From Dermabacteraceae bacterium TAE3-ERU27 (lineage in GTDB: Bacteria; Actinomycetota; Actinomycetes; Actinomycetales; Dermabacteraceae): DNA of 64,000 nt. This document shows positions 1 to 64,000 of the stretch, piece after piece. The notes under the pieces were generated by a model that made no database searches, was not told where the DNA came from, and worked only from the letters and a program-made list of their open reading frames with translations. The DNA is taken from NCBI GenBank assembly GCA_019218415.1, contig JAHUUL010000001.1:1-64000 (forward strand), written 5' to 3'. Each line of letters starts with the position of its first letter. Position 1 is the stretch's first letter. Made by a program: the position numbers and the translations under genes.

Positions 1-503
1 AAAATAAAAAGAAATAACCCTGACAGAAACAAACATCTAGCATTAAAACTAGCTGTCCAATAACTGCCAAAAAACTTTGGCATCAATAAACAAACACGCT
101 ATTGAGATTTCAAACAACACCCGCACTCAAGAACCCTCAGAACCGAAGTCCCTCAGCCTCAAGAGGCAACCCCTCAATCCTAGCGGACTGTTTCAATCTC
201 TGTCAAATCGAGATCTTCGTGATCTGCACCAAATTGTCGGTCTGAGCTGTGGAAACGTTTTTCCGTTTCCCTGCTCCGTCCGGCGGGGCACGAGGAAAAA
301 CATTACTGACTTCCGTGGGGGCCGTCAACTCGAAAAGGGGTTTTCGGGCCGTGTGCTGCGCCACACGAAAGAAACCCCAGGTCAGAGGCCACTTTAAGGT
401 CTTCCTTAGACCTTCGTAGGGTTACCCCTCCCAACGCCACCCGATAAACTAATGGCACAGGTCACGCAGCATCTGCCGTAACCATTTAGAGAAAGGCCCA
501 CGG
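1..503. other. Intergenic/5' region without a supported gene
   Basis: About 500 bases before the first gene. The first 240 bases are AT-rich and hold a perfect 7-bp inverted repeat, TGCCAAA-aaac-TTTGGCA, at 65-82. Positions 331-346 (CGAAAA-gggg-TTTTCG) and 350-367 (CGTGTG-N6-CACACG) are two small consecutive hairpins. The reading frame open from 77 to 397 starts at TTG, has no ribosome site and has atypical composition, so I do not call it. The stretch may be the 3' side of an upstream unit plus the leader of the SPFH gene. I recognise no known RNA family. Confidence 0.4.
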
Positions 504-1550
504 ATGGAATCCCTCATCTTTGCGCTAGCCATTCCCATCGTCTTGGTCATCGCCGTAATAGCCGGCATAGCAATGCTTATCAACGGCAGCTGGTTCTCCT
601 TCATGTTCACCGTGCACACCCAGGAGAACGTGATCGTCGAGCGCTTCGGCAAGTTCCAGCGCGTAGCCGGACCCGGCCTTAACTTCAAGGCTCCGTTCAT
701 CGACACCCTGACCCGCCCGATCTCCCTGCGCGTCCAGCAGCTTGAGGTGAACATCGAGTCCAAGACCAAGGACAACGTATTCGTTACCGTTCCCGTGGCC
801 GTGCAGTACATGATCCGCGAGAACCAGGTAGTGGATGCCTTCTATCGCCTCTCCGATCCCGAGGCTCAGATCCGCAGCTACGTATTCGACACCGTGCGCT
901 CCGCGCTCTCCTCGCTCGATCTAGACGCGGCCTTCGAGTCCAAGGACGACATCGCCCGCTCGGTCGAAGAGACCCTGCTACACCGTATGGAGGAGTTCGG
1001 CTTCAACATCGTCAACACCCTCGTCACCGATATCTCGCCGGATCAGCGCGTGCGCGATTCGATGAACTCGATCAACGCCGCGCAGCGCGACCGCGTCGCC
1101 GCGCAGTCTCTCGCCGAGGCCGACAAGATCAAGCGCGTCACCCAGGCGGAGGCCGAAGCTGAGTCCAAGCGTCTGCAGGGCGAAGGCGTGGCAGCGCAGC
1201 GCCGCGCCATCGCCAACGGTATTGCCGACCAGTACGAGCTGCTGCGTCAGGCGGGTATCGAGCACACCGCAGAGCAGCTGCTGCTGATGACCCAGTACTT
1301 CGACGCCATGCAGGACATCGCCCGCAACGGCCGTTCGAACGTGCTTTACCTGCCCTCCAACCCCGGCGCACTGGGGAACCTGAGCGAAGAAATCCGCAAC
1401 ACCCTCCTGCAGGCCCAGGCGGTGGAGCGTGGCGAGCGAGACGCGGATGCGCAGGAACGCCTCCGCTACGCACGGCAGAAGGCGCAGCACCACGCCGAGA
1501 GCGGCGACGATTCCCGCCCCCGTTACGAGGGCGAACAGAGCGAGGGCTAA
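504..1550 (+). CDS. SPFH/Band 7 (stomatin-like) membrane protein
   Basis: The 348-residue product has one N-terminal membrane anchor (about residues 5-28), followed by a Band 7/SPFH domain (about 35-200; QENVIVERFGKFQRVAGPG is typical of stomatin/QmcA proteins). After it comes a long helical stretch rich in Ala, Glu and Arg (about 195-240, EADKIKRVTQAEAEAESKR) that is the usual oligomerising coiled coil, then a hydrophilic tail. Family members form membrane-associated rings and act as scaffolds for proteases or membrane microdomains. The ATG at 504 is preceded by AGAAAGG at a good distance. No NfeD partner or protease gene lies beside it, so its client is unknown. The next gene is convergent and only 8 bases away. 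Confidence 0.85.
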   Translation: MESLIFALAIPIVLVIAVIAGIAMLINGSWFSFMFTVHTQENVIVERFGKFQRVAGPGLNFKAPFIDTLTRPISLRVQQLEVNIESKTKDNVFVTVPVAVQYMIRENQVVDAFYRLSDPEAQIRSYVFDTVRSALSSLDLDAAFESKDDIARSVEETLLHRMEEFGFNIVNTLVTDISPDQRVRDSMNSINAAQRDRVAAQSLAEADKIKRVTQAEAEAESKRLQGEGVAAQRRAIANGIADQYELLRQAGIEHTAEQLLLMTQYFDAMQDIARNGRSNVLYLPSNPGALGNLSEEIRNTLLQAQAVERGERDADAQERLRYARQKAQHHAESGDDSRPRYEGEQSEG

Positions 1551-1558
1551 AGCTATTC

Positions 1559-2200
1559 CTAGCGGGAAACCGCCAGGAAAAGGTCCGTCAGCACCGACCT
1601 CAACGCCGCCAGGCTGCGTTCGTCGCGGCCCTCGAGCATCGCGGCGCGCAGGTGTTGGTCGGTAAGCCCCAGGATCAGATCCGCAACGTCATCGGGCGCG
1701 AGCGTAAGTTCGCGCCCGATGTTTTTTAGCCCCTCGACTACGGCCTGGCCTACCACGCCGCGGAAGTCGGTCCACGCCTCCAACCAGGGTTGGGCGCGCG
1801 CAGGATCGCGCATCAGGTGCAGCTCCAGTTCCTGCCTGGCCAAGAAGGCTGCCCGGCGGCGCGGGATCAGCACCATGACGTCGGCCAGGATCCGCTCTAT
1901 ACATTCGCGCGGCCCGGCCCCGACCGCTATCTCCGCGGGCTTCTGGCTTGCGATCACCTTGATCTGTTCGCTGGATTCCCGCAGTTCGGCGGCGACCACG
2001 GCCTCGACCAGTTCCTCCATGTCCCGGAAATTGGAGTAGAAGGCGCCACGGGTATAGCCGGCCTCGGTGCATATTTCCTGCGCGGTGACCCCGGCGATGC
2101 CGTGCGCGGCGATGCGCCGCCTAGCCGCTGCTAACAGCAGTTCACGCGTTACCTTGCGGCGGCGTAGCGGGGCTTCCTTCCGGGCGGGGGCTGCACTCAT
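1559..2200 (-). CDS. TetR/AcrR-family transcriptional regulator
   Basis: The 213-residue protein has an N-terminal TetR HTH (about residues 15-65): VTAQEICTEAGYTRGAFYSNF is a textbook recognition-helix segment ending in F-Y-S-N-F. The C-terminal ligand-binding part is variable, as usual. I chose the ATG at 2200 over a longer frame beginning at 2236, because the longer version would run into the operator and because TACAGT lies 7 nt upstream (leaderless pattern). It is divergent from the YhgE/Pip-like gene across 76 bases holding two palindromic AATACG-type sites. By the usual TetR logic it represses that gene and probably itself. The ligand is unknown. Confidence 0.88.
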   Translation of the reverse strand: MSAAPARKEAPLRRRKVTRELLLAAARRRIAAHGIAGVTAQEICTEAGYTRGAFYSNFRDMEELVEAVVAAELRESSEQIKVIASQKPAEIAVGAGPRECIERILADVMVLIPRRRAAFLARQELELHLMRDPARAQPWLEAWTDFRGVVGQAVVEGLKNIGRELTLAPDDVADLILGLTDQHLRAAMLEGRDERSLAALRSVLTDLFLAVSR

Positions 2201-2207
2201 GCCGACA

Positions 2208-2213
2208 ACTGTA
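2208..2213 (-). promoter_or_regulatory. Putative -10 box of the TetR gene
   Basis: TACAGT reading leftward, 7 nt before the ATG at 2200. This fits the TANNNT-N6/7-start pattern seen at many genes in this window. No ribosome site is visible. Confidence 0.45.
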
Positions 2214-2234
2214 CGATGCGCCACGAGGCTTTTC

Positions 2235-2250
2235 AATACGTTGACGTATT
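2235..2250. promoter_or_regulatory. Palindromic operator 1 (TetR)
   Basis: AATACG-TTGA-CGTATT is a perfect 6+4+6 palindrome in the divergent tetR/yhgE-like intergenic region. It is the best candidate site for the adjacent TetR protein. Confidence 0.7.
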
Positions 2251-2251
2251 C

Positions 2252-2267
2252 AATACGCGTTCGTACT
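2252..2267. promoter_or_regulatory. Palindromic operator 2 (TetR)
   Basis: AATACG-CGTT-CGTACT repeats the first operator 17 bp downstream with one mismatch in the right arm. It overlaps the putative -10 (TACTGT, 2264-2269) of the YhgE-like gene, so binding would block transcription. The 17-bp centre-to-centre spacing is compatible with cooperative binding of two dimers. Confidence 0.65.
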
Positions 2268-2276
2268 GTAATGCCT

Positions 2277-5200
2277 ATGCTTCAGGATTCCTCCGGTAAG
2301 CCACGCACCGCGGTACCGCACGAGTGGTGGCAGCGCATCAGCCCAATCTTCATCCTTGGGCTATCGCTCGTTCCGATCATTTATTCGGGCCTGATGATCT
2401 GGTCTTTCTACGACCCGACCGGAAACCTGCACCATGTGCAGGCCGCCATCGTGAACGAAGACGCGGGCGCGAACGTAGAGGGGCCCGACGGCACCTCCCG
2501 CCACGTAAACATCGGTGACGATTTCGAGAAAAAGCTGCTGGAATCCACAGCCAACAACAACTACCACTGGCACAGCGTCAACCTCGCGCAGGCCCGCGCA
2601 GGCCTAAACGACGGCACCTACGCCGCGGTGATCGAGATTCCCAAGGGGTTCTCCAAGGACGCCACCTCGATGTCGGCCAGCAACGTTCTGACCTCGGCAC
2701 CCGCTCTGCTTACGGTGCTCACCAACGACTCCGTGAACTACGTGGGCGGCAACTTCACGAAGTCCATCGCCAGCAAACTTCAGGCATCCCTCAATAAGTC
2801 GGTGCTAGAGGAGTATCTGGACAACATTTACATCGGATTTACCGACATGCACGACGGTCTGGATAAGGCCGCGAACGGGGCCGGAGAACTGGCCGACGGC
2901 TCCGGCAAGCTGGCCGACGGCACCGAAAAATCCCTCGCGGGGACCCGCAAGCTAAGCGACGCCACCGGGCAGCTCAGCAACGGTAGCTACACACTGGTGG
3001 TGGCGCTGGGGCAGATCAACACCGGCGCAGACCGGCTCGCAGGAGCGGCCGGACAACTCAGCGACGGCACCGCCAAGCTGAACGCCGGGGCGCGGCAACT
3101 GGCCGACGGCACCGCCACGCTAAACGACAAGGGCCACCAGCTCAGCGAGGGGGCACAGAAGGTTTCCGCCGGGTCCCGCCAGGTGGCCGAGGGAACCCAA
3201 AAACTCCAGGACGAGGCCAACAAGCTAGCTAGCATCGCCAAGGAGCACGGCGTCACCGAGACGCGCGTGATTGCGGCCAGCGCCCGCCTGCGTGAGGCAG
3301 CGGATCGCCAGGCAGAAATCGCCCACCGGATCGTCGATAACTACACCCCCGGCACGGCTCTCGTTGACGCGGCGGCGGCGAACGCCCAGCGGCACGCCAA
3401 AGAGGTGTCCGCAGCCAGCCAGCTGACCAATTCCCTCGCGGAACGCACGCGACAGCGCGCAGATGACGCCCACGCGGTGGCGGCCGCCGTCGGCGCGATC
3501 GATAAGGACGCGCAGCAGCTCAACGAGAAGGAGGGGGCGCGCGCCGAGGCAGCCCGCACGGCGGCCGAGAAGAGCACGCAGACAGCGGACGAAGCCGCTG
3601 CACAAAACGAAAAGCTGGGGGCGCTGTCGGCACGCTGCCAGACCTCCGGCGCGAGCGAAGATTTTTGCGCAGAATTGGCCGCCCGCGCCGATGCCGCAAA
3701 CGCGCTGCGCGGCAGCAGCGCGGCCGCACGCGAAAGCGCAGAAACCTCTGCGCAGGCCAGCGACGACTCCCGCTACCTGCGAGAGAACATCGCCAAGACG
3801 GCCAGCGAAGCCAAGCCGCGCGCCGATCGCGTAGCCAACGAAACCGAAGACATCGCGAAAGATGCCGAGCGCGCCAACCGGGTCGTTTCCGCCCTGGTCG
3901 AACCCACTCAGAAGATAGCCGACGATACGGCGAAGCTTGCAAAGGACTGGCGTTCCCTCGTCTCTGACGCAGCCGCTCTCCAACCCGCCCGCGAAACCCT
4001 GAACCAGCGCATCGACGAGGTGGACTCCCGCGTCCAGGAGGCGCTGCGCATGGCACCGCAGGCCTACGAAAAGGCACGGCAGGCGCTTGCGGGAATCGAC
4101 CTCCTAAACGACGGGGCACACCGGGTGGCCGCGGGTAGCGAGCAGGTGGCCGACGGCAACCAGCGGCTGGCGCAGGCCAGCGTACGGCTCGACGAGGGCG
4201 CACAGCAGCTGGCGAACGGCACGGAACGCGCGGATTCCGGCGCCCATCAGCTCGCTGCCGGGGCGCGCAAACTGGCCGACGGCACCGGGCAGGCCGAAGC
4301 GGGCGCGGGGCGCCTCGCGGAAGGCGCAAAGAAGCTCAATTCCGGCGCGGATCGGCTGCGCGAGGGGGCGGAGAAGCTAAACAACGGCGCACATCGCCTG
4401 GACGAGGGGGCCGAGGAACTGGCCACCGGTCTGGATGACGCCAAGGACCGCGTGCCGAGCTACAGCGCCCGGGAACACGAGCACCTGAGCGATGTGGCGA
4501 GCGAGCCGGTGGATTCCAACTTCGCACGGCAGCACCACCTCAACACGTTCGGGCAGGGCCTGGCTCCCCTATTCACCTCGCTCTCCCTGTGGATCGGCGG
4601 CATGGCAATCTTCCTGATGATGCCGCCGTTCAGCGAGCGGGCTATCGAACGCGGGCTGCCCTTCTGGCGAGTCACCGCGGGCGGACTGCTGCCCGCCTAC
4701 GCGCTAGGCGTGGCGCAGGCCCTGGTGGCCGCGAGCATCATCCACTACGTGATCGGTATGCCGATCAAGCACCTGGGGCTGTTCTACCTGATCGCGATAG
4801 CCACCTCCATCGTGTTCGTGGGAGTAAACCACGGCTTAAGCGCCGTGTTCGGACCCGTAGGCAAGTTCATCGGTCTGTGCCTGGTAGCGCTGCAGGTAGC
4901 CGGCGCCGGGGGCACCTATCCGATCGACACCGCCCCGTCGTTCATCCAGGCGGTGCATCCGTATCTGCCGATCAGCCACACGGTGAACGCCTTCCGCGGC
5001 GCCATCGGCGGAGGCTGGATTAATCCTCAGGCAGACTTCACGGAGATGGCGATCTGGTTCCTGGTAGCGCTCATGCTTTCGCTGATCGGCAGCAGGGTGC
5101 GGCTGCGCCTTGCGGCATCCCGCCGCGAGAACGAGGCGGAGGCACTAGCAGAAACCGCAGCCGAAAGCGCGTGGGACGACGATCAGCCCGGGGCAGCAGA

Positions 5201-5288
5201 CGACCTAGTTGAAGCCGACGAAGCGGCGCAGGACGAGGTAGAGGCCGCGCGGGACGATGCTGCCGAGCCTGCCGGGAAGAGCGAATAG
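2277..5288 (+). CDS. YhgE/Pip-family membrane protein (ABC-2 type)
   Basis: The product is about 1003 residues. It has one N-terminal membrane helix (ISPIFILGLSLVPIIYSGLM), a very long extracytoplasmic part, and a C-terminal block of about five or six membrane helices of ABC-2 permease type. The extracytoplasmic part has two blocks of Gly/Ala-centred repeats of the form L-A-D-G-x-x-K-L-x-x-G-A, flanking a helical Ala/Arg/Glu-rich segment that contains Cys454 and Cys464. This is the YhgE/Pip architecture (phage-infection protein and ESX/efflux-like relatives). The ATG at 2277 has TACTGT 7 nt upstream; ATG 2271 is an in-frame alternative. It probably functions in export or envelope processes under the divergent TetR regulator. 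The acidic C-terminal tail overlaps the convergent glycosyltransferase by 84 bases. Confidence 0.85.
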   Translation: MLQDSSGKPRTAVPHEWWQRISPIFILGLSLVPIIYSGLMIWSFYDPTGNLHHVQAAIVNEDAGANVEGPDGTSRHVNIGDDFEKKLLESTANNNYHWHSVNLAQARAGLNDGTYAAVIEIPKGFSKDATSMSASNVLTSAPALLTVLTNDSVNYVGGNFTKSIASKLQASLNKSVLEEYLDNIYIGFTDMHDGLDKAANGAGELADGSGKLADGTEKSLAGTRKLSDATGQLSNGSYTLVVALGQINTGADRLAGAAGQLSDGTAKLNAGARQLADGTATLNDKGHQLSEGAQKVSAGSRQVAEGTQKLQDEANKLASIAKEHGVTETRVIAASARLREAADRQAEIAHRIVDNYTPGTALVDAAAANAQRHAKEVSAASQLTNSLAERTRQRADDAHAVAAAVGAIDKDAQQLNEKEGARAEAARTAAEKSTQTADEAAAQNEKLGALSARCQTSGASEDFCAELAARADAANALRGSSAAARESAETSAQASDDSRYLRENIAKTASEAKPRADRVANETEDIAKDAERANRVVSALVEPTQKIADDTAKLAKDWRSLVSDAAALQPARETLNQRIDEVDSRVQEALRMAPQAYEKARQALAGIDLLNDGAHRVAAGSEQVADGNQRLAQASVRLDEGAQQLANGTERADSGAHQLAAGARKLADGTGQAEAGAGRLAEGAKKLNSGADRLREGAEKLNNGAHRLDEGAEELATGLDDAKDRVPSYSAREHEHLSDVASEPVDSNFARQHHLNTFGQGLAPLFTSLSLWIGGMAIFLMMPPFSERAIERGLPFWRVTAGGLLPAYALGVAQALVAASIIHYVIGMPIKHLGLFYLIAIATSIVFVGVNHGLSAVFGPVGKFIGLCLVALQVAGAGGTYPIDTAPSFIQAVHPYLPISHTVNAFRGAIGGGWINPQADFTEMAIWFLVALMLSLIGSRVRLRLAASRRENEAEALAETAAESAWDDDQPGAADDLVEADEAAQDEVEAARDDAAEPAGKSE
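2869..3213 (+). repeat. Intragenic Gly-rich repeat block 1 (YhgE-like)
   Basis: Coding repeats with the protein pattern L-A-D-G-T-x-K-L / L-S-x-G-A-x-x-L recur about every 7 or 11 residues. They encode part of the extracytoplasmic helical stalk. Confidence 0.6.
4102..4437 (+). repeat. Intragenic Gly-rich repeat block 2 (YhgE-like)
   Basis: This is a second block of the same L-x-x-G-A-x-x-L-A-x-G repeats. It lies after the Ala-rich coiled-coil insertion and just before the C-terminal membrane domain. Confidence 0.6.
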
Positions 5289-6242
5289 CGCGGCCATCGG
5301 CGTGCGCTTAAAGGCGCGGTAGGCCTCCGGGTTGACCCTGGCGATGTCGGCCAGCAGGCGCTTGCTCTGCTGTGGCGCGTCCGGCTCCTGCGACAGCAGC
5401 GCCACCATGAGCGAAATCGTCGTGGTGATCGACAGGTAGTGCAGGATGTAGGAGCGCAGGCGGGCAGAAGCTATCTCCCCCACCTGCAGCTGCTCGGCCA
5501 TCAGGCGGTTCACGCGCAGCTGCTGGGACATGCGCGAGATCATCACCTTCTCGTTTACCGACTGATCCTCTCGCCCGATGTAATAGCGGTAGAGGTCAAT
5601 GTCCAGGTAAGCGAGCGTGCGGGTGTGCATCAGCGGCACCGTGGCCACCAGGTTATCCACGTAGAAAGTGTGGCGGGGCAGTTCCAGACCGCTGCTGCGC
5701 AGCACGTCTAGCCGGTAGGTCAGGGAGTGCATCACCAGGTAGCGACCGATACCGGGGTTACCCAGATCGCCCCAGGTGCAGATCCTGCCTCTGGGGATGA
5801 AGCGACGGTAGCTGACCACGCGGGGTTTTTTCCGCGCCACGTTTTCGTAGCAGTAGTGGCTGACGATGACATCGGGAGACTCCCCCGCGCCGCGCCAGTT
5901 GCGGATGTTTCGCAGCAGCACCCGCAGCGCGGTCGCATCCAGCCAGTCGTCGCTATCCACGACCTTCAGGTATTCGCCGCTGGCGTGCGCGATGCCGGTA
6001 TTTACCGCCGCGCCATGACCGCCGTTTTCCTGTCGCACCAGGCGCACTATTTCCGGGTGGCGTTTCACGTACTCCCCCGCGACCTCCGGAGTGGCGTCAG
6101 CGGAACCGTCATCCACCACGATCACTTCAATCTCCCCCGCGGCGGCGTCCGGGGTCAGCAGGCTGTCTAAACAGCGCGCCATATAGCCCGCCGAGTTATA
6201 GCAAGGCACGACAAAACTGAGCAGGGGGCGATTAATCGTCAC
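5205..6242 (-). CDS. Glycosyltransferase family 2
   Basis: The 345-residue protein is a GT-A fold enzyme. LSFVVPCYNSAGYMARCLDSL opens the nucleotide-sugar domain, IEVIVVDDGSADAT carries the first acidic motif and KVVDSDDWL the metal-binding DxD. There is no clear membrane segment apart from a hydrophobic patch near residue 270, so it is probably cytosolic. It transfers a sugar to a glycan or lipid acceptor that cannot be named from sequence. The GTG start at 6242 has TATTCT 6 nt upstream and no ribosome site. It runs convergently into the YhgE-like gene, sharing 84 bases. It stands alone, away from the polysaccharide region at the far end of the window. Confidence 0.85.
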   Translation of the reverse strand: MTINRPLLSFVVPCYNSAGYMARCLDSLLTPDAAAGEIEVIVVDDGSADATPEVAGEYVKRHPEIVRLVRQENGGHGAAVNTGIAHASGEYLKVVDSDDWLDATALRVLLRNIRNWRGAGESPDVIVSHYCYENVARKKPRVVSYRRFIPRGRICTWGDLGNPGIGRYLVMHSLTYRLDVLRSSGLELPRHTFYVDNLVATVPLMHTRTLAYLDIDLYRYYIGREDQSVNEKVMISRMSQQLRVNRLMAEQLQVGEIASARLRSYILHYLSITTTISLMVALLSQEPDAPQQSKRLLADIARVNPEAYRAFKRTPMAALFALPGRLGSIVPRGLYLVLRRFVGFN

Positions 6243-6248
6243 CCCCCT

Positions 6249-6254
6249 AGAATA
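6249..6254 (-). promoter_or_regulatory. Putative -10 box of the GT2 gene
   Basis: TATTCT reading leftward, exactly 6 nt before the GTG start at 6242. This suggests a leaderless transcript. Confidence 0.55.
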
Positions 6255-6378
6255 CCGGCAATATAAACCTTTGTAGAATTACTTAGGACACCCTTTCTTT
6301 TTTATTTATTTTGCGCTCACCTGCAAACCCTCCCCAAAGAGCAAACCTCATATACGGATCAAAAGGGCTATTCGCTAC

Positions 6379-6407
6379 GCATCTTCCCGGATGCGGCCAT
6401 TTTGGCC
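6379..6407 (+). promoter_or_regulatory. Two consecutive hairpins in the leader of the FdhF-like gene
   Basis: GCATC-N6-GATGC is followed directly by GGCCA-ttt-TGGCC, then ACCTTTTG. This could be an attenuator or RNA switch in the leader, or a terminator-like element. It does not match a riboswitch consensus that I can recognise. Confidence 0.3.
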
Positions 6408-6471
6408 ACCTTTTGCTGACGCACATGAAACAATGTGTACGAATACGTATTTGTCTGAGAAAGGTTCAATG

Positions 6472-8790
6472 ATGGCCCTTGATTCGTTCATCGCACGCCC
6501 CGCACCGAAGGTGGATAAGGGCGATCGCGACCTCAAGATTAAAAAGCCCGAAACCTGGGCAACCGGTCTCCCCGCTGGCCTGAACGCAATCAAGGTCGGC
6601 CTGGAGCAGATGGGCCCCAAGCGCACCGCGCAGACCCTGCTTCGCGTGAACCAGCACAACGGCTTCGACTGCCAGTCCTGCGCTTGGCCGGACGAAGACC
6701 CCGACATTCGTAAGACCATCGCCTTCTGCGAAAACGGCGCGAAGGCAGTGGCCGACGAAGCCACCCTGCGCCGCGTGCCGCCGGAGTTCTTCGCCAAGCA
6801 CTCGATCTCCGAGCTGCACGAGAAGTCCGACTTCTGGCTGGGCGAGCAGGGCCGCCTGACCCACCCGATGGTGCGTCGCGACGGTTCCGACCACTACGAC
6901 CCCATCACCTGGGAAGAGGCTTTCGGTCTGATCGCCGACAAGCTCAACTCCCTCGACCACCCCGATGAGGCGATCTTCTACACCTCGGGCCGCGTCGAGA
7001 ACGAGACCGCGTTCATGCTTCAGCTGTTCGCGCGTCAGCTCGGCACCAACAACCTGCCCGACTGTGCGAACATGTGCCACGAATCCTCCGGTTCGGCCAT
7101 GAACCCGACCGTTGGCGTCGGCAAGGGCACCGTCACCCTCGACGACGTGCAGACCGCCGATCTGCTGATCGTGGCCGGCCAGAACCCGGGCACCAACCAC
7201 CCCCGCATGCTCGCTTCGCTCGCTGAGCAGAAGAAGAACGGCGGCAAGATCGTCGCCATCAACCCGCTCTACGAAGCGGGCCTGATGCGCTTCAAGGACC
7301 CGCAGAATCCGATCGACGTGCTCGGTGAGGGCCAGCGTCTGGCAGACGAGTTCGTACACATCCGCCTCGCGGGCGACCTCGCGTTCTTCATGGGCGTCAA
7401 CAAGATCCTGCTCGAGCGCGGCCACCTGGACAAGGCGTTCATTGACGAATACACCGCCGGTTTCGAGGAGATGAAGGCAAACCTCGAAAGCATCAGCTGG
7501 GACGACATCCTCTACCAGACCGGCATCGAAAAGGCGCAGATCGAGAAGGTTGCGCAGATGGTGATTGACGCTAAGTCCGTCATCGTCTGCTGGGCCCTCG
7601 GCATCACCCAGCACAAGCAGTCGGTTGCCACCATTCAGGAGATCGTCAACCTGCTGCTTATGACCGGCAACATCGGCCGCCCCGGCGCGGGCCTGTGCCC
7701 CGTCCGCGGCCACTCGAACGTGCAGGGCGACCGCACCCAGGGCATTACCGAGCGTCCGAAGGAAGCCTTCCTGAAGGCCATGGACGAAGAGTTCGGCATG
7801 GAGTGCCCGCGCGAACACGGCGTCGACACCATCGAGGCCGTCCGCGCCATGCACGAGGGCAAGGCAAAGTTCTTCCTGCAGATGGGTGGCAACTTTGCGC
7901 GCGTTACCGGCGACTCGGACTACACCGAGGACGCGCTGCGTAACTGCGACATGACCGTATACGTCTCGACCAAGCTGAACGGCACCCACGCCGCTCCCGG
8001 CAAGGTCTCGCTGATCCTGCCCGTGCTCGGCCGCACCGAACTGGACATGACCGGCGGCAAGCCGCAGCGCCTGACCGTTGAGGATTCGATGTCGATGGTG
8101 CACGCCTCGCAGGGCCGTCTGAAGCCGGCATCCCGCGAGCTGCGTTCCCAGCCCGCGATCATTGCAGGCATGGCCAAGCGCACCTTCCCGCGCAACCCGA
8201 AGATTGACTGGGACGCCATGGAGCACGACTACGACGTGGTGCGTAACCACATCGAGCACGTTATCCCCGGCTTCGATAACTTCAACGAGCGCATCAACAT
8301 CCCCGGCGGTTTCCAGCTGCCGAACGGCCCGCGCGACTCGCGCACCTTCGCCACCGAGAACGGCAAGGCCAACTTCACCGCGTCGCCGCTGGAACTGATC
8401 AAGCTTGAGGACGATCAGCTGCTGCTGCAGATCTCCCGCTCGCACGATCAGTTCAACTCGACCATCTACGGCCTGGACGACCGCTACCGCGGTATCCACG
8501 AGGGCCGCCGCGTCATCTTCATCAACCCGGAGGACATCGCACGTCTGGGCCTGCGCAACGGCCAGATCGTGGACATCACCTCGGAATACGACGGTGAAGA
8601 GCACAAGGCAGTCGCATTCCGCGTGGTCGAGTACAAGACCGCCAAGAACTGCGCCCTGGCCTACTTCCCCGAGGCGAACGTGCTGGTGCACAACCGCCAG
8701 GTGGCAGAGGTTTCTAACACCCCGGTGTACAAGTCGGTACGCATCCGCGTCACCCCGACCACTCACACCGGCCCGGTTCCGCTGCGCTAA
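6472..8790 (+). CDS. FdhF/YdeP-type molybdopterin oxidoreductase (formate dehydrogenase alpha-like)
   Basis: The 772-residue protein belongs to the FdhF/YdeP branch of the DMSO-reductase superfamily. DCANMCHESSG, GQNPGTNHPRM, GRPGAGLCPVRGHSNVQGDRT and LGRTELDM...VEDSMSMVH are family hallmarks. Members bind bis-MGD and are cytoplasmic. E. coli YdeP is linked to acid resistance, while actinobacterial versions are annotated as formate dehydrogenase alpha. The N-terminal DCQSC is not a full four-Cys [4Fe-4S] motif. No selenocysteine UGA is present. ATG 6472 is favoured because GAGAAAGG lies 7 nt upstream; ATG 6469 is the neighbour. The sulfur-transfer partner FdhD is encoded 12 kb away. No cytochrome or electron-transfer subunit is adjacent, so the electron acceptor is unknown. 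Codon bias looks strong, suggesting good expression. Confidence 0.88.
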   Translation: MALDSFIARPAPKVDKGDRDLKIKKPETWATGLPAGLNAIKVGLEQMGPKRTAQTLLRVNQHNGFDCQSCAWPDEDPDIRKTIAFCENGAKAVADEATLRRVPPEFFAKHSISELHEKSDFWLGEQGRLTHPMVRRDGSDHYDPITWEEAFGLIADKLNSLDHPDEAIFYTSGRVENETAFMLQLFARQLGTNNLPDCANMCHESSGSAMNPTVGVGKGTVTLDDVQTADLLIVAGQNPGTNHPRMLASLAEQKKNGGKIVAINPLYEAGLMRFKDPQNPIDVLGEGQRLADEFVHIRLAGDLAFFMGVNKILLERGHLDKAFIDEYTAGFEEMKANLESISWDDILYQTGIEKAQIEKVAQMVIDAKSVIVCWALGITQHKQSVATIQEIVNLLLMTGNIGRPGAGLCPVRGHSNVQGDRTQGITERPKEAFLKAMDEEFGMECPREHGVDTIEAVRAMHEGKAKFFLQMGGNFARVTGDSDYTEDALRNCDMTVYVSTKLNGTHAAPGKVSLILPVLGRTELDMTGGKPQRLTVEDSMSMVHASQGRLKPASRELRSQPAIIAGMAKRTFPRNPKIDWDAMEHDYDVVRNHIEHVIPGFDNFNERINIPGGFQLPNGPRDSRTFATENGKANFTASPLELIKLEDDQLLLQISRSHDQFNSTIYGLDDRYRGIHEGRRVIFINPEDIARLGLRNGQIVDITSEYDGEEHKAVAFRVVEYKTAKNCALAYFPEANVLVHNRQVAEVSNTPVYKSVRIRVTPTTHTGPVPLR

Positions 8791-8804
8791 GGCGTAGGCG
8801 ATTA

Positions 8805-8851
8805 AAAGGTCGGGGCCCGGAGGCAGTCATTGCTTCCGGGCCCCGACCTTT
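8805..8851. terminator. Rho-independent terminator after the FdhF-like gene
   Basis: A perfect 17-bp stem (8805-8821 with 8835-8851) and a 13-nt loop, 15 bases after the stop codon. The stem contains AAGGTCGGGGCCCGGA and its exact complement. The T-tract is short. Confidence 0.85.
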
Positions 8852-8947
8852 CCGCATCCGCGCCCGGGCCTAGCGAATCCCACCCGCTCACGGCGATACT
8901 GGCACAGGCAGGAAGCCCCCACCCCGCGCGAAAGCAGGCAGACAGGC

Positions 8948-9343
8948 ATGGAAACACCCATCAACAGCCCAGAAAAGTTCGGCGCCCCGGAGGTAGATCC
9001 GCACGGCGGCGCGCTTTCCCTGGTGGATACGGTGGCCGACGCGCCCGCGCCGCGCGAAAACCTGCCCGGCGTAAAGCGGCTGCTCAAGGCAGACGGCGCA
9101 AATCTGATCGTGTTCACGTTCTCCCCCGGCCAGGAGCTGGCCGACCACCGGGCCGCGCACCCGATCATGGTGCAGTGCATCGAAGGCGTACTCGATTTCG
9201 GCTGCGACGGCCAGACCTACCGGCTCACGGCGGGCAGCGTGTTACACCTGAAAGACATGGTGGTGCACCGGGTGGACTGCCCGCAGGACGCGCCCGAGCG
9301 TAACGTGCTACAGCTGTTCATGCTGACCGGGGAACGGCACTAG
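8948..9343 (+). CDS. Cupin-domain protein
   Basis: The 131-residue protein has a single RmlC-like cupin barrel. The first motif lies around PGQELADHRAAHPIMVQCIEGV and the second around LTAGSVLHLKDMVVHRVDC; the histidines there are the usual metal ligands. Small single-cupin proteins of this type are metal-dependent enzymes or sensors, and the substrate cannot be inferred. It follows the FdhF-like gene but is separated from it by a strong terminator, so it probably has its own promoter. The ribosome site is weak. A shared bidirectional terminator separates it from the convergent sulfatase. Confidence 0.75.
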   Translation: METPINSPEKFGAPEVDPHGGALSLVDTVADAPAPRENLPGVKRLLKADGANLIVFTFSPGQELADHRAAHPIMVQCIEGVLDFGCDGQTYRLTAGSVLHLKDMVVHRVDCPQDAPERNVLQLFMLTGERH

Positions 9344-9358
9344 GGCTCCACACGAAAC

Positions 9359-9399
9359 GCAGGGGCGGCGCACCCGTGGTGCACCGCCCCTGCATTTTT
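9359..9399. terminator. Bidirectional terminator (cupin / sulfatase)
   Basis: GCAGGGGCGG (9359-9368) pairs with CCGCCCCTGC (9384-9393), with a further 5-bp inner stem around a CGT loop, followed by ATTTTTA. It lies between two convergent genes. Confidence 0.85.
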
Positions 9400-9409
9400 A
9401 CTCTGCCGC

Positions 9410-10843
9410 CTATTGCAGGTGCCGGTATTCCTCCCGCAGCGGCCGATAGGTTTCCTCGTCCGAATAGCCACGGGAGACGGCATACACCTGACCGAAGCCG
9501 GAGACCGGGCGTTTAAACGCGGACATCTCTCCCCGTTCGTGGGCGCTAAACCACTCCTCCAGGCCGTCCAGCAAACGCTGGCGTGTCTGCGCATACGCCG
9601 GTTCGTCGTAGAGGTTCTCCTTCTCCCCCGGATCTTCCTCCAGGTTGTAGAGCTCCCCCGGCCCCCGGTAGCGGTGCACCAGTTTCCAGGAACCGTCGGT
9701 GATCATACGCCCACCGCCGTATTCGCTGTGCACCACCACCATTTCGTCGGTCGGCTGGGCACGCCCGCTGACCAGGTCACGCAGGCTGCGTCCGGCCGCG
9801 TAACGGTCCGGGTCGGCCACGGTCCCGGCCAGTTCGCACAGGGTCGGATGCAGGGAGGTAGCGGATACGAGAGCCGAAGAGACGCCTCGCGCTCCCCCCG
9901 GCACCCGGATCACAAACGGCACCCGCACGCTGGAGTCCCAGAAGTTAAGCGGGTAACTGCCGTTGCCCTTGCCCCAAATGCCGTGGTGACCGCAGGCGAA
10001 GCCGTTGTCGGCCATGTAGACGAACACGGTTTCGTCCCACACTCCCTGCCGCTCCAGCTCCTGCCTGATCTGCCCCAGCCCTTCGTCTACCGCGCTCAGG
10101 GCAGCGCAGTAGCCGACCAGACTGGGCACCGGATCGATGAACGATTCCTCGAAATCGAGGTGACGGGGCTTGGACCAGGGGTGCTCTTCCTCGCGCGGGA
10201 CCGACGGGAAATCGCACCCCCGGTAGAGATCCCGGTACTTCGCGGGATGATGCTCGGGTTCCCACGGAGTATGCGGGGCCGTGTAGTTCACCTGCAGATA
10301 GAAGGGCCTATCCGCGTCTCGTTCCCGGAGGAAATCGAGGGCCTGCTCCGTAATGGCGTGGGTCAGGTAGCGCGGTTCCTGCGCCTCGCTACCGTCCTCG
10401 GCCCATACCGGGGCATCGAAGTAGGGGCCGCCCCCCTCACGGTGCGCGTACCAGTATTCGAAGCCGGGGGCCTTCTCCCGCGAATGGCCGATGTGCCATT
10501 TGCCGGAGAGCGCGCACTGGTATCCCTCCCTCGCCAGCACCTCCGGGGTTGAGGGCTGCGCCTCCAGCGGGTGATCCTCGTGGCCGCGCGGGTTTTTCCC
10601 GTTAGCTAGCCAGTCGTGCACCCCGTGGGCCGACGGGGTGCGCCCCGTCAAAAGAGAGGCACGCGCCGGTGAGCAGACCGGGGAGGCGCAGAAGAACTGT
10701 TCCAGTTCGAGCGCATCCCCGAGCAGCTCTTCCAGGTTGGGCATGACCAGTTCCGGCATCCTGTGCGGCATCGCCCAGTGCCCCTGGTCGTCGGTCATCA
10801 TCACCACGATGTTGGGGCGTGACGCCCCTCGCTGCTGGCTCAT
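9410..10843 (-). CDS. Cys-type arylsulfatase-family sulfatase
   Basis: The 477-residue protein is a cytosolic-looking type I sulfatase with no signal peptide. Asp18/Asp19 (MMTDDQG) and the DNG of YMADNGF are Ca2+ ligands. VCSPARASLLTGR is the sulfatase signature, with Cys57 the residue that must be oxidised to formylglycine. Lys115/His117 (SGKWHIGH) are also in place. ATG 10843 overlaps the upstream permease stop as ATGA, so it is translationally coupled to a sugar importer. This suggests that a sulfated sugar is imported and desulfated in the cytoplasm. No formylglycine-generating enzyme or anSME is visible in the window. The exact substrate (sulfated glycan fragment, choline sulfate or similar) is not deducible. 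Confidence 0.9.
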   Translation of the reverse strand: MSQQRGASRPNIVVMMTDDQGHWAMPHRMPELVMPNLEELLGDALELEQFFCASPVCSPARASLLTGRTPSAHGVHDWLANGKNPRGHEDHPLEAQPSTPEVLAREGYQCALSGKWHIGHSREKAPGFEYWYAHREGGGPYFDAPVWAEDGSEAQEPRYLTHAITEQALDFLRERDADRPFYLQVNYTAPHTPWEPEHHPAKYRDLYRGCDFPSVPREEEHPWSKPRHLDFEESFIDPVPSLVGYCAALSAVDEGLGQIRQELERQGVWDETVFVYMADNGFACGHHGIWGKGNGSYPLNFWDSSVRVPFVIRVPGGARGVSSALVSATSLHPTLCELAGTVADPDRYAAGRSLRDLVSGRAQPTDEMVVVHSEYGGGRMITDGSWKLVHRYRGPGELYNLEEDPGEKENLYDEPAYAQTRQRLLDGLEEWFSAHERGEMSAFKRPVSGFGQVYAVSRGYSDEETYRPLREEYRHLQ

Positions 10844-11736
10844 TTCACGCTCCCCGAGGTAATGCCGTCCGTGAAGTAGCGCTGGCCCGCCAGGAACACG
10901 AGCGCCACCGGGATACTCATCAACAAAATTACAGACATCAGCAGGTTCCACTGGGTGCTGTTTTCTTGATAGAACACGGTCAGCCCGAGCTGCAGGGTCT
11001 TCATCTCGTTACTGCGCACGATGATGAGGGGCCAGAGGAAGTCGTTCCAGGTGGACTGGAATGCCAGCACCGTCACCACGGCCACGGCGGGCAGGGTGAG
11101 GGGGGTGTAAACGCGGGCGAAGATATAGAACTCGCCCGCCCCGTCCACGCGCGCCGCCTGCCCGATCTCGTCGGGGAGGTCGGCATAGAACTGCCGCATC
11201 AGGAAGATCGCGAGGGCGGATACCAGGTGCGGGAGCATGAGCGCCCCGTAGCTGTCCAGCATGCCCTGCCCGCCGCTGCCAAACATGTCGTTTCCGGCCA
11301 GGAACGGTACGTGCGTGACCATCACGAACAGCGGGATCATGACGATTTCCGGCGGCAATACCAGCAGCGCGATCAACAGCATGAGCACGGTCTTGGAGTG
11401 GCGCAGGCGAGACTTGGCGAGCGCGTAACCGGCCATGCAGGAGAGCACCACCTGGGTCAGCGAGGCCACCACGGTGACTATCGCGGAGTTCAGGAAGAAC
11501 TGCCCGAAGTCGGCGGCGGCGAGCGCCTCCGCATAGTTGCCGAACTCTAGCCTAGAGGGCAGGCTGGCGGTCGACTCCCCCGTGGGGGTGAGCGAAACCA
11601 TCAGGATGTAGAGCATCGGGATTAGGTAGAGGGCGAGCAGCACCAGCAGCGCAGTGTAGATACCGCCCAGCGCGGCCCTCTTCTTCAGCAGTCCCGGGCG
11701 GCGGCGCGGCGCCGCCGATATCGTTGCTTCAGCCAT
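10840..11736 (-). CDS. Sugar ABC transporter permease (MalG-like)
   Basis: The product is about 298 residues with six predicted membrane helices and the cytoplasmic EAA-type loop (EIGQAARVDGAGEFYIFARVYTPLTLPA), which couples to the ATPase. The C-terminal placement in the operon and the SGSVK ending are typical of MalG/carbohydrate CUT1 inner subunits. ATG 11736 follows AAAGG. A GTG at 11754 would add six residues but overlaps the preceding gene by 26 bases. It is the third gene in the binding protein - permease - permease - sulfatase operon. Confidence 0.88.
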   Translation of the reverse strand: MAEATISAAPRRRPGLLKKRAALGGIYTALLVLLALYLIPMLYILMVSLTPTGESTASLPSRLEFGNYAEALAAADFGQFFLNSAIVTVVASLTQVVLSCMAGYALAKSRLRHSKTVLMLLIALLVLPPEIVMIPLFVMVTHVPFLAGNDMFGSGGQGMLDSYGALMLPHLVSALAIFLMRQFYADLPDEIGQAARVDGAGEFYIFARVYTPLTLPAVAVVTVLAFQSTWNDFLWPLIIVRSNEMKTLQLGLTVFYQENSTQWNLLMSVILLMSIPVALVFLAGQRYFTDGITSGSVK

Positions 11737-12643
11737 TGCGGGTCCGCCTTTCACGCAGTTCTCCCGCGTAGCGCACGGGGAGAGCGACCGCCATCACGAC
11801 CAGGAACAACAGCACTGCGATGGCGCAGCCGGTGCCGATGTCGAGCCTGGTGAACGATGCCTCGTACATCTGGTAGACGATGGTGCGGGTCGAGTTAACC
11901 GGCCCGCCCTGGGTCATCACGTAGGCCTGGGTGAACATTTGCAGACCGCCCATGAACCACGTGACGGTGACGAAGAACAGCGGGTTTAGCATCTGCGGAA
12001 TGATCACGTGCCGCAGCCTGCACCACCAGCCGGCACCGTCCAGGTGGGCCGCCTCAATCATTTCTTCCGGGACGGCTTTCAGCCCCGCCAGCAGGATGAT
12101 CATAAAGTAGCCCAGGTTGCGCCAGAGGGACATCGCCATGATCGCCGGCATCGCCAGTTCCGTGCTGGTCAGGAAGTAGATCGTGTCTATCCCGGCGGCG
12201 CGCAAGGCGATGTTGATGGGGCCGATGAACGGGTCGTACAGGAACGTCCACAGCAGGGCCACCGTCACGTAGCTCATCGCCTGCGGTAGGTAGACGATGG
12301 TGCGCATGGTGCCGCCGAGCACGAGCTTGTGGTTGAACAGCATCGCTACGCCGAAGGCAACCACCACGCCGATCAGCACCTGGCCGAGGGCGAAGTAGAG
12401 GGTGTTTCCGATTGCCTGGTAAAAGATCGGGTCCGTGAACAGCTTCCGATAGTTATCCAGGCCGACGAAGCGGGGCGGTTCGAATAGGTTGTATTCGGTG
12501 AGGGACAACCCGGCTGCCAGGGCGAGCGGCACCAAAATGGTGAGCGTCAGCATCGCCATGGCGGGGGCCAGCAGCAGGCGTCCGGCCCGCTGCTGGCCGC
12601 GCTCAAGAACGAACGTTTTCTTGCTAGCTGCCGAGCGAGTCAA
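11729..12643 (-). CDS. Sugar ABC transporter permease (MalF-like)
   Basis: The 304-residue protein is a CUT1-family membrane subunit with six hydrophobic segments and an EAA loop (EEMIEAAHLDGAGWWCRLRHVIIPQM). It pairs with the adjacent MalG-like subunit. The start is TTG at 12643, inside the 3' end of the binding-protein gene (20-base overlap), so translation is probably coupled. No good alternative start exists downstream. The operon has no ATP-binding subunit. Confidence 0.87.
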   Translation of the reverse strand: MTRSAASKKTFVLERGQQRAGRLLLAPAMAMLTLTILVPLALAAGLSLTEYNLFEPPRFVGLDNYRKLFTDPIFYQAIGNTLYFALGQVLIGVVVAFGVAMLFNHKLVLGGTMRTIVYLPQAMSYVTVALLWTFLYDPFIGPINIALRAAGIDTIYFLTSTELAMPAIMAMSLWRNLGYFMIILLAGLKAVPEEMIEAAHLDGAGWWCRLRHVIIPQMLNPLFFVTVTWFMGGLQMFTQAYVMTQGGPVNSTRTIVYQMYEASFTRLDIGTGCAIAVLLFLVVMAVALPVRYAGELRERRTRNG

Positions 12644-13901
12644 CGGTCGAATCCATCTTCTCTAGCGTCTCTGCCACGCTGGCCTGGCCGCGGATTGCGG
12701 GTTCGAGCAGATCCCGCACCGCCGGGCCGAGCTTCATCATGACGGGGTTACGCGGCTGCGAGGTGGCGTTGTCGGCCGACTCCATTACCTGCTTGTCTAG
12801 CGGGGTGAGCCAGCTGGCCTTGGCGACGTCCTTGCGCACCGGCAGGTTGCCGTACAGTTTCGCCAGCTCGTCGCGGGAGGGTCCGCCGGTCAGGTACTGC
12901 ACCAGTTCCCAGGCCTTGTCGGGGTTCTTGCTGGAGGCGGCGATGGCGAACTTGTTGATCCAGGCGACCGAGGTGGACTTGCCTGCGGCGTCGGCTTTCA
13001 GGCCGGGGCCTGCCGCGAGCAGATCTACCACTTCCGGCTTGTTATCGCGCGCGTTGTTTGCGACCGCCACGCCGTTGAGGGTGAGGGCGGCCATTCCGTC
13101 CACCAGCGGCCGCGGCCCGTTGCCCGAGTAGACGATGTTGTAATCGGACAGCCCGTCCTTGAAGGTGTCAACCATGAAGGTGAGGGCCTTAACGCCCGCG
13201 TCGGAAGCGAAGGTGGCCTTCCCCTGGGAATCGAAGTATTTGCCCCCGGCCTGTAGGAACAGCTGGGCGAAGGACTGCTGAATACCGATCGAGGTATCCA
13301 GGTTCCAGTAGATGGGCGACTTCACCTTGCCCTTTGCCTTCACCTTTTCGGCTGCGGCCCGGAACTCATCCCAGGTGGTGGGGAGCGCGCTCACTCCGGC
13401 TTCTTCGAGCAGGTCTTTGCGGTACATGCCGACGCGCACGTCGGCCTGGAACGGTAGCGCATACTGCTTGTCTTCGTAGACGCCGTCCTCCAGCATCCCG
13501 GAGAAGAATTCGCCTTTCGCGTCCCACTTATCGAGCTTGGGGCCGAGGTCTAGCAGCACCCCCTTGGAGGCGAGCGGGGCCGTCCAGATGCCGCCGATGG
13601 CGAATACGTCCGGCAGCGAGTTGGAGGCCGCCCCGGTCGTTATCTTCTGGAATGCCGAGCCCCAGTCGGAGCTTTGCAGTTCTACCTTTACCCCGGCCTG
13701 CTTTTCGAACTCGGGCAGGTATTTCTCTTTGAGTTCCGACAGCAGCTGCTGGGTGGGGCCGAGCAGCAGCAGTTTCAGCGGCTTACCGCCATCGGAGCCG
13801 CCCCCGGAACTGCTGGGGCTGGTGCAGGCTGTCATGGCAAGCCCCGCGCCAAGACCGGCGGAAGTGATGAGGGTGCGGCGGGAAAATCTTGAGGTGGCCA
13901 T
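12624..13901 (-). CDS. Sugar ABC transporter substrate-binding lipoprotein
   Basis: The 425-residue protein is an extracellular solute-binding protein of family 1 (CUT1 type). It has an N-terminal twin-arginine-like signal (FSRRTLITSAG) and a lipobox ending at Cys26 (LAMTAC), so it is a membrane-anchored lipoprotein. ATG 13901 is chosen because GGAGAGG lies about 8 nt upstream and the signal peptide then starts properly; a longer frame to 13928 adds nine poor residues. It is the first gene of the importer-sulfatase operon. The operator-like palindrome between it and the divergent ROK gene suggests substrate-dependent derepression. Confidence 0.9.
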   Translation of the reverse strand: MATSRFSRRTLITSAGLGAGLAMTACTSPSSSGGGSDGGKPLKLLLLGPTQQLLSELKEKYLPEFEKQAGVKVELQSSDWGSAFQKITTGAASNSLPDVFAIGGIWTAPLASKGVLLDLGPKLDKWDAKGEFFSGMLEDGVYEDKQYALPFQADVRVGMYRKDLLEEAGVSALPTTWDEFRAAAEKVKAKGKVKSPIYWNLDTSIGIQQSFAQLFLQAGGKYFDSQGKATFASDAGVKALTFMVDTFKDGLSDYNIVYSGNGPRPLVDGMAALTLNGVAVANNARDNKPEVVDLLAAGPGLKADAAGKSTSVAWINKFAIAASSKNPDKAWELVQYLTGGPSRDELAKLYGNLPVRKDVAKASWLTPLDKQVMESADNATSQPRNPVMMKLGPAVRDLLEPAIRGQASVAETLEKMDSTVDSLGS

Positions 13902-13951
13902 TTGGGGATCCTCTCCATCGAGCGTCATTGCTTCGGTGACCAGATTTTATA

Positions 13952-13979
13952 ACCTAGTGTTAGAAACATAGCACTAGGT
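13952..13979. promoter_or_regulatory. Palindromic operator between importer-sulfatase operon and ROK gene
   Basis: ACCTAGTGTTA-gaaaca-TAGCACTAGGT has 11-bp arms with a single mismatch and a 6-base spacer. It sits in the 133-base divergent intergenic region. It is the likely site of the adjacent ROK repressor. Confidence 0.7.
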
Positions 13980-14022
13980 GCGGCGTATGTCTGCAAAAAC
14001 TTTTTTCCTAACCCCAAAAAGC

Positions 14023-14028
14023 TAGGAT
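14023..14028 (+). promoter_or_regulatory. Putative -10 box of the ROK gene
   Basis: TAGGAT lies 6 nt before the ATG at 14035. The leaderless pattern is the same as at other genes here. Confidence 0.55.
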
Positions 14029-14034
14029 GGGACC

Positions 14035-15207
14035 ATGCGTGAACCCCTCCTAACGGGAGCCGCACCTCGCTCAGAAACGGCGCGCGACCTGCGCATACGA
14101 AACGAGCGCAGGCTCCTGTTTAAGCTGCGCGAGCAGCCGGCAATGACCCGTGCGGAAATCGCCGCCACCCTCGGCATGACCCCCATGGCCGCCGGGCGAA
14201 TAGCCTCCCGCCTGCTCGCTAGGGGGCTGCTGGTGGAAGCCCCGCTCGCGCTAAAGGGTCCCGGCAGGCCGGGCAGCACCCTGTCTCTCTCAGACGACTG
14301 GATGGGGGTCGGAATCGACATTCGCGCTCACCAGAGCACCGTTTCCTGCGTTAACCCCAGGGGCCAGGAACTGCTCCGCTTAGACGCCGGAACCCCTCAC
14401 GTAGGCGATCCGCAGCGCACGATAAACGAACTGGTCCCGGTGGTGCGGGAGGCTATCGCGCAGGGGGGCAGGGAGGTATCCGGGATCGGCGTCGGCCTCG
14501 CCGCCGCGCTCGACGACGACTACCTGCACGTCACCCACTCCGCTTACCTGGACTGGCACCACGTTCCCTTTAAGAAACTGCTCGGCGAACAGCTGCCCTA
14601 CCCGATAGCGCTAAAAAACATCGCCGAATGCGCCATCCTCGCCAATTCAGAGCAGATCGGCCCCGCTTCCTACCGGCTGCTCATGCACGTACAGATTGGG
14701 GTGGGCTTGGGGATCGCCCTCACCCAGAGCCGCGACGTACTAAACACCCTGGCCGTTGGGGGAAATATGGGGCACGTGTTCCTGGGCGATTCCCGCCGCC
14801 TCTGCAACTGTGGGCGCAGCGGCTGCGTGGACACGATGGTGGGCTTCAGCGCTTTTTCCGCCCCCGGCCGCGCGCACGGAGTATCCGGGAACTGGTCGCG
14901 CATGGACAGCACGACCCGGCAGATACTGGCGGACGCCAGGCGGGGCGAAAGCTGGGCGGTCTCCTGCATCCAGCAGCTGCAGGAGGACCTGGCCCGCGTC
15001 ATCACCGTATTCACCACCATCAACGGGCCCGACAGGGTCACGCTCGGCGGCTATCCGCGCATGCTGGACGATGAATTCTTTGCGGGCCTGGACGAAAAGG
15101 TCAGCGCGAACCTGCGCACCCCCTCCCCCATCGTGCACACGGACATCGCAGACCGGGCATCCGCCATCGGGGCGGGCCTGCTGGGATTATCGCTGGTACG
15201 GGCCTAA
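14035..15207 (+). CDS. ROK-family transcriptional regulator (NagC/XylR-like)
   Basis: The 390-residue protein has an N-terminal winged HTH (about 25-75, MTRAEIAATLGMTPMAAGRIASRLLARGLL) followed by a ROK domain. The ROK zinc site is intact: GHVFLG with His, then CNCGRSGCVDTM. The catalytic region of sugar kinases is not needed in regulators. Family members repress sugar operons and bind a sugar or sugar phosphate as inducer. It is divergent from the importer-sulfatase operon with a shared palindrome, so it most likely controls that operon and itself. It ends at a bidirectional terminator shared with glpK. Confidence 0.88.
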   Translation: MREPLLTGAAPRSETARDLRIRNERRLLFKLREQPAMTRAEIAATLGMTPMAAGRIASRLLARGLLVEAPLALKGPGRPGSTLSLSDDWMGVGIDIRAHQSTVSCVNPRGQELLRLDAGTPHVGDPQRTINELVPVVREAIAQGGREVSGIGVGLAAALDDDYLHVTHSAYLDWHHVPFKKLLGEQLPYPIALKNIAECAILANSEQIGPASYRLLMHVQIGVGLGIALTQSRDVLNTLAVGGNMGHVFLGDSRRLCNCGRSGCVDTMVGFSAFSAPGRAHGVSGNWSRMDSTTRQILADARRGESWAVSCIQQLQEDLARVITVFTTINGPDRVTLGGYPRMLDDEFFAGLDEKVSANLRTPSPIVHTDIADRASAIGAGLLGLSLVRA

Positions 15208-15225
15208 CCCCTGCCGAACATGAGA

Positions 15226-15261
15226 AAGAGGGTGCCGCGCACTACGGAGCGCCACCCTCTT
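15226..15261. terminator. Bidirectional terminator (ROK / glpK)
   Basis: AAGAGGGTG (15226-15234) pairs with CACCCTCTT (15253-15261) between the convergent ROK and glpK genes. The loop can form extra GC pairs. Confidence 0.75.
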
Positions 15262-15313
15262 CCTACTTATCCGTTCCCCATCTCCCCAGAGGGGCACGAA
15301 ACCTTTTCGGCTA

Positions 15314-16849
15314 TCAGCCGTAAAGCTCCTCTACGTCCTCGTCCATCCAGTCGAAGGAACGCTCGACCGCCTTCTTCCACAGACGGTGGTAACGCTCGCG
15401 CGTTTCCTCGTCCATGTTCGGCTCCCAGCGCTTGTCCTCGGACCAGTTGTCGATGACGTCCTGTTCGCCGTTCCAGAATCCGACCGCGATGCCCGCGGCG
15501 TAGGCGGCACCCAGCGCGGTGGTTTCGATGACCTCCGGACGCACCACCGGCACGCCCAGGATGTCGGCCTGGAACTGCATGAGGGTTTCGTTCTTGACCA
15601 TGCCGCCGTCCACCTTCAGCTCGGTGAGCGCCACGCCGGAATCGGCGTTCATCGCATCGAGCAGGTCGCGCGACTGGAAAGCGGTGGCCTCCAGGGTGGC
15701 GCGGGCGATGTGGTTCTTGTTCACGTACCGGGTCAGGCCGACGATGGTGCCGCGCGCGTCAGACTTCCAGTAGGGGGCGAACAGGCCGGAGAACGCGGGA
15801 ACCACGAAGCAGCCACCGTTGTCGTCCACCTGCTTGGCAAGCTTTTCGATTTCCGGAGCATCCTTGATGAGGCCCAGGTTGTCGCGCACCCACTGCACGA
15901 GCGAACCGGTAACGGCCACGGAACCTTCGAGCGCGTACACCGGCTTGTTGTCGCCGATCTTGTAGCAAACGGTGGTGAGCAGGCCGTTCTCGCTGTGCAC
16001 CAGCTCCTCGCCGGTGTTGATCAGCATGAAGTTGCCGGTGCTGTAGGTGTTCTTGGCCATGCCCTTTTCGAAGCAGGCCTGGCCGAAGGTGGCGGCCTGC
16101 TGGTCGCCCAGGATGCCCGCGATCGGGGTGTCGATCAGCAGACCCTGCTTGCGGCCGTAACCGTAGACCTCGGAGGAGGACTTGATCTCGGGCAGCATCG
16201 AAACCGGGATCGACATGTCGGCACAAATTTCTTCGTTCCAGTCGAGGGTGTCGATGTTCATCAGCATGGTGCGCGAGGCGTTGGTGACGTCGGTGACGTG
16301 CACGCCGCCGTTAACGCCGCCGGTCAGGTTCCAGACCAGCCAGGAGTCGGTGTTGCCGAAGAGCAGATCGCCGGCCTCGGCCTTTTCCCGTGCGCCCTCA
16401 ACGTTGTCGAGGATCCACTTGATCTTGGGGCCGGAGAAGTAGGTGGCCAGCGGCAGGCCAACGCGCTGCTTGTACTTGTCGGCACCCTCGTCACCCGCCA
16501 GTTCGTTGCAGATCTTCTGGGTGCGGGTGTCCTGCCAAACGATGGCGTTGTAGACCGGCTCGCCGGTGGTCTTATCCCAGACCACGGCGGTTTCCCGCTG
16601 GTTGGTGATGCCAACGGCGGCAAGCTGGTGGCGGTTGATTTCCGCCTCGCTGAGCGCCTCGCCGACCACGGAGCGGGTGTTGCGCCAGATCTCCAGCGGA
16701 TCGTGCTCAACCCAGCCTGACTTCGGGAAGATCTGCTGATGTTCCTTCTGACCGGTGGCCACGATCTTGCCCGCGTGGTCGAAGATGATGGCGCGGGTGG
16801 ACGTGGTGCCCTGGTCGATCGCCATAACGTACTTGGGGGTGTTGCTCAT
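15314..16849 (-). CDS. glpK: Glycerol kinase
   Basis: The 511-residue protein is full-length FGGY glycerol kinase. It phosphorylates glycerol to sn-glycerol 3-phosphate with ATP in the cytosol. The hallmarks are [17 protein letters not shown] (phosphate-1 loop), [48 protein letters not shown] and the C-terminal [21 protein letters not shown] (adenosine motif). AAGGAG precedes the ATG. It is the last gene of glpD-glpF-glpK, 33 bases after glpF, so uptake, phosphorylation and oxidation of glycerol are encoded together. Confidence 0.97.
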
Positions 16850-16882
16850 GATGACTCCTTCGGTATCGAGCTTTTGCCGTTT

Positions 16883-17638
16883 TTAGATGAACGCCGTGTA
16901 GAGCTTCGCCGCCAGGCCAGCCAGCACACCGCCTACGAGCGGGCCCACGATCGGCACCCACGAGTAGGCCCAGTCGGAGTTGCCCTTGTGCGGGATCGGC
17001 AGGATCTGGTGGGCGATGCGGGGGCCGAGGTCACGCGCCGGGTTGATGGCGTATCCGGTCGGGCCGCCCAGGCTGGCGCCGATACCAACCACCAGCAGCG
17101 CCACCGGCAGCGGGCCCATGCCCGACGGGGTCTTGCCGAACTGCAGGATCACGAACACCAGCACGAAGGTGGCCACGACCTCGGTGAGGAAGTTCCAGCC
17201 GTAGTTACGGATTTCCGGGCCGGTGGAGAACACGCCGAGGATGGTGCCGGCGTTGGTTTCCTGATCGAAGTGGTTCTTGTAGCACAGCCAGGCCAGCACG
17301 GCACCGAGGAAAGCGCCGATGAGCTGCGCCACCAGGTATGCCGCCACGTTGGCTGCGGTGGCGGGAACCGCGGGAATACCCAGGTCGGGGTTGCCGCCGA
17401 ACAGATCGCTGCCGTTCGCCAGCAGGCCGAAGGTGACAGCCGGGTTCAGGTGCGCGCCGGAGGCGTAGGCGACGTAAACGCCCGCGAACACGGCAAGGCC
17501 CCACCCGAAGTTAATCAGCAGCCAGCCGCCGCCGTTTCCCTTCGTCTTGGTCAAAATGACATTGGCAACCACGCCGCCGCCGAGCAGCAGCAGCATCGCG
17601 GTACCCGCGATTTCATGCAAGAAAATTGTTGCAACCAC
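16883..17638 (-). CDS. glpF: Glycerol facilitator / aquaglyceroporin
   Basis: The 251-residue protein is a six-helix MIP channel with both NPA boxes: SGAHLNPAVTFG and GYAINPARDLGPR. The Asp directly after the second NPAR is the residue that marks glycerol-conducting GlpF over water-only aquaporins. I place the start at GTG 17638, because GAGGAG lies 8 nt upstream and family members begin close to the first helix; an open frame reaching 17725 would add 29 hydrophilic residues and lacks support. Two strong hairpins lie between it and glpD. Confidence 0.93.
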   Translation of the reverse strand: MVATIFLHEIAGTAMLLLLGGGVVANVILTKTKGNGGGWLLINFGWGLAVFAGVYVAYASGAHLNPAVTFGLLANGSDLFGGNPDLGIPAVPATAANVAAYLVAQLIGAFLGAVLAWLCYKNHFDQETNAGTILGVFSTGPEIRNYGWNFLTEVVATFVLVFVILQFGKTPSGMGPLPVALLVVGIGASLGGPTGYAINPARDLGPRIAHQILPIPHKGNSDWAYSWVPIVGPLVGGVLAGLAAKLYTAFI

Positions 17639-17725
17639 GCGATTTCTCCTCGTTGAGTTTAGGTAAGGGATAGTCGGCCCGCAGGTTGGGTAGGGGTAGA
17701 CGGGCCGTTTTTGGCGCTTGGCCAT

Positions 17726-17753
17726 CGCCGGGGCGCATCCGTGCGCCCCGGCG
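17726..17753. terminator. Hairpin between glpD and glpF (1)
   Basis: A perfect 12-bp stem (17726-17737 with 17742-17753) and a TCCG loop, with no T-tract. It may be a partial terminator or an mRNA-stability element that sets glpD against glpFK levels. Confidence 0.55.
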
Positions 17754-17758
17754 GGGTC

Positions 17759-17783
17759 CCGGTGAGGGCTATGCCCTCACCGG
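17759..17783. terminator. Hairpin between glpD and glpF (2)
   Basis: CCGGTGAGGGC-tat-GCCCTCACCGG is a perfect 11-bp stem with a 3-nt loop just after the glpD stop. It has no clear T-tract in the direction of transcription. Confidence 0.6.
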
Positions 17784-17813
17784 TTTAAGCAGAGCCGGTG
17801 CTTAGCTTTTCTT

Positions 17814-19526
17814 TCAGGCGCTAAGCCCCTGCACTGCTGCGGCATCTGTGGCGGTCTGTTCCGCCGCGACCTGTCCGGCAACGTGCGCCCGGAACAGCTC
17901 GAGTTCTTCCTGCCGACGGGCGTCGTCCCAGCCGAGTTCTTCCGCAACCAGGTGCGAAACTTCCTCGGCGGCACCGGCACCGCGGTCGGACACTTCGTAG
18001 TTGAGGCGCATCCGGCGTTCCATGAGGTCCTCCAGGTGCAGCGCCCCCTCGTAGCGGGCCGCGTAGAGGGCCTCGGCCCGCAGGTAGCGCGGGGCCTGCG
18101 CCAGCGGCTTTCCCAGCTGCGCGTCCGCATCGATCATCTCCAGCAGCTGCGGCAGAAGCGAACCGTAGCGCATGATCAGGCGATCGAAACGTACCCGGTC
18201 GAAGCCGTAACGGGCCATGATTTCGTCGGCGCGCGCAGTAACCTCTCCCAGCCCCTGCGCGCCCAGAACGGGCAACGATTCGGTGAGGCAGGCGCGGTCG
18301 GCGAAGGTATCGCGGATGGCAAAATCAACCACGTCCTCCGCCATCACGCGGTAGGTCGTGTACTTGCCGCCGGCGATGGCCGACAGGCCCGGCTCGACCT
18401 CCATCACGGTGTGTTCGCGCGAAACCTTGGTGGAGGCCCCGGCATCCTTGCCGACGGGCTGCAGCAGGGGGCGCAGCCCGGCGTAGACGCCGATCACGTC
18501 GTCGCGGGTCAGCTTGCTGCTGAGGACGGCGTTCGCGTGGTCCAGGATGTAGTCGAGGTCCGCGCCGGTAGCGACCGGGCTTGCCACGTCTTCCTTCCAG
18601 GGGGTGTCTGTGGTGCCGATGATCCAGTATTCGTCCCACGGGATAACGAACAGAACGGACTTTTCGGTCTTGGTGATGATGCCGACCCCGGCCTCGGCGG
18701 GGATCTTGTCCTTGGCTACCGTCAGGTGCACGCCCTTGGAGGCGAGCACCTTCAGCCCCGCATCAGCCTCGGCCAGCTTCTGCTGTTCTTCCGTCCAGAC
18801 GCCACCGGCCAGGATGGTGCAGCGGGCGTAGATCGGGAATTCGTTGCCGCTCTCCTCGTCACGCACCCGCACGCCGACGACCCTGCCGCCCTCGTGCAGG
18901 TAACCGGTTACCCTGGTGTAGTTCGCGCAGGCCGCGCCGTGTTCGCGGGCGCTGCGCACCAGTACCTCGACGAAGCGGGCATCGTCCATCTGCGCGTCGT
19001 AGTATTCGAGCGCCCCCGCCATGGTGTCCAGGTCAAGCCCGGGGAACCGCTTGGCCAGGGTCTTCTTGGTGTGGTGGCGGTGCATCGGCACGGCGCGCTT
19101 CACGCCGGGGCGAATCGCCATCATGTCGTAGAGCATGACGCCGGAGCCGATGAAGGCGCGGTCAAAGACGGGGCGGGCGAACGGGAACACGAAGGAGATC
19201 GGCTTCACCATGTGCGGCGCGGTGCGGCGGATCAGCAGGTCGCGTTCCTTCAGCGCCTCGGCCACCAGCTTGAAGTCGAGCATTTCCAGGTAGCGCAAGC
19301 CACCGTGCATCAGCTTCGAGGAGCGGGAGGAGGTGCCGCAGGCCCAGTCGCGGGCCTCGACGATGCCGGTGCTCAGTCCACGCAGAGAGGCATCGAAAGC
19401 AGCCCCGGCGCCGGTCACGCCACCGCCCACTACCAGCACATCTAGCGGGCTCTCGGCGCTGGTCGCAGCGAGAGTTTCAAGATCCTGGTGACGGGTCTTG
19501 ACGGACAGGGTGGCTTTTTCCGACAC
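17814..19526 (-). CDS. glpD: Aerobic glycerol-3-phosphate dehydrogenase
   Basis: The 570-residue protein is a FAD-dependent sn-glycerol-3-phosphate dehydrogenase (DAO family). It passes electrons to the quinone pool and forms dihydroxyacetone phosphate. The Rossmann/FAD motif is LDVLVVGGGVTGAGAAFDAS (residues about 27-46), followed by GTSSRSSKLMHGGLRYLE, which is diagnostic for GlpD. A C-terminal GlpA/GlpD helical domain closes the protein. The GTG start follows GGAGGA. It is the first gene of glpDFK and divergent from a SorC-type regulator, whose likely operator lies about 100 bases upstream. Confidence 0.95.
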   Translation of the reverse strand: MSEKATLSVKTRHQDLETLAATSAESPLDVLVVGGGVTGAGAAFDASLRGLSTGIVEARDWACGTSSRSSKLMHGGLRYLEMLDFKLVAEALKERDLLIRRTAPHMVKPISFVFPFARPVFDRAFIGSGVMLYDMMAIRPGVKRAVPMHRHHTKKTLAKRFPGLDLDTMAGALEYYDAQMDDARFVEVLVRSAREHGAACANYTRVTGYLHEGGRVVGVRVRDEESGNEFPIYARCTILAGGVWTEEQQKLAEADAGLKVLASKGVHLTVAKDKIPAEAGVGIITKTEKSVLFVIPWDEYWIIGTTDTPWKEDVASPVATGADLDYILDHANAVLSSKLTRDDVIGVYAGLRPLLQPVGKDAGASTKVSREHTVMEVEPGLSAIAGGKYTTYRVMAEDVVDFAIRDTFADRACLTESLPVLGAQGLGEVTARADEIMARYGFDRVRFDRLIMRYGSLLPQLLEMIDADAQLGKPLAQAPRYLRAEALYAARYEGALHLEDLMERRMRLNYEVSDRGAGAAEEVSHLVAEELGWDDARRQEELELFRAHVAGQVAAEQTATDAAAVQGLSA

Positions 19527-19628
19527 GGTATTCCTCCTTCAACGGTGAAGCGGTCCACGGCGGGCACGTCGTCAGATCGCGGGACTTTCGTCCCATCGTG
19601 CAGGAGCCGCGAACAAAATGCTTCAATA

Positions 19629-19643
19629 TGAACATTCGTGCAA
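19629..19643. promoter_or_regulatory. Candidate SorC operator between glpD and its regulator
   Basis: TGAACATTCGTGCAA is an imperfect palindrome (TG-x-AC-N4-GT-x-CA). Its reverse strand begins TTGCACG, a heptamer also found upstream of ugpA and between pdxK and csbD. It lies just upstream of the regulator's putative -10. Confidence 0.5.
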
Positions 19644-19647
19644 CAAT
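19642..19647 (+). promoter_or_regulatory. Putative -10 box of the SorC-type regulator
   Basis: AACAAT lies 6 nt before the GTG at 19654. It is weaker than the usual TANNNT. It abuts the candidate operator, suggesting autoregulation. Confidence 0.35.
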
Positions 19648-19653
19648 TATGGC

Positions 19654-20628
19654 GTGGACAGCGCAAATAGGGACCAGAAAGCCTTTCAGGCTGCACAAAT
19701 GTATTACGAAGAAGGTGCGACGATGGAGGCGATTTCCTCCCGTTTACGCACCTCCCGCTCCACCGTATCCCGCCTTCTCACTCATGCCCGGGACCGTGGT
19801 CTGGTGACCATTTCGCTCTACCCGCCCCGGCTTTCTCCCGCGGTACTGGAGGCAGAAATACGTGAGCGCTTCGGGGTGTGCGCCAACGTGGTGCAGGTGA
19901 ACCCCGCCGCCAGCGAGCGCGAACGCATGAACCTGGTGGCGCAGGTGGCAGCGAAGCAGGTCGAGAAAATAACCCACCCGCAGACCGTCGTGGGAGTCGC
20001 CTGGGGAACCACCATGGCGGCGGTCGCGCGCCAACTAACCCCGAAGCCACCGCGCGGCATCAAAGTGGTGCAGCTCAACGGGGCCGTGAACACGGCGGGC
20101 GGCGGCATGGGCCACGCCTCCGCCGTGCTTTCCCAGTTTGGCCGCGCGCTGGAAGCTGAGGTGCACCACTTCGTGGTGCCCGCTTTCTTCGATCACGTAA
20201 ACACCCGGGAATGGCTCTGGCGGGAACGCTCCACGCTGCGGGTACTTGAGCTACAGGCCGAGGCTTCGCTGGCGATATTCGGCGCAGGCACGTTCTCTGC
20301 GGGCGTGCCCTCACAGGTGTATTCGTCCGGCTACCTGGAAAGCAGCGACATCGCCCGGCTGCGCGAACAGGGAGTGGTCGGGGACGTCTGCACGCGCTTC
20401 TTGCGCGAGGACGGAAGCTGGCAAGACATCGAGATGAACCGGCGCTGCTCGGGCCCCAGCCCGGCAGACCTCGCGCAGATACCCCGGCGGCTGCTGGTCG
20501 TGTCGGGCGTAGACAAGGCCGCCGCCCTGCGCGCGGCCCTGCATGCGGCAACCGCAACCGACCTGGTGGTGGACGATGCCACGGCGCAGGAAATGCTGGC
20601 GCGCGGCGGCGCGGAAGCGGGCCGCTAG
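19654..20628 (+). CDS. SorC/DeoR-family sugar-sensing transcriptional regulator
   Basis: The product is about 324 residues. It has an N-terminal HTH (FQAAQMYYEEGATMEAISSRLRTSRSTVSRLLTHAR) and a SorC/CggR sugar-binding domain (TVVGVAWGTTMAAVARQL; VVSGVDKAAALRAAL). This family binds phosphorylated sugars or polyols. The position, divergent from glpDFK, suggests control of glycerol catabolism with glycerol 3-phosphate or dihydroxyacetone phosphate as effector (inference). I prefer GTG 19654 over ATG 19618 because the longer form would put the operator inside the coding region and because family members have about 15 residues before YYEEG. Its stop codon shares CTAG with the stop of fdhD on the other strand. 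Confidence 0.85.
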   Translation: MDSANRDQKAFQAAQMYYEEGATMEAISSRLRTSRSTVSRLLTHARDRGLVTISLYPPRLSPAVLEAEIRERFGVCANVVQVNPAASERERMNLVAQVAAKQVEKITHPQTVVGVAWGTTMAAVARQLTPKPPRGIKVVQLNGAVNTAGGGMGHASAVLSQFGRALEAEVHHFVVPAFFDHVNTREWLWRERSTLRVLELQAEASLAIFGAGTFSAGVPSQVYSSGYLESSDIARLREQGVVGDVCTRFLREDGSWQDIEMNRRCSGPSPADLAQIPRRLLVVSGVDKAAALRAALHAATATDLVVDDATAQEMLARGGAEAGR

Positions 20629-21533
20629 GACTCGCTGGCGGAGAGGTCCAGCCGCTGCGGGTGGGTGTAGACGTTCATGCGGCCGTCGCCGGGGGCGTCT
20701 CCCCCGCGCTTCTTTGCCGAGTCTCCCTCGCCCGAAACGCGGGTGAACGCGCACACGCTCATGCCCACCCTCTCGGCCGTATCCAACGCGAGCGAGCTGG
20801 GGGCGGAGACGCACACCAGCAGGGGGATACCCGCCATGTAGGCCTTCTGCGTAATCTCGAAGCTGGCGCGGGAGGAAACGATCAGCATGTGTTCGCTCAG
20901 GGGCAGCAGATCCTCGGCGATGGCCCAGCCGATCACCTTGTCCACCGCGTTATGTCGGCCGACGTCCTCGCGCACCACCAGCACCTCCCCCGCGCGGTTC
21001 GCGAGCGCTGCTGCGTGTACGCCGCCGGTCTTAGAGAAAACCTGCTGGCCGGAGGAAATCTGGCTGACAGCGCGAAATATCGTGGCCGGGTCCACCCGCC
21101 AGTCGTCGGCAATCGGGAAGCGCCCCTTGGTGACCACGGCATCAATGCTGGCCTTCCCGCAGACGCCGCAGGCGGAAGTCTGGGTGAACTGGCGGATAGC
21201 CAGGGGCATGACCCGCGCATCGCGGGTCTTTACGTTCATTACGTTGTAGGTGTTGCGGGCGAAACCAGAATCGTCCTCCACCACAGCGCCGTCGCAGTAG
21301 CGGGCCTCCAACACGTCCTCGCGGCTACGGATCAGCCCCTCCGCGTGCAGAAAACCGTGCACCAGATCCACATCGTTCCCGGGGGTGCGCATCGTGAGGG
21401 TTAGCTCTTTGCCGTTCAGGCGGACGTCAAGCGGTTCCTCAACCGCCACCAGGTCCGGTTTTTCGGCGTGGTAGAGGCGGCCGTCCCGGATACGGACGGA
21501 AGTTATCTTGCGCGACTGCGTGATACGACCCAT
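20625..21533 (-). CDS. fdhD: Formate dehydrogenase accessory sulfurtransferase FdhD
   Basis: The 302-residue protein moves sulfur from a cysteine desulfurase to the bis-MGD cofactor of formate dehydrogenases. The key loop TSACGVCGKASID carries the two conserved cysteines. The N-terminal AVEEPLDVRLNGK and the C-terminal SRASFEITQKAYMAGIP are characteristic. TAGGGT lies 7 nt upstream of the ATG. The expected client is the FdhF-like enzyme at 6472-8790. Its final stop overlaps the SorC gene stop by 3 bases. A hairpin separates it from the upstream ugp operon, so it has its own promoter. Confidence 0.94.
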   Translation of the reverse strand: MGRITQSRKITSVRIRDGRLYHAEKPDLVAVEEPLDVRLNGKELTLTMRTPGNDVDLVHGFLHAEGLIRSREDVLEARYCDGAVVEDDSGFARNTYNVMNVKTRDARVMPLAIRQFTQTSACGVCGKASIDAVVTKGRFPIADDWRVDPATIFRAVSQISSGQQVFSKTGGVHAAALANRAGEVLVVREDVGRHNAVDKVIGWAIAEDLLPLSEHMLIVSSRASFEITQKAYMAGIPLLVCVSAPSSLALDTAERVGMSVCAFTRVSGEGDSAKKRGGDAPGDGRMNVYTHPQRLDLSASES

Positions 21534-21540
21534 GTAAACA

Positions 21541-21546
21541 ACCCTA
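21541..21546 (-). promoter_or_regulatory. Putative -10 box of fdhD
   Basis: TAGGGT reading leftward, 7 nt before the ATG at 21533. It is embedded at the foot of the ugp terminator hairpin. Confidence 0.5.
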
Positions 21547-21547
21547 T

Positions 21548-21589
21548 GCCCGTGCGCCGCCCAACGCGAAGTCGGGCGGGCACACGGGC
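21548..21589 (-). terminator. Hairpin after the ugp-like operon
   Basis: GCCCGTG (21548-21554) pairs with CACGGGC (21583-21589), and CCGCCC (21557-21562) with GGGCGG (21574-21579). The hairpin is strong but has no clear U-tract. Confidence 0.55.
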
Positions 21590-21596
21590 AAGAGGA

Positions 21597-22706
21597 TTAT
21601 GCGCGCGGCAGCGCCGAGCCCGTACGCGGATCGAACCAGCGCACGTCTTCCAGGTTGGGCTGCACCGTCAGGGTCTCCTCCGGACGGGTGCTGACGCGGC
21701 GGTCCAGGCGCACCACTATCAGCGGGGCGGCGGTAGAAACGCTGGCGTGCAGGCCGACGGGATGACAGTAGGCGAACGATTCGGAACCGAGCGCCTCTAC
21801 CTGCTGCACCTGCAGCGCAATCGCGCCGTCGGTGCCGGGGGCGCACAGCTCCCACTCCTCGGAGCGGATACCCGCCACGATCTCGCCTCCGGTGAGGGAA
21901 TTGAGGGCCGCACGCGGCACCTCCAGTTCCACGCCGGGGGCCAGCACCGCGCGATCACCGCTGACAGGCGCGGTCAGCAAGTTCATCGCCGGGGAGCCCA
22001 TAAAGGTGGCCACGAACAGGTTGACCGGGTTCAGGTACAGCTCCTCCGGGGTCGCCACCTGCTGCAGCACGCCGTCGGAAAGCACCGCCACCCGGTGCCC
22101 CATCGTCATGGCCTCCACCTGATCGTGGGTGACGTAGACGGTGGTGGTGCCGAGCCTGCGCTGCAGGGCCGCGATCTCCGCCCTGGTGGAAACGCGCAGT
22201 TTCGCATCCAGGTTAGAGAGCGGTTCGTCCATGCAGAACACGGCGGGCCGGCGCACGATGGCGCGCCCCATGGCCACACGTTGGCGCTGACCTCCCGAGA
22301 GGGCCTTCGGTTTGCGTTCCAGCAGTCCGTCCAGGTGCAGGATCCGGGCCGCCTCGGTGACGCGGGCGTGGATCTCTGCACGGGGGGTACCGATGTTACG
22401 CAGCGCGAACCCCATGTTTTCGCGCACGGTCATGTTCGGGTAGAGGGCGTAGCTCTGGAAAACCATCGCTACGTCCCTGTCCTTGGGGGAAACGTGCGAA
22501 ACGTCCCTCTCCCCGATCAAGATCCGCCCGTCGGTCACCTTTTCCAGCCCCGCCAGCATCCGCAGCGCGGTGGATTTGCCGCTGCCGGACGGGCCGACCA
22601 GCACCAAAAACTCACCGTCGGACACGTGCAGATCAAGCCCGGACACCGCCGGTTTGGAACTGCCGGGGTAGGTGAGGGTAGCCCCCTCGTAGGTCACTGC
22701 CGCCAT
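21597..22706 (-). CDS. ugpC: ABC sugar importer ATPase (UgpC/MsiK type)
   Basis: The 369-residue protein is a CUT1 ATPase. It has Walker A GPSGSGKST (about 38-46), Q-loop MVFQSYALYPNMTV, signature LSGGQRQRVAMGRAI, Walker B VFCMDEPLSNLDAKLR and the H-loop VTHDQ. A C-terminal OB-fold regulatory domain follows (about 240-369). Such ATPases often serve several importers, as MsiK does in Streptomyces. It starts 3 bases after the binding-protein stop. It probably energises this Ugp-like system and perhaps the ATPase-less importer at 10.8-13.9 kb. The name ugpC rests on context. Confidence 0.85.
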   Translation of the reverse strand: MAAVTYEGATLTYPGSSKPAVSGLDLHVSDGEFLVLVGPSGSGKSTALRMLAGLEKVTDGRILIGERDVSHVSPKDRDVAMVFQSYALYPNMTVRENMGFALRNIGTPRAEIHARVTEAARILHLDGLLERKPKALSGGQRQRVAMGRAIVRRPAVFCMDEPLSNLDAKLRVSTRAEIAALQRRLGTTTVYVTHDQVEAMTMGHRVAVLSDGVLQQVATPEELYLNPVNLFVATFMGSPAMNLLTAPVSGDRAVLAPGVELEVPRAALNSLTGGEIVAGIRSEEWELCAPGTDGAIALQVQQVEALGSESFAYCHPVGLHASVSTAAPLIVVRLDRRVSTRPEETLTVQPNLEDVRWFDPRTGSALPRA

Positions 22707-22709
22707 GTT

Positions 22710-24005
22710 TTACTTAGCCTTCTTTTCCAGTACCGCGAGCTTCGGCTCCATCCAGGTCTGGAGCTGCCCGAACACCTCGGTGGCGCTCTGTCCCTGCACG
22801 ATCTTGTCGAGCGCGCCGCCGATCTGCTTGCCGCCACCGGCAACGAACACGCGGGCCGCATCCTGCGGCTTCGTAAACGGCAGCTGCTCGAGCGCGGTCT
22901 TGGCCTGCGGCACCTCGGTCAGGTACTGCTTGATCGAGTCGGATTCGAGGGCCGACGTGCGCACCGGCATGTAACCGGTGCCGCGCGCGAAGGTGCTCGT
23001 CGATTCGGTGTTGGTCAGGAACTCGATCGCCTTGAGCGCTTTGACCTTACGTTCCTCGGAGATACCGGCCGGGATCGCCAGCCCCGCGCCACCGGTCGGG
23101 CAGGATTCGCCCTTCGGGCCGGGCATGAATGCGGTGCCCAGCTCGAACTTGCCGTTGGTAGCCTCCAGCAGGCCCTTGAGGGAGCCGGTGGACTGCGCGG
23201 TGGCGGCGGCCTGGCCTGCGGCGAACACCGGGCCGGGATCGTTGGTGACGTCAAACAGGCCCGACTTCTTAAACTCCTGCAGGAACTCCGCGGCGTGCAG
23301 GGTCTTCGGGTCGTTGAAGGTCGGGGTGAACCCCTTGGACATGGCGCCGCCGAACGACCACACCACGCCCTGGAAGATCCAGTCCAGGTAGTTAGCGCCG
23401 TTCGCGGTCACAACGCCCAGGTCAACTCCCGCCTTGGACTTGAGCACACCGGCCCATTCCCGCATTTCGTCCCAGGACTCGGGGCCGCGATCGGGCAGAC
23501 CGGCCTTCTGCCACAGGTCCTTGTTGTAGTAGAACAGCGGGGTGGAACGGGAGTAGGGCAGGGCGTAGTGCTTGCCGTTGTAGTCGTAATCGGCGTAGAG
23601 GGGCTTGACGTAGTCGTCCGCGTTCACGCCGGCCTTCTGGTAAACGTCCTCCAGCGGGGTGAGCTGGCCGTTAAGCGCGAAGTTGAACCAGGTGGTATCG
23701 GAAACCACCACGATGTCGGGAAGCTGACCACCGGAAAGCGCGGCGTTGAATTTCTGCGCTACCTCTTCGTAATCCTTGCCGCCGTCGATCAGCTGCACCT
23801 TGACGCCGTCGGACTGCTTCTCGAAGCCCGCGATCAGCTCCTGCTCGAGAGCCTTGGAGGTGCCGGGGTGGTTCGACCAGAACTGCAGGGTGCTGTCGTC
23901 GGAACCTCCGCCGGAGGTGCTGCCGCCGGTGCCTGCGCAGCCCGCGAGGGTGAGGGAGAGCGCTCCCATGCCCAGCAGGGCGCGACGGGAAACGGGACGG
24001 GTCAT
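22710..24005 (-). CDS. ugpB: ABC substrate-binding lipoprotein, UgpB-like (glycerol-3-phosphate?)
   Basis: The 431-residue protein has a twin-Arg-like signal (MTRPVSRRALLGMG) and lipobox Cys23 (TLAGC). Its core resembles UgpB: LPYSRSTPLFYYNKDLW and the CPTGGAGLAIP segment match the region that contacts the phosphodiester or glycerol phosphate in that family. AAGGAG precedes the ATG. The gene lies next to glycerol catabolic genes and has its own ATPase. Glycerol 3-phosphate or glycerophosphodiesters are therefore the likely ligands, but another sugar cannot be excluded. Confidence 0.75.
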   Translation of the reverse strand: MTRPVSRRALLGMGALSLTLAGCAGTGGSTSGGGSDDSTLQFWSNHPGTSKALEQELIAGFEKQSDGVKVQLIDGGKDYEEVAQKFNAALSGGQLPDIVVVSDTTWFNFALNGQLTPLEDVYQKAGVNADDYVKPLYADYDYNGKHYALPYSRSTPLFYYNKDLWQKAGLPDRGPESWDEMREWAGVLKSKAGVDLGVVTANGANYLDWIFQGVVWSFGGAMSKGFTPTFNDPKTLHAAEFLQEFKKSGLFDVTNDPGPVFAAGQAAATAQSTGSLKGLLEATNGKFELGTAFMPGPKGESCPTGGAGLAIPAGISEERKVKALKAIEFLTNTESTSTFARGTGYMPVRTSALESDSIKQYLTEVPQAKTALEQLPFTKPQDAARVFVAGGGKQIGGALDKIVQGQSATEVFGQLQTWMEPKLAVLEKKAK

Positions 24006-24041
24006 TTTTGTTCTCCTTGTATATGAGAGGAAGGGAAGTCC

Positions 24042-24863
24042 TTAGCCTTTGACAGCCCCGGAAGTGAGGCCCTTAATCATGGGTTTTTGCAGGATCAGGA
24101 ACACGATCAAAACCGGCAGCATGGTGACGAGCGTGCCCGCCATGACGGGTCCCCAGTTGGAGAGCCCCTCGTTGTTTTGCAGCAGGGTCAGACCGATCGG
24201 GAGAGGCGCGGTGTCGGCCTGGTCGGACATCAGGAACGGCCACAGGTACTCGTTCCATTCGTTGACCAGGGTGATTAACACGAACGCCACCAGGGTGGGC
24301 CAGCTCATCGGCAGGACCACCCGCAAAAGCAGGGTGGCGGGGCTGGCCGCGTCCATCCGGGCCGCCTCGATCACCTCGCTGGGCAGGCTTAGGAAGTGGT
24401 TACGCATCAGGAAGGTGCCGAACGCGACACCGGCCAGCGGCACGATGATGCCGATGAAAGTGTTGCGCCAACCGAGCTGTGCAACCAGCGCGTAGTTGGA
24501 GATCACCGTGACCTGGTTCGGGATCAACAGGGCCGCCACGATCACCATGAAAACGATGTTTTTAACCTTGCGGGGTACCTCGGAAAACACCAGAGCGTAG
24601 GCGCTCAGCACACCCAGCACCACCTTGATGGCGGTCAGGCTGCCCGCGATGATCAGGGAATTGCGCAGGTAGGTGGCGAAAGGCACCCGCTCGAAGAGCT
24701 CGTTGTAGTTATCCAGCGTCACGGGATCGGGAACCCAGGTGACGGGGATCGTGTAGATGTCGGGCTTGGTCTTTAGGCTTGCCACGAGTATCCACAGCAG
24801 CGGTAGCCCCACCACCAGGGAGGCGACGATCAGGCCGGTGTAGCCGATGATTTTACGTAGCAT
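24042..24863 (-). CDS. ugpE: ABC importer permease, UgpE/MalG-like
   Basis: The 273-residue protein has six membrane helices and an EAA loop (LPSEVIEAARMDAASPATLLLRVVLPMSWP). The start ATG overlaps the upstream permease stop as TAATG, indicating coupled translation. It is the second permease of the Ugp-like operon, followed 36 bases later by the binding protein. Confidence 0.8.
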   Translation of the reverse strand: MLRKIIGYTGLIVASLVVGLPLLWILVASLKTKPDIYTIPVTWVPDPVTLDNYNELFERVPFATYLRNSLIIAGSLTAIKVVLGVLSAYALVFSEVPRKVKNIVFMVIVAALLIPNQVTVISNYALVAQLGWRNTFIGIIVPLAGVAFGTFLMRNHFLSLPSEVIEAARMDAASPATLLLRVVLPMSWPTLVAFVLITLVNEWNEYLWPFLMSDQADTAPLPIGLTLLQNNEGLSNWGPVMAGTLVTMLPVLIVFLILQKPMIKGLTSGAVKG

Positions 24864-25762
24864 TAGGCACCCGCCCCGTCCCTGTCCATGACCCGCACCT
24901 GGATGACGGTGATCACGAGCAGCACCAGGAACATGATGGTGGCTACCGTGGCCCCGTACCCGGCACGCTGGTTGACGAAAGTTTCCTGGTAGACCTGGTA
25001 GATCATGGTGGTCGTGCCCGTATTTTGCGGGCCGCCCCGGGTCATCACGTTGATCATGTCGAACACCTGCAGGGAGCCGAGCATGACGGTGATGGAAAGG
25101 AAGAAAGTGGTGGGCCTCAGTTGCGGCAGCGTGATCTTAGTGAACTTAGTCCAGGTGGAGGCCGAGTCGATGGCCGCCGCCTCGTAGAGATCCTGGCGCA
25201 CTCCCTGCAGGGCGGCCAGGTAGATTACGAAGCTGTAGCCGACGTTCTTCCAGATGTAGGTCACCGTGAGCATGAACAGGGCCCAGCCGGGCTTTTCGTA
25301 AAAGTCGGGCGACTCGATACCGACCTTGCCGAGCAGGTCCTGGATCATGCCGAATGTCGGATCGAAAAGGAACTGGAAGGCGATGCCGACCGCCGCGCCC
25401 GAAAGCACGAACGGGGCGAAGATCGCGGAACGCACCGCGTTGCGGCCCTTTAGTTTCTGATCCAACAGGATCGCCAGCGCCAGGCCCAGCAGCATGCAGC
25501 CAACTACCGCACAGACGGTGAAGATGACCGTGTTGCCGACTATCTGCCAGCTATCCGGGCGGCTCCACCATTCCCTGTAGTTAGCCGTCCCGATGAATTC
25601 GGAATTAGCGGAAGAAATGTTCCAGTCGAAGAAGGAAAGGCGGATGTCGTCCAGCAGCGGACGGTAGGTAAACACCGTTAGTAGTGCCAGGTTGGGCAGC
25701 AACAGCAGGAGGAAAAACCCCCAGTGCCGCAGCCGGGTTAACGCTGTGTTCGTTGAACTCAC
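24863..25762 (-). CDS. ugpA: ABC importer permease, UgpA/MalF-like
   Basis: The 299-residue CUT1 permease has six hydrophobic segments and the coupling loop QDLYEAAAIDSASTWTKFTKITLPQL. It is the first gene of the operon. The GTG start at 25762 has no ribosome site, but TAGGTT lies 7 nt upstream. A 10-bp palindrome (ACCTATAGGT, 25771-25780) overlaps that box, and a TTGCACG-type motif lies at 25808-25822. Confidence 0.82.
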   Translation of the reverse strand: MSSTNTALTRLRHWGFFLLLLLPNLALLTVFTYRPLLDDIRLSFFDWNISSANSEFIGTANYREWWSRPDSWQIVGNTVIFTVCAVVGCMLLGLALAILLDQKLKGRNAVRSAIFAPFVLSGAAVGIAFQFLFDPTFGMIQDLLGKVGIESPDFYEKPGWALFMLTVTYIWKNVGYSFVIYLAALQGVRQDLYEAAAIDSASTWTKFTKITLPQLRPTTFFLSITVMLGSLQVFDMINVMTRGGPQNTGTTTMIYQVYQETFVNQRAGYGATVATIMFLVLLVITVIQVRVMDRDGAGA

Positions 25763-25769
25763 GAAGTCG

Positions 25770-25780
25770 AACCTATAGGT
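25770..25780 (-). promoter_or_regulatory. ugpA -10 box and overlapping palindrome
   Basis: TAGGTT (reading leftward, 25775-25770) is 7 nt before the GTG. ACCTATAGGT at 25771-25780 is a perfect palindrome over it, a possible operator. Confidence 0.5.
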
Positions 25781-25807
25781 CTCTAGTTAACCGGCGGGGA
25801 GGCCCAG

Positions 25808-25822
25808 GTTACGAACGTGCAA
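25808..25822. promoter_or_regulatory. TTGCACG-type motif upstream of ugpA
   Basis: On the reverse strand this reads TTGCACGTTCGTAAC. It shares its first seven bases and a following GT with the sites at 19629-19643 and 26828-26842. Confidence 0.4.
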
Positions 25823-25882
25823 ACACACCGTGCCATATCTGGGCCGGCATCCTCGCCGCGTAATTTATCTGGTCTGGTTAGC

Positions 25883-25920
25883 GGTGGGCGGGTGCCGGAA
25901 AATCCGACACCCGCCCCACC
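25883..25920 (-). terminator. Terminator hairpin after pdxK
   Basis: GGTGGGCGGGTG (25883-25894) pairs with the segment 25908-25920 with one bulged base. An inner CGG/CCG pair flanks AAAAT. It starts 10 bases after the pdxK stop. Confidence 0.6.
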
Positions 25921-25929
25921 TAAAAAGTC

Positions 25930-26727
25930 TTAGCCGCGGTATTCGCCCTGGTAAACCTCGTCAAACGGGGTGTGGGGGGTGACGCGGTTTGCAATCGCGG
26001 AGGTCACGACGCGCTTGGCTACCGCCACGGCATCGCGCACGCTTGCGCCCTTGGCCAGCTCGGCGGTGATTGCCGCAGCCAGGGTGCAGCCCGCACCGGA
26101 AACGTAGCGTTCGCCGATCTTGGGGCTGGCGTATTCGGTGTATTCCTCACCGTCGTAGAGAACGTCGATCGCCTGATCGCCGGGCAGGACCGCGCCGCCC
26201 TTGGCTACCACTGCGGCGCCGGAACGCTCGTGGATTACCTTTGCCGCCTCCTTGAGGGAGTCGAGGTCGGTCACCTCAACGCCGGAAAGGGCGGAAGCCT
26301 CGAACACGTTCGGGGTGATAACGGTGGCGTACGGCAGCACCTTTTCCTTCAGCGCGTTATCGGTGTCGAGCGCGGCGCCCGCCTCCTGGCCCTTGCAGAT
26401 CAGCACGGGGTCAACCACAACGTTCTTGAAGTTACCCGCTTTAAGCGCCTCGGCCACCGTCTCAATCGTGGCGGGGGTGCCGAGCATACCGATCTTCACC
26501 GTATCGATATCGTGCACCGCGGTGGCGGCCTCGATCTGATCGGCGATCACCTGCGGCTCGACCGGCACGAAGCGGTGACCCCAATCGTTCTTCGGATCGA
26601 AGGAAACGATGCAGGTGAGCGCGGTGGCACCGAAGGTACCGAGCTGCTGGAAAGTCTTAATGTCGGTCTGCGCACCGGCTCCGCCGCTCGCTTCCGAGCC
26701 GGCGATAGACAAAGCAACGTTAACCAT
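25930..26727 (-). CDS. pdxK: Pyridoxal/pyridoxine kinase of the ThiD-like (PdxK) type
   Basis: The 265-residue ribokinase-fold enzyme phosphorylates B6 vitamers (and in the ThiD relatives HMP). SIAGSEASGGAGAQTDIKTFQ is the substrate-binding start. VVDPVLICKG, ATVITPNVFEASALSG and the catalytic GAGCTLAAAITAELAKG match the Gram-positive PdxK subgroup closely, including a VSFDPKNDWGH segment that resembles Bacillus PdxK rather than classical ThiD. AAAGGGAGA precedes the ATG. It is a single-gene unit ending in a hairpin. The alternative call is thiD. Confidence 0.82.
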   Translation of the reverse strand: MVNVALSIAGSEASGGAGAQTDIKTFQQLGTFGATALTCIVSFDPKNDWGHRFVPVEPQVIADQIEAATAVHDIDTVKIGMLGTPATIETVAEALKAGNFKNVVVDPVLICKGQEAGAALDTDNALKEKVLPYATVITPNVFEASALSGVEVTDLDSLKEAAKVIHERSGAAVVAKGGAVLPGDQAIDVLYDGEEYTEYASPKIGERYVSGAGCTLAAAITAELAKGASVRDAVAVAKRVVTSAIANRVTPHTPFDEVYQGEYRG

Positions 26728-26827
26728 GGGGTCTCCCTTTAGCGCTATGGGTTAGGACCTCCATGTTAGACGGTTAGAGCCGCTTACCCGCAGGTCGCGT
26801 GGCCCGGTGAACGCTGAGAGCGAAACA

Positions 26828-26842
26828 TTGCACGTTTGTGAA
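26828..26842. promoter_or_regulatory. TTGCACG-type motif between pdxK and csbD
   Basis: TTGCACGTTTGTGAA is the third copy of the motif found near glpD/sorC and ugpA. It could act on either divergent gene. Confidence 0.35.
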
Positions 26843-26855
26843 ATCTTTGTTTCAC
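26838..26855. promoter_or_regulatory. Palindrome upstream of csbD
   Basis: GTGAAA-tctttg-TTTCAC is a perfect 6+6+6 inverted repeat about 75 bases before csbD, overlapping the preceding motif. The regulator is unknown. Confidence 0.45.
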
Positions 26856-26928
26856 CAGCAGCAATATTTTCTGGCGGCGGAGGCTTCTTCGTGTCACACT
26901 GAGAATCCGTCGACGAAAGGAGCCCGAC

Positions 26929-27126
26929 ATGGGTCTCGAAGACAAGATCAAGAACAAGGCTGAAGAGCTCGCTGGCAAGGCCAAGGAAGCTTTCGGCAAG
27001 GCCACCGACAACGAGAAGCTCCAGGCCGAGGGCGTCGCCCAGCAGGCCGAGTCCGGCGTTAAGCAGGGTGTCGAGGACGTCAAGGACGCAGCCAAGGACG
27101 TCGCCGACGACCTCACCGGCAAGTAA
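26929..27126 (+). CDS. CsbD-family general stress protein
   Basis: The small acidic/lysine-rich 65-residue protein is nearly all amphipathic helix: DKIKNKAEELAGKAKEAFGKAT is the CsbD core, followed by two Asp/Lys-rich turns. Members are abundant stress-induced cytoplasmic proteins of unknown biochemical function. GAAAGGAG precedes the ATG at good spacing. Codon use is highly biased, consistent with high expression, and a strong terminator follows 25 bases after the stop. Confidence 0.85.
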   Translation: MGLEDKIKNKAEELAGKAKEAFGKATDNEKLQAEGVAQQAESGVKQGVEDVKDAAKDVADDLTGK

Positions 27127-27151
27127 TAGCGAGCCTCTCGCCTAAAAGCTA

Positions 27152-27189
27152 AAACGTATCCCCCGGAGGAAACTCCGGGGGATACGTTT
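27152..27189 (+). terminator. Strong terminator of csbD
   Basis: A perfect 17-bp stem AAACGTATCCCCCGGAG (27152-27168) with its complement (27173-27189) around a GAAA tetraloop. The stem ends in GTTT. Confidence 0.88.
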
Positions 27190-27190
27190 A

Positions 27191-27293
27191 ACGTTTGGGT
27201 GCACTTTCGGTGGGTTAAAACCCCTTTTAGCAGCGGTTAGTGCACCCCGGCGTCAGGGAGTGAGAGTTACCAGCAGTTAGTGCACCCAGGCGT
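27191..27293. repeat. Dispersed GTGCAC-type intergenic repeat, copy 1
   Basis: The element starts with ACGTTTGGGTGCACT (27191-27205) and GGTGGGTTAAA (27209-27219). Two oppositely oriented arms follow: TTAGTGCACCCCGGCGT (27237-27253) and TTAGTGCACCCAGGCGT (27277-27293), exactly 40 bases apart. A second copy with the same order and the same 40-base period is at 46939-47070. It lies between csbD and the convergent tRNA-Ser. It encodes nothing visible. Confidence 0.75.
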
Positions 27294-27345
27294 CATGCCT
27301 CCGCACACGACAGCGCCCAGGGGAAGCTCCCATCGAGGCATAGAA

Positions 27346-27375
27346 AAATCCCCCGGAGTTTCCTCCGGGGGATTT
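27346..27375 (-). terminator. Terminator of tRNA-Ser
   Basis: AAATCCCCCGGAG (27346-27358) pairs with 27363-27375 around a 4-nt loop. Read leftward the loop is GAAA and the stem core equals that of the csbD terminator. It lies 4 bases beyond the tRNA 3' end. Confidence 0.8.
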
Positions 27376-27379
27376 CTTC

Positions 27380-27470
27380 TGGCGGTAGCGGCGGGATTTG
27401 AACCCGCGGTACGGGGTTACCGTACACAACATTTCGAGTGTTGCACCTTCGGCCGCTCGGACACGCTACC
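27380..27470 (-). tRNA. tRNA-Ser(CGA)
   Basis: Read leftward from 27470: acceptor GGTAGCG pairs with CGCTACC, followed by discriminator G and an encoded CCA (27382-27380). The anticodon stem CAACA/TGTTG encloses the loop CTCGAAA, giving anticodon CGA for codon UCG. A long variable arm (TACGG...CCGTA) and a T-loop GGTTCAAATCC are present, as expected for a class II serine tRNA of about 88 nt plus CCA. Confidence 0.95.
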
Positions 27471-27510
27471 GTGATCTACTCTAGCGAAAGCCGCCGCGCA
27501 GCGCCACCTG

Positions 27511-27536
27511 GGCATCAGGTGCGGGCATCAGGTGCG
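27511..27536. repeat. 13-bp tandem duplication
   Basis: GGCATCAGGTGCG occurs twice head to tail (27511-27523 and 27524-27536) in the spacer between plsC and the tRNA. Confidence 0.7.
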
Positions 27537-27596
27537 AGAGAACTCACCGCCCGCGCTCGGCGTTTACCTACGCACGCTGTATCCACGCGCGGGAAA

Positions 27597-27623
27597 CGCC
27601 GGGGGTGAGCGCCGCCCCCGGTG
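27597..27623 (-). terminator. Terminator hairpin after plsC
   Basis: A 9-bp stem (27597-27605 with 27615-27623, one G-T pair) and a 9-nt loop, 16 bases after the plsC stop. Read leftward it is followed by GTTTCCC. Confidence 0.55.
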
Positions 27624-27638
27624 CTGCCTTTCCGCCCC

Positions 27639-28454
27639 TTAGCCCAGCTTTTCGCGTTCGGCCCGCCGCGCCTCCCAGGCCGCTTCGGCCTCGGCCACGG
27701 TGGGGGCGCTGCCTCCCCTGTCGGCCGGCATCCAGGCCGCACCGGGCGGGATCTCGGCCGGGAACAGATCGATCGCCCTGTCCACCGTGTCGGAAAGCGC
27801 CTGCTGCAGGCGCGCGTTGGCCTCCTGCACGTCCTCGTCCGGGCCGACGTACAGCGGCACGCCGATCACCACGGATACGGGCGCCCGCCAGAGATTTCGT
27901 AGCTTAAAGCGCGCGCCGCCGCCGAGGATACGCTGACCTCCGAACACGGCCACCGGCACCACGGGAGAGCCCGTTTCCTGCGCCAGACGCACCGCGCCGG
28001 TGCGCAGCCGATGCGGCCTAATGGCCCGGTTGCGCGAGCCTTCCGGGAAGATGCCGACCCATTCCCCTCGCTCCAGCTTTGCCTTCGCGTCCTGGTAGGC
28101 GGCGGCACCCGCAGCCCGGTTCACGGGGATGTGCCCGCACCAACCGTTGATGGCCCGCATGAATTCGTTGTTGGCCCATTTAAGGGCGATCATGTAGCGC
28201 ACGTGGGTGCCCTGGGCACGGTAGATGGTCCACTGCGCAAACACGAAGTCGAGCAGGGAGGTGTGGCTGATCGCAATTACCGCCGACGTGCCGGGGGTGG
28301 CTTTCCTGAACCAACGCCGCTTTTCGCCCGCGGGGGTGTCCGGCGGCAGGTTTTGCAGGCCGTCGTAATTGACCCTGGCGCGCAGCAGCGCGATGAGGCC
28401 CTGGCCGAGGCGAACTATCCCTCGGTAAACAATCTCGTTCTGGCGGTATTCCAC
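27639..28454 (-). CDS. plsC: 1-acyl-sn-glycerol-3-phosphate acyltransferase family protein
   Basis: The 271-residue PlsC-type acyltransferase acts at the inner membrane face in phosphatidic acid synthesis. Catalytic motif I is HTSLLDF (H-x4-D) and motif III is FPEGSRNR; RGIVRLGQGLIALLRARV near the N-terminus is an amphipathic membrane-binding segment. It could also be a related lyso-lipid acyltransferase. The GTG start at 28454 has TAGGCT 6 nt upstream and no ribosome site. The -10 core is shared with the divergent peptidase gene. A C-terminal Glu/Arg-rich tail is disordered-looking. Confidence 0.87.
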   Translation of the reverse strand: MEYRQNEIVYRGIVRLGQGLIALLRARVNYDGLQNLPPDTPAGEKRRWFRKATPGTSAVIAISHTSLLDFVFAQWTIYRAQGTHVRYMIALKWANNEFMRAINGWCGHIPVNRAAGAAAYQDAKAKLERGEWVGIFPEGSRNRAIRPHRLRTGAVRLAQETGSPVVPVAVFGGQRILGGGARFKLRNLWRAPVSVVIGVPLYVGPDEDVQEANARLQQALSDTVDRAIDLFPAEIPPGAAWMPADRGGSAPTVAEAEAAWEARRAEREKLG

Positions 28455-28460
28455 GGGATA

Positions 28461-28470
28461 AGCCTAGGCT
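28461..28470. promoter_or_regulatory. Bidirectional leaderless promoter core (plsC / ptrB)
   Basis: AGCCTAGGCT is a perfect palindrome that gives TAGGCT on both strands. Each box is followed by exactly 6 nt and then the start codon: ATG at 28477 rightward, GTG at 28454 leftward. The two -10 boxes overlap by two bases, so the promoters should be mutually exclusive. Confidence 0.65.
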
Positions 28471-28476
28471 TAGCGC

Positions 28477-30585
28477 ATGAAGAATACGACTGCGACTCCC
28501 CCGGTACCGGAAAAGCGTCCCATCACACGAACCCATCACGGCGACACCACCAGCGATGACTATGACTGGCTGCGCGATAAAAACCTGCCCGAGGTAATCG
28601 CCCACCTGGAGGCAGAAAACGCTTACGCCGACGCCCGCACCGCCCACCTGGGGGCAGTGCGCGAGGCGATCGTGGAGGAGATTCGCGGCTACACGAAGGA
28701 AACCGACATGTCGGTTCCCTCCCTGCGCGGCGACTGGTGGTACATCACCCGCACCGCAGAGGGCGAAAACTACCCGACCTTCTCCCGCGTGAAGAACAAC
28801 GGCGAGCGCCCCGTGCCGCAGCCGGGCGTCATGCTCGAGGGCGAACAGATGCTGCTCGACTGCCCGAAGCTGGCCGAGGGCGAGCAATTCTTCCAGCTGA
28901 ACGGTATCCAGCCCTCCCCCAGCCAGCGGCTGCTCGCCTACGGCGTGGACACCAGCGGCGGCGAGCGCTACGACCTGCGCGTGCTGGATGTGGAAAGCGG
29001 CGAGGTTATCGACGATGCCGTGCGCGAGACCGGCTCCGGTATCGCGTTTAGCGCCGACGAAACCACGGTTTTCTATGCCCGCGTGAATGACGCCTGGCGG
29101 CAGCACCAGGTGTGGGCGCACCGCGTCGGTACCTCGGCGGACGAGGATCGCCTGGTGTTCGAGGACGAGAACGAGAGCTTCGGCGTTTACTTCTCCACCT
29201 CCCGCGACGGCAAGTACCTGGTGATCGAGACAGTTTCCACCACCTCCACCGAGTGCCACCTGCTGTCCCTCACCGAGCCCGACGCGAAGCCGCGCTGCGT
29301 GCAGCCGCGCCGCCCCGGTCTGGAGTACACGGTCGAGGTGGCGGGCGATGAGCTGCTGATCGTGCACAACGCCGACAACCGTGGCTTTGCGCTTTCGCAC
29401 GCCCCCGTCACCGGCGGCGAATGGGAGCCGCTGTTCGAGGCGGGCGACGGCGAGCGCCTGATGTACGTGGCGGCTTTTGCCGACGCCGCCGTGGTGCAGC
29501 TGCGTTCCGGCGGGTTGTCGTCCCTGCGGGTGCTGCCGCGCCGCGAGGGTAAGTGGGATACGTCGGCGCTGTGGGACGTGCCCCGCACCGGTGAGCTGGA
29601 CACCCTGGAGCTGGCCAGCAACTACAACTACGAGACCGAGACCGTGCGTTTCACCCGTACGAGCCTGCTCACCCCGGACACGGTGTGCGAGGTTGCGCTG
29701 GCTAGCCACGAGGTTGAGGTGCTGAAGCAGACCGAGGTGCCGGGTTACGATCCGAGCCTCTACGTTGAGCGCCGCGAATGGGCGACGGCGACCGACGGCA
29801 CCCGTATCCCGCTGTCGGTGGCGCACCGCCGCGACGTGCAGCCGGACGGCACGAATCCCGGTTACCTGTACGGTTACGGCTCTTACGAGATCTCGATTGA
29901 TCCGTCGTTCAGCGCCATGCGCCTGCCCCTGCTGGATCGCGGCGTGGTGTTCGCTATCGCGCACGTGCGCGGCGGTGGCGAGATGGGCCGCGACTGGTAC
30001 GAGGGCGGCAAGCTGCTGAACAAGAAGAACACCTTCAGCGACTTCGTGGCGTGCGCCCACCACCTGTTCGAGACGGGCCTGGTGCAGCAGGGTCGCCTGG
30101 CCGCCGAGGGCGGCAGCGCGGGCGGTCTGCTGATGGGCGCGGTAACCAACCTGGCTCCCGAGGCCTTCCGCGCCGTGCTGGCGCAGGTGCCGTTCGTGGA
30201 CGCGCTGAACACGATCCTGGATCCGTCCCTGCCGCTGACCGTGGGCGAATGGGAGGAGTGGGGCAACCCGCTGGCCGATCCGGAGGTGTACCGCTACATG
30301 AAGGAGTATTCGCCGGTGGAGAACATCCGCCCGGTCGAATACCCGGCAATCATGGCGGCTACCTCGCTGAACGACATTCGCGTGTTCTACGTGGAGCCCG
30401 CGAAGTGGGTGGCGCGCCTGCGCGAGACGGTGACGAGCGACCAGGCGGAGCGCCCGATCATCTTCCGTTGCGAGATGGTGGCGGGCCACGGCGGCCGCAG
30501 CGGCCGCTACAACAAGTGGGAGCAGCGCGCCGACCAGCTGGCTTTCATGCTGGATCAGATCGGTGCGACCGAGAAGCCCGCGTAA
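28477..30585 (+). CDS. ptrB: Oligopeptidase B (S9A prolyl-oligopeptidase family)
   Basis: The 702-residue protein has an N-terminal beta-propeller (about 1-410) and a C-terminal alpha/beta hydrolase domain. The nucleophile motif is AAEGGSAGGLLMG (catalytic Ser in GGSAGG). The acid lies near ATSLNDIRVFYVEP and the His in GHGGRSGRYNKW. It cleaves after basic residues in short peptides in the cytosol. The Asp/Glu-rich EWEEWGNP segment is the S1 site region of oligopeptidase B. Start ATG 28477 sits 6 nt after TAGGCT with no ribosome site. It ends at a strong terminator. Confidence 0.92.
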   Translation: MKNTTATPPVPEKRPITRTHHGDTTSDDYDWLRDKNLPEVIAHLEAENAYADARTAHLGAVREAIVEEIRGYTKETDMSVPSLRGDWWYITRTAEGENYPTFSRVKNNGERPVPQPGVMLEGEQMLLDCPKLAEGEQFFQLNGIQPSPSQRLLAYGVDTSGGERYDLRVLDVESGEVIDDAVRETGSGIAFSADETTVFYARVNDAWRQHQVWAHRVGTSADEDRLVFEDENESFGVYFSTSRDGKYLVIETVSTTSTECHLLSLTEPDAKPRCVQPRRPGLEYTVEVAGDELLIVHNADNRGFALSHAPVTGGEWEPLFEAGDGERLMYVAAFADAAVVQLRSGGLSSLRVLPRREGKWDTSALWDVPRTGELDTLELASNYNYETETVRFTRTSLLTPDTVCEVALASHEVEVLKQTEVPGYDPSLYVERREWATATDGTRIPLSVAHRRDVQPDGTNPGYLYGYGSYEISIDPSFSAMRLPLLDRGVVFAIAHVRGGGEMGRDWYEGGKLLNKKNTFSDFVACAHHLFETGLVQQGRLAAEGGSAGGLLMGAVTNLAPEAFRAVLAQVPFVDALNTILDPSLPLTVGEWEEWGNPLADPEVYRYMKEYSPVENIRPVEYPAIMAATSLNDIRVFYVEPAKWVARLRETVTSDQAERPIIFRCEMVAGHGGRSGRYNKWEQRADQLAFMLDQIGATEKPA

Positions 30586-30602
30586 ATAGTTAGGGCGTAA
30601 GT

Positions 30603-30645
30603 TGCGGGGCCGGGGAGCGTTTGTTCCCCCGGCCCCGCACTTTTG
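30603..30645 (+). terminator. Rho-independent terminator after ptrB
   Basis: A 13-bp GC-rich stem (30603-30615 with 30627-30639), an 11-nt loop, then CTTTTG. Confidence 0.88.
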
Positions 30646-30700
30646 TTCTCGCTTTACGGCCACGGCCAGCCTCGCTGGTCGCTATTCGCCTCTCCGGCAG

Positions 30701-31393
30701 CTATTCGCTGAGCACGCCGTCCTCGATGCGCAGCACCCGGTCGCAATAAGGCAACATGCGTTCGTCGTGCGTCACCATCACCACGGTGATGTTCTCCCGA
30801 TGCGCCTCTTGCGCAAGTAACTCCACCACCGAGAACGCGCGCGCCGAGTCGAGGGAGGCCGTCGGCTCGTCGGCCAACAGCAGGGCCGGGCGCGGGTAGA
30901 GCGCACGCATGATCGCGGCGCGCTGGCGTTCGCCGCCGGAAAGGTCGCCAGGGAAGGCCGACATCTTCTCCCGCATATTTAGGTCCCTGGCCAGGTTTTC
31001 CGCGCGCCGCCGGGCAAAGCCGCGCCCGCACACCCGATCGGCCAGTTCCAGCTGTTCACGCACCCGCAGGTAGGGCACCAGGTTCGCGGACTGCAGCACG
31101 AAGCCGATCTTTTCGCGGCGCAGCCGCACCAGTTCCCTACCGCTCAGCGCGGCGGTGTCCACGCCCGCGATCTCTACGCTGCCCGCGCTGGGGGTTTGCA
31201 GCCCTCCCAGCAGCGTGAGCAGGGTGGATTTGCCGGAACCGGAGGGGCCTATCACCGCTACGAACTCGCCGCGTTGCAGGGTGAAGCTGGTGGGTTTGAG
31301 CGCCTCGATGTGGGTATCGCCGTCCCGGAAGCGTTTGCTTACGCCGCTGACGCGCACGGCTACCTCGCCCCGCCGCGTTTCCTGACCTGCCAT
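30701..31393 (-). CDS. ABC transporter ATPase (LolD/MacB type)
   Basis: The 230-residue ATPase has Walker A GPSGSGKSTL, Q-loop FVLQSANLVPYLRV, signature LSGGERQRAAIMRAL, Walker B ALLLADEPTASLD and the H-loop VTHDERM. The ALLLADEPTASLDS motif and length fit the MacB/LolD/FtsE class. Its start overlaps the permease stop as TGATG. Together with that permease it forms a mechanotransmission-type ABC system (antibiotic/peptide resistance or envelope stress). The substrate is unknown. Confidence 0.88.
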   Translation of the reverse strand: MAGQETRRGEVAVRVSGVSKRFRDGDTHIEALKPTSFTLQRGEFVAVIGPSGSGKSTLLTLLGGLQTPSAGSVEIAGVDTAALSGRELVRLRREKIGFVLQSANLVPYLRVREQLELADRVCGRGFARRRAENLARDLNMREKMSAFPGDLSGGERQRAAIMRALYPRPALLLADEPTASLDSARAFSVVELLAQEAHRENITVVMVTHDERMLPYCDRVLRIEDGVLSE

Positions 31394-32472
31394 CAGCGCA
31401 TCGCCTCCAACGGATCGATTTTCGCCACCTGCCAGACGGACGCCTGGGCACCGATACAGGCCACCAGGAAGATCGCGGCGGCCACCGCAGCCGTGAATGG
31501 CCAGTTAGCGACGTAGGGCACGGCATCCGGCAGGATCAGGGCCGATCCCGCCGTGAGCAGCGCCCCCACCGCTATGCCCGCCCCGGCGACGAACACGGTC
31601 TGGGTCAGCACCGCGCGGGCGATGTAGCCGCTGGCTACCCCCTGTGCCTTCAGCACCCCGAACACGGGCCGCTTTTGCATGGTGATGATGTACATGAAGA
31701 TGCCGATCACGATCGCGCAGATCAGCACCAGGAACCCGATCATCAGGGAGAACGTGTAGACCTGGGCGGCGTAGCCGGGAAGCGCCCAGATCACGTCTTT
31801 CAGCGGCAGGTAGGTGTAGTCGGCCTGGTTCGCCAGCGCGTCAACTTCACCCTGCGCGGCTGCGGGAAGCACCGCGATTGCGCTCAGTGGGGCCCTGCCC
31901 GCCGTTTCCTCGGCGCTCAGGTCGGTGTAGAGCACGGGCGTTACCGAATAGCTGAGCGCGGGGGCGAAGCCGACCACGCGCAGGTCGGTATCTGACTGTT
32001 TCAGCCGCAGGGTGTCCCCCAGCTTCACGCCGTAGCGGGTGCGCAGGGAGTCCGCCGCCAGCACCTCACCGGCGTTTTCCGGGGCGCGGCCCGTGAGCGG
32101 GGCGGGGCGCAGCACCGAGCCGGGCACGGTCGCTAGCAGCGCCACGGTCACGGTGTCCTGCTCGGCTTCGCTCCCACCGGTGCTCGCCACGGCCTGCGTG
32201 ATTCTCAGCGGCTGCAGCGGGGCGTTGCCCGCCGGGGCGAGTAGGTCTGGTGCGTCTATCCGGATGCGCGAGGCCGACAGCGAGGAGTTCGCGTACTCGG
32301 AGATGACCATGCCGCGCACCCCGAGCGCGTCCAGGGCGCTGCGGTTCGCCTGCGCCAGCCCGTAGGCCAGGCCGGTCAGGAAGAACACCAGGTAGCTGAT
32401 TAGCGCGATGAGCGTAAGCAGTCCCAGGTAGCGTCCGGGGGCGTTGCGGATTTCCCGCCAGCCAAGGAACAT
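31393..32472 (-). CDS. ABC transporter permease (FtsX/MacB-like)
   Basis: The 359-residue protein has four membrane helices. One is near the N-terminus (YLGLLTLIALISYLVFFLTGL), a large extracytoplasmic domain of about 190 residues follows, and three more helices lie at the C-terminus: the FtsX/MacB/DevC layout. ATG 32472 is supported by GGGAGG 7 nt upstream; a frame reaching 32502 adds ten residues with no site. The SWQVAKIDPLEAM ending is typical (P-x-E-A-L/M). It is the first gene of the two-gene operon. Confidence 0.85.
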   Translation of the reverse strand: MFLGWREIRNAPGRYLGLLTLIALISYLVFFLTGLAYGLAQANRSALDALGVRGMVISEYANSSLSASRIRIDAPDLLAPAGNAPLQPLRITQAVASTGGSEAEQDTVTVALLATVPGSVLRPAPLTGRAPENAGEVLAADSLRTRYGVKLGDTLRLKQSDTDLRVVGFAPALSYSVTPVLYTDLSAEETAGRAPLSAIAVLPAAAQGEVDALANQADYTYLPLKDVIWALPGYAAQVYTFSLMIGFLVLICAIVIGIFMYIITMQKRPVFGVLKAQGVASGYIARAVLTQTVFVAGAGIAVGALLTAGSALILPDAVPYVANWPFTAAVAAAIFLVACIGAQASVWQVAKIDPLEAMR

Positions 32473-32540
32473 GTTGCCGCCCTCCCGTAGTTGTCGGCGC
32501 ACCCGGGCAGACCCGACGCACGCTGCGAGTCTGACACAAA

Positions 32541-32582
32541 AGGTGCGGGACCGTCTCCGCTAGGGAGGGCGGTCCCGCACCT
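32541..32582 (-). terminator. Rho-independent terminator of metNIQ
   Basis: AGGTGCGGGACCG (32541-32553) pairs with 32570-32582. Read leftward it is followed by TTTTGTG. It lies 42 bases after the metQ stop. Confidence 0.88.
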
Positions 32583-32624
32583 ATCTAGGTATTTTGTTCG
32601 GCCCTAACGCGAGGGGCGCTCAGT

Positions 32625-33473
32625 TTAGAAAGCCGGGATTACTGCGCCCTCGTAGTTGTCGTTGATGAACTTCTTGACCTGCTCGGAGTGCAGCAGCTTC
32701 TCGAGCTTCTGGATCGCCGGGTTGTTCTCGTCGCCCTCGCGCACCACCAGCAGGTTGGCGTTCGGGTTGTTCTCTGCCGATTCGAGCACCAGCGAATCCT
32801 TGGCCGGGTTCAGGCCGGCCTCGATGGCGTAGTTACCGTTGATGACGCCCGCCGCGAAGTCGCCCAGGGCGCGCGGGATCAGCGGAGCGTCTACCTCGGT
32901 GATCTTGAAGTTCTTGGGGTTCACGGTCACGTCGGCCACCTTGGCGGAGCGCGGATCCACGCCCTCGGTTACGCCCACCAGCTTGTTGGCGACCAGCAGC
33001 GCGATGGCGCGGCCACGGTTGGTCGGATCGTTCGGAATCGCGATCTCGCCGCCCTCGGGCAGGTCAGCAACGTTCTTAAACTTCTTGGAGTACAGGCCGA
33101 GCGGTTCGACGTGCACCGGGGCGAGAGCCACGAACTTGTAGCCCTTGGCCTTCTTCTGCTCCTCCAGGAACGGAATGGTCTGGTAGTAGTTCGCGTCGAT
33201 GTCGCCGTCCTTCAGAGCCTGGTTGGGGATCTGGTAGTCGGTGTATTCGGTGATTACGATGTCCAGCCCCGCGTCCTTGGCCAGGTTGTCCTGGATGAAC
33301 TTCAGGATCTCTGCGTGCGGCTTCGGGGTGGCCCCCACGTTGATGGTGGTGATGCCGTTAGCGTCGGCCTTGGGGCCGCCCTTTTCCTTTTCGCCACCGC
33401 AGGCGGCGAGGGTGGATGCGGCAACCAGGGTGCTGGCGGCGGTGAGCAGGGTACGGCGGGTGAAAACGGACAT
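32625..33473 (-). CDS. metQ: Methionine-binding lipoprotein MetQ (NlpA family)
   Basis: The 282-residue protein has a twin-Arg-like signal (FTRRTLLTAAS) and lipobox Cys25 (STLAAC). The NlpA domain starts at TTINVGATPKPHAEILKFI. YQTIPFLEEQKKAKGYKFVALAPVHVEPLGLYSKK and PNDPTNRGRAIALL are family signatures. It captures D/L-methionine for MetNI. GAGGAG precedes the ATG. It is the last gene of metN-metI-metQ, 81 bases after metI, and carries its own ribosome site. Confidence 0.94.
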   Translation of the reverse strand: MSVFTRRTLLTAASTLVAASTLAACGGEKEKGGPKADANGITTINVGATPKPHAEILKFIQDNLAKDAGLDIVITEYTDYQIPNQALKDGDIDANYYQTIPFLEEQKKAKGYKFVALAPVHVEPLGLYSKKFKNVADLPEGGEIAIPNDPTNRGRAIALLVANKLVGVTEGVDPRSAKVADVTVNPKNFKITEVDAPLIPRALGDFAAGVINGNYAIEAGLNPAKDSLVLESAENNPNANLLVVREGDENNPAIQKLEKLLHSEQVKKFINDNYEGAVIPAF

Positions 33474-33554
33474 GACTGTCTCCTCGAAAAAATTAAAGTC
33501 TGCGAATTGGGGCTTTTCTTGCTGCGTTTGCTTACGGCGGTAGGCGTTGCGGGC

Positions 33555-34262
33555 TTACTTGCCACCCGCGCGGTGGTCTACCGCCCTGGACATTCGGTCA
33601 CCGAGCATCTGGATCGCGATGACGATGATCAGCAGCATGATTACGGCCGCAACGGTCACGCCGTTGTCGTAGCCGCCGTAGCCGAGGCGGAAGGCGAGGT
33701 CGCCCAGCCCCTTACCGCCCACGGTGCCCGCCATGGCGGTGTAGCCGACGACGGCGATGGTCGTGGTGGTGACGGAACCGATCAGGCCGGGCAGTGCCTC
33801 GGGGATCAGCACCTGGCGCACGATCTGCAAGCGGCTCGCGCCCATCATCAGCGCGGCCTCGATCTTGCCGTGCGGGATGTCGCGCAGGTTCACCTCGACC
33901 AGCCGCGCGAAGAACGGTACGGCCGACACGACCAGCGCCAGCATGGCGGCGTTCGGTCCGGTGGAGCGGCCGATCAGTTCCCTAGTGAAGGGGATCAGCG
34001 CGATGATCAGGATGATGAACGGGAACGAACGCACCACGTTCACCACGAAACCGGTGACGCTGTGGATGATGCGCACCGGGCGGCTACGCGAGCCAGCGGC
34101 CTCGAACAGGAACACGCCCAGCGGGGTGCCAAGCAGCACCGTCAGGAACATGCAGCCAAAGGTCATGTAGAGGGTGATCAGGGTGTTGTCCCACAGGCCG
34201 TCGCGCCAGCGATGGAAGATCGGGTTCGCGAGCCATTCGGTCAGGATCTCGGTGATATTCAC
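33555..34262 (-). CDS. metI: Methionine ABC transporter permease MetI
   Basis: The 235-residue permease has five membrane helices and the coupling loop PHGKIEAALMMGASRLQIVRQVLIPEALPGL. The GTG start overlaps the metN stop as GTGA. It forms the membrane channel of the MetNIQ methionine importer. Confidence 0.93.
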   Translation of the reverse strand: MNITEILTEWLANPIFHRWRDGLWDNTLITLYMTFGCMFLTVLLGTPLGVFLFEAAGSRSRPVRIIHSVTGFVVNVVRSFPFIILIIALIPFTRELIGRSTGPNAAMLALVVSAVPFFARLVEVNLRDIPHGKIEAALMMGASRLQIVRQVLIPEALPGLIGSVTTTTIAVVGYTAMAGTVGGKGLGDLAFRLGYGGYDNGVTVAAVIMLLIIVIAIQMLGDRMSRAVDHRAGGK

Positions 34263-35296
34263 AGGAATGCCGCCTCCTTCGCCACCACGCCGGACTCTTC
34301 GAGCTGGCGCAGGAAGCGATTGAAGCCTTCTCGGCTGATCGGCTCGTTGTTGTAGTTACGCAGGGCGAGCTGTACGCGACCCACCTGCCTACCGCCGAGG
34401 GTTTCGATGGTGCCGGCCACGATGGTGGCGTGAGCCTCGTATTCGGCGGCCAGGCGCACCAGGTCTTCGCTCGTGGAGATGGTCGGCGAATCGCCGTAAT
34501 CGCAGTTCACCATCACGGCGTTCAGGCCGGTGGGGGGCGGCGGCAGCGGAATAAGTTCCGCATACAGCGGGCCGCGCGTATCGGTGGCCACCTGCAAAAG
34601 GTCGCCACTTTGCAATATTTTGCCCTCTGCCAGCAGCGTTACTTCGTCGCAGATTTCCCGCACAACGCTCATTTCGTGCGTAATAAGCAGCACGGTAATT
34701 CCTAATTTGTCGCGCAGGCTGCGAATTAGGGAAAGGATTTGGCGGGTGGTGGAGGGATCGAGCGCGCTGGTCGGTTCATCGCACAGCAGCACGTCCGGGC
34801 TGGCGGCGAGCGCGCGGGCGATGCCGACGCGCTGAATCTGGCCGCCCGAAAGCTGCGCCGGATAGTTGTTCTCCCTGCCGCTCAGGCCAACCAGTTCCAC
34901 CAGTTCCGCGACCCGGCGGCGCTTTTCTTCGCCCTTGATGCCGATGATGTCCAGCGGATGGGCGATGTTCTCGGCCGCGGTGCGGGAGTCGAGCAGGTTC
35001 GCGTGTTGGAAAACGAATCCGATGCTGCGGCGGGCCGCGCGCAATTTCGCCCCGTCCAGGGCGCTAATCTGCGTGTCCCCGATCCAAACCTCGCCGGAGG
35101 TCGGCTTTTCCAGCCCGGTCAGGCAGCGGATAAGCGTGGACTTGCCGGCACCGGAACGGCCGACGATGCCGTGGATACGGCCCTCCCCGACGTTTAGGTT
35201 TATGCCGTCCAGGGCAATCACCTGCGCGCCGGTGGGCTGAGCACCCTTACCGGCAACCGCGGGGAATACCTTGGTTACGTCTCGTAGCTTGATCAC
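34259..35296 (-). CDS. metN: Methionine ABC transporter ATPase MetN
   Basis: The product is about 345 residues. The ABC domain has GRSGAGKSTL, LSGGQIQRVGIARAL and LLCDEPTSALD. A C-terminal NIL/ACT-like domain follows (about 265-340, VRLAAEYEAHATIVAGTIETLGGRQVG), which binds methionine and inhibits transport. I prefer the GTG at 35296 (VIKLRDVTKVF) over a frame reaching 35332 that adds twelve unlike residues. No ribosome site is visible. TTACTT lies 6 nt upstream, a weak leaderless candidate. No SAM riboswitch is recognisable in the 80-base leader. Confidence 0.92.
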   Translation of the reverse strand: MIKLRDVTKVFPAVAGKGAQPTGAQVIALDGINLNVGEGRIHGIVGRSGAGKSTLIRCLTGLEKPTSGEVWIGDTQISALDGAKLRAARRSIGFVFQHANLLDSRTAAENIAHPLDIIGIKGEEKRRRVAELVELVGLSGRENNYPAQLSGGQIQRVGIARALAASPDVLLCDEPTSALDPSTTRQILSLIRSLRDKLGITVLLITHEMSVVREICDEVTLLAEGKILQSGDLLQVATDTRGPLYAELIPLPPPPTGLNAVMVNCDYGDSPTISTSEDLVRLAAEYEAHATIVAGTIETLGGRQVGRVQLALRNYNNEPISREGFNRFLRQLEESGVVAKEAAFL

Positions 35297-35374
35297 GTAT
35301 CTAAGTAAACCGCGCCCGGGGCACACAGTCACACGGGACGTTCATATTTCTTTATCTTTTTCACTAAGAAGCCT

Positions 35375-35953
35375 TTATGCGGGGCCGCTTTTTCTGCCGC
35401 GCCGTTTACGCAACTGAGCGAAAAAGTCTTTCAGCACTAAGGCGCATTCTTCGCCGCGAACACCGCTAATTACCTCTGTTTGGTGGTTCAGGCGGGGCTC
35501 GGCGAGCAGGTTAAAGAGGCTCCCCGCAGCTCCCGCTTTGGGGTCCATGGCGCCGATCACAACGGTGTCTATGCGAGACAGCACTATCGCCCCGGCACAC
35601 ATCGTGCACGGCTCTAACGTCACGACCAGGGTGCAGCCGCTCAGGTTCCAGCGCCCCCGCTGCGCCGCCGCCTGCCGCAGCACCAGGATTTCGGCGTGCG
35701 CCGTCGGGTCCTGTTCCGACTCGCGCCGGTTTCCGGCCGCCGCGATCACGTTAGCTTCCTCATCTAAAATCACCGCGCCGATGGGGATGTCCCCGCGCGC
35801 CTGTTCGCGAACGCTCTGCCAGTCGGCCCCGATGTTCGCTTCAACCTGCGGGTTTTGCCCATCCATCCCGGCGGCCAGGCGCGCCTGCACCAGCGCCTGG
35901 CGCATCGCCTCATCCAGCGTCGCGGCGTCTAAGGACCGTTTGTTTGAATCCAC
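35375..35953 (-). CDS. tadA: tRNA-specific adenosine deaminase TadA
   Basis: The 192-residue cytidine/adenosine deaminase-fold enzyme makes inosine at position 34 of tRNA-Arg(ACG). Zinc ligands and the proton shuttle are His86-Ala-Glu88 (HAEI) and Cys116/Cys119 (PCTMCAGA). Compared with typical TadA there is an extra stretch of about 25 residues between the first helix ([11 protein letters not shown]) and GDIPIGAVI. The GTG at 35953 is chosen because GACAAT lies 6 nt upstream; ATG 35977 or 35992 are longer alternatives that would overlap the upp promoter or start. It is divergent from upp. Confidence 0.85.
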
Positions 35954-35968
35954 CCCTCTATTGTCGGG

Positions 35969-35974
35969 TAGATT
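35969..35974 (+). promoter_or_regulatory. Putative -10 box of upp
   Basis: TAGATT lies 7 nt before the ATG at 35982. The divergent tadA has GACAAT (35965-35960) 6 nt before its GTG, so both promoters are packed into 28 bases. Confidence 0.5.
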
Positions 35975-35981
35975 CATGGGT

Positions 35982-36620
35982 ATGCGAGTCATTGCTCTTG
36001 ATCATCCCCTGGTAGCCCACAAACTCACCGTGCTGCGCGATCGCAACACCCATTCCTCCACGTTCCGCCAGCTCGCGGACGAGCTGGTGACGCTGCTCGC
36101 CTATGAGGCGACTCGCAACGTTGCCGTGACCCGGGAAGAAATCAACACCCCGGTAGCCCCGATGCTGGGCACGAAGCTGACCAACCCGAAGCCGATGGTC
36201 GTGCCGATTCTGCGCGCGGGGCTGGGCATGCTGGACGGCATGACCCGCCTGCTGCCGACGGCGGAGGTGGGCTTCCTCGGGATGGTGCGTAACGAGGAGA
36301 CCCTGGAGGTCACCACCTACGCGAACCGTCTGCCCGAGGACCTCACCGGGCGCCAGTGCTTCGTGCTCGACCCGATGCTGGCCACCGGCCACACCCTGAT
36401 CGCGAGCGTGAACTACCTGTTCGAACGCGGCGCGCGCGACATCACCTGCGTAACCCTGCTTTGCGCGCCGGAGGGCCTGAAGGCCCTCGAGGACGCGCTC
36501 GATCCCGATCTGGACGTCACCGTGGTGACCGCCGCGATCGACGAGAAGCTGAACGAAAAGAGCTACATCGTTCCCGGTCTGGGCGACGCGGGCGACCGCC
36601 TCTTCGGCGTGGTCGACTAA
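35982..36620 (+). CDS. upp: Uracil phosphoribosyltransferase
   Basis: The 212-residue salvage enzyme makes UMP from uracil and PRPP. The PRPP-binding loop is [31 protein letters not shown], the flexible loop with [11 protein letters not shown], and the C-terminal [15 protein letters not shown] (uracil site) are all present. The ATG at 35982 fits a leaderless start; another ATG two codons upstream (35976) is possible. A 16-bp terminator follows. Confidence 0.96.
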
Positions 36621-36642
36621 CCGCAGCCAGCCAAAACACTCC

Positions 36643-36680
36643 CGAAGGGGGCCGACGCGAACGAGCGTCGGCCCCCTTCG
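36643..36680 (+). terminator. Terminator after upp
   Basis: CGAAGGGGGCCGACGC (36643-36658) pairs perfectly with 36665-36680 around a 6-nt loop, followed by TGTCT. Confidence 0.85.
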
Positions 36681-36710
36681 TGTCTCCCGGCTCACATTCT
36701 TGGTGCGAAG

Positions 36711-36739
36711 TAGACGTTTCACATGGCAATACGTATGCT
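36711..36739 (+). promoter_or_regulatory. Promoter of the Met/His-rich micro-ORF
   Basis: TAGACG (36711-36716), a 17-nt spacer and TATGCT (36734-36739). The ATG at 36747 follows after 7 nt, so the transcript would be leaderless. Confidence 0.6.
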
Positions 36740-36746
36740 TAGAGCC

Positions 36747-36842
36747 ATGTTCGCATGCCACCAGCACTACACCATGTCCGCCTACGCGGGCATGTGGTTT
36801 GGCATGCCGATGCACATGATGCAGCGTCAGCTCAGTCTCTGA
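36747..36842 (+). CDS. Met/His-rich 31-residue micro-ORF
   Basis: The short frame ATG...TGA encodes a 31-residue peptide that begins MFACHQHYTMSAYAGMW and continues with a dense FGMPMHMMQ segment. In total it has eight Met and three His, plus one Cys and two Tyr. It sits directly behind a good -35/-10 pair with leaderless spacing, in a 312-base gap between the upp stop and a winged-helix gene. Possible roles are a metal (copper)-binding peptide, or a leader peptide whose translation senses methionine and controls the next gene. No homologue is recognised. It is too short to be certain that it is coding. Confidence 0.5.
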   Translation: MFACHQHYTMSAYAGMWFGMPMHMMQRQLSL

Positions 36843-36932
36843 GGCATGTTACCCAGGGGCGGCTGACAGGAGTCGGCCCCCGGCGCGGGCTCCCGCTTAC
36901 AACCAATTAAGCGCTACCGCCAAGGACAAATC

Positions 36933-37559
36933 ATGAGCATCGCCCCCCTTTACAACCGCCGCAACACCCCCGTTCTTCCCGGCCGCGAACAGGCCACCCA
37001 GCAGATCACGATCAGCCTGACGCTGAATCTTCCCGCCGGGGTGTCCGAAAAGTCGGTCGCCGAGTTCGCCGCCGCCGTACGCGGCCAGGCGGCCCGCCGC
37101 TTCGGCACCCTCCCCGCGGCCCGCGTGTTCAACAACCGCACGCAGGGAGTGCTTTCCCCGAATGCCCCGGCGCGCCTGGACGCCGCCCGCCGCTACGCCC
37201 ACAGCCAGCAGGCGCTGGCGCGCGTGCAGGGATCGCCGCTGACAGCGCCGGAAGATTCCCTGGTCATCGACTTCACCGGGCGCCGCGTGCGGCTGAGCGG
37301 CTCCCCCGTAAACCTGGCGCACAAGGAATTCGAGATCCTCGCGTTCCTGCTGCGCAACGCCCGCAACACGGTGAGCCGCGAGGACATCCTCGCCAACGTT
37401 TGGCAGGGTGCCGACACCAGCGTCGGCATCCGCACGATAGACGTGCACATCCGCCGCCTGCGCGCCAAGCTGGGGGCCTACCGCGAGCTGATCAGCACCG
37501 TTCGTGGCCGTGGCTACCGCTACGATCCTTCTAGCGACGTCACGGTAATCGGCGTCTGA
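36933..37559 (+). CDS. OmpR-type winged-helix DNA-binding protein without receiver domain
   Basis: The 208-residue protein has a C-terminal PhoB/OmpR winged helix (about 105-200): VNLAHKEFEILAFLLRNARNTVSREDIL, then TIDVHIRRLRAKLG and STVRGRGYRY, the classical effector domain. The first 100 residues are not a response-regulator receiver: no Asp/Lys phosphorylation pocket is seen, and instead there is a basic, partly disordered region. It therefore acts as an orphan regulator of the kind common in actinobacteria. AAGGAC precedes the ATG. The Met/His-rich micro-ORF lies about 90 bases upstream and may be in the same transcript. Confidence 0.82.
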   Translation: MSIAPLYNRRNTPVLPGREQATQQITISLTLNLPAGVSEKSVAEFAAAVRGQAARRFGTLPAARVFNNRTQGVLSPNAPARLDAARRYAHSQQALARVQGSPLTAPEDSLVIDFTGRRVRLSGSPVNLAHKEFEILAFLLRNARNTVSREDILANVWQGADTSVGIRTIDVHIRRLRAKLGAYRELISTVRGRGYRYDPSSDVTVIGV

Positions 37560-37593
37560 GGGCGTACCCGCGAAAGCTGTCGGCCGCTGCCAC

Positions 37594-37599
37594 TACCCT
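37594..37599 (+). promoter_or_regulatory. Putative -10 box of the SNF2 helicase operon
   Basis: TACCCT lies 6 nt before the ATG at 37606. No ribosome site is present. Confidence 0.5.
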
Positions 37600-37605
37600 T
37601 GGGGT

Positions 37606-40596
37606 ATGCCTGTTCGCCGCCTCCACCTGTGCCCCCACGGCGCTACCGGGGCTGCCCTGTGGGCGCGAGAAAGCGTTGGCGACGGCCGTTCCCGGGCGGT
37701 TACCAGCCTGGATTTCCTGACCGCCACTCCCCTGGGCGGGGCAGCTGACTTTACCGGGCCGCTGCGCACCCGCGTCACGCTGGAGAAACCGGCTGGTCGC
37801 CGGGTGCCCGCGCTGCACCTCGCCCCCTCACAGCTGGTGGCCTTCCTCTGTTTAAGCGCGCAGGCGATGGCCGACGCGGCGGACATCCCCGCCCCCACTC
37901 TGCGCTCCGGGGCAGACTTTCCCCCGGCTCTGCGCGAGCGCCTAGATGCGCTCAGCGAGCAGGGGCAGGGCTGCGAGCTGGGACCCGAGCTTTACGCGAC
38001 CGCCGAACTGGTGCGCGGTGTAAGGACGCTCGCGCGGTCCCGGATCGCCGTGAAGAAGCGGCTAGTGGTGCCCCATATCGAGATCGGCACCGCCGCCCCC
38101 ACCCTGGGCCTGCATCGCCTCTCCTGGATGCCCGCGCCCGGCCCGGACGACGGCTTGGTTTCCTCCCGTCTTTCCCTGCGCGTGCTGGACGCCGAAGCGA
38201 GGCGCGCTTTCGCCCGCTTCGCCGAGCACGAAGCGCCCGCTCCCGCTTTTCCCATGCTCGCCGCGCTGAGCACAGACGACGACGTTTGGGAGAGCGACGT
38301 TCCCGCCGCCCACCGGGCGCAGCTGGCACTGTCGGAAATGATCGCCGCCGCCCATCCCGTAACCCTGCTGGAGGGCGGCGAAGCACCACTGGTACGCCTG
38401 AGCGAGCCAGGCGGGGACGGCCTTTGGCCGCTCGAAGTCTGCCTGCGCCAGCGTTCCGGCACGGTGCATCCCCTGGCCGACGTGCGCGCGGCGGGAGACA
38501 TCACCGCCGCCGCGGCCGCCTCCCTGGTGGGCGACGTACTGCGGCTGGCACCGGGGCTGCACGGCGCCCGGCTGCGCGAGGAAACGCTCGCCTTCTTCCT
38601 TACCCTGCCGCAGGCCAGCACCTTCCTGGAAAAACAGGCCGAACGCCTGGAGGCGGGCGGGATAGCGGTCATGCTGCCCAGGGACTGGACGAAAACCCCG
38701 GTGCGTCTGCGCGCCGAGGTGCAGGAGGCAAAGAGCGACGAAGAGGGCAGCCAAAGCGGCATCGGCGTGCAGGCCATGGCCCGTTTCGACTGGGGCGTTT
38801 CGGTGGGCGAGACGCAGCTTACCGAGGAGGAGATCGCCCAGCTCAAGGAGGAGCAGGCCGAGCTGGTTTACCTGCGCGGGCGCTGGGTGCGCCTAGACGG
38901 TGCGACCCTGCGTGCGGCCAGCCGCTTCCTGGAGCGCGCGGCGCGCGGCGGGATGCGCCCCCTGCGCGAACTGTTCGCCGTCATGGCGTCGCGCGAGGCG
39001 GCCGGGGTGGACTTCGCTCCTCCCGTGTCGGTCGCGGAGGACGACACAGTGCGGGCAGGCGACGCGGCCGCGCGCGGGAGCGAGTCGGCACTGCCGGGAG
39101 AACCCACCCCGATTCACCCCCGCACCTTGCACGCAACCCTGCGGCCCTATCAGGAACGGGGCGTTTCCTGGCTGGCAGCGCGCGACTACACCGGCTGGGG
39201 CACGATCCTGGCCGACGACATGGGCCTCGGCAAGACCATTCAGCTGCTGGCCCTGCTTTGCCACGAACGGGAGCCGGGCACGGATTCCGGCGCAAACGCT
39301 CCGCGCGAGGTAGGCCCGACGCTGCTAATCGCCCCCATGTCGCTGGCGGGGAACTGGCAGCGGGAGGCGGCGCGCTTCGCCCCGCACCTGCGCTGCCACG
39401 TCCATCACGGCCCGCAGCGCGGCAGCGATCCCTCCGCCTGGGAGGGGGCCGACCTGGTGGTGAGCACCTATTCCCTGCTGGCCAGGGACCTGCCCCTGCT
39501 ATCGCAGACCTCCTGGCGCAGGGTGGTTTTCGATGAGGCGCAGCACCTGAAGAATCCCGGTACCGCAGTTTCGCGCGCGGCCAAGGAACTACCCGCCGAA
39601 ACCAAGATTGCGCTCACCGGCACTCCCGTGGAAAACCGCCTGCAGGACCTACATTCGCTGATGGAGACGGTCAATCCCGGTCTGCTGGGCGACGCCGACA
39701 CGTTCACGCAATCCCTGGCGAACCCCATCGAGAAGCAGCGGGACGAGGCCGCCCTGGCGCGTCTCCAGCGCGTGACCGGCCCGTTTATTCTGCGCCGCCT
39801 GAAAACGGATCGCAGCATCATTTCCGACCTGCCCGAGAAGCAGGAGATGACGCTCAGCGCAAGCCTGACCCCGGAGCAGGCCGCACTCTACGAGGCGATC
39901 GTGAAAGAAATGCTGATCGAACTGGACGGCAGCGAACCGGCCCAGCGCCGCGCCGCCGTGGTCGGCGCGCTGACCAGGCTTAAGCAGGTGTGCAACCATC
40001 CCGCACACTATCTGGGCGACGGTTCCTCGATAGTGGCGGCCGACGGCAGCCACCGTTCCGGGAAGATCGCCCTGGTGGATGACCTGCTGGAAAACATTTT
40101 CGCCGCCGGGGAAAGGGTGCTGCTGTTCACCCAGTTCACGACGTTCGGGCAGATGATGCGCGGCTACTGGCAGGAGCGGCACGGCCTCGCCGTGCCCTTC
40201 CTACACGGCGGCAGCAGCAAGGACGAGCGAGACGCGATGGTGGCGGATTTCCAGCGCAGCGGCAACGGTCCGGGCGCGCTCTTGCTGAGCCTGAAGGCCG
40301 GCGGCACAGGCCTGACCCTGACGCGCGCCAACCACGTCATTCACCTGGATCGCTGGTGGAACCCGGCGGTGGAAAATCAGGCTACGGACCGCGCCTACCG
40401 GATCGGTCAGGACCGTAACGTGCAGGTGCGCAAGCTGGTCAGCGCGGGCACGGTCGAGGAAAAGATCGACGACGTGCTCACCGGCAAGGCGGAGCTGGCC
40501 GAAATGACGGTGCGCAGCGGGGAGAACTGGCTTGCCCAGCTGCCAAGCGAACGCCTCGCGGAAGTATTCGCCCTGGATCGGGGGAAGATCGCATGA
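37606..40596 (+). CDS. SNF2-family DEAD/DEAH-box helicase
   Basis: The 996-residue protein has a long N-terminal region (about 1-500, SNF2-associated bacterial domain) and then a two-lobe SF2 ATPase. Motif Ia/Walker A is ADDMGLGKTIQ, Walker B VVFDEAQHLKNP, motif III LTGTPVENR, and lobe-2 motifs are LLFTQFTTFGQMM, LSLKAGGTGLTLTRANHVIHLDRWWNPAVENQATDRAYRIGQ. This is the bacterial HepA/RapA-like SNF2 class, translocating on DNA. The start ATG has TACCCT 6 nt upstream. The stop overlaps the next start as ATGA, linking it to the SWIM zinc-finger protein, a partner often encoded beside such helicases. Confidence 0.93.
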   Translation: MPVRRLHLCPHGATGAALWARESVGDGRSRAVTSLDFLTATPLGGAADFTGPLRTRVTLEKPAGRRVPALHLAPSQLVAFLCLSAQAMADAADIPAPTLRSGADFPPALRERLDALSEQGQGCELGPELYATAELVRGVRTLARSRIAVKKRLVVPHIEIGTAAPTLGLHRLSWMPAPGPDDGLVSSRLSLRVLDAEARRAFARFAEHEAPAPAFPMLAALSTDDDVWESDVPAAHRAQLALSEMIAAAHPVTLLEGGEAPLVRLSEPGGDGLWPLEVCLRQRSGTVHPLADVRAAGDITAAAAASLVGDVLRLAPGLHGARLREETLAFFLTLPQASTFLEKQAERLEAGGIAVMLPRDWTKTPVRLRAEVQEAKSDEEGSQSGIGVQAMARFDWGVSVGETQLTEEEIAQLKEEQAELVYLRGRWVRLDGATLRAASRFLERAARGGMRPLRELFAVMASREAAGVDFAPPVSVAEDDTVRAGDAAARGSESALPGEPTPIHPRTLHATLRPYQERGVSWLAARDYTGWGTILADDMGLGKTIQLLALLCHEREPGTDSGANAPREVGPTLLIAPMSLAGNWQREAARFAPHLRCHVHHGPQRGSDPSAWEGADLVVSTYSLLARDLPLLSQTSWRRVVFDEAQHLKNPGTAVSRAAKELPAETKIALTGTPVENRLQDLHSLMETVNPGLLGDADTFTQSLANPIEKQRDEAALARLQRVTGPFILRRLKTDRSIISDLPEKQEMTLSASLTPEQAALYEAIVKEMLIELDGSEPAQRRAAVVGALTRLKQVCNHPAHYLGDGSSIVAADGSHRSGKIALVDDLLENIFAAGERVLLFTQFTTFGQMMRGYWQERHGLAVPFLHGGSSKDERDAMVADFQRSGNGPGALLLSLKAGGTGLTLTRANHVIHLDRWWNPAVENQATDRAYRIGQDRNVQVRKLVSAGTVEEKIDDVLTGKAELAEMTVRSGENWLAQLPSERLAEVFALDRGKIA

Positions 40597-41183
40597 TTCT
40601 TTTGCGCAGTAAGCGCGGCGGCGTCGGCACCAACTGGTGGGCGGTGGCGCTGCGCGAACTCCTGGAGCTACTGCTCGGGGCAGAGGGGGTGCGGCGCGGC
40701 AAGGCCGATGCGCGGGCGGGCACCGTCGCCTCTCTCACCCCGCTCCCGCTGCGGGCGGTGGGCGAGGTTTCCGGTTTCACCGCGGAGGTCTCTTTCACGC
40801 CGCTGCCCGCGCCGGAGGGAGGCGCCGCGCTGCTGGCCCGCTCCGCTTCCGGGGAGCTGCCGCACGAAGCGGCACCGCTGGTGCCGGAGTCGGTAACCGA
40901 AATATCGTTTTCCTGCTCCTGCCCCGAGTGGCCCGGGCCCTGTCGGCACGTTGCCGCGCTCTGCTACGTGCTGGTGGAGGCGGTAGACGCCGACCCCACC
41001 CACCTGTTCACGCTGCGCGGTCTAGGTGCGGAAGAGGTAGCCACGGCGGACGCCCCCGCTCCCGCGCTTCGTTTCACCCCCGAACTGGTTGATGCCCGGC
41101 ACCTGGCGGGAGCGCTAGGCGAGCAGCAGGCAGACGCGTTTTCGCGTTTCTACACGGGGCACGGCATATCCTGGGAGGCATGA
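40593..41183 (+). CDS. SWIM zinc-finger protein
   Basis: The 196-residue protein has the SWIM motif C-x-C-x6-C-x-H at Cys108, Cys110, Cys117 and His119 (CSCPEWPGPCRH), a DNA- or protein-binding zinc finger. The rest is a helical protein with a hydrophobic N-terminal half. Overlapping ATGA junctions tie it to the helicase upstream and to a beta-lactamase-fold gene downstream. By analogy with other bacteria it likely acts with the SNF2 protein on DNA; this is inference. Confidence 0.85.
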   Translation: MILLRSKRGGVGTNWWAVALRELLELLLGAEGVRRGKADARAGTVASLTPLPLRAVGEVSGFTAEVSFTPLPAPEGGAALLARSASGELPHEAAPLVPESVTEISFSCSCPEWPGPCRHVAALCYVLVEAVDADPTHLFTLRGLGAEEVATADAPAPALRFTPELVDARHLAGALGEQQADAFSRFYTGHGISWEA

Positions 41184-42664
41184 GTGAACTTTCCCCGGAG
41201 ATCTGCGACCGTATCGATGCACTGTTTCGGGAGGCCGTCTCCTCCCACGCCACCAGCGGCCTAGCCTACGGCGTGGTGGGGGCCGACGGTTCCCTGCTGC
41301 ACAGCGGCGGCGCGGGCCACTCGCACCTGGCGGCGGGAGAGCCTGAGGCTGCTGCTTTCGTGCCGGGGAAGGATTCGATATCCCGTATCGCGTCGATGTC
41401 TAAGTCGTTCATCGCGGCCTCGATTCTGAAGTTGCGCGACGAGGGCCGCCTGCGCCTGGACGATCCGGTCGCCAACTACCTGCCGGAGGTCGGCACCCTC
41501 GCGCTGCCGAGCGAGGACTCCCCCGCCCTGACGCTGCGCCTGCTGCTGACGATGAGCGCGGGCCTGGTCACGGATAACCCGTGGGGCGATCGCCAGGAGG
41601 CGATGACCGCTAAGGCTTTCCGCGAAATGATCGCCGGCGGGCTGGGCTTCATGAGCGTTCCCGGCACCGCGTTCGAGTATTCCAACGCCTCCTACGTCAT
41701 GCTCGGCCAGGTGATCGGCGAAGTCGCCGGGATCGGCTACGAGGATTACGTGCGGGAAAACTTCCTGCGCCCCCTCGGCATGCGCGACACCGACTACGAC
41801 CGTGCCGGCCTGGACCCCGAGCGTATCGTCACGGGCCACCGCCTCAACGAGCGCGAGGACGCCTTGCGTTTTGAGCCGGTCGAGTTCGATTCCCCCGGCG
41901 TTTACGGGGCGATGGCGGGCCTTTATTCCACCGTGGCCGACGTATCCCGCTGGGTGCGCTTCCTCTCCAGCGCGAACGCGGCCACCTCCGAACACGAGGA
42001 TGCCGGTTACGCGAAGCTGCTTTCGCGCGCCTCCCGCCGGGAAATGCAGCAGGGGTATCGCCTGCAGCGTACCCCGGTTAACCGCGAGGGCCAGTTCGAT
42101 CGTCTGCGCGCGTACGGCATGGGCCTGGTGGTGGAGGAATTCCCGCTGCTCGGCGGCGTGATCTCCCACTCCGGCGGCTACCCCGGTTTCGGTTCCTTCA
42201 TGTGTTGGCATCGCGATAGCGGCATCGGCGTGATCGTCCTGGCGAACTCGAAGTACGCCCCAGCCCCGAAGCTTTCCTACGAGGTGCTTGAGGTGCTGCG
42301 TCAGGAGGGCCAGCTGCGGGGCAGCGCCGGCCTGCCTCTCGCGGAGGGCACCAAGCGCGGCATGGCCGCAGCCATCGCCTACCTGCGCAGCGGCGATGCG
42401 GCGGTGGCCGACGAATGGTTCTCCGACAACATGGACCTGGACGTCTCGCGCGAGGAACGCATGCGCCGCCGTGCCGTGGCGGAGGAACGCACCGGGGTAA
42501 GCCTGGACGGGGAGTGGCCGGAGCCAACGGTGCTGACGCCGTTCGAGGTGCGCTGGGACTTCCCGCGCGTCGCGGACAAACCCGGACTGCGCGTGCACCT
42601 ACTGATGGACCCGCGCGTGCAGCCGCTCATGCAGAGCCTGACGCTGATCACGCTAACCGACTAA
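41180..42664 (+). CDS. Beta-lactamase/class C-type serine hydrolase
   Basis: The 494-residue protein carries a penicillin-binding/beta-lactamase-like transpeptidase domain. Ser72-x-x-Lys75 (SMSKSF), Tyr167-Ser-Asn169 (FEYSNAS) and His330-Ser-Gly (ISHSGGYPG) are the three catalytic motifs of class C-like esterases. There is no signal peptide, so it is cytosolic. It is more likely an esterase or peptidase than an antibiotic-degrading lactamase. It is coupled by ATGA to the SWIM gene. A C-terminal extension of about 100 residues follows the catalytic domain. It overlaps the convergent kinase gene by 17 bases. Confidence 0.85.
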   Translation: MSELSPEICDRIDALFREAVSSHATSGLAYGVVGADGSLLHSGGAGHSHLAAGEPEAAAFVPGKDSISRIASMSKSFIAASILKLRDEGRLRLDDPVANYLPEVGTLALPSEDSPALTLRLLLTMSAGLVTDNPWGDRQEAMTAKAFREMIAGGLGFMSVPGTAFEYSNASYVMLGQVIGEVAGIGYEDYVRENFLRPLGMRDTDYDRAGLDPERIVTGHRLNEREDALRFEPVEFDSPGVYGAMAGLYSTVADVSRWVRFLSSANAATSEHEDAGYAKLLSRASRREMQQGYRLQRTPVNREGQFDRLRAYGMGLVVEEFPLLGGVISHSGGYPGFGSFMCWHRDSGIGVIVLANSKYAPAPKLSYEVLEVLRQEGQLRGSAGLPLAEGTKRGMAAAIAYLRSGDAAVADEWFSDNMDLDVSREERMRRRAVAEERTGVSLDGEWPEPTVLTPFEVRWDFPRVADKPGLRVHLLMDPRVQPLMQSLTLITLTD

Positions 42665-43727
42665 TTTTCCCGCCGCCGCCCGCCAGCCTTCTGGTTTTTG
42701 CCAGGGCTCGGCGGGCGGCGCTGTTTTCTTCCCGCAAGAGCGCGAGGGCGGCGAGCTTTTGCGTGCCAGCGCCGTCTTGCCGCGCCGCGTTCGACAGCGG
42801 CGGCGCGCCGCCTGCCACGGTAGCCCGCAGGGAGGCTTCACCCTCCCGCCGCGTCCCACCGGTTTCCCTGTTTAACCTGCTCGGCACCGTTAGCGAAAGC
42901 CCTCGGTAGCGTTCGGGCGGGGGCGTTAGCGCGCAGGGCACCCGATACTCGCTGGCCGCATCGCCGCAGGCAGAGGCCAGCAGCGCGGGGGCGCAGCGCG
43001 CCGCGGCGACGCGCTCGGCGGGGTGCGCCGACACCAGGCCACACAGCACCTCCCTAAGTGGCAGCGGCGCCCGCTCGGCGGCGTGGCGGGCCGCCTCGCC
43101 GTCCCTGTCGGCCAGGCGCACACCGGGAGACAGCGCCACCAGCGCGGTGACTCCCGCCGCGTACAGATCGTGGGCGGGCCGGGGTGGATCGCCCAGGTAG
43201 GCTTCCGGTGCCACGTAGCCGGGGGTGCCGTTGATGTGTCCGTGACGGGTCAGCCTGTCTTCACCGCACTTTTGCGCCAGCCCGAAGTCGGCCAGCACCA
43301 GATCCAGCCGCGTCCCCTCCCGCAGCAGCAGGTTCGCGGGCTTCACGTCTCGGTGCACCCAGCCCGCCGTGTGCACCGCTCCCAGCACGTCCAGCAGCTG
43401 CGCCAAAAGCTGCGCCGTCTGCCCCACCCCGAGCCCTCCTGTGCGGCGCAGCGCACCCGCCAGGTTGCCCCCGGTGATCAGCGGCAGGGCGAGCGCCACT
43501 TCCGCGTCGTTCGCGGTCCAGGCGTAGGGCGCCGCCGCGCGCGGGTGAGCGAAAGCGGCCGCCGTTTCCCGGGCGGCCCGCAACAGATCGTTCGCGTCGC
43601 GTTGCCGCATCACTTTTAGGGCGCACAAAATGTTTTCTCGCGTATCGTGCGCCCGCCAGACGGTAGCCGCCCCGCCACGGGCAACAACATCCAAAAAAGC
43701 GAAACGCTGGGCGATCGGGTCGGCCAT
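42648..43727 (-). CDS. Serine/threonine protein kinase (soluble)
   Basis: The 359-residue Hanks-type kinase has Lys38 in CALKVM, the catalytic loop HRDVKPAN (125-132), DFG (147-149) and YVAPEAY. The glycine loop RGGAATVW is slightly degenerate but usable. No transmembrane helix or PASTA domain is present, unlike PknB; the C-terminal 100 residues are basic and low-complexity. The start ATG 43727 has TACCAT 7 nt upstream. It is divergent from an unknown gene at 43831. The substrate is unknown. Confidence 0.88.
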   Translation of the reverse strand: MADPIAQRFAFLDVVARGGAATVWRAHDTRENILCALKVMRQRDANDLLRAARETAAAFAHPRAAAPYAWTANDAEVALALPLITGGNLAGALRRTGGLGVGQTAQLLAQLLDVLGAVHTAGWVHRDVKPANLLLREGTRLDLVLADFGLAQKCGEDRLTRHGHINGTPGYVAPEAYLGDPPRPAHDLYAAGVTALVALSPGVRLADRDGEAARHAAERAPLPLREVLCGLVSAHPAERVAAARCAPALLASACGDAASEYRVPCALTPPPERYRGLSLTVPSRLNRETGGTRREGEASLRATVAGGAPPLSNAARQDGAGTQKLAALALLREENSAARRALAKTRRLAGGGGKISRLA

Positions 43728-43734
43728 AATGGTG

Positions 43735-43740
43735 ATGGTA
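43735..43740 (-). promoter_or_regulatory. Putative -10 box of the kinase gene
   Basis: TACCAT reading leftward, 7 nt before the ATG at 43727. Confidence 0.45.
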
Positions 43741-43830
43741 AGGGGGATTTTTCCCCTCCCCGAAAGTTATCCACAAACCCCAGGAGAGCCAAGCAATGAC
43801 GCCCACGCCCGCAATGGGGGAGAATTCCTG

Positions 43831-44658
43831 ATGCTTCCTATCACCGCACCACCCGGCACCTACGGTGCGCTGGATCAGATTCAGGATCTGGCGCTGAACG
43901 CGTTCGCCTCCGCCGAGGCGGTGGCCGACGCGCCCGCGCGGGTGCGCGACGAATACGTGAACGCTATCGGAGGCGTCGTGGCGCACCGCATGGCCGGCGA
44001 GTGGGCCGACGAACCGGGCAACGCCCTCCCCCTGGACGATCCGCAGGGCGGGGCCGCGTGGGAATGGCAGGGCGGGCGCGTGGTGCTGTTCGCCGGACGC
44101 TTCCTGGAACCCTATGCGCTGCTGCGGGCGAGCGCCGAAGAACGCCTGGGCAAGACCTGGAGCTGGTGGCTGCGCAGGCTGGCCGACGAGTTCCCGTCGG
44201 CGTCCGTGCACGACCTGAACCCGCTGCTGACCCGATGGCTAGAGGAGACCGACCAGCAGCTCGCGCAGCTGGCCGAACTGCTGGACGACGAACAGCGGGC
44301 CGCCCTCGCGGGGGCTTCGGCGAGCGCCGATGCGCAGACCAAGCTGCGGGCGGTGGAGCTGATCGAACTACTGCGCCGCGATGATAGCGGCCGGGTGCGC
44401 GACGAAGTGCCGCCCGTGCTGGAGCGTCTGCTGGGAGAGGTGCTGCGCGCCTCGGTGAGCGGCGACTGGTACCTCTATGACCACGGCGGCAACGTTTTGC
44501 AGGAGTCGCTGCGCCACCCGGTTTTGGTGCGGGAGCTGGGTAACGTGGCGCTCACGATGCAGCCTTGGCTGGTGCTGCGCGACGAGGGCCCGGTCATGGA
44601 CCAGTACCTGGAATGGGTGAGCGCGAAACCGGTCCGACAGGACGGCGACGGCTGGTAG
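43831..44658 (+). CDS. Conserved-looking protein of unknown function
   Basis: I do not recognise this 275-residue acidic, helical protein. It has no signal peptide or membrane segment. Noticeable features are a Trp-rich stretch (KTWSWWLRRLADEFP), a Leu/Gln helical segment (EETDQQLAQLAELLDDEQRA) and a C-terminal WYLYDHGGNVLQ motif. GGGGGAG lies upstream of the ATG at 43831; a longer frame to 43630 would run into the divergent kinase. It sits between the kinase and another small unknown gene. It could be a kinase substrate or partner, but nothing in the sequence proves this. Confidence 0.7.
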   Translation: MLPITAPPGTYGALDQIQDLALNAFASAEAVADAPARVRDEYVNAIGGVVAHRMAGEWADEPGNALPLDDPQGGAAWEWQGGRVVLFAGRFLEPYALLRASAEERLGKTWSWWLRRLADEFPSASVHDLNPLLTRWLEETDQQLAQLAELLDDEQRAALAGASASADAQTKLRAVELIELLRRDDSGRVRDEVPPVLERLLGEVLRASVSGDWYLYDHGGNVLQESLRHPVLVRELGNVALTMQPWLVLRDEGPVMDQYLEWVSAKPVRQDGDGW

Positions 44659-44675
44659 GCCGGTATTTCCCGGCC
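44658..44675. terminator. Hairpin between convergent unknown genes
   Basis: GGCCGG (44658-44663) pairs with CCGGCC (44670-44675), with a 6-nt loop. It is short but placed in a 30-base convergent gap. Confidence 0.4.
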
Positions 44676-44688
44676 CCCGTTTGGGCGC

Positions 44689-45222
44689 CTAGGCGGCGGC
44701 GTTGAGGCGCTGCCAGTAGTCGGCCACGGCCTCCTGGCGGGTGTTCGCCAGCGAGTCCTCGCCGCCCCGGTTAAGCGGGGTAATGAACGCGACGCAGTCG
44801 CTGAACGGCAGGGCGTCCACCTCGTTACTGGCGCGCCACATGGTGAACGCGGTGCCCGCGAACACCTCGTCTACCTCTTCGTGGCTGAGCAGGCTAAACA
44901 GCTGCGGGACGGTGCACAGTTCATCCACGCTCTCGCGCGCGCCGTCCACCAGCAGGGCCAGGCTCTCGCCATCCCTATCTACGGCAACAAGCTGCCTGCC
45001 GAGCCAGTCGAAGGCGACGGGGGTGACGTCGGCGCTATCCATGCCGAGGCGGGGCGCGACCGCCTGCACGGCGGCCTGGCCCGATGCCGCGTTGTGGAAA
45101 CGCAGCAGCCCGTTGTTGAAGGAACGGCCGGTTAGCCCGCGCTCTTGCAGCAGGGTGCCGAGCACGTTGGCGGAGGCGGGATCGTCCCCGGCGCGGAGGC
45201 GGGCATCGAGGTGGAGGGGCAT
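44689..45222 (-). CDS. Unknown protein, faint GAD-like/DUF1851 (Tdi1-type) resemblance
   Basis: The 177-residue soluble protein contains NNGLLRFHNAASGQAAVQ followed by FDWLGRQLVAVDRDG and LLVDGARESVDEL. This arrangement (short G-L-x-R-x-H strand, a W-G-hydrophobic strand, then a helix) recalls GAD-like/DUF1851 domains of contact-dependent or T6SS immunity proteins. The match is by eye only. AAGGA precedes the ATG. Its neighbours are an unknown gene and a Nudix hydrolase; no toxin is next to it, so an immunity role is unsupported. Confidence 0.6.
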   Translation of the reverse strand: MPLHLDARLRAGDDPASANVLGTLLQERGLTGRSFNNGLLRFHNAASGQAAVQAVAPRLGMDSADVTPVAFDWLGRQLVAVDRDGESLALLVDGARESVDELCTVPQLFSLLSHEEVDEVFAGTAFTMWRASNEVDALPFSDCVAFITPLNRGGEDSLANTRQEAVADYWQRLNAAA

Positions 45223-45320
45223 GTTTTTCGTCCTTCGCTACTGGCGGGTCTCGCTTGCCAGCCTAGGGGCGGGCGCGCCGGTGCTCAACCCCTTAGCGGG
45301 GAGGCTTACACGGGTTTTAG

Positions 45321-45809
45321 TCAGGGGAGCAGACCCGCAGCGCGCAGCGAAATATCCACCAGGGGGACTCGGTCCAGCCCCGCGACCTCGGTTAACGGGA
45401 ACCAGCGGGCCTCGTCGGTGGAGCCGTTTTCTTCGCGGCGCAGCTGCCCGCCCACGATCTCTCCCGCGTAGATCACCCGCACGCAGCGCAGCGGCACCCC
45501 GCGCGGGTTGTGGAAACGCTCGGCGGCGGGCACCTCGAATGTGTCAACCGCGAGCAGCCTGCCCGTCCGGGCCCGATAGCCCGTCTCTTCCCAGACCTCA
45601 CGCACGGCGCCGTCCTCGAGGCTTTCCCCCAGGTCGGTGCCGCCGCCGGGCATTGTCCACAGGGGGCGCGGGCCATCCGTCCAATGGCTCAACAGCACCT
45701 CGTCACCGCGCGTCAGCACCAGGTAGGACGCCAGGCGGGTGTCATATTCGCTGTAGTCCAGCTCCTTGGGGAGGCCATAATCGCCATTCACCTGCGGTTT
45801 AACGCTCAT
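45321..45809 (-). CDS. Nudix hydrolase
   Basis: The 162-residue pyrophosphatase-fold protein has a perfect Nudix box: GTDLGESLEDGAVREVWEETGY, with Gly57, Glu62, Arg70-Glu71 and Glu74-Glu75 in place. It hydrolyses a nucleoside diphosphate linked to some moiety; the substrate is not predictable. The start ATG 45809 is 6 nt from TAGGCT on the leftward strand, sharing the -10 region with the divergent aldo-keto reductase. The gap between the two start codons is only 17 bases. Confidence 0.9.
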   Translation of the reverse strand: MSVKPQVNGDYGLPKELDYSEYDTRLASYLVLTRGDEVLLSHWTDGPRPLWTMPGGGTDLGESLEDGAVREVWEETGYRARTGRLLAVDTFEVPAAERFHNPRGVPLRCVRVIYAGEIVGGQLRREENGSTDEARWFPLTEVAGLDRVPLVDISLRAAGLLP

Positions 45810-45814
45810 AGAGT

Positions 45815-45821
45815 TAGCCTA
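45815..45821. promoter_or_regulatory. Bidirectional leaderless promoter core (Nudix / aldo-keto reductase)
   Basis: TAGCCTA supplies TAGCCT (45815-45820) rightward and TAGGCT (45821-45816) leftward. Each is followed by exactly 6 nt and then ATG (45827 and 45809). It has the same architecture as at 28461-28470. Confidence 0.65.
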
Positions 45822-45826
45822 GCGGT

Positions 45827-46831
45827 ATGGAACACAGGTATTTGGGCAACAGTGGACTCAAGATCAGCGCAATCACCTACGGGAACTGGCTGACGCACGG
45901 CTCCCAGGTCGAGAACGAGCGTGCACATCGCTGTGTGCGGGCCGCCCTCGACGCCGGTATCACCTCGTTCGATACGGCCGACGTGTACGCCAACACGGTC
46001 GCCGAAAGCGTGCTCGGCGAGGCCCTGCGCGGCGAGCGTCGGGAAAGCCTGGAAATCTTCACCAAGGTTTACTGGCCGACCGGCCCCAAGGGACCGAACG
46101 ACACCGGCCTCTCCCGCAAGCACATCATGGAGTCGATGAACGCTTCGCTGCGCCGCCTCGGCACCGACTACGTGGACCTCTACCAGGCGCACCGTTTCGA
46201 CTACGAAACCCCGCTCGAGGAAACCATGCAGGCGTTCGCTGACATCGTGCGCCAGGGCAAGGCCCTCTACATCGGCGTTTCCGAATGGACCGCCGAACAG
46301 ATCCGTGAGGGCCATAAACTGGCGCGCGAGATGGGCTTCCAGCTCATTTCTAACCAGCCGCAGTATTCCGCCCTGTGGCGAGTCATCGAGGATAAGGTCG
46401 TGCCGACCTGCGAGGAGCTGGGCCTGTCCCAGATCGTTTGGTCGCCCGTCGCACAGGGCGTGCTGACCGGGAAGTACCGTCCGGGCCAGCCGCTGCCGGA
46501 AGGCTCTCGCGCCACCGACGAAAAGGGCGGCAAGGACATGATCGCCCGCTGGATGAACGACGAAACCCTGACGGCCGTGCAGAACCTGGTGCCGGTCGCG
46601 GAGGGCCTCGGCGTATCGATGGCGCAGCTCGCCATCGCCTGGGTGCTGGCAAACGACAACGTCGCGGCAGCCATCATCGGCGCCTCTCGCCCCGAGCAGG
46701 TGGAGGAGAACGTGAAGGCGCTCGACGTGAAGCTGGACGCCGACGCACTAGCCGCGATTGATAAGGCCCTGGAGGGCGTGATCGAGCGCGATCCGGCCAA
46801 GACAGTTTCTCCGGATGGTCGCCTCTGCTGA
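45827..46831 (+). CDS. Aldo/keto reductase (AKR6/Kv-beta-like)
   Basis: The 334-residue NADPH-dependent TIM-barrel oxidoreductase has the catalytic tetrad Asp49, Tyr54 (FDTADVY), Lys80 and His122 (YQAHRFDY). The NADP-binding C-terminal part is SPVAQGVLTGKYRPG and IIGASRPEQVEENVKAL. It belongs to the YghZ/Kv-beta branch, which reduces aldehydes including methylglyoxal. Start ATG 45827 is leaderless by pattern (TAGCCT-N6). Codon use is strongly biased. Confidence 0.92.
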   Translation: MEHRYLGNSGLKISAITYGNWLTHGSQVENERAHRCVRAALDAGITSFDTADVYANTVAESVLGEALRGERRESLEIFTKVYWPTGPKGPNDTGLSRKHIMESMNASLRRLGTDYVDLYQAHRFDYETPLEETMQAFADIVRQGKALYIGVSEWTAEQIREGHKLAREMGFQLISNQPQYSALWRVIEDKVVPTCEELGLSQIVWSPVAQGVLTGKYRPGQPLPEGSRATDEKGGKDMIARWMNDETLTAVQNLVPVAEGLGVSMAQLAIAWVLANDNVAAAIIGASRPEQVEENVKALDVKLDADALAAIDKALEGVIERDPAKTVSPDGRLC

Positions 46832-46890
46832 GGTAGGCGATAAAACATTTGCGTCGGGCGGAGATGACCGCCCGGAAATACGCTCTGAGG

Positions 46891-46915
46891 GGCGAGGCCG
46901 CTGGCCTCGCCCCTC
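46891..46915 (+). terminator. Hairpin after the aldo-keto reductase
   Basis: GGGGCGAGGCC faces GGCCTCGCCCC with a 3-base loop: an 11-bp stem about 60 bases after the stop, without a T-tract. Confidence 0.5.
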
Positions 46916-46938
46916 CCCTATCTCCCCTGCGCCGGGCT

Positions 46939-47070
46939 ACGTTTGGGTGCACTTTCTGCTGCCCCTCACGTTTAGGTGCACTTTTGGTGGGTTAAACAGC
47001 GTTTTCACAGCACTTAGTGCACCCAGGCGTTAGGAGGCGGGGATTACCAGCGTTTAGTGCACCCAGGCGT
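46939..47070. repeat. Dispersed GTGCAC-type intergenic repeat, copy 2
   Basis: Left arms are ACGTTTGGGTGCACT (46939-46953) and ACGTTTAGGTGCACT (46968-46982), then GGTGGGTTAAA (46986-46996). Inverted arms TTAGTGCACCCAGGCGT occur at 47014-47030 and 47054-47070, exactly 40 bases apart. The order, the internal GGTGGGTTAAA and the TTACCAGC before the last arm match copy 1; copy 2 has one extra left arm. Confidence 0.75.
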
Positions 47071-47165
47071 TAGGGCGGACGCCGAAACGTCGGGACACAC
47101 CCGCCCAGTGTTTGGCCTCCCTCCTGTCACAAGGCAGAATCAGGGAAGGCACATAGCTAAAGGGG

Positions 47166-49454
47166 ATGACCGACGTGAAGATAGCTGTTCTCTGCGATAC
47201 CGACCAGACGGTTTACCACGTGGGCGACGAAGCGATCACCCATGCCACGCTGGATGCCCTGCGCGAGCGCGGGCATGACGCTATCCCGATCTCACGCCGC
47301 GAAAAGTACGGCCCCGGCGGCAGTGCTCCCGCAGTTTCGCTGCCCGCGCTCACCTTCCCCTGGCCGGAAGAGGACCGCGAACGCTACCTGGACGAGGTAC
47401 GCCGGGTACTGGCCGGCGAGCGCGAGGCCCTGCCCGCCGAGGACAAGCTGTTTAATTTCATCGAAGAGATGCGCGGTATGGACGCGCTGGTTATCGGCGG
47501 TGGCGGCAGCCTTAACTCAACCTACGGCTGGCTGCTTTATGAACGCATCGCCACCGGCTTTATCGCGCACCACCTTGGCAAACCCGTGGTGTTGAGCGGG
47601 CAGAGCATCGGCCCGCACCTGTCGCTGACCGACCGCGCGAACCTGGCCGAGCTGCTCAAGATCTGCACGCTGGTAGGGGTGCGCGACGCCGATAGCTACG
47701 CCCTGGCGCGCTCCCTCTGCCCAGAGCACCCCGCCATGTACCAGATCATCGACGACGCGAACGTGTTTGGCCTCGATTACGACGTGGAAAAGCAAAACCT
47801 CGTCAGCGTCACCCTGGGTAGCGTCGGTTACCCGTTCCCGCAGGAGGATTACGTGCGGGTGATGGCCGATCTGATTGACGCGGTGGCCGATGCCACCGGC
47901 GCGGCGGTCGAGTTCGTGCCGCACATGGCCGATCCCGACACGGGCGGTTCCGATGTGCAGGTACACGCCGAGGTCGCGGCGCTCATGCGCAATCCCTCCG
48001 TGCAGCGTCCGATCGAACTGGCACGGCCTTCCGCCCAGCGCACCGTGAACGCGCGCTACGTGGTCACGACCCGTTTCCATCCCGTCGTGTTTTCCCTGGC
48101 TTCCGGCTGCAGCGTCGTCCCGGTGACTCTCGGGGAATACCACTTCAGCCGCATCGACGGCGCGCTGCGTAACTGGGGCCTGAGCGGCGGGGCCCTGCCC
48201 TTTGCTGCTATCTGGCGCGATACCGACGCGCGCGATGCCTACCTGCGCGAGTTCCTCGCCGCAGCCGACGCGGAGCGCGAACGCATCGCCGCCACCGGCA
48301 GGCAGCGCCGCTCCGAGGCTAACGCTTGGTGGGACGCGGTATCGGCCACCCTGTCCGGGGCTTCCCCCGCGAGCGACGCCGCGCGGGCGGTGCGCCAGCC
48401 GGTAGCGGTGACACCGCGCTTTAACGGTGAGGCCGCGCAGGCCCTCGCGCCCTACACGGCAGGTGCCAGCGCACCGCGTGCCGGGATCGTCATGCGCACC
48501 CGGAACCGTTCCCTGCTGCTGGACAGGGCGGTACGGGACGTGCTGGCGCAAACCAGCCAGGCCTGGGAGCTTGTCGTGGTGAATGACGGCGGGGACCCGG
48601 CCGAGGTGGAGCGCGTGCTGGCCCCCTACCAAAAACGGCTGGCCGGCCGCTGCCGCGTGCTTAACCGGGAGGAAAGCACCGGCATGGAGGCCGCCTCCAA
48701 CGCGGGCATTGCTCAGACCAGCGCCCCCTATCTGGTGGTCCACGACGATGACGACACCTGGGAGCCGACTTTCCTGCAGGAAACCGGCGATTACCTGGAC
48801 GCCCACCCCGGAGCCCAGGCCGTGGCCTGCCGGGTCATGTTGGTTAAGGAGCGGCTGGTCGGCAGCGAATACGTCGAATACGCGCGCCACGAACACTGGG
48901 GCGAGCTGCCCGGCGCACATCTGACCGACTTCATGACCGTTAATCGCATGGTGCCGATCTCCGTGCTCTACCGGCGCGAGGTGCACGATCTGATCGGCGG
49001 CTACCGCGAGGACCTGCCGGTGGTGGGCGACTACGAGTTCTACCTGCGCCTGCTCCAGGCCGCGCCCGTGAGCTGGCTGGAGCGGCCGCTCGCGCATTGG
49101 CGCCACCGTCCCGAAGCTACCGGCACGGGCAGCAACTCCATGTATGCCGACGCACGGGGCCACGCCCTGCACGACGCGCAGCTGCGGGAGGCGCATTTCC
49201 GCAAGTGGGTGGCCGACAACGGCCTGGGACTGCCCATGTTCATCGCCCGCACCGTCAGCCTGGAGGTGCAGCGCGCCCAGCTGGAGACGCAGCGCGCGCA
49301 ACAGGAACAGCAAGAACAGCTGGAGAGGGTGCTACACGAGCTTGGCGAGGTGCGCAGGGAGCTGGCGGAGGTTAGGGAAGAGACCAACCGGTTAGCGTTC
49401 CTGCCGCAGCTAAAGCGGCTGGCCGAGGGAGCGCGTCGCCGCCTGGGGCGTTAG
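47166..49454 (+). CDS. Polysaccharide pyruvyltransferase - GT2 glycosyltransferase fusion
   Basis: The 762-residue protein has two enzymatic parts. Residues about 5-370 form a polysaccharide pyruvyl-transferase domain (KIAVLCDTDQTVYHVGDEAI, VIGGGGSLNSTYGW, SGQSIGPHLS, VTTRFHPVVFSLASG), which adds ketal-pyruvate to sugars. Residues about 435-650 form a GT-A glycosyltransferase (GIVMRTRNRSLLLDRAV, LVVVNDGGD, VVHDDDDTWE with the DxD). Residues about 700-750 form a Gln/Glu-rich coiled coil. The two activities on one chain suggest that a sugar is added and pyruvylated in the same surface glycan. AAAGGGG directly abuts ATG 47166, so the GTG at 47175 (9-nt spacing) may be the true start. It is monocistronic. 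Confidence 0.85.
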   Translation: MTDVKIAVLCDTDQTVYHVGDEAITHATLDALRERGHDAIPISRREKYGPGGSAPAVSLPALTFPWPEEDRERYLDEVRRVLAGEREALPAEDKLFNFIEEMRGMDALVIGGGGSLNSTYGWLLYERIATGFIAHHLGKPVVLSGQSIGPHLSLTDRANLAELLKICTLVGVRDADSYALARSLCPEHPAMYQIIDDANVFGLDYDVEKQNLVSVTLGSVGYPFPQEDYVRVMADLIDAVADATGAAVEFVPHMADPDTGGSDVQVHAEVAALMRNPSVQRPIELARPSAQRTVNARYVVTTRFHPVVFSLASGCSVVPVTLGEYHFSRIDGALRNWGLSGGALPFAAIWRDTDARDAYLREFLAAADAERERIAATGRQRRSEANAWWDAVSATLSGASPASDAARAVRQPVAVTPRFNGEAAQALAPYTAGASAPRAGIVMRTRNRSLLLDRAVRDVLAQTSQAWELVVVNDGGDPAEVERVLAPYQKRLAGRCRVLNREESTGMEAASNAGIAQTSAPYLVVHDDDDTWEPTFLQETGDYLDAHPGAQAVACRVMLVKERLVGSEYVEYARHEHWGELPGAHLTDFMTVNRMVPISVLYRREVHDLIGGYREDLPVVGDYEFYLRLLQAAPVSWLERPLAHWRHRPEATGTGSNSMYADARGHALHDAQLREAHFRKWVADNGLGLPMFIARTVSLEVQRAQLETQRAQQEQQEQLERVLHELGEVRRELAEVREETNRLAFLPQLKRLAEGARRRLGR

Positions 49455-49461
49455 AGCGGAC

Positions 49462-49510
49462 AAAAAGGGAGGGGCAGGCAACCTGATTGGCACCTGCCCC
49501 TCCCCCCTTT
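49462..49510. terminator. Bidirectional terminator (glycosyltransferase fusion / dnaB)
   Basis: GGGAGGGGCAGG (49467-49478) pairs with CCTGCCCCTCCC (49493-49504), with a 14-nt loop. A run of five A before it gives a U-tract for dnaB on the other strand. Confidence 0.85.
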
Positions 49511-49518
49511 GCGTTTGC

Positions 49519-50898
49519 TTAGCCCGCGAAGCCCTCGCTCTGGCCTCCGGCCATGTTCTGGAAGCGCGAGTAGTGGCCCTCGAAAGCCACCGGAATGGTT
49601 TTGGTGGCACCGTTACGGTGCTTGGCCACGATCAGGTCAGCCTCTCCCGCGCGCGCCGATTCGCGATCGTAGTAGTCGGGACGGTGGATCAGCACGATCA
49701 GGTCGGCATCCTGTTCGATCGAACCGGATTCACGCAGGTCGCTCATCATCGGCGTCTTGTCGGTGCGTTGCTCGTTGCCGCGGTTTAGCTGCGAGATAGC
49801 CACCACGGGCACGTCGATCTCCTTCGCGAGCAGCTTCAGGGCACGCGAGAACTCGCTAACCTCCTGCTGGCGGGATTCCACCCGCTTGCCCGAGCTCATC
49901 AGCTGCAGGTAGTCGATCACCACGAGCTTCAGGTCGTGCTTCTGCTTCAGGCGGCGGCACTTGGCGCGAATCTCCATCAGCGTCATGTTCGCGGAATCGT
50001 CCATGAACAGCGGCGCGTTAGTGATCCGCCCCAGCGCCTTGGCTACCGCCTGCCAGTCGCGGTCCTGCATGGAGCCGTCGCGCATCCTGCTCATCGGCAC
50101 CTGGGCTTCGGCCGACAGCAGACGCATCGTGATCTCGGTGCGGTCCATTTCCAGGGAGAAGATAACCGACGTCATGCCGTTGTGTATAGATGCCGAACGC
50201 AGCACGTCCATGCCTAGGGTGGTCTTACCCATCGCGGGGCGGCCCGCGAAAATCACCATCTGACCGCCGTGTAGACCCTGAGTCAGTTCGTCGAACTCCA
50301 CGAAGCCGGTCGGGATGCCGGTCACCTGGCCACCCCGGTTCTGGGTAGCCTCGATCATGTCCACGGTGCTGTCCAGCACGGCCCCCAGCGGCACGAAGTC
50401 CTCCGACTGGTTGCGCTCCGTGACGGCATAGACCTGCGCCTGCGCCTCGTTAACCGCCGCGTCCACCTCGCCACCGTCGGTCGCGTAGCCGAGCTGCACG
50501 ATGCGGGTGCCGGCCTCGACCAGTCGGCGCAGCGTGGAACGTTCCGCCACGATGTCGGCGTAGAAACCGGCGTTGGCGGCGGTCGGCACCATGTCGATCA
50601 GGTCCGCCAGGTAGGCGCCGCCCCCCACCTGCGCCAGCTGACCGCGCTTGGAAAGCTCGTCGGACACGGTCACCAGGTCGGCGGGTTCGCCGCGCCCGTA
50701 CAGGTCGATGATCGCCTCGTAGATCATCTCGTGGACGGGGCGGTAGAAGTCGTTCGCGCGCACCCGCTCCACGACGTCCGCAATCGCGTCCTTGGAAAGC
50801 ATCATGCCGCCAAGCACACTCATCTCCGCATTCAGATCCTGCGGCGGGGTGCGGTCTAGGCCGCGATCATTGCTGGGTTCATAAACCTGGGTGCTCAC
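49519..50898 (-). CDS. dnaB: Replicative DNA helicase DnaB
   Basis: The 459-residue hexameric helicase unwinds at the replication fork. The N-terminal domain (about 15-120, NAEMSVLGGMMLSKDAIADV) binds primase. The RecA-like core has Walker A GRPAMGKTTL, VIFSLEMDRTEIT, Walker B LVVIDYLQLM and LKLLAKEIDVPVVAISQLNRG. Length is normal, so there is no intein. The GTG start has TAAACT 6 nt upstream, so it is leaderless. It stands alone, without rpsF/rplI next to it, at least up to 51 kb. Confidence 0.96.
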   Translation of the reverse strand: MSTQVYEPSNDRGLDRTPPQDLNAEMSVLGGMMLSKDAIADVVERVRANDFYRPVHEMIYEAIIDLYGRGEPADLVTVSDELSKRGQLAQVGGGAYLADLIDMVPTAANAGFYADIVAERSTLRRLVEAGTRIVQLGYATDGGEVDAAVNEAQAQVYAVTERNQSEDFVPLGAVLDSTVDMIEATQNRGGQVTGIPTGFVEFDELTQGLHGGQMVIFAGRPAMGKTTLGMDVLRSASIHNGMTSVIFSLEMDRTEITMRLLSAEAQVPMSRMRDGSMQDRDWQAVAKALGRITNAPLFMDDSANMTLMEIRAKCRRLKQKHDLKLVVIDYLQLMSSGKRVESRQQEVSEFSRALKLLAKEIDVPVVAISQLNRGNEQRTDKTPMMSDLRESGSIEQDADLIVLIHRPDYYDRESARAGEADLIVAKHRNGATKTIPVAFEGHYSRFQNMAGGQSEGFAG

Positions 50899-50904
50899 CC
50901 CAAC

Positions 50905-50910
50905 AGTTTA
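50905..50910 (-). promoter_or_regulatory. Putative -10 box of dnaB
   Basis: TAAACT reading leftward, 6 nt before the GTG at 50898. Confidence 0.55.
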
Positions 50911-51017
50911 GGGGGCGGCACCGAATCTTTTATGGGCGGGGCAGGTGATTACCAGGACAGAGCCGACGGGAAAACGGCCGACACGAAACCGCCGCCCTCT
51001 CGCATTTGGTTTTCGGA

Positions 51018-52619
51018 TCAGTCCCAGGAGGCCAGGAGGGACACCAGGTGAGAATCGTCCGCCTCTTGCCGCGCAAGCCAGCCGATCTCGTGCGTCACCA
51101 GCTCGCGCGCCTTTTCCACCTGCCCGCTTTCGGCCAGCATGCAGGCGTAATCTACGCTCAGGCGGTGCCTGTGGCCGTCCTCGCCCAGGGCGTCCCAGCC
51201 CCGTATCGCAGCCCTGGCGAAGCGCTGCGCCGCGCGCATGTCGCCGTTCATCGCTAACAGGGTGGCGTAGCGATCGTCCAGGTAGACCGCCCAAAATCGG
51301 GCCCTTTCCCCCATCGCCGTCGGTGCGCGTTCGATGGTGCGACGGGTGTGGGAAACCAGCGTCGCCAGCCGCTCGCGCGAGGGCAGGCCCGAACCGTCCA
51401 CCGGAGAGGGGATGCGCGGGGCATCATGCAACGCCGCGCCCTCGCAGATAACCAGCATCACCAGGGACTCGACCGCGTACTCCCAGCCCGCCCAGGCGTG
51501 TTCGAGGGATTTCTCCACGCGGCGCACCACGGTGCGGCAGGTGGCCGCGCAGCGGTCCGGCAGGGACATATCGAGGAACAGCCGCGCGGCCTGCACGCGC
51601 GCGTGCAGCTCGGCGCGGTGGAAGTCGCTGCCGGGAAGGTGGCGCGCGGTATCGGCCGCGGCCAGCAGGAACCGCACCGCGTTACCGCGTCGGCCCAGCT
51701 CCAGGCAGGCGGAGGAAAGCCGCATGCACAGGTTGATGCGCATTTCCCCGGAAAGTTCATCGGCCAGATCGCGCATCGCCGTGATCGCGGCATCCAGGTG
51801 ATCCGGCATTTCGGCGGCCGTCAGCGCATCGAGCAGCTGCACCGACAGTTCTGTGCGCAGCTCCAGCCCTGCGAACGACTGTGCCCCCAGCAGCGCCAGG
51901 CAGGCATGCCGCACCGCCGCGTAGGGTTCCGTATCGATCATGGCCGACATCATCGCTTCGTGCCCAAAGGCGCGTTCCAGCGAGGTCAGGTCACGGCGGG
52001 CCAGCACCAGATCTGCGGTGGAGAGCGCCTCGCCCGAGATCTCGTCCCCCATCGGTTCGTCCAGCAGAGCCATCATGTGGCGCACCGCGAGCAACCTAGG
52101 CAACGGCCCCAGCAGCCGTTTTTCGCACTCGGGCAGGGCCGCCAGGCCAGCCTCGATCTCCCGCAAATCTTCGCTGCCGCGCGCCCGCAGCACCAGGGCG
52201 CACGGCCCCTCGTCGGCCACCCCCTCGCGCAGGTCGCATTCGACGCTCGCCTGCTCCGCATAACCGTGCTGCACCAGAAAGTCTTCCAGCGAACCCAGCG
52301 GCAGCAGACCCGCGCCCACCGCGGCGCGAACCACCTCGCTCGCCGCGTAGATTTCGTCCTTGGGAGCCTCTTCGGAAAGCGTCCGCGCGGCGGGCAACCA
52401 TTCGGCGGCGAGCCGTTTCACCATCGCTTCCTGCTCCATCACCTCACACGCGGCAAGGCGCTGCGCGGCAGCCACCAGGTTTTCCGGCGGTTTGGGGGCG
52501 TTGCGGGGAGAAAGCAGGCGTCCGATCTCCGCGGGAGTCGGCAAATGCTGCGCGGTGACCGCGCCACTGCCGTCAAAACGGGGTAGCTCAAACGCCTGGG
52601 TGATCGTCACAGCAAACAT
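51018..52619 (-). CDS. Helical-repeat (TPR-like) protein of unknown function
   Basis: The 533-residue soluble protein is almost wholly alpha-helical, with TPR-like pairs such as AHACLALLGA, MRLSSACLELGRRGNAVRFLLAA and DMRAAQRFARAAIRGWDALG toward the C-terminus. No DNA-binding or catalytic motif is seen. The first 40 residues (MFAVTITQAFELPRF...) look like a separate N-terminal segment. ATG 52619 is preferred over a frame that reaches 52664. It is divergent from a MATE exporter with 107 bases between. The tetratricopeptide-like part resembles the C-termini of regulators without their HTH. No function is claimed. Confidence 0.7.
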   Translation of the reverse strand: MFAVTITQAFELPRFDGSGAVTAQHLPTPAEIGRLLSPRNAPKPPENLVAAAQRLAACEVMEQEAMVKRLAAEWLPAARTLSEEAPKDEIYAASEVVRAAVGAGLLPLGSLEDFLVQHGYAEQASVECDLREGVADEGPCALVLRARGSEDLREIEAGLAALPECEKRLLGPLPRLLAVRHMMALLDEPMGDEISGEALSTADLVLARRDLTSLERAFGHEAMMSAMIDTEPYAAVRHACLALLGAQSFAGLELRTELSVQLLDALTAAEMPDHLDAAITAMRDLADELSGEMRINLCMRLSSACLELGRRGNAVRFLLAAADTARHLPGSDFHRAELHARVQAARLFLDMSLPDRCAATCRTVVRRVEKSLEHAWAGWEYAVESLVMLVICEGAALHDAPRIPSPVDGSGLPSRERLATLVSHTRRTIERAPTAMGERARFWAVYLDDRYATLLAMNGDMRAAQRFARAAIRGWDALGEDGHRHRLSVDYACMLAESGQVEKARELVTHEIGWLARQEADDSHLVSLLASWD

Positions 52620-52726
52620 TTTATGTCCCGTACCCGAAAGCCGCCTTAACGAATACCGTGTCATATGCCGCGTTACCTGTGCGGCCGCGGGGTTGCCCGC
52701 CGCCTGCTCGCGCGAAACAATAACGC

Positions 52727-54049
52727 GTGCCCAACCAGAACCCGAACCGTGAAATTCTGCGCCTGGCCGTTCCCGCCCTCGGGGCGCTGATCGCAGAGCC
52801 GCTGTTCCTGCTGGCGGATACCGCCATCGTCGGCCACGTCTCCACCCCGGCGCTCGCGGGGCTAGCCCTGGCCTCCACGGTGCTTTCCACCGTGGTCGGA
52901 CTGTCGGTGTTCCTCGCCTACTCCACCACCGCCGCCGTCTCCCGCGCCCTCGGGGCCGGGGAAACCCGCCTGGGGCTTTCGCGCGGGATGGACTCTGTCT
53001 GGCTGTCCCTGCTGATCGGCTCCCTGTGCGCCCTGGCGTGCGGTTTGGGTGCCGACGTCATCATCGGCTGGTTCGGGGCCGGGCCGGAAGTTAAGGCCGA
53101 AGCCGTCACCTACCTGCGGGTGTCCGCTCTGGGGCTGCCCGCCATGCTGCTGGTGCTGGCGGCCACGGGGCTGGTGCGCGGTATGCAGGACACGCTGACT
53201 CCCCTGCTCGTCTCGGTCATCGGCGCGGCGCTAAACGTGCCCCTGAACTATCTCTTGGTTTTCCCCGCAGGTCTGGGCATAGCGGGCAGCGCCATCGGCA
53301 CCGTGCTGGTGCAGTGGGGCATGGCTCTTACCCTCGGCTTTATCGTGGTGCGGGCCGCCCGACGGGCGGGGGCAAGGCTCAGGCCCCACCTGGAGCATTT
53401 AACGTCGGCCTGGCGCGAATCAGTGCCGTTGCTGGTGCGCACGATAAGCCTGCGCGTAGTGCTGATCACCATGTCCGTGGTGGCGCTGCGCCTGGGTAGT
53501 GTGGAGCTGGCGGCGCACCAGGTAGCAATGAGCGTGTTTAATCTTTTCGCCCTGGCCCTGGATTCCCTGGCGATAGCCGGGCAGGCGCTGACCGGAAAGT
53601 TCCTCGGCGCGGGCAACGCGGCAGCGGTGCGGCGCACCACGAACCGGCTCATGCTGTGGGGTATCGGCGGTGGCGTAATCACCGCTCTGGTTCTGCTCGC
53701 CGCGAGCTTCGCCCTGCCGGGTTTGTTCAGCCCCGACCGTCCCGTGCAGGAGGCCCTGCTGCCGGTGCTGCTGGTACTCGTGATGGCCCAGCCCCTCGCA
53801 GGCTTTGTGTTTGTGCTCGATGGGGTGCTGATGGGGGCCGGAGACGCCCCCTTCCTGGCGCGCGCCAGCGCCCTCACCATGATCGTTTTTATGCCGGGAG
53901 CACTCGCCCTCGTCTGCGGCGGGGCAAGCGGCACCAGCGGGCTGATCTGGCTGTGGATCGCCTACAGCGCCCTCTTCCTCGGCACCCGCGCCCTCACGCT
54001 CGGCTACCGCGCGCGGGGCGACGCCTGGATGCGACTGGGGCAGGTTTAA
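52727..54049 (+). CDS. MATE-family efflux transporter (DinF-like)
   Basis: The 440-residue protein has twelve membrane helices in two MATE halves. ILRLAVPALGALIAEPLFLLADTAIVGHVST is the N-terminal signature and PLLVRTISLRVVLITMS starts the second half; the helix with AAHQVAMSVFNLFALALDSLAIAGQALTGKFLG is characteristic of DinF/NorM proteins. It exports organic cations or toxic compounds with H+ or Na+. The GTG at 52727 has AACAAT 5 nt upstream and no ribosome site. Its stop is one base from the convergent glycosyltransferase gene. Confidence 0.9.
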   Translation: MPNQNPNREILRLAVPALGALIAEPLFLLADTAIVGHVSTPALAGLALASTVLSTVVGLSVFLAYSTTAAVSRALGAGETRLGLSRGMDSVWLSLLIGSLCALACGLGADVIIGWFGAGPEVKAEAVTYLRVSALGLPAMLLVLAATGLVRGMQDTLTPLLVSVIGAALNVPLNYLLVFPAGLGIAGSAIGTVLVQWGMALTLGFIVVRAARRAGARLRPHLEHLTSAWRESVPLLVRTISLRVVLITMSVVALRLGSVELAAHQVAMSVFNLFALALDSLAIAGQALTGKFLGAGNAAAVRRTTNRLMLWGIGGGVITALVLLAASFALPGLFSPDRPVQEALLPVLLVLVMAQPLAGFVFVLDGVLMGAGDAPFLARASALTMIVFMPGALALVCGGASGTSGLIWLWIAYSALFLGTRALTLGYRARGDAWMRLGQV

Positions 54050-55030
54050 CTAGTCCTCCCGCTGGGCGGAATCGATGACGGCCTGCACGTCGTCCCAGGA
54101 CTTCATCGATTTAATGTCGAAGGGGAACAACTTTCCCTCTGGCTGCCAAACCATATTTGGCATCAAAGTACCCTCAACTATTTTATTCCACGCGTCCACG
54201 CCTTGCTCTAACCCCAGGTCACCATAAGCTCGCCAATGAACGCCTTCATCCTCAGGTACGCTTGCAGCTTCGAGAGCCGCTGCTCCTTGTACCAATTTTC
54301 TAGTAAGTTGCTCGGGGCTGCGCCAAGGGATATGAAGTATACGAATGTCCACCCCTTCAGAACCAGGCCTAATAACCCAATGATTACCAGCACAGACACG
54401 AAGCAGGGGGAAAGGCTTAAAAGCGACTTTCCTATGCACACTTTCTAAAGTTCGAAACGCAGTGACATCCACCCCCCACCGATCCCCAGCAAGGGACATT
54501 GGATACAAGTTAGCAACTTTCGCCCGCTGAATAGGAAACCTGGACTTCTTCAAGCTTTCCGCTAGGGGGCTGTGCGCCCCAAACCATAGCTCATCTGCAT
54601 CGAAGGGAATGATCCACCTCGCACCAAGGCTAGTCACAAGCCTGGACAAAAAAGTTATTTTCTCAGCCTGCTCATGCGCAAATAGGGAATCCTCTCCGAG
54701 GAAAACTTTTCCTGTATGGAAAAAAGATTTTACAACATCGGCGCTGTTATCTGTCGACCCATTATCCATGACAAGTATCGCATCCACCCCTTGAGAAAGC
54801 AGGTTCTGGATCGACAGCCCAATCACATCGGCTTCGTTTTTTATTACGGAAATAGCCCACACCCCTCCCTTAACCCTCGGCAAATCAGGTATATGCATGC
54901 ACTTTTTTACATCCCTAGCGACACTCCTATTTTCAAAATCAAGACTCAGCACTCGAAGGCTCAACTTAAGCCCAGAAGCAACTAGCTGCAAAAAAGACTT
55001 TCCCTGAGAGTCATGTATTTTTTTTGGCAC
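54050..55030 (-). CDS. GT2-like glycosyltransferase (low GC)
   Basis: The 326-residue protein belongs to the glycosyl transferase 2-4 type: WAISVIKNEADVIGLSIQNLLSQGVDAILVMDNGSTDNSADV is a typical nucleotide-sugar domain, and IIPFDADELWFG holds the metal-binding acidic motif. No membrane helix is present. The GTG start at 55030 has TAATAT 6 nt upstream. Base composition is clearly lower in GC than the genes before it, which suggests recent acquisition as part of a surface-glycan locus. It probably modifies a polysaccharide. Confidence 0.82.
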   Translation of the reverse strand: MPKKIHDSQGKSFLQLVASGLKLSLRVLSLDFENRSVARDVKKCMHIPDLPRVKGGVWAISVIKNEADVIGLSIQNLLSQGVDAILVMDNGSTDNSADVVKSFFHTGKVFLGEDSLFAHEQAEKITFLSRLVTSLGARWIIPFDADELWFGAHSPLAESLKKSRFPIQRAKVANLYPMSLAGDRWGVDVTAFRTLESVHRKVAFKPFPLLRVCAGNHWVIRPGSEGVDIRILHIPWRSPEQLTRKLVQGAAALEAASVPEDEGVHWRAYGDLGLEQGVDAWNKIVEGTLMPNMVWQPEGKLFPFDIKSMKSWDDVQAVIDSAQRED

Positions 55031-55036
55031 AGCATG

Positions 55037-55042
55037 ATATTA
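55037..55042 (-). promoter_or_regulatory. Putative -10 box of the low-GC glycosyltransferase
   Basis: TAATAT reading leftward, 6 nt before the GTG at 55030. Confidence 0.55.
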
Positions 55043-55085
55043 TGTGCAGAAGCTTTTGTTTGCAACACTAAGCAGAGAGACTCTT

Positions 55086-55631
55086 ATGTGTTTTAAGATT
55101 CTTGCAGTATGCACAGGCAATGTTTGCCGCTCCCCTTTCGCGCACCTGCTGCTAGAAAAAAAACTCAGTGGTGTCCCCGGCGTGAAAGTTTCTTCTGCCG
55201 GCACCCTCGCCCTGGTGGGCCAGGGGGTAAACGAAATCATGCTGCCGGAATGCGCACGCTACGGGCTGGACCCAAGCGCCTTCCGTGCACGTAAGTTCAG
55301 TGCCCGAATAGGCAAAGAGGCCGACCTGATTCTTACCGCCACCTGGGAACAGCGGCAGCGCATTTTGGAAGACTGCCCCGAATACGCAGCAAAGCTCGGG
55401 GTCATCACGGGCGCCCAGTCCCTACCCGAAGCCGAACCATTCTCCCTGGCAAGCATGCGCGACTGGGTAAGAAGCCAAAAACAGCGCAGCGTCAGCGACG
55501 TCCCAGACCCCTACCAGAAGGGACCGGAAGTAGCCAAAGAGGCTGCGCACATAATCGACGAGAACCTGACCCTACTAGTGCAGTGGCTTACCGCACCGGG
55601 AAACGGCGGGCGCCGCAGACGCAGTTCCTAG
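55086..55631 (+). CDS. Low-molecular-weight protein-tyrosine phosphatase
   Basis: The 181-residue enzyme has Cys9-x5-Arg15-Ser (CTGNVCRSP) in the P-loop and a DPY general-acid motif near the C-terminus (DVPDPYQKGP). LMW-PTPs in surface-polysaccharide loci (Wzb-like) dephosphorylate the BY-kinase that controls chain length. No BY-kinase is visible in this window. ATG 55086 is preceded by GAGAGA. A longer frame to 55044 has no support. Its stop shares CTAG with the HprK-like gene on the other strand. Confidence 0.92.
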   Translation: MCFKILAVCTGNVCRSPFAHLLLEKKLSGVPGVKVSSAGTLALVGQGVNEIMLPECARYGLDPSAFRARKFSARIGKEADLILTATWEQRQRILEDCPEYAAKLGVITGAQSLPEAEPFSLASMRDWVRSQKQRSVSDVPDPYQKGPEVAKEAAHIIDENLTLLVQWLTAPGNGGRRRRSS

Positions 55632-56701
55632 CCTCGCAGCAGCTCGTTTTCGCGCAGGCGCTCGCAAGCCTGCGCGACCAATGCGGAAGCCTCCGGGTGC
55701 GGCCCGATCAACTCCACCACCTTCTTCTCCAATTCCGGCAGGGACGCCGCCCTGGAGGGATCAAGCAGGCTCCAAACTAGCCCGGTGAGCATATCCAACC
55801 TGTACACCATGTTGTCGGCCAAAATCACCAGGCAGTCATCGGTTTCCAGGACATCCTGCACCGGGGAGGCCAGCAGGTTTCCCTGAGACAGATCTAGCAT
55901 CGCTGAATCGTAAGGCGCAGTCTCCACGCGGTCCCAGTTTTTTTCGCGGGGAGCCTGCGCAACCGCCATTATGCGCTCGTAGCAGTCCGAAAATTCTTCG
56001 TAGTGCACAACGGTAAGCCCGCCCACGGCGTCTAGCACGCTAGCAAGCTTTGCTAGCCCGCCACCCGGCATATCGGAAAGACCCGATGTCATGGGGGCGA
56101 CCATTCCCAGGCTCTCGCTTACCCCCGGGTGTTCCAAGCGAATATCGCTCTTATCGCGCACCAGCTGCACTATCTTGCCAAGCGGAACCGGCCCGTCACT
56201 CGGGCTCATATCCAGCTCTGCAACGGAGAGATCTACCTTGACCCGGGGAGATTCAGAAACCACCCGCGAAAGCGGTTTCGGATACGGGTAAACCAGCAGT
56301 GTATCCGTATCTATATAAACCGTTTCGTCGGTTATATAACGTCCCCCCGGCTGCTGTGCGCAATAGACGGAAGCAGTCGACTTCCCCGTGCCTGACGGTG
56401 CAACAAACACTACTGCACGGCCAGCCAACTCCACGGCGGAAGCGTGCAGCATCAGGAAAGAACCGCCTCTGTGATGCTCAATCAGCTCACGCGTTACCAG
56501 ACAAGACACGGCATAGGCAGCCTCGGCTTCACTCCGCCCGGCAATCACCTGTTCAGGAATATCCACGGTGACAGCGGGTTCAGAAGAAAGACCCGACTCA
56601 CTTACGTGTGCCCATAAAGAGGCGAGCAGCTCCGCCACAGCTTCATTTTCAATCCGGATGGCCACGGGAGTGTCCACTACACGGATACGCAGGATCTTCA
56701 T
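55628..56701 (-). CDS. HprK-like kinase fused to a PqqD-like domain
   Basis: In this 357-residue protein, residues about 80-280 are an HPr-kinase-like P-loop ATPase: Walker A APSGTGKST (101-109), DETVYID (125-131) and YPKPLS (140-145) recall the HprK-related kinases of RiPP and EPS systems. Residues about 285-355 (DDCLVILADNMVYRLDMLTGLVWSLLDPS) look like a PqqD-type peptide-binding module. HprK relatives phosphorylate a serine in a partner protein or peptide. Here the target is unknown. The start overlaps the upstream gene as ATGA. No HPr gene or precursor peptide is visible nearby. It lies last in the manA-pqqD-mauE/trx-hprK operon. Confidence 0.8.
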   Translation of the reverse strand: MKILRIRVVDTPVAIRIENEAVAELLASLWAHVSESGLSSEPAVTVDIPEQVIAGRSEAEAAYAVSCLVTRELIEHHRGGSFLMLHASAVELAGRAVVFVAPSGTGKSTASVYCAQQPGGRYITDETVYIDTDTLLVYPYPKPLSRVVSESPRVKVDLSVAELDMSPSDGPVPLGKIVQLVRDKSDIRLEHPGVSESLGMVAPMTSGLSDMPGGGLAKLASVLDAVGGLTVVHYEEFSDCYERIMAVAQAPREKNWDRVETAPYDSAMLDLSQGNLLASPVQDVLETDDCLVILADNMVYRLDMLTGLVWSLLDPSRAASLPELEKKVVELIGPHPEASALVAQACERLRENELLRG

Positions 56702-57723
56702 CCGCGATCTCCCTCCCCGTCAACCACAGGAATATCCATTCCGCGCAGTTCCGCCTCGATGTCGGCAACCAGATTCATCACGCCGGACACGCCCGGCGTC
56801 GGGCCTGCCGCGAGCATGCCGTCCGCGCCCAACAAGATTGCGGTGGGAACACTCGTCACGCGCAGGGTCGGTAGCACCAGACGATCCACGTCCTGCAGGC
56901 CGTGCGGCCCCCATTCTGGACGCCGCTCCAGAAACTCGCTCGGTTCCAGGGAAGAAATAAAGGAGACGTCCACCTGCGGCAGGCGCTTCCTGATCTCCGG
57001 GATTCGTTCACCGATTTTTATACAGCCTGCGCAAGACGGAGAAAGCGCCAACAGCAGCTGCGGTCGCTTGCTTGAGAGCTCAACCAGGTCGGTCACGGTG
57101 CCGTCGGCCTTCTTCACCCGCAGCGGCGGAGTGAAGGTGCGGACGTAGGGTAAAAGTCCATCGTCCTCAACTTCATCCGCGTAGGGCAGCTGAACCTGCG
57201 TCACTTCTTTAACAGTTTCCGGGGTGCGCAAGGCGCTAAACCAGCCGGTGCCGAACGCAAGTATGGCAGCCAGCACGGCTGCCGGATTGCTAAACCAGAG
57301 GGCAGGTGGTTCGTTCACCGCAGTACCCCAGAAAGCACAGACCGCCAGGATCAATAGCAGCAGGTTTCGGATAACCGTGCCCAGGGTGATGACGGTGGTT
57401 TCCGCACTGCCGAAGCAAGCGCAGGTAACTTCTTCCGGCATCAGATATGAGCGGGCTACGAAGAACAGATAAACAAGAGTCAGTAGAACCGCCGCGAGCG
57501 CGACCGGCAGTCGCACCAGGCCGGGTAAGGCCACCAGACCAATCGCTATCGCTATTTCCACGAAAGGATGCACGCTGCGCAGAAAACGCACGTTAAATAG
57601 CGCAGGAACCCGGAACTGGCTCCACTCACGAGCCACGTCGGCATCCTTGTCCTGCAGCTTTCCCGCAGCAGCGATCAGCAGAACAAGCGCTAGAACAACG
57701 GCGGAAACCTGAGTAAGTATCAC
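56698..57723 (-). CDS. MauE-like membrane protein fused to a thioredoxin-like domain
   Basis: The 341-residue protein begins with a MauE/DoxX-type four- or five-helix domain (about 1-165) with the redox pair Cys101-Ala-Cys103 (TCACFG) and ends in a thioredoxin-fold domain (about 195-325) with Cys231-x-x-Cys234 (SPSCAGCIKIG). Normally MauE and a thioredoxin-like MauD are separate proteins; here they are joined, so electrons could pass from the membrane Cys pair to the CxxC domain on the outer face. The GTG start lies 4 bases after the PqqD-like stop. It is probably a disulfide or thiol carrier for a secreted substrate. Confidence 0.85.
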   Translation of the reverse strand: MILTQVSAVVLALVLLIAAAGKLQDKDADVAREWSQFRVPALFNVRFLRSVHPFVEIAIAIGLVALPGLVRLPVALAAVLLTLVYLFFVARSYLMPEEVTCACFGSAETTVITLGTVIRNLLLLILAVCAFWGTAVNEPPALWFSNPAAVLAAILAFGTGWFSALRTPETVKEVTQVQLPYADEVEDDGLLPYVRTFTPPLRVKKADGTVTDLVELSSKRPQLLLALSPSCAGCIKIGERIPEIRKRLPQVDVSFISSLEPSEFLERRPEWGPHGLQDVDRLVLPTLRVTSVPTAILLGADGMLAAGPTPGVSGVMNLVADIEAELRGMDIPVVDGEGDRG

Positions 57724-57727
57724 TTTT

Positions 57728-58030
57728 TCATTCTACTTTCCCGGCAGAAATCTCATCTGTCACTACGGCACCCAACTCACGCAGCACCTCTAGCTCGCGC
57801 AGCAGTATTGCTCTAGCGTCGGCCGGTGCCTCCGGGGCGTCAGCCAGGATCCGATCCAGCAGGGAATCCACGCTTAACCACTCGTTGCGGGTATCGCGTA
57901 GCGTCTCAAGCCAAAGCACCCCCGGCCCCTGCACGCGAAAAGCCGGACCGGAGGGCAACATCCCAAAGGCGTAGCCCTCCCCGTCCTCGGCGTAGGTAGC
58001 TAACTCAGCTAACCGCACACGGACCGTCAT
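57728..58030 (-). CDS. PqqD-like protein (small)
   Basis: The 100-residue protein has the PqqD pattern of a beta-hairpin start (GYAFGMLPSGPAFRVQGPGVLWLETL) followed by helices (SVDSLLDRI, AILLRELEVLRELGAVV). Such proteins are peptide-binding chaperones (RRE fold) in RiPP maturation, or the PqqD_rel_X proteins of the HPr-rel-A system. It starts inside manA's end (ATGA overlap). Here it is found without the usual radical-SAM or cyclase enzymes. Confidence 0.75.
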   Translation of the reverse strand: MTVRVRLAELATYAEDGEGYAFGMLPSGPAFRVQGPGVLWLETLRDTRNEWLSVDSLLDRILADAPEAPADARAILLRELEVLRELGAVVTDEISAGKVE

Positions 58031-59238
58031 GCCACGCTCGCCTGCACCAAACGCCCGCTACCACCGACGGTTACCGAGCCGTCCTCGGTGGAAACCAATA
58101 CCGCTTGTCCAGAACGCAACCGGCGGCGGCCAAGATCGGTCTGTACCATCACTTCCCCGTCCAGCACCAACAAAATACGCGCACCGCTACCGGGGATTCT
58201 TTCGTGCGGCTGGAACATGCCGGGCGAATCGGCCAGGCTGGTCACGGACAGCTCGAAATCGTCAACGGGAACGTAGAAAACCTCGGTCGCGTCAGTCACC
58301 TTTTCCGGCGCGATACGCACGGGCGGAGCCGCTACGCAGCTCACGCAGCGCAGCATTTCCTCGGTATCCACGCGCTTCTTGGTAAGCCCCGCACGCAGCA
58401 CGTTATCGGAATTGGCCATGATCTCTACCCCCAGGCCCGACAGGTAACAGTGCACCGCCCCGGCGGGCACAAACATCGCCTCGCCCGGGTTGAGCGTTAC
58501 CGGGTTAAGCAGCAAAGCAGCCAAAACACCCGTGTCCCCCGGATAGTGCGCATGCAAAGAGCCAACCACCGCATCTATCCGCGGGGACGGAGAATTACCG
58601 GATACCAAACGTTCCGCACAGGCCGCGGCCACCTGCTCCACTACGTTTTGCGCATCAGCCAGGTGTGGGGAGAACAAAGCACGGAAAGCGGCCCGCATCC
58701 CGTTCGCATTCGGTTGTTCGATAAGCAAAGCATGCAGTCTGTCGGTCAGCTCGGTTCCGAGTCCTTCCAGAATCGAAGCCGCACGGCGCGGCGTGCGGAA
58801 GCCGCTGAGTGCCTCAAAGCGGGTCAGTGCGTAAACCATCTCCGGCTTGTGGTTAGCATCGTGGTAGTTCCGGCCGTCCGCGGAAAGCGGCACCCCGGCC
58901 GCTTCTTCGGCATCGAAAGACTCGCGCGCCAGCTCCAAGGAAGGATGTACCTGCAGGGAGAGCGGCTGCGCCGGTGCGATCATCTTCAGCAGGTACGGGA
59001 GGGTGGCTCCAAACCTGCGCAGGGAGGCATCTCCCAAAATCCTGCGCGGGCGATCCGCGATCATACGATCCAGCGGCTGCCAGCCAGAGTCGGTCTCTAC
59101 CTGCGCAGGGGCAATCGGGTGCGCGCCAAACCAAAGCTCAGCGAAGGGAGCACCATCGCTTTCCCTCCCCAAGAACTCGGGAAGCGCGGACGGCGATCCC
59201 CAGGCATAGGACTGGCGCTGTCCCTCAATACTCCACAT
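58027..59238 (-). CDS. manA: Mannose-6-phosphate isomerase, class I
   Basis: The 403-residue zinc enzyme interconverts mannose 6-phosphate and fructose 6-phosphate, leading to GDP-mannose for glycans. SYAWGSPSALPEFLG, AELWFGAHPIAP, LQVHPS and NYHDANHKPEMVYAL carry the metal site (Gln, His, Glu, His). LNPGEAMFVPAGAVHCYLSG completes it. GGAAGGAG precedes the ATG. It is the first gene of the operon that continues into pqqD-like, MauE-thioredoxin and HprK-like genes, tying that module to surface-sugar metabolism. Confidence 0.94.
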   Translation of the reverse strand: MWSIEGQRQSYAWGSPSALPEFLGRESDGAPFAELWFGAHPIAPAQVETDSGWQPLDRMIADRPRRILGDASLRRFGATLPYLLKMIAPAQPLSLQVHPSLELARESFDAEEAAGVPLSADGRNYHDANHKPEMVYALTRFEALSGFRTPRRAASILEGLGTELTDRLHALLIEQPNANGMRAAFRALFSPHLADAQNVVEQVAAACAERLVSGNSPSPRIDAVVGSLHAHYPGDTGVLAALLLNPVTLNPGEAMFVPAGAVHCYLSGLGVEIMANSDNVLRAGLTKKRVDTEEMLRCVSCVAAPPVRIAPEKVTDATEVFYVPVDDFELSVTSLADSPGMFQPHERIPGSGARILLVLDGEVMVQTDLGRRRLRSGQAVLVSTEDGSVTVGGSGRLVQASVA

Positions 59239-59269
59239 GCTTTTTTAGCTCCTTCCGGCGGCACGGCTG

Positions 59270-59275
59270 TACCAT
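59270..59275 (+). promoter_or_regulatory. Putative -10 box of the nucleotidyltransferase gene
   Basis: TACCAT lies 6 nt before the ATG at 59282. Confidence 0.5.
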
Positions 59276-59281
59276 GCCAAC

Positions 59282-60148
59282 ATGGATTCGATGACTATTG
59301 GTGTGCCTGCGCAACTGCAGCTCTGCCATGCCGCGCTGACGCACTGTGCAAATCTTTCCGGCGCACGCGTGCTGCACATCAAGGGAATTACCCTGTCGCC
59401 GCAGCTTTCCGCAGGGCGCCCCGGTTCTACCGACAGCGACGTGCTCGTCGCCCCGGAGGATCTCCCGGCATACCTGCGAACCCTGGAAGAAAACGGCTGG
59501 GAACTCTACACGCACTTTAAGCACGGATCCGTCTTCCAGCACGCCGCCACCTACTACCACCCGGTGTGGGGCACCGTGGATGTACACCGTTCCTTCCCCG
59601 GCATCGACAGGGACCCCGCGGCAACCTTTGCGGCACTCTGGCGCGATCGCGAAAAGGTCGAGCTTGGCGGCTGGGACTGCTACCGCCCCTCCCTCAACGG
59701 GCAGAGGCTGCTGCTGCTGGTCCACGCGGCCCGCGATCAGATGGGAAAGGCCGTGCACGACGTCCGAACCTGCTGGGAGGATCTGAACGATTCCGAGAGA
59801 GAACAGCTGCGCACTTTCGCTTCTTCCCTTGGTGGGGAGGTTGCGCTCGCGGCCGCCATTGGGCAGATCGAAACCGTGCGCGAAGAGCACGGCTACCGCC
59901 TGTGGAAAGCCGTTTCCGCGGGAGCCAATCCCACGGAGATTTGGATTGCCCGCCTTCAGGAAGCGCGAGGCACCAGAAACAAGGCCCGCATTTTTTGGCA
60001 GGCTCTGCACGTTAACCCTGACCATCTGCGTATCCGTTTGGGGCGGGTGCCAACAGAGGAGGATCTTCGCTACGAGCGCTGGGATCGCTGGCGCCGTGCC
60101 GCCCGTAATATCGGCGGGAAATTTCGCACCCTAATGACACACCGATGA
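59282..60148 (+). CDS. Nucleotidyltransferase family protein (NTP_transf_5-like)
   Basis: The 288-residue protein has the polymerase-beta-like core LHIKGITLSPQLS (Lys34-Gly35), then GSTDSDVLV with Asp51 and Asp53 as the metal-binding pair, and a third acidic residue in TVDVHR (Asp100). This family is encoded with HprK-like kinases and PqqD proteins in EPS and lasso-peptide clusters. The reaction is unproven (nucleotidyl transfer to a peptide or sugar). It is divergent from manA. Its last 137 bases overlap, on the other strand, the end of the VanZ-like gene. Confidence 0.78.
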   Translation: MDSMTIGVPAQLQLCHAALTHCANLSGARVLHIKGITLSPQLSAGRPGSTDSDVLVAPEDLPAYLRTLEENGWELYTHFKHGSVFQHAATYYHPVWGTVDVHRSFPGIDRDPAATFAALWRDREKVELGGWDCYRPSLNGQRLLLLVHAARDQMGKAVHDVRTCWEDLNDSEREQLRTFASSLGGEVALAAAIGQIETVREEHGYRLWKAVSAGANPTEIWIARLQEARGTRNKARIFWQALHVNPDHLRIRLGRVPTEEDLRYERWDRWRRAARNIGGKFRTLMTHR

Positions 60149-60509
60149 AAGTTCCGAGCGTATTGGTTATGACGTCAACCGGGCTGCCGTCGCGCAGATC
60201 CGATATGAACTGCAGCGATTCCACAATGGTGGTCAGGGCGAACCCCACCAATATCCACCAATAGCTAGGGAAAGCGAAGGCTAGGCAGGCAAACGGCAGG
60301 GCAAAAAGCACCACGTTTAAGAAACCATCAAACTGATCGATACTTATCTGGTGGATCAGCCCAAGCCTGCCTACGCTGGCGAAATACAGGTTTACTACCA
60401 GTCGGTTTATCTGCCAGCCGCTAGGCCAAGCAACCATTAATAGCCCTGCTGCACCACTCAACGCCGCACCAGCCAGGGCTATCCTGCGCGGCAGGCCAGA
60501 GCGCCGCAT
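60012..60509 (-). CDS. VanZ-like membrane protein
   Basis: The 165-residue protein has four membrane helices with the VanZ pattern: N-V-V-L-F-A-L-P-F near helix 2, then E-S-L-Q-F (ESLQFISDLRDGSPVDVITNTLGTFIGV). The role is unknown; VanZ gives low-level teicoplanin resistance and relatives are common in EPS loci. It starts 2 bases after the sugar-transferase stop, so it is co-translated. Its hydrophilic tail is read antisense to the nucleotidyltransferase 3' end. Confidence 0.85.
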   Translation of the reverse strand: MRRSGLPRRIALAGAALSGAAGLLMVAWPSGWQINRLVVNLYFASVGRLGLIHQISIDQFDGFLNVVLFALPFACLAFAFPSYWWILVGFALTTIVESLQFISDLRDGSPVDVITNTLGTFIGVSLGCEISRRYYGRHGASDPSARSEDPPLLAPAPNGYADGQG

Positions 60510-60511
60510 TA

Positions 60512-62023
60512 CTAGTAGGCCCCACGAGAGGAAACCATGGCATTAGCCGTCTGGGCAAGAATTCCCAGGTCACGCACGAACGACCAGTTATCAACATAGT
60601 AGAGGTCGAGGCGCACTGTCTCCTCCCAGGAAAGGTCGCTGCGCCCGCTCACCTGCCACAGGCCCGTCATACCCGGGCGTACCGAGAGACGGCGGCGCGC
60701 GATGTCGTCATAGAGCGCCACTTCTTTGGGGAGCGCCGGGCGCGGTCCGACCAGGCTCATTTCTCCGCGTAGCACATTAATCAGCTGCGGGAATTCATCC
60801 AGGCTGAAGCGGCGTAGGAATTTGCCGGCTTTGGTAATGCGCGGGTCATCGGCCATCTTGAACATGACCAGGTTGCCCTTGTCCTGCGCCTCCTTGGCCA
60901 GTTCAGCCAGGCGTTCTTCTGCATCGGGAACCATGGAGCGGAACTTGAAGCAGCCAAACTCTTCCCCGTCGCGTCCAACGCGGGTCTGCTTGAACAGCAC
61001 CGGGCCGCCGTCTCCCAGCTTGATGATCAGTGCAATCACCAGCAGCATCGGGGAAAGGACCAGCAGAATGCCGCTGGCGACCACCACGTCGAAGGCACGC
61101 TTGGTCCAGCGCCCCGCTTCGATGGTGCGCGGTAGTTCCAAGTGCATAAGCGGCAGGCCCGCAACGGGACGCAGCTCCACACGGTCGGAAGAAATCTCGG
61201 TCATCGCAGGCACGACGACCACATCAATGCCCTGATCTTCCAGTTCCCACGCGGTACGACGGAACGAGATGGTGGACTCCGTAGCACCCTCCGTGAAAAG
61301 CAGGATCTGCGGATCATAATCTGCCAGCGCCACGCTAAGCGAGTGTGCCGAGCCGAGGCACGGCACTCCGGCGAGGGCTTCACAACCTTCTGGGTCCTCT
61401 TCCGTAACGTAGGGATTGAGGTATCCGATTACCTCGTAGCCAAGCCAGTCGTTGCGCTGCAGGGTAAGAGCAATTTCTTTCACCGCCCCCGGTTCGCCGA
61501 CCAACATTACCCGGGAGAGCCCGCGTCCGGCACGGTGCATCCTGTGCAGGAAAGCCCTGGCACACAGGCGGACCAGCATCAGCGCAGGCGGCACGATGAT
61601 CAAAAGGGCGATATAGAAGGCACGCGAAAGCTCAAAGCTGGCCAGGTAACAGACAACCCCGATACCACCTCCCGCAAGCAGGGAGGCATTAAAAACAGAC
61701 CGGTAGATCTCGAATCCGTGTGCGAGCAGTTTTGCCGAATAGCCATCAAAAATGGATATCGCCACTACCCATACCACGCAGGTTAGAAGACCCACCTGGT
61801 ACAGAATCGCATTAAAGTTATCGCCCGCAACGAAAAAGGGAATGATTCTCCGCAGCCATATAGCAAGCCATGTAACTACCAGCAACACCACCACATCAGC
61901 CAGGACCAGCGCAGCACTGATCCCGGTTGTGCGCAACGGAAAACGCTGACGCAAGCTCTTGCGCCGCACCGCCAGCGCTCCATGCGCCAATGCGGCACCT
62001 GCGCGATCACCAGGCCCGTTCAC
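60512..62023 (-). CDS. Exopolysaccharide initiating sugar transferase (WbaP/WcaJ type)
   Basis: The 503-residue polyprenyl-phosphate hexose-1-phosphate transferase puts the first sugar on undecaprenyl phosphate. It has four N-terminal membrane helices, a CoA-binding-like Rossmann middle part (VMLVGEPGAVKEIALTLQR) and the C-terminal catalytic domain (KRAFDVVVASGILLVLSPMLLVIALIIKL, KFRSM, RRFSLDEFPQLINVLRGEMSLVGPRPALP, RLSVRPGMTGLWQVSGRSDL). I prefer GTG 62023 because GGGGGAGG lies about 8 nt upstream; a TTG at 62041 is possible. It defines this region as a surface-polysaccharide locus. Confidence 0.93.
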   Translation of the reverse strand: MNGPGDRAGAALAHGALAVRRKSLRQRFPLRTTGISAALVLADVVVLLVVTWLAIWLRRIIPFFVAGDNFNAILYQVGLLTCVVWVVAISIFDGYSAKLLAHGFEIYRSVFNASLLAGGGIGVVCYLASFELSRAFYIALLIIVPPALMLVRLCARAFLHRMHRAGRGLSRVMLVGEPGAVKEIALTLQRNDWLGYEVIGYLNPYVTEEDPEGCEALAGVPCLGSAHSLSVALADYDPQILLFTEGATESTISFRRTAWELEDQGIDVVVVPAMTEISSDRVELRPVAGLPLMHLELPRTIEAGRWTKRAFDVVVASGILLVLSPMLLVIALIIKLGDGGPVLFKQTRVGRDGEEFGCFKFRSMVPDAEERLAELAKEAQDKGNLVMFKMADDPRITKAGKFLRRFSLDEFPQLINVLRGEMSLVGPRPALPKEVALYDDIARRRLSVRPGMTGLWQVSGRSDLSWEETVRLDLYYVDNWSFVRDLGILAQTANAMVSSRGAY

Positions 62024-62177
62024 TAGGGCAGCCTCCCCCAAAAAGTTCTTTAACAGCCGAGATTTTAGCTATTTTGTACAGCCTTCCTGTGGGTACTGTA
62101 ATCCGAAACGCCCTCTACAAATTAGAAAAATAAGATAATTGGCGCATTATCACAGCCGTCTCACAGGACCGCGTCAG

Positions 62178-63998
62178 CTAATCCAGCTTCCCAAGCGCCA
62201 CGAGCTGCGCAAACTTTTCGTTCGTCTTTTGCAGCTCACGGAAGGATCCCACCCCAGAGACCTTACCATTTTCCAGATAAACTACCTGGTCAACGTTCTT
62301 AACAGTGGACAACCTGTGGGCGACCACCACCACGGTTACATCTCCACCCAGAGCATCTATCGTGTCTGTAATTTTCTTCTCCGTCTCATTATCAAGCGCC
62401 GAAGTGGCTTCATCCAAGACAAGAAGAGACGGTTCACGATAAAGGGCACGCGCTATCCCTATCCGCTGCCGCTGACCACCCGATAGCCTACCGCCACGCT
62501 CTCCACACAACGTCTCCATCCCCTCAGGGAGATTGGAAATAAGATCCTTTAATTGTGCACGCTCAACCGTTGTGAGCAGTCTTTTCTCTTCAACGCAGCC
62601 TGAAGGCTTATCAAAAACTATATTTTGGAGCACCGATGCGTTAGAAACATAAACTTCCTGAGACACCATAGCAACATTTTCTTGCCACCCTCTCACGTCT
62701 GACGAAATGTCGTAGCCATCTACTAAAACTTTTCCAGATGTCGGAGACAGTAAACCTAAAATAATATCTACCAAAGTCGTCTTCCCCGCACCAGATCCGC
62801 CCACAAAAGCGACAGAAGATCCATAGGGGATATTTAGGCTAACCCCGTTCAAAACGTCACAATCTGATCCATTATATCTAAAATGGACATCTTCAAGGAC
62901 GATCTGATGTTTGTATCCCAACCTTTTTGAAAAACCCTCAGAAAGAATTGACCCCGCCTTAATAACCTTATTTTCTTGCGAGATTATATCCAAAGACTCA
63001 GACCCCAAGCGCACATTATTTATAGCGGATATAATCGCCGAAACATTTGGCAACAAACGGAACCCTGCCGCAACAAGTAGCGCCATTGTGCCAACAGCTT
63101 GCCCCTGGTCGCCAACAAGGAACATGTAGAGCAAAAGAATGCCTACTGCACTTATAAAAAGTATTTCTAAAAGAAATTTAGGGATACTGGTATAAAATTC
63201 TGCAGTCGCATTAGCAGCCGCATCCCTATTTGCAGCAATCCTGTATTTTTCTACAAAATACCCCTCTGTATGCCTGAGCGTTATCTCCTTATATCCAGCA
63301 AGCCCGTCAAAGGCCGCAACATAACCCTGTACCGAGGCCTCCATGATCTCTTTTCCAACCTTAAGGGTGCGAGGCTTGATAAAGCGCATGTAGAGAGTTG
63401 CGCCGAATGCGAAATAGAGCATAATGATCAGCGCTTGAAGGGGGATTGCGGCAAACAAAGCAACCAAAATGGAAAGGACTGTAAATGCCGATGCTATCAG
63501 GCTGATAAACCCGCCAACAACAGAGCCATAAACCCTGCTAACGGCATCATGTATTGTTCTAACCATTTCGGCAGTAGTCCTACCCCTGTAATCCTGCCAA
63601 GGAAGAGACATATACCCTTGCATCATCTGGACTTGCGTCGCAGCCCTTTCGGTAGATATAAATCTAGCCTTCCAAAAATTAAACCATATGGTACCAACAT
63701 CTTTTAGAATAAAGATGCCGACAACCAGGCAAACTAGTAGTACTCCAGTTCCCCTAGTATCACCAACCCCAAGGTAGGAAGTGAGCCTGTTTGCAAATCC
63801 AGGAAGGTTATTATTCCCCGCCGCCAAATCAACCAGAGGGAGAACCATAATTATCCCCACAGTTTCCATCACTCCGAAAATGACCGATAAAATCGCTATA
63901 AGAAGTATCCGAACTTTAACCCCTCTAGCCAAAAGGTCATTTAACTGAAGCAAAGCAGGAATTATGCCAGCCCCACCATCGGCGCGATTTTTAATCAT
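62178..63998 (-). CDS. ABC exporter, fused permease-ATPase (MsbA/PglK-like)
   Basis: The 606-residue protein has six membrane helices (about 1-320) and an ATP-binding domain: Walker A GGSGAGKTTL, signature LSGGQRQRIGIARAL, Walker B LLVLDEATSALD, H-loop VVAHRL. It is a half-transporter acting as a dimer to flip or export a lipid-linked glycan or a peptide. GC content is much lower than in most of the window. The start ATG lies 2 bases from the window edge, so an upstream start cannot be ruled out. It fits an EPS locus, but the associated PqqD/HprK genes leave a peptide substrate possible. Confidence 0.87.
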   Translation of the reverse strand: MIKNRADGGAGIIPALLQLNDLLARGVKVRILLIAILSVIFGVMETVGIIMVLPLVDLAAGNNNLPGFANRLTSYLGVGDTRGTGVLLVCLVVGIFILKDVGTIWFNFWKARFISTERAATQVQMMQGYMSLPWQDYRGRTTAEMVRTIHDAVSRVYGSVVGGFISLIASAFTVLSILVALFAAIPLQALIIMLYFAFGATLYMRFIKPRTLKVGKEIMEASVQGYVAAFDGLAGYKEITLRHTEGYFVEKYRIAANRDAAANATAEFYTSIPKFLLEILFISAVGILLLYMFLVGDQGQAVGTMALLVAAGFRLLPNVSAIISAINNVRLGSESLDIISQENKVIKAGSILSEGFSKRLGYKHQIVLEDVHFRYNGSDCDVLNGVSLNIPYGSSVAFVGGSGAGKTTLVDIILGLLSPTSGKVLVDGYDISSDVRGWQENVAMVSQEVYVSNASVLQNIVFDKPSGCVEEKRLLTTVERAQLKDLISNLPEGMETLCGERGGRLSGGQRQRIGIARALYREPSLLVLDEATSALDNETEKKITDTIDALGGDVTVVVVAHRLSTVKNVDQVVYLENGKVSGVGSFRELQKTNEKFAQLVALGKLD

Positions 63999-64000
63999 GC

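Follow-up and report, generated by a model that had tools for sequence, protein, structure and literature searches.

A predicted enzyme cassette for tagging Tat-exported proteins in an actinobacterial exopolysaccharide locus

What does an HprK-like kinase fused to a PqqD-like domain do within an exopolysaccharide (EPS) locus? The question is raised by the window analysed here, a stretch of 64,000 nucleotides from Dermabacteraceae bacterium TAE3-ERU27. A sequence-only reading had placed five ORFs (HprK-PqqD, PqqD, MauE-Trx, ManA and PF14907) inside such a locus, and all five were found there. The features are as follows, in window positions.

54050 to 55030, minus strand: family 2 glycosyltransferase at the edge of the EPS locus (PF13704)
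55086 to 55631, plus strand: low-molecular-weight tyrosine phosphatase, Wzb-like (PF01451)
55628 to 56701, minus strand: P0001, kinase of HprK/PEPCK-like fold with a C-terminal PqqD-like domain, 357 aa (alignment motifs, AF2 model, PDB matches)
55631 to 55879, minus strand: PqqD-like domain of the kinase, about residues 275-357 (alignment pattern and PF05402; boundary set by eye from secondary structure)
56375 to 56401, minus strand: Walker A stretch APSGTGKST of the kinase, residues 101-109 (computed position, alignment columns)
56698 to 57723, minus strand: MauE membrane domain (PF07291, 60.1 bits against a gathering cut-off of 27) and a thioredoxin-like part with CAGC (weak MauD match in the second half)
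57728 to 58030, minus strand: P0003, stand-alone PqqD-like protein (PF05402 in aligned rows, P0003 itself unmatched)
58027 to 59238, minus strand: ManA, class I mannose-6-phosphate isomerase (TIGR00218, 228.3 bits, and the Pfam PMI type I catalytic domain, both above cut-off)
59282 to 60148, plus strand: PF14907 (NTP_transf_5) transferase (Pfam, 24-row alignment, AF2 model, nucleotidyltransferase fold)
60012 to 60509, minus strand: VanZ-like membrane protein (PF04892)
60512 to 62041, minus strand: WcaJ/WbaP-type initiating sugar-phosphate transferase (TIGR03025, 408.6 bits)
62178 to 63998, minus strand: ABC transporter resembling PglK/MsbA (both matches below their cut-offs)

As had been read from the letters, the four coupled genes are joined by ATGA overlaps at manA/pqqD and mauE-trx/hprK and by a 4-base gap from pqqD to mauE-trx, and the NTP_transf_5 gene is divergent, on the opposite strand. 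The MauE and ManA assignments also held. The tyrosine phosphatase ORF is open from 55044, and its start was placed at 55086 by comparison with the related locus L034. Judging from its sequence, the ABC transporter is perhaps a lipid-linked glycan flippase.

The same group of genes recurs in other genomes, which confirms the co-occurrence expected earlier and speaks against a chance grouping; the tyrosine phosphatase, VanZ and WcaJ recur with it. A scan for related loci returned a single relative. Of 19 genomes from the window's family, 14 show the complete order WcaJ-VanZ-PF14907-ManA-PqqD-HprK. Across the 19 family loci WcaJ and VanZ stand beside the cassette in 19/19 each, MauE-Trx and the stand-alone PqqD are present in 18/19 each and the tyrosine phosphatase in 16/19. 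ManA was counted in 17/19, the other two (L036 and L037) being those where antisense ORFs masked it. The nearest named genome belongs to Dermabacteraceae and not to Actinomycetaceae.

P0001 gave no match in a Pfam search at E 0.1, and its best NCBIfam match, TIGR04352, reached 42.2 bits over 66 residues against a curated cut-off of 200. This model was matched by 19/20 aligned kinase rows (E up to 0.1), Hpr_kinase_C by 5/20 and PF05402 by 6/20 (both at E up to 1). The Walker A, T-D-E and K-P-x-S motifs are nearly invariant in the alignment. The AF2 model of P0001 (pLDDT 90.9, pTM 0.88) matches PEPCK and HprK/P entries in the PDB by Foldseek, the 50 VIA rows listed being PEPCK entries, and in a PDB sequence search with the kinase alignment the 60 chains listed were P-loop proteins, mostly of the ABC type. 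Taken together, the Walker A motif, the acidic pair, the model and its structure matches indicate that the window kinase has the HprK/PEPCK P-loop fold. The earlier HprK assignment stood for fold and motifs.

PF05402 was found in 11/16 rows of the P0003 alignment (E up to 1), as in the kinase rows above, but P0003 itself matched neither PF05402 nor any NCBIfam model at E 0.1, and P0001 was also unmatched by PF05402. In a PDB sequence search with the P0003 alignment, a PqqD family chain (9x8z) appeared at E 0.02, with helicase chains ranked ahead of it at 0.014.

The PF14907 assignment was upheld (54.2 bits against a gathering cut-off of 31.2, with K-G and D-x-D present). The model is matched by 23/24 aligned rows (E up to 0.001), in which K34-G35, D51, D53, D100 and H102 are invariant. 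Pfam catalogues the family as an uncharacterised nucleotidyltransferase, and the AF2 model (pLDDT 92.0) has a nucleotidyltransferase fold. It resembles MenT1 (Z 14.3, rmsd 3.0 over 171), ANT(2'') (Z 11.9) and FKRP (Z 8.5), but at identities of 10-15% function is not transferable. FKRP is a phosphotransferase, and an FKRP entry with CDP-ribitol is among the structure matches listed. A PDB sequence search with the PF14907 alignment gave nothing at E 0.1.

The clue to a substrate came from genes near the kinase in relatives, which encode exported proteins with an unusually conserved Tat-type signal, RRxxx(K/R)GAAW(S/A)xP...APAxAxS. The twin-arginine, the hydrophobic region and the AxA site fit the pattern of Tat substrates, so far as sequence can tell. 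In 68 non-seed rows, which were selected by the signal model itself and are therefore biased toward conserved columns, RR was kept in 68, W in 67, both P in 68 and Ser in 61. In 5/6 non-seed rows cut short, the Ser lies one residue later. A small and noisy control of generic Tat signals had Ser in 3/25. The candidate clients are putative exported proteins with lengths of roughly 160-600 aa; their genes are dispersed, and a genome has at most about ten of them. Six signal genes are present in the window's genome, none of them in the cassette and one a short ORF of 59 aa. The idea of a signal peptidase dedicated to these proteins was dropped, as among loci scanned by motif a signal-peptidase-I-like gene was seen in L177 only. 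Separately, we note that the conserved Ser may merely suit signal peptidase.

The kinase and the signal go together across genomes. As a phylum-level search with 19 candidates scored per genome found the signal in 4/396 genomes, we worked at order level with 297 genomes, scoring 26 signal, 6 kinase and 8 PF14907 candidates per genome and counting a kinase at E below 1e-40 and a signal at E up to 1e-4. Both were present in 53 genomes, the kinase only in 5, the signal only in 5 and neither in 234 (Fisher p 1e-46); without the 16 seed genomes the table reads 37/5/5/234 (p 3e-35). Discordant genomes were re-searched with up to 150 candidates for kinase and signal, and G004, G011, G021, G043 and G528 still showed a signal and no credible kinase. 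Weak signal matches in G010, G023, G030 and G032 (E 0.003-0.007) were not counted, nor were signal variants adjoining kinase-like genes but missed by the model, e.g. at 10485-10847 of L057. The association also holds inside genera (stratified p 7e-11, among genomes listed, the table omitting the unlisted negative genomes), and among 98 relatives the signal was found in 23/23 kinase genomes versus 5/75 others.

PF14907 completes a three-way pattern. Strong matches occur in 52/297 genomes (54 before G518, a weak match, and G013, a decayed cassette with a PF14907 fragment, were dropped), and all 52 carry both kinase and signal; the signal is present in 6/245 others. Eighteen of the 52 had contributed rows to the alignment used, which was built without L036 and L037 with their long antisense ORFs. 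Among the 58 kinase genomes, the signal was found in 52/52 with PF14907 versus 1/6 without, where absence rests on 8 scored candidates per genome in a single search; in G696, kinase and signal were present and PF14907 was undetected. Physical linkage is partial. Of the 49 double-positive genomes with listed places, 22 have a signal gene no more than 10 kb from the kinase and 27 show no such linkage (4/53 had no listed places); without the signal-alignment seed genomes the figure is 18/45. In the window's family, this distance was found in 2/12 order-set genomes, and a signal gene lay inside the 20 kb examined in 8/19 loci.

On this evidence, we judge the chances to be about even that the cassette supplies the enzymes for tagging proteins which leave by Tat and carry a signal peptide dedicated to the system. 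The PsmK/PsmN precedent, the separation of these kinases from the L058 type and the decayed cassette of G013 also favour this reading. We infer the following course. In the cytoplasm, the stand-alone and kinase-fused PqqD domains would hold the signal peptide in the way that RiPP recognition elements hold a leader. The HprK-fold kinase would then phosphorylate a serine, in the simplest case the conserved one immediately past the AxA signal-peptidase site, and the PF14907 transferase would put a sugar (or nucleotide) on that phosphate, as reported for PsmN. Exported in folded and tagged form by Tat, the protein would finally, outside the cell, be marked for, or joined to, the polysaccharide of the surrounding EPS genes, with MauE-Trx possibly handling disulfides at this stage. 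This last step is the weakest, because 10/28 kinase loci outside the window's family show no other cassette gene and in 13/28 neither Wzz nor WcaJ was detected; a link of tagging to EPS is nonetheless plausible. The full version, in which a Tat signal doubles as a RiPP-type leader and an N-terminal phosphosugar on Ser anchors many unrelated surface proteins to exopolysaccharide, is put forward tentatively, as a possibility short of an expectation. The earlier suggestion of an undescribed marking system tied to a glycan is partly borne out, by the co-occurrence of kinase, PF14907 and special Tat-type proteins and by the constant WcaJ and VanZ neighbours in the family. Its small marked peptide is not: no small precursor was recognised beside the cassette in the ORF lists of the window and its flank to 100 kb, and the putative clients are larger, scattered proteins.

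The enzymes might instead read the Tat signal and modify a residue of the mature domain in the same clients, the conserved Ser serving signal peptidase only. The co-occurrence would fit equally well, and PadeK acts on the C-terminal Ser of its peptide, according to the parts of two reviews consulted (PMC9266682, PMC8498205). But eight clients scanned had no NCBIfam family in common, four gave no Pfam match at E 0.01, and by eye the signal region was the only thing common to the clients inspected. We regard this reading as unlikely.

Slightly less likely still is that kinase and PF14907 have an intermediate of the polysaccharide, or the Wzz/BY-kinase machinery, as their target, and that the Tat proteins are surface proteins which bind this glycan and were gained and lost with it. 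The WcaJ, VanZ and phosphatase neighbours in the family would suit this, as would Wzz or WcaJ in 15/28 kinase loci outside it and a ManA that was the sole PMI match in a search of the window's own genome. Left unexplained, however, are the PqqD domains and an RR/W/P/P signal on unlike mature domains, and in L049 the kinase, PF14907 and a signal gene occur in 20 kb that yielded no EPS gene.

It is very improbable that we are dealing with a conventional lasso or other small RiPP cluster whose precursor and cyclase lie in another part of the genome. One actinobacterial locus, L058, does combine the same toolkit, PF14907 gene included, with an Asn synthase and a lasso-like precursor. Nevertheless, the lasso likeness drawn by the sequence-only reading was not sustained: no cyclase, B protease or precursor was recognised among the ORFs of 48-64 kb or among the genes called in 60-100 kb, which reach past the window's end (Pfam searches covered ten proteins from 54-64 kb, and genes to 100 kb were judged by eye). 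In the kinase tree, a branch supported at 100/100 separates the L058 kinase and two similar ones from the 54 others, and the kinase-signal co-occurrence also speaks against a lasso cluster, which we rejected. Hardly credible at all is a metabolic regulator that exerts sugar control by phosphorylating HPr or some other protein of the cytoplasm, since the HprK-like fold and the adjoining ManA are outweighed by the PqqD fusion, the PF14907 partner, the tie to exported proteins and the lack of any ManA match near the kinase in loci read outside the family.

The tagging reading supplies a motif in the signal and clients that can be counted, which opens the question of the substrate to direct test. 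Should the reading be right, signal peptides would carry an instruction for chemical tagging besides the export route, and actinobacteria could tie secreted proteins covalently to their sugar coat. This would be a new class of secreted-protein maturation, an N-terminal counterpart in actinobacteria of C-terminal sorting signals.

How does the cassette compare with known systems? In the literature searched, we found no role for HprK-PqqD kinases except in lasso clusters. DUF2063-type RREs with DUF2282 precursors differ in having a Sec signal, where that here is Tat-type. The passage on Sec signal peptides in PMC12710340 reports no specific motif for them, in contrast to the conserved signal of the present clients, and the main text of that paper mentions no kinase. 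A paper on RREs (PMC7470986) makes no mention of kinase, polysaccharide or signal. In pseudomycoidin, as far as the consulted parts of the reviews go, the HprK-like kinase PsmK phosphorylates Ser and PsmN, annotated as a nucleotidyltransferase, puts hexoses on the phospho-Ser, with nucleotidylation by PsmN left open as an alternative (PMC9266682, PMC8498205).

The likeness to PsmK/PsmN, and to the PadeK, ThcoK and SyanK kinases, lies in an HprK-like kinase with a partner annotated as a nucleotidyltransferase. Here, in contrast, neither a lasso cyclase nor a precursor was recognised, the putative clients are Tat-type exported proteins, the context in the window's family is EPS and the kinase branch is separate from that of L058. 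PsmN presumably belongs to PF14907. The HPr-rel-A system, of which we take TIGR04353 to be a model, likewise has an HprK-related kinase with a PqqD-like partner, and TIGR04352 is the best NCBIfam match of P0001; no paper under the HPr-rel-A system names was found in the literature searched. Membership, proposed by the sequence-only reading, is contradicted by the score of P0001 far below the cut-off; P0003 matches no NCBIfam model at E 0.1. In PEP-CTERM/exosortase systems, a dedicated signal is carried by many unrelated surface proteins and the enzyme set often lies beside EPS genes. The likeness is in concept alone; the signal in cassette genomes is N-terminal and Tat-type.

A cassette encoding an HprK-fold kinase with a PqqD-like tail, a MauE-thioredoxin protein (MauE-Trx), a stand-alone PqqD, ManA and a PF14907 (NTP_transf_5) transferase is real and recurring. 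Its association with a class of exported proteins sharing a Tat-type signal, RRxxx(K/R)GAAW(S/A)xP...APAxAxS, is strong, and no earlier description was found in the literature searched.

The five genes were all present as the sequence-only reading had described them, and so were its tight junctions: ATGA overlaps join manA to pqqD and mauE-trx to hprK, and a 4-base gap leads from pqqD to mauE-trx. Its family assignments were supported directly for MauE, PMI and PF14907, which scored over the Pfam cut-off, while the window's kinase and PqqD gave no direct Pfam call because they are too divergent. At E up to 1, the PqqD profile matched 11 of the 16 rows aligned for the stand-alone PqqD and 6 of the 20 aligned kinase rows; Hpr_kinase_C matched 5 of those 20. 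The AlphaFold2 model of the kinase, based on the 20-row alignment, was confident (pLDDT 90.9, pTM 0.88) and had PEPCK and HprK/P as structural matches. The PF14907 protein was modelled as a nucleotidyltransferase fold (pLDDT 92.0) resembling MenT1 (Z 14.3, rmsd 3.0 over 171), ANT(2'') (Z 11.9) and FKRP (Z 8.5), and its K-G, D-x-D and D-x-H motifs were kept in 24/24 aligned rows. The PF14907 gene and vanZ overlap tail-to-tail by 137 bases (window 60012-60148); similar convergent overlaps between profile matches were seen in loci L034 and L035.

That the gene group would return in other genomes was borne out among 98 related genomes and at 19 loci of the window's family, Dermabacteraceae. The kinase (E below 1e-10) was found in 23 of the 98, all of which also had PF14907 matches; the one further PF14907 match, a weak one, was in genome G013. 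When 20 kb around the kinase was read in 19 family genomes, the window included, WcaJ and VanZ were present in all 19, PqqD and MauE-Trx in 18, PF14907 in 17 (G042 and G022 carry it on the same contig, 14-16 kb away), and the phosphatase in 16. ManA was counted in 17 and masked in the other two by a profile artefact. The complete order WcaJ-VanZ-PF14907-ManA-PqqD-HprK could be read at 14/19 loci; in the window, PqqD and HprK flank MauE-Trx. Of the 28 kinase loci read beyond the family, 15 had a detected Wzz or WcaJ gene and ten showed no other cassette gene; ManA was detected in none of them. A decayed cassette was seen in G013 (L166, 6823-12343), where kinase and phosphatase are fragmented and PF14907 is present as a fragment only; WcaJ, VanZ, ManA and MauE-Trx are still there, and the genome retains one signal gene. 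In G532, G584 and G659 (L155, L168, L169) the kinase is kept, with no PF14907, Wzz or signal genes detected; these genomes share a genus, and some neighbouring genes, with G062, which has a fuller set.

The window is the beginning of an 822-kb contig in a 2.0-Mb assembly, and the closest named relative is a Dermabacteraceae bacterium (MauE-Trx 93% identical). Exopolysaccharide (EPS)-type genes extend as far as about position 77.2 kb on the contig, encoding glycosyltransferases and acyltransferase-like, NeuB-like, NeuA-like and Wzz-like proteins, all named by eye, the Wzz-like one being matched also by a profile built for this analysis. Over the first 100 kb of the contig, nothing recognisable as a cyclase, protease or small precursor turned up. 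The NeuB-like and NeuA-like proteins (contig C1 71576-74653, past the window) suggest that the glycan contains nonulosonic acid. No PMI other than ManA was found in this genome; the place of ManA beside the cassette may therefore reflect plain EPS sugar supply.

All 23 kinase genomes among the 98 relatives carried the signal (E up to 1e-4), vs 5/75 of the others (p 7e-18). At order level, 297 genomes (a set overlapping the first) were scored for the kinase (E below 1e-40) and the signal: 53 had both, 5 the kinase alone, 5 the signal alone and 234 neither one (p 1e-46); without 16 seed genomes the counts were 37/5/5/234 (p 3e-35). Kinase and signal also vary together inside genera (stratified p 7e-11, listed rows only). 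As related genomes are not independent, these p-values are too strong, although the direction of the co-occurrence is clear. Strong PF14907 matches were found in 52/297 order-level genomes, 18 of which had contributed rows to the PF14907 model, and all 52 carried kinase and signal, vs a signal in 6/245 without strong PF14907. Among the 58 kinase genomes, the signal was present in 52/52 with PF14907 vs 1/6 without; five of the six genomes without PF14907 have a complete genome in their own genus. Exceptions were seen on both sides: five kinase genomes had no signal better than E 0.018, and G004, G011, G021, G043 and G528 had the signal and no credible kinase on fuller search. Ten genomes had weaker kinase matches (E 2e-17 to 9e-9); of these, only G013, with its fragmented kinase, had a counted signal.

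The signal model was built from 18 segments near kinases of relatives, where exported-protein genes carrying this striking signal lie, with tandem runs of them at L048 and L147. Five such genes lie downstream of the kinase in L048 (10846-14373) and seven in L147 (9085-16260; six clustered, one further on), with mature domains unlike by eye. Differing mature parts were also seen in database scans: eight clients gave NCBIfam matches only below cut-off, and four clients tested gave no Pfam match. Among 68 distinct non-seed signals, picked by the model itself and so favouring conserved columns, the twin Arg and both Pro were kept in 68/68, the Trp in 67 and the APAxAxS Ser in 61; six rows end before the Ser column, and in five of them Ser follows one residue later. 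In a rough, noisy control of 25 generic RR-type signals, Ser stood at the corresponding place in 3. The window's genome holds six signals on three contigs (E up to 1e-4), none near the cassette, one being a 59-aa ORF. In L057 (G068, 9262-10847), a divergent kinase-like gene adjoins the gene of a 120-aa protein whose signal is a spaced variant, SRRQALRAGAYVAGAAWVVP, missed by the signal model.

Linkage was counted in the 49 of 53 double-positive genomes with listed places. Kinase and a signal gene lay at most 10 kb apart in 22/49, and in 18/45 without seed genomes; some bias towards linked genes remains, because the model was seeded near kinases. With a few signal genes per genome of 2 to 5 Mb, linkage by chance would be expected in a few per cent. 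The proportion was 2/12 in the window's family vs 20/37 outside; in the 20 kb read, 8/19 family loci held a signal gene. A possible link of the clients to EPS is suggested only by gene context, which is firm in the window's family and patchy outside.

According to two reviews (PMC9266682; PMC8498205), PsmK phosphorylates a C-terminal Ser of pseudomycoidin, and PsmN, annotated as a nucleotidyltransferase, adds one or two hexoses onto the phospho-Ser, possibly by an indirect route. By analogy with this pair, the Tat signal would act as leader, with the Ser beside the cleavage site as phosphosite and PF14907 as capping enzyme. All modification steps would precede export, which suits the Tat route since it carries folded proteins. 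This tagging mechanism is unproven and testable. L058 (9095-13467), a locus from the same taxonomic order, encodes PqqD, an HprK-like kinase, an Asn synthase, PF14907 (Pfam) and, by our own reading, a lasso-like precursor, and the kinases of L058, L170 and L171 (the latter two placed by kinase sequence only, the lasso annotation being that of L058) part from 54 other rows with full support. The lasso-type locus and the cassette therefore share a toolkit, whose use looks different. The cassette's enzymes are of known kind, and their use looks new.
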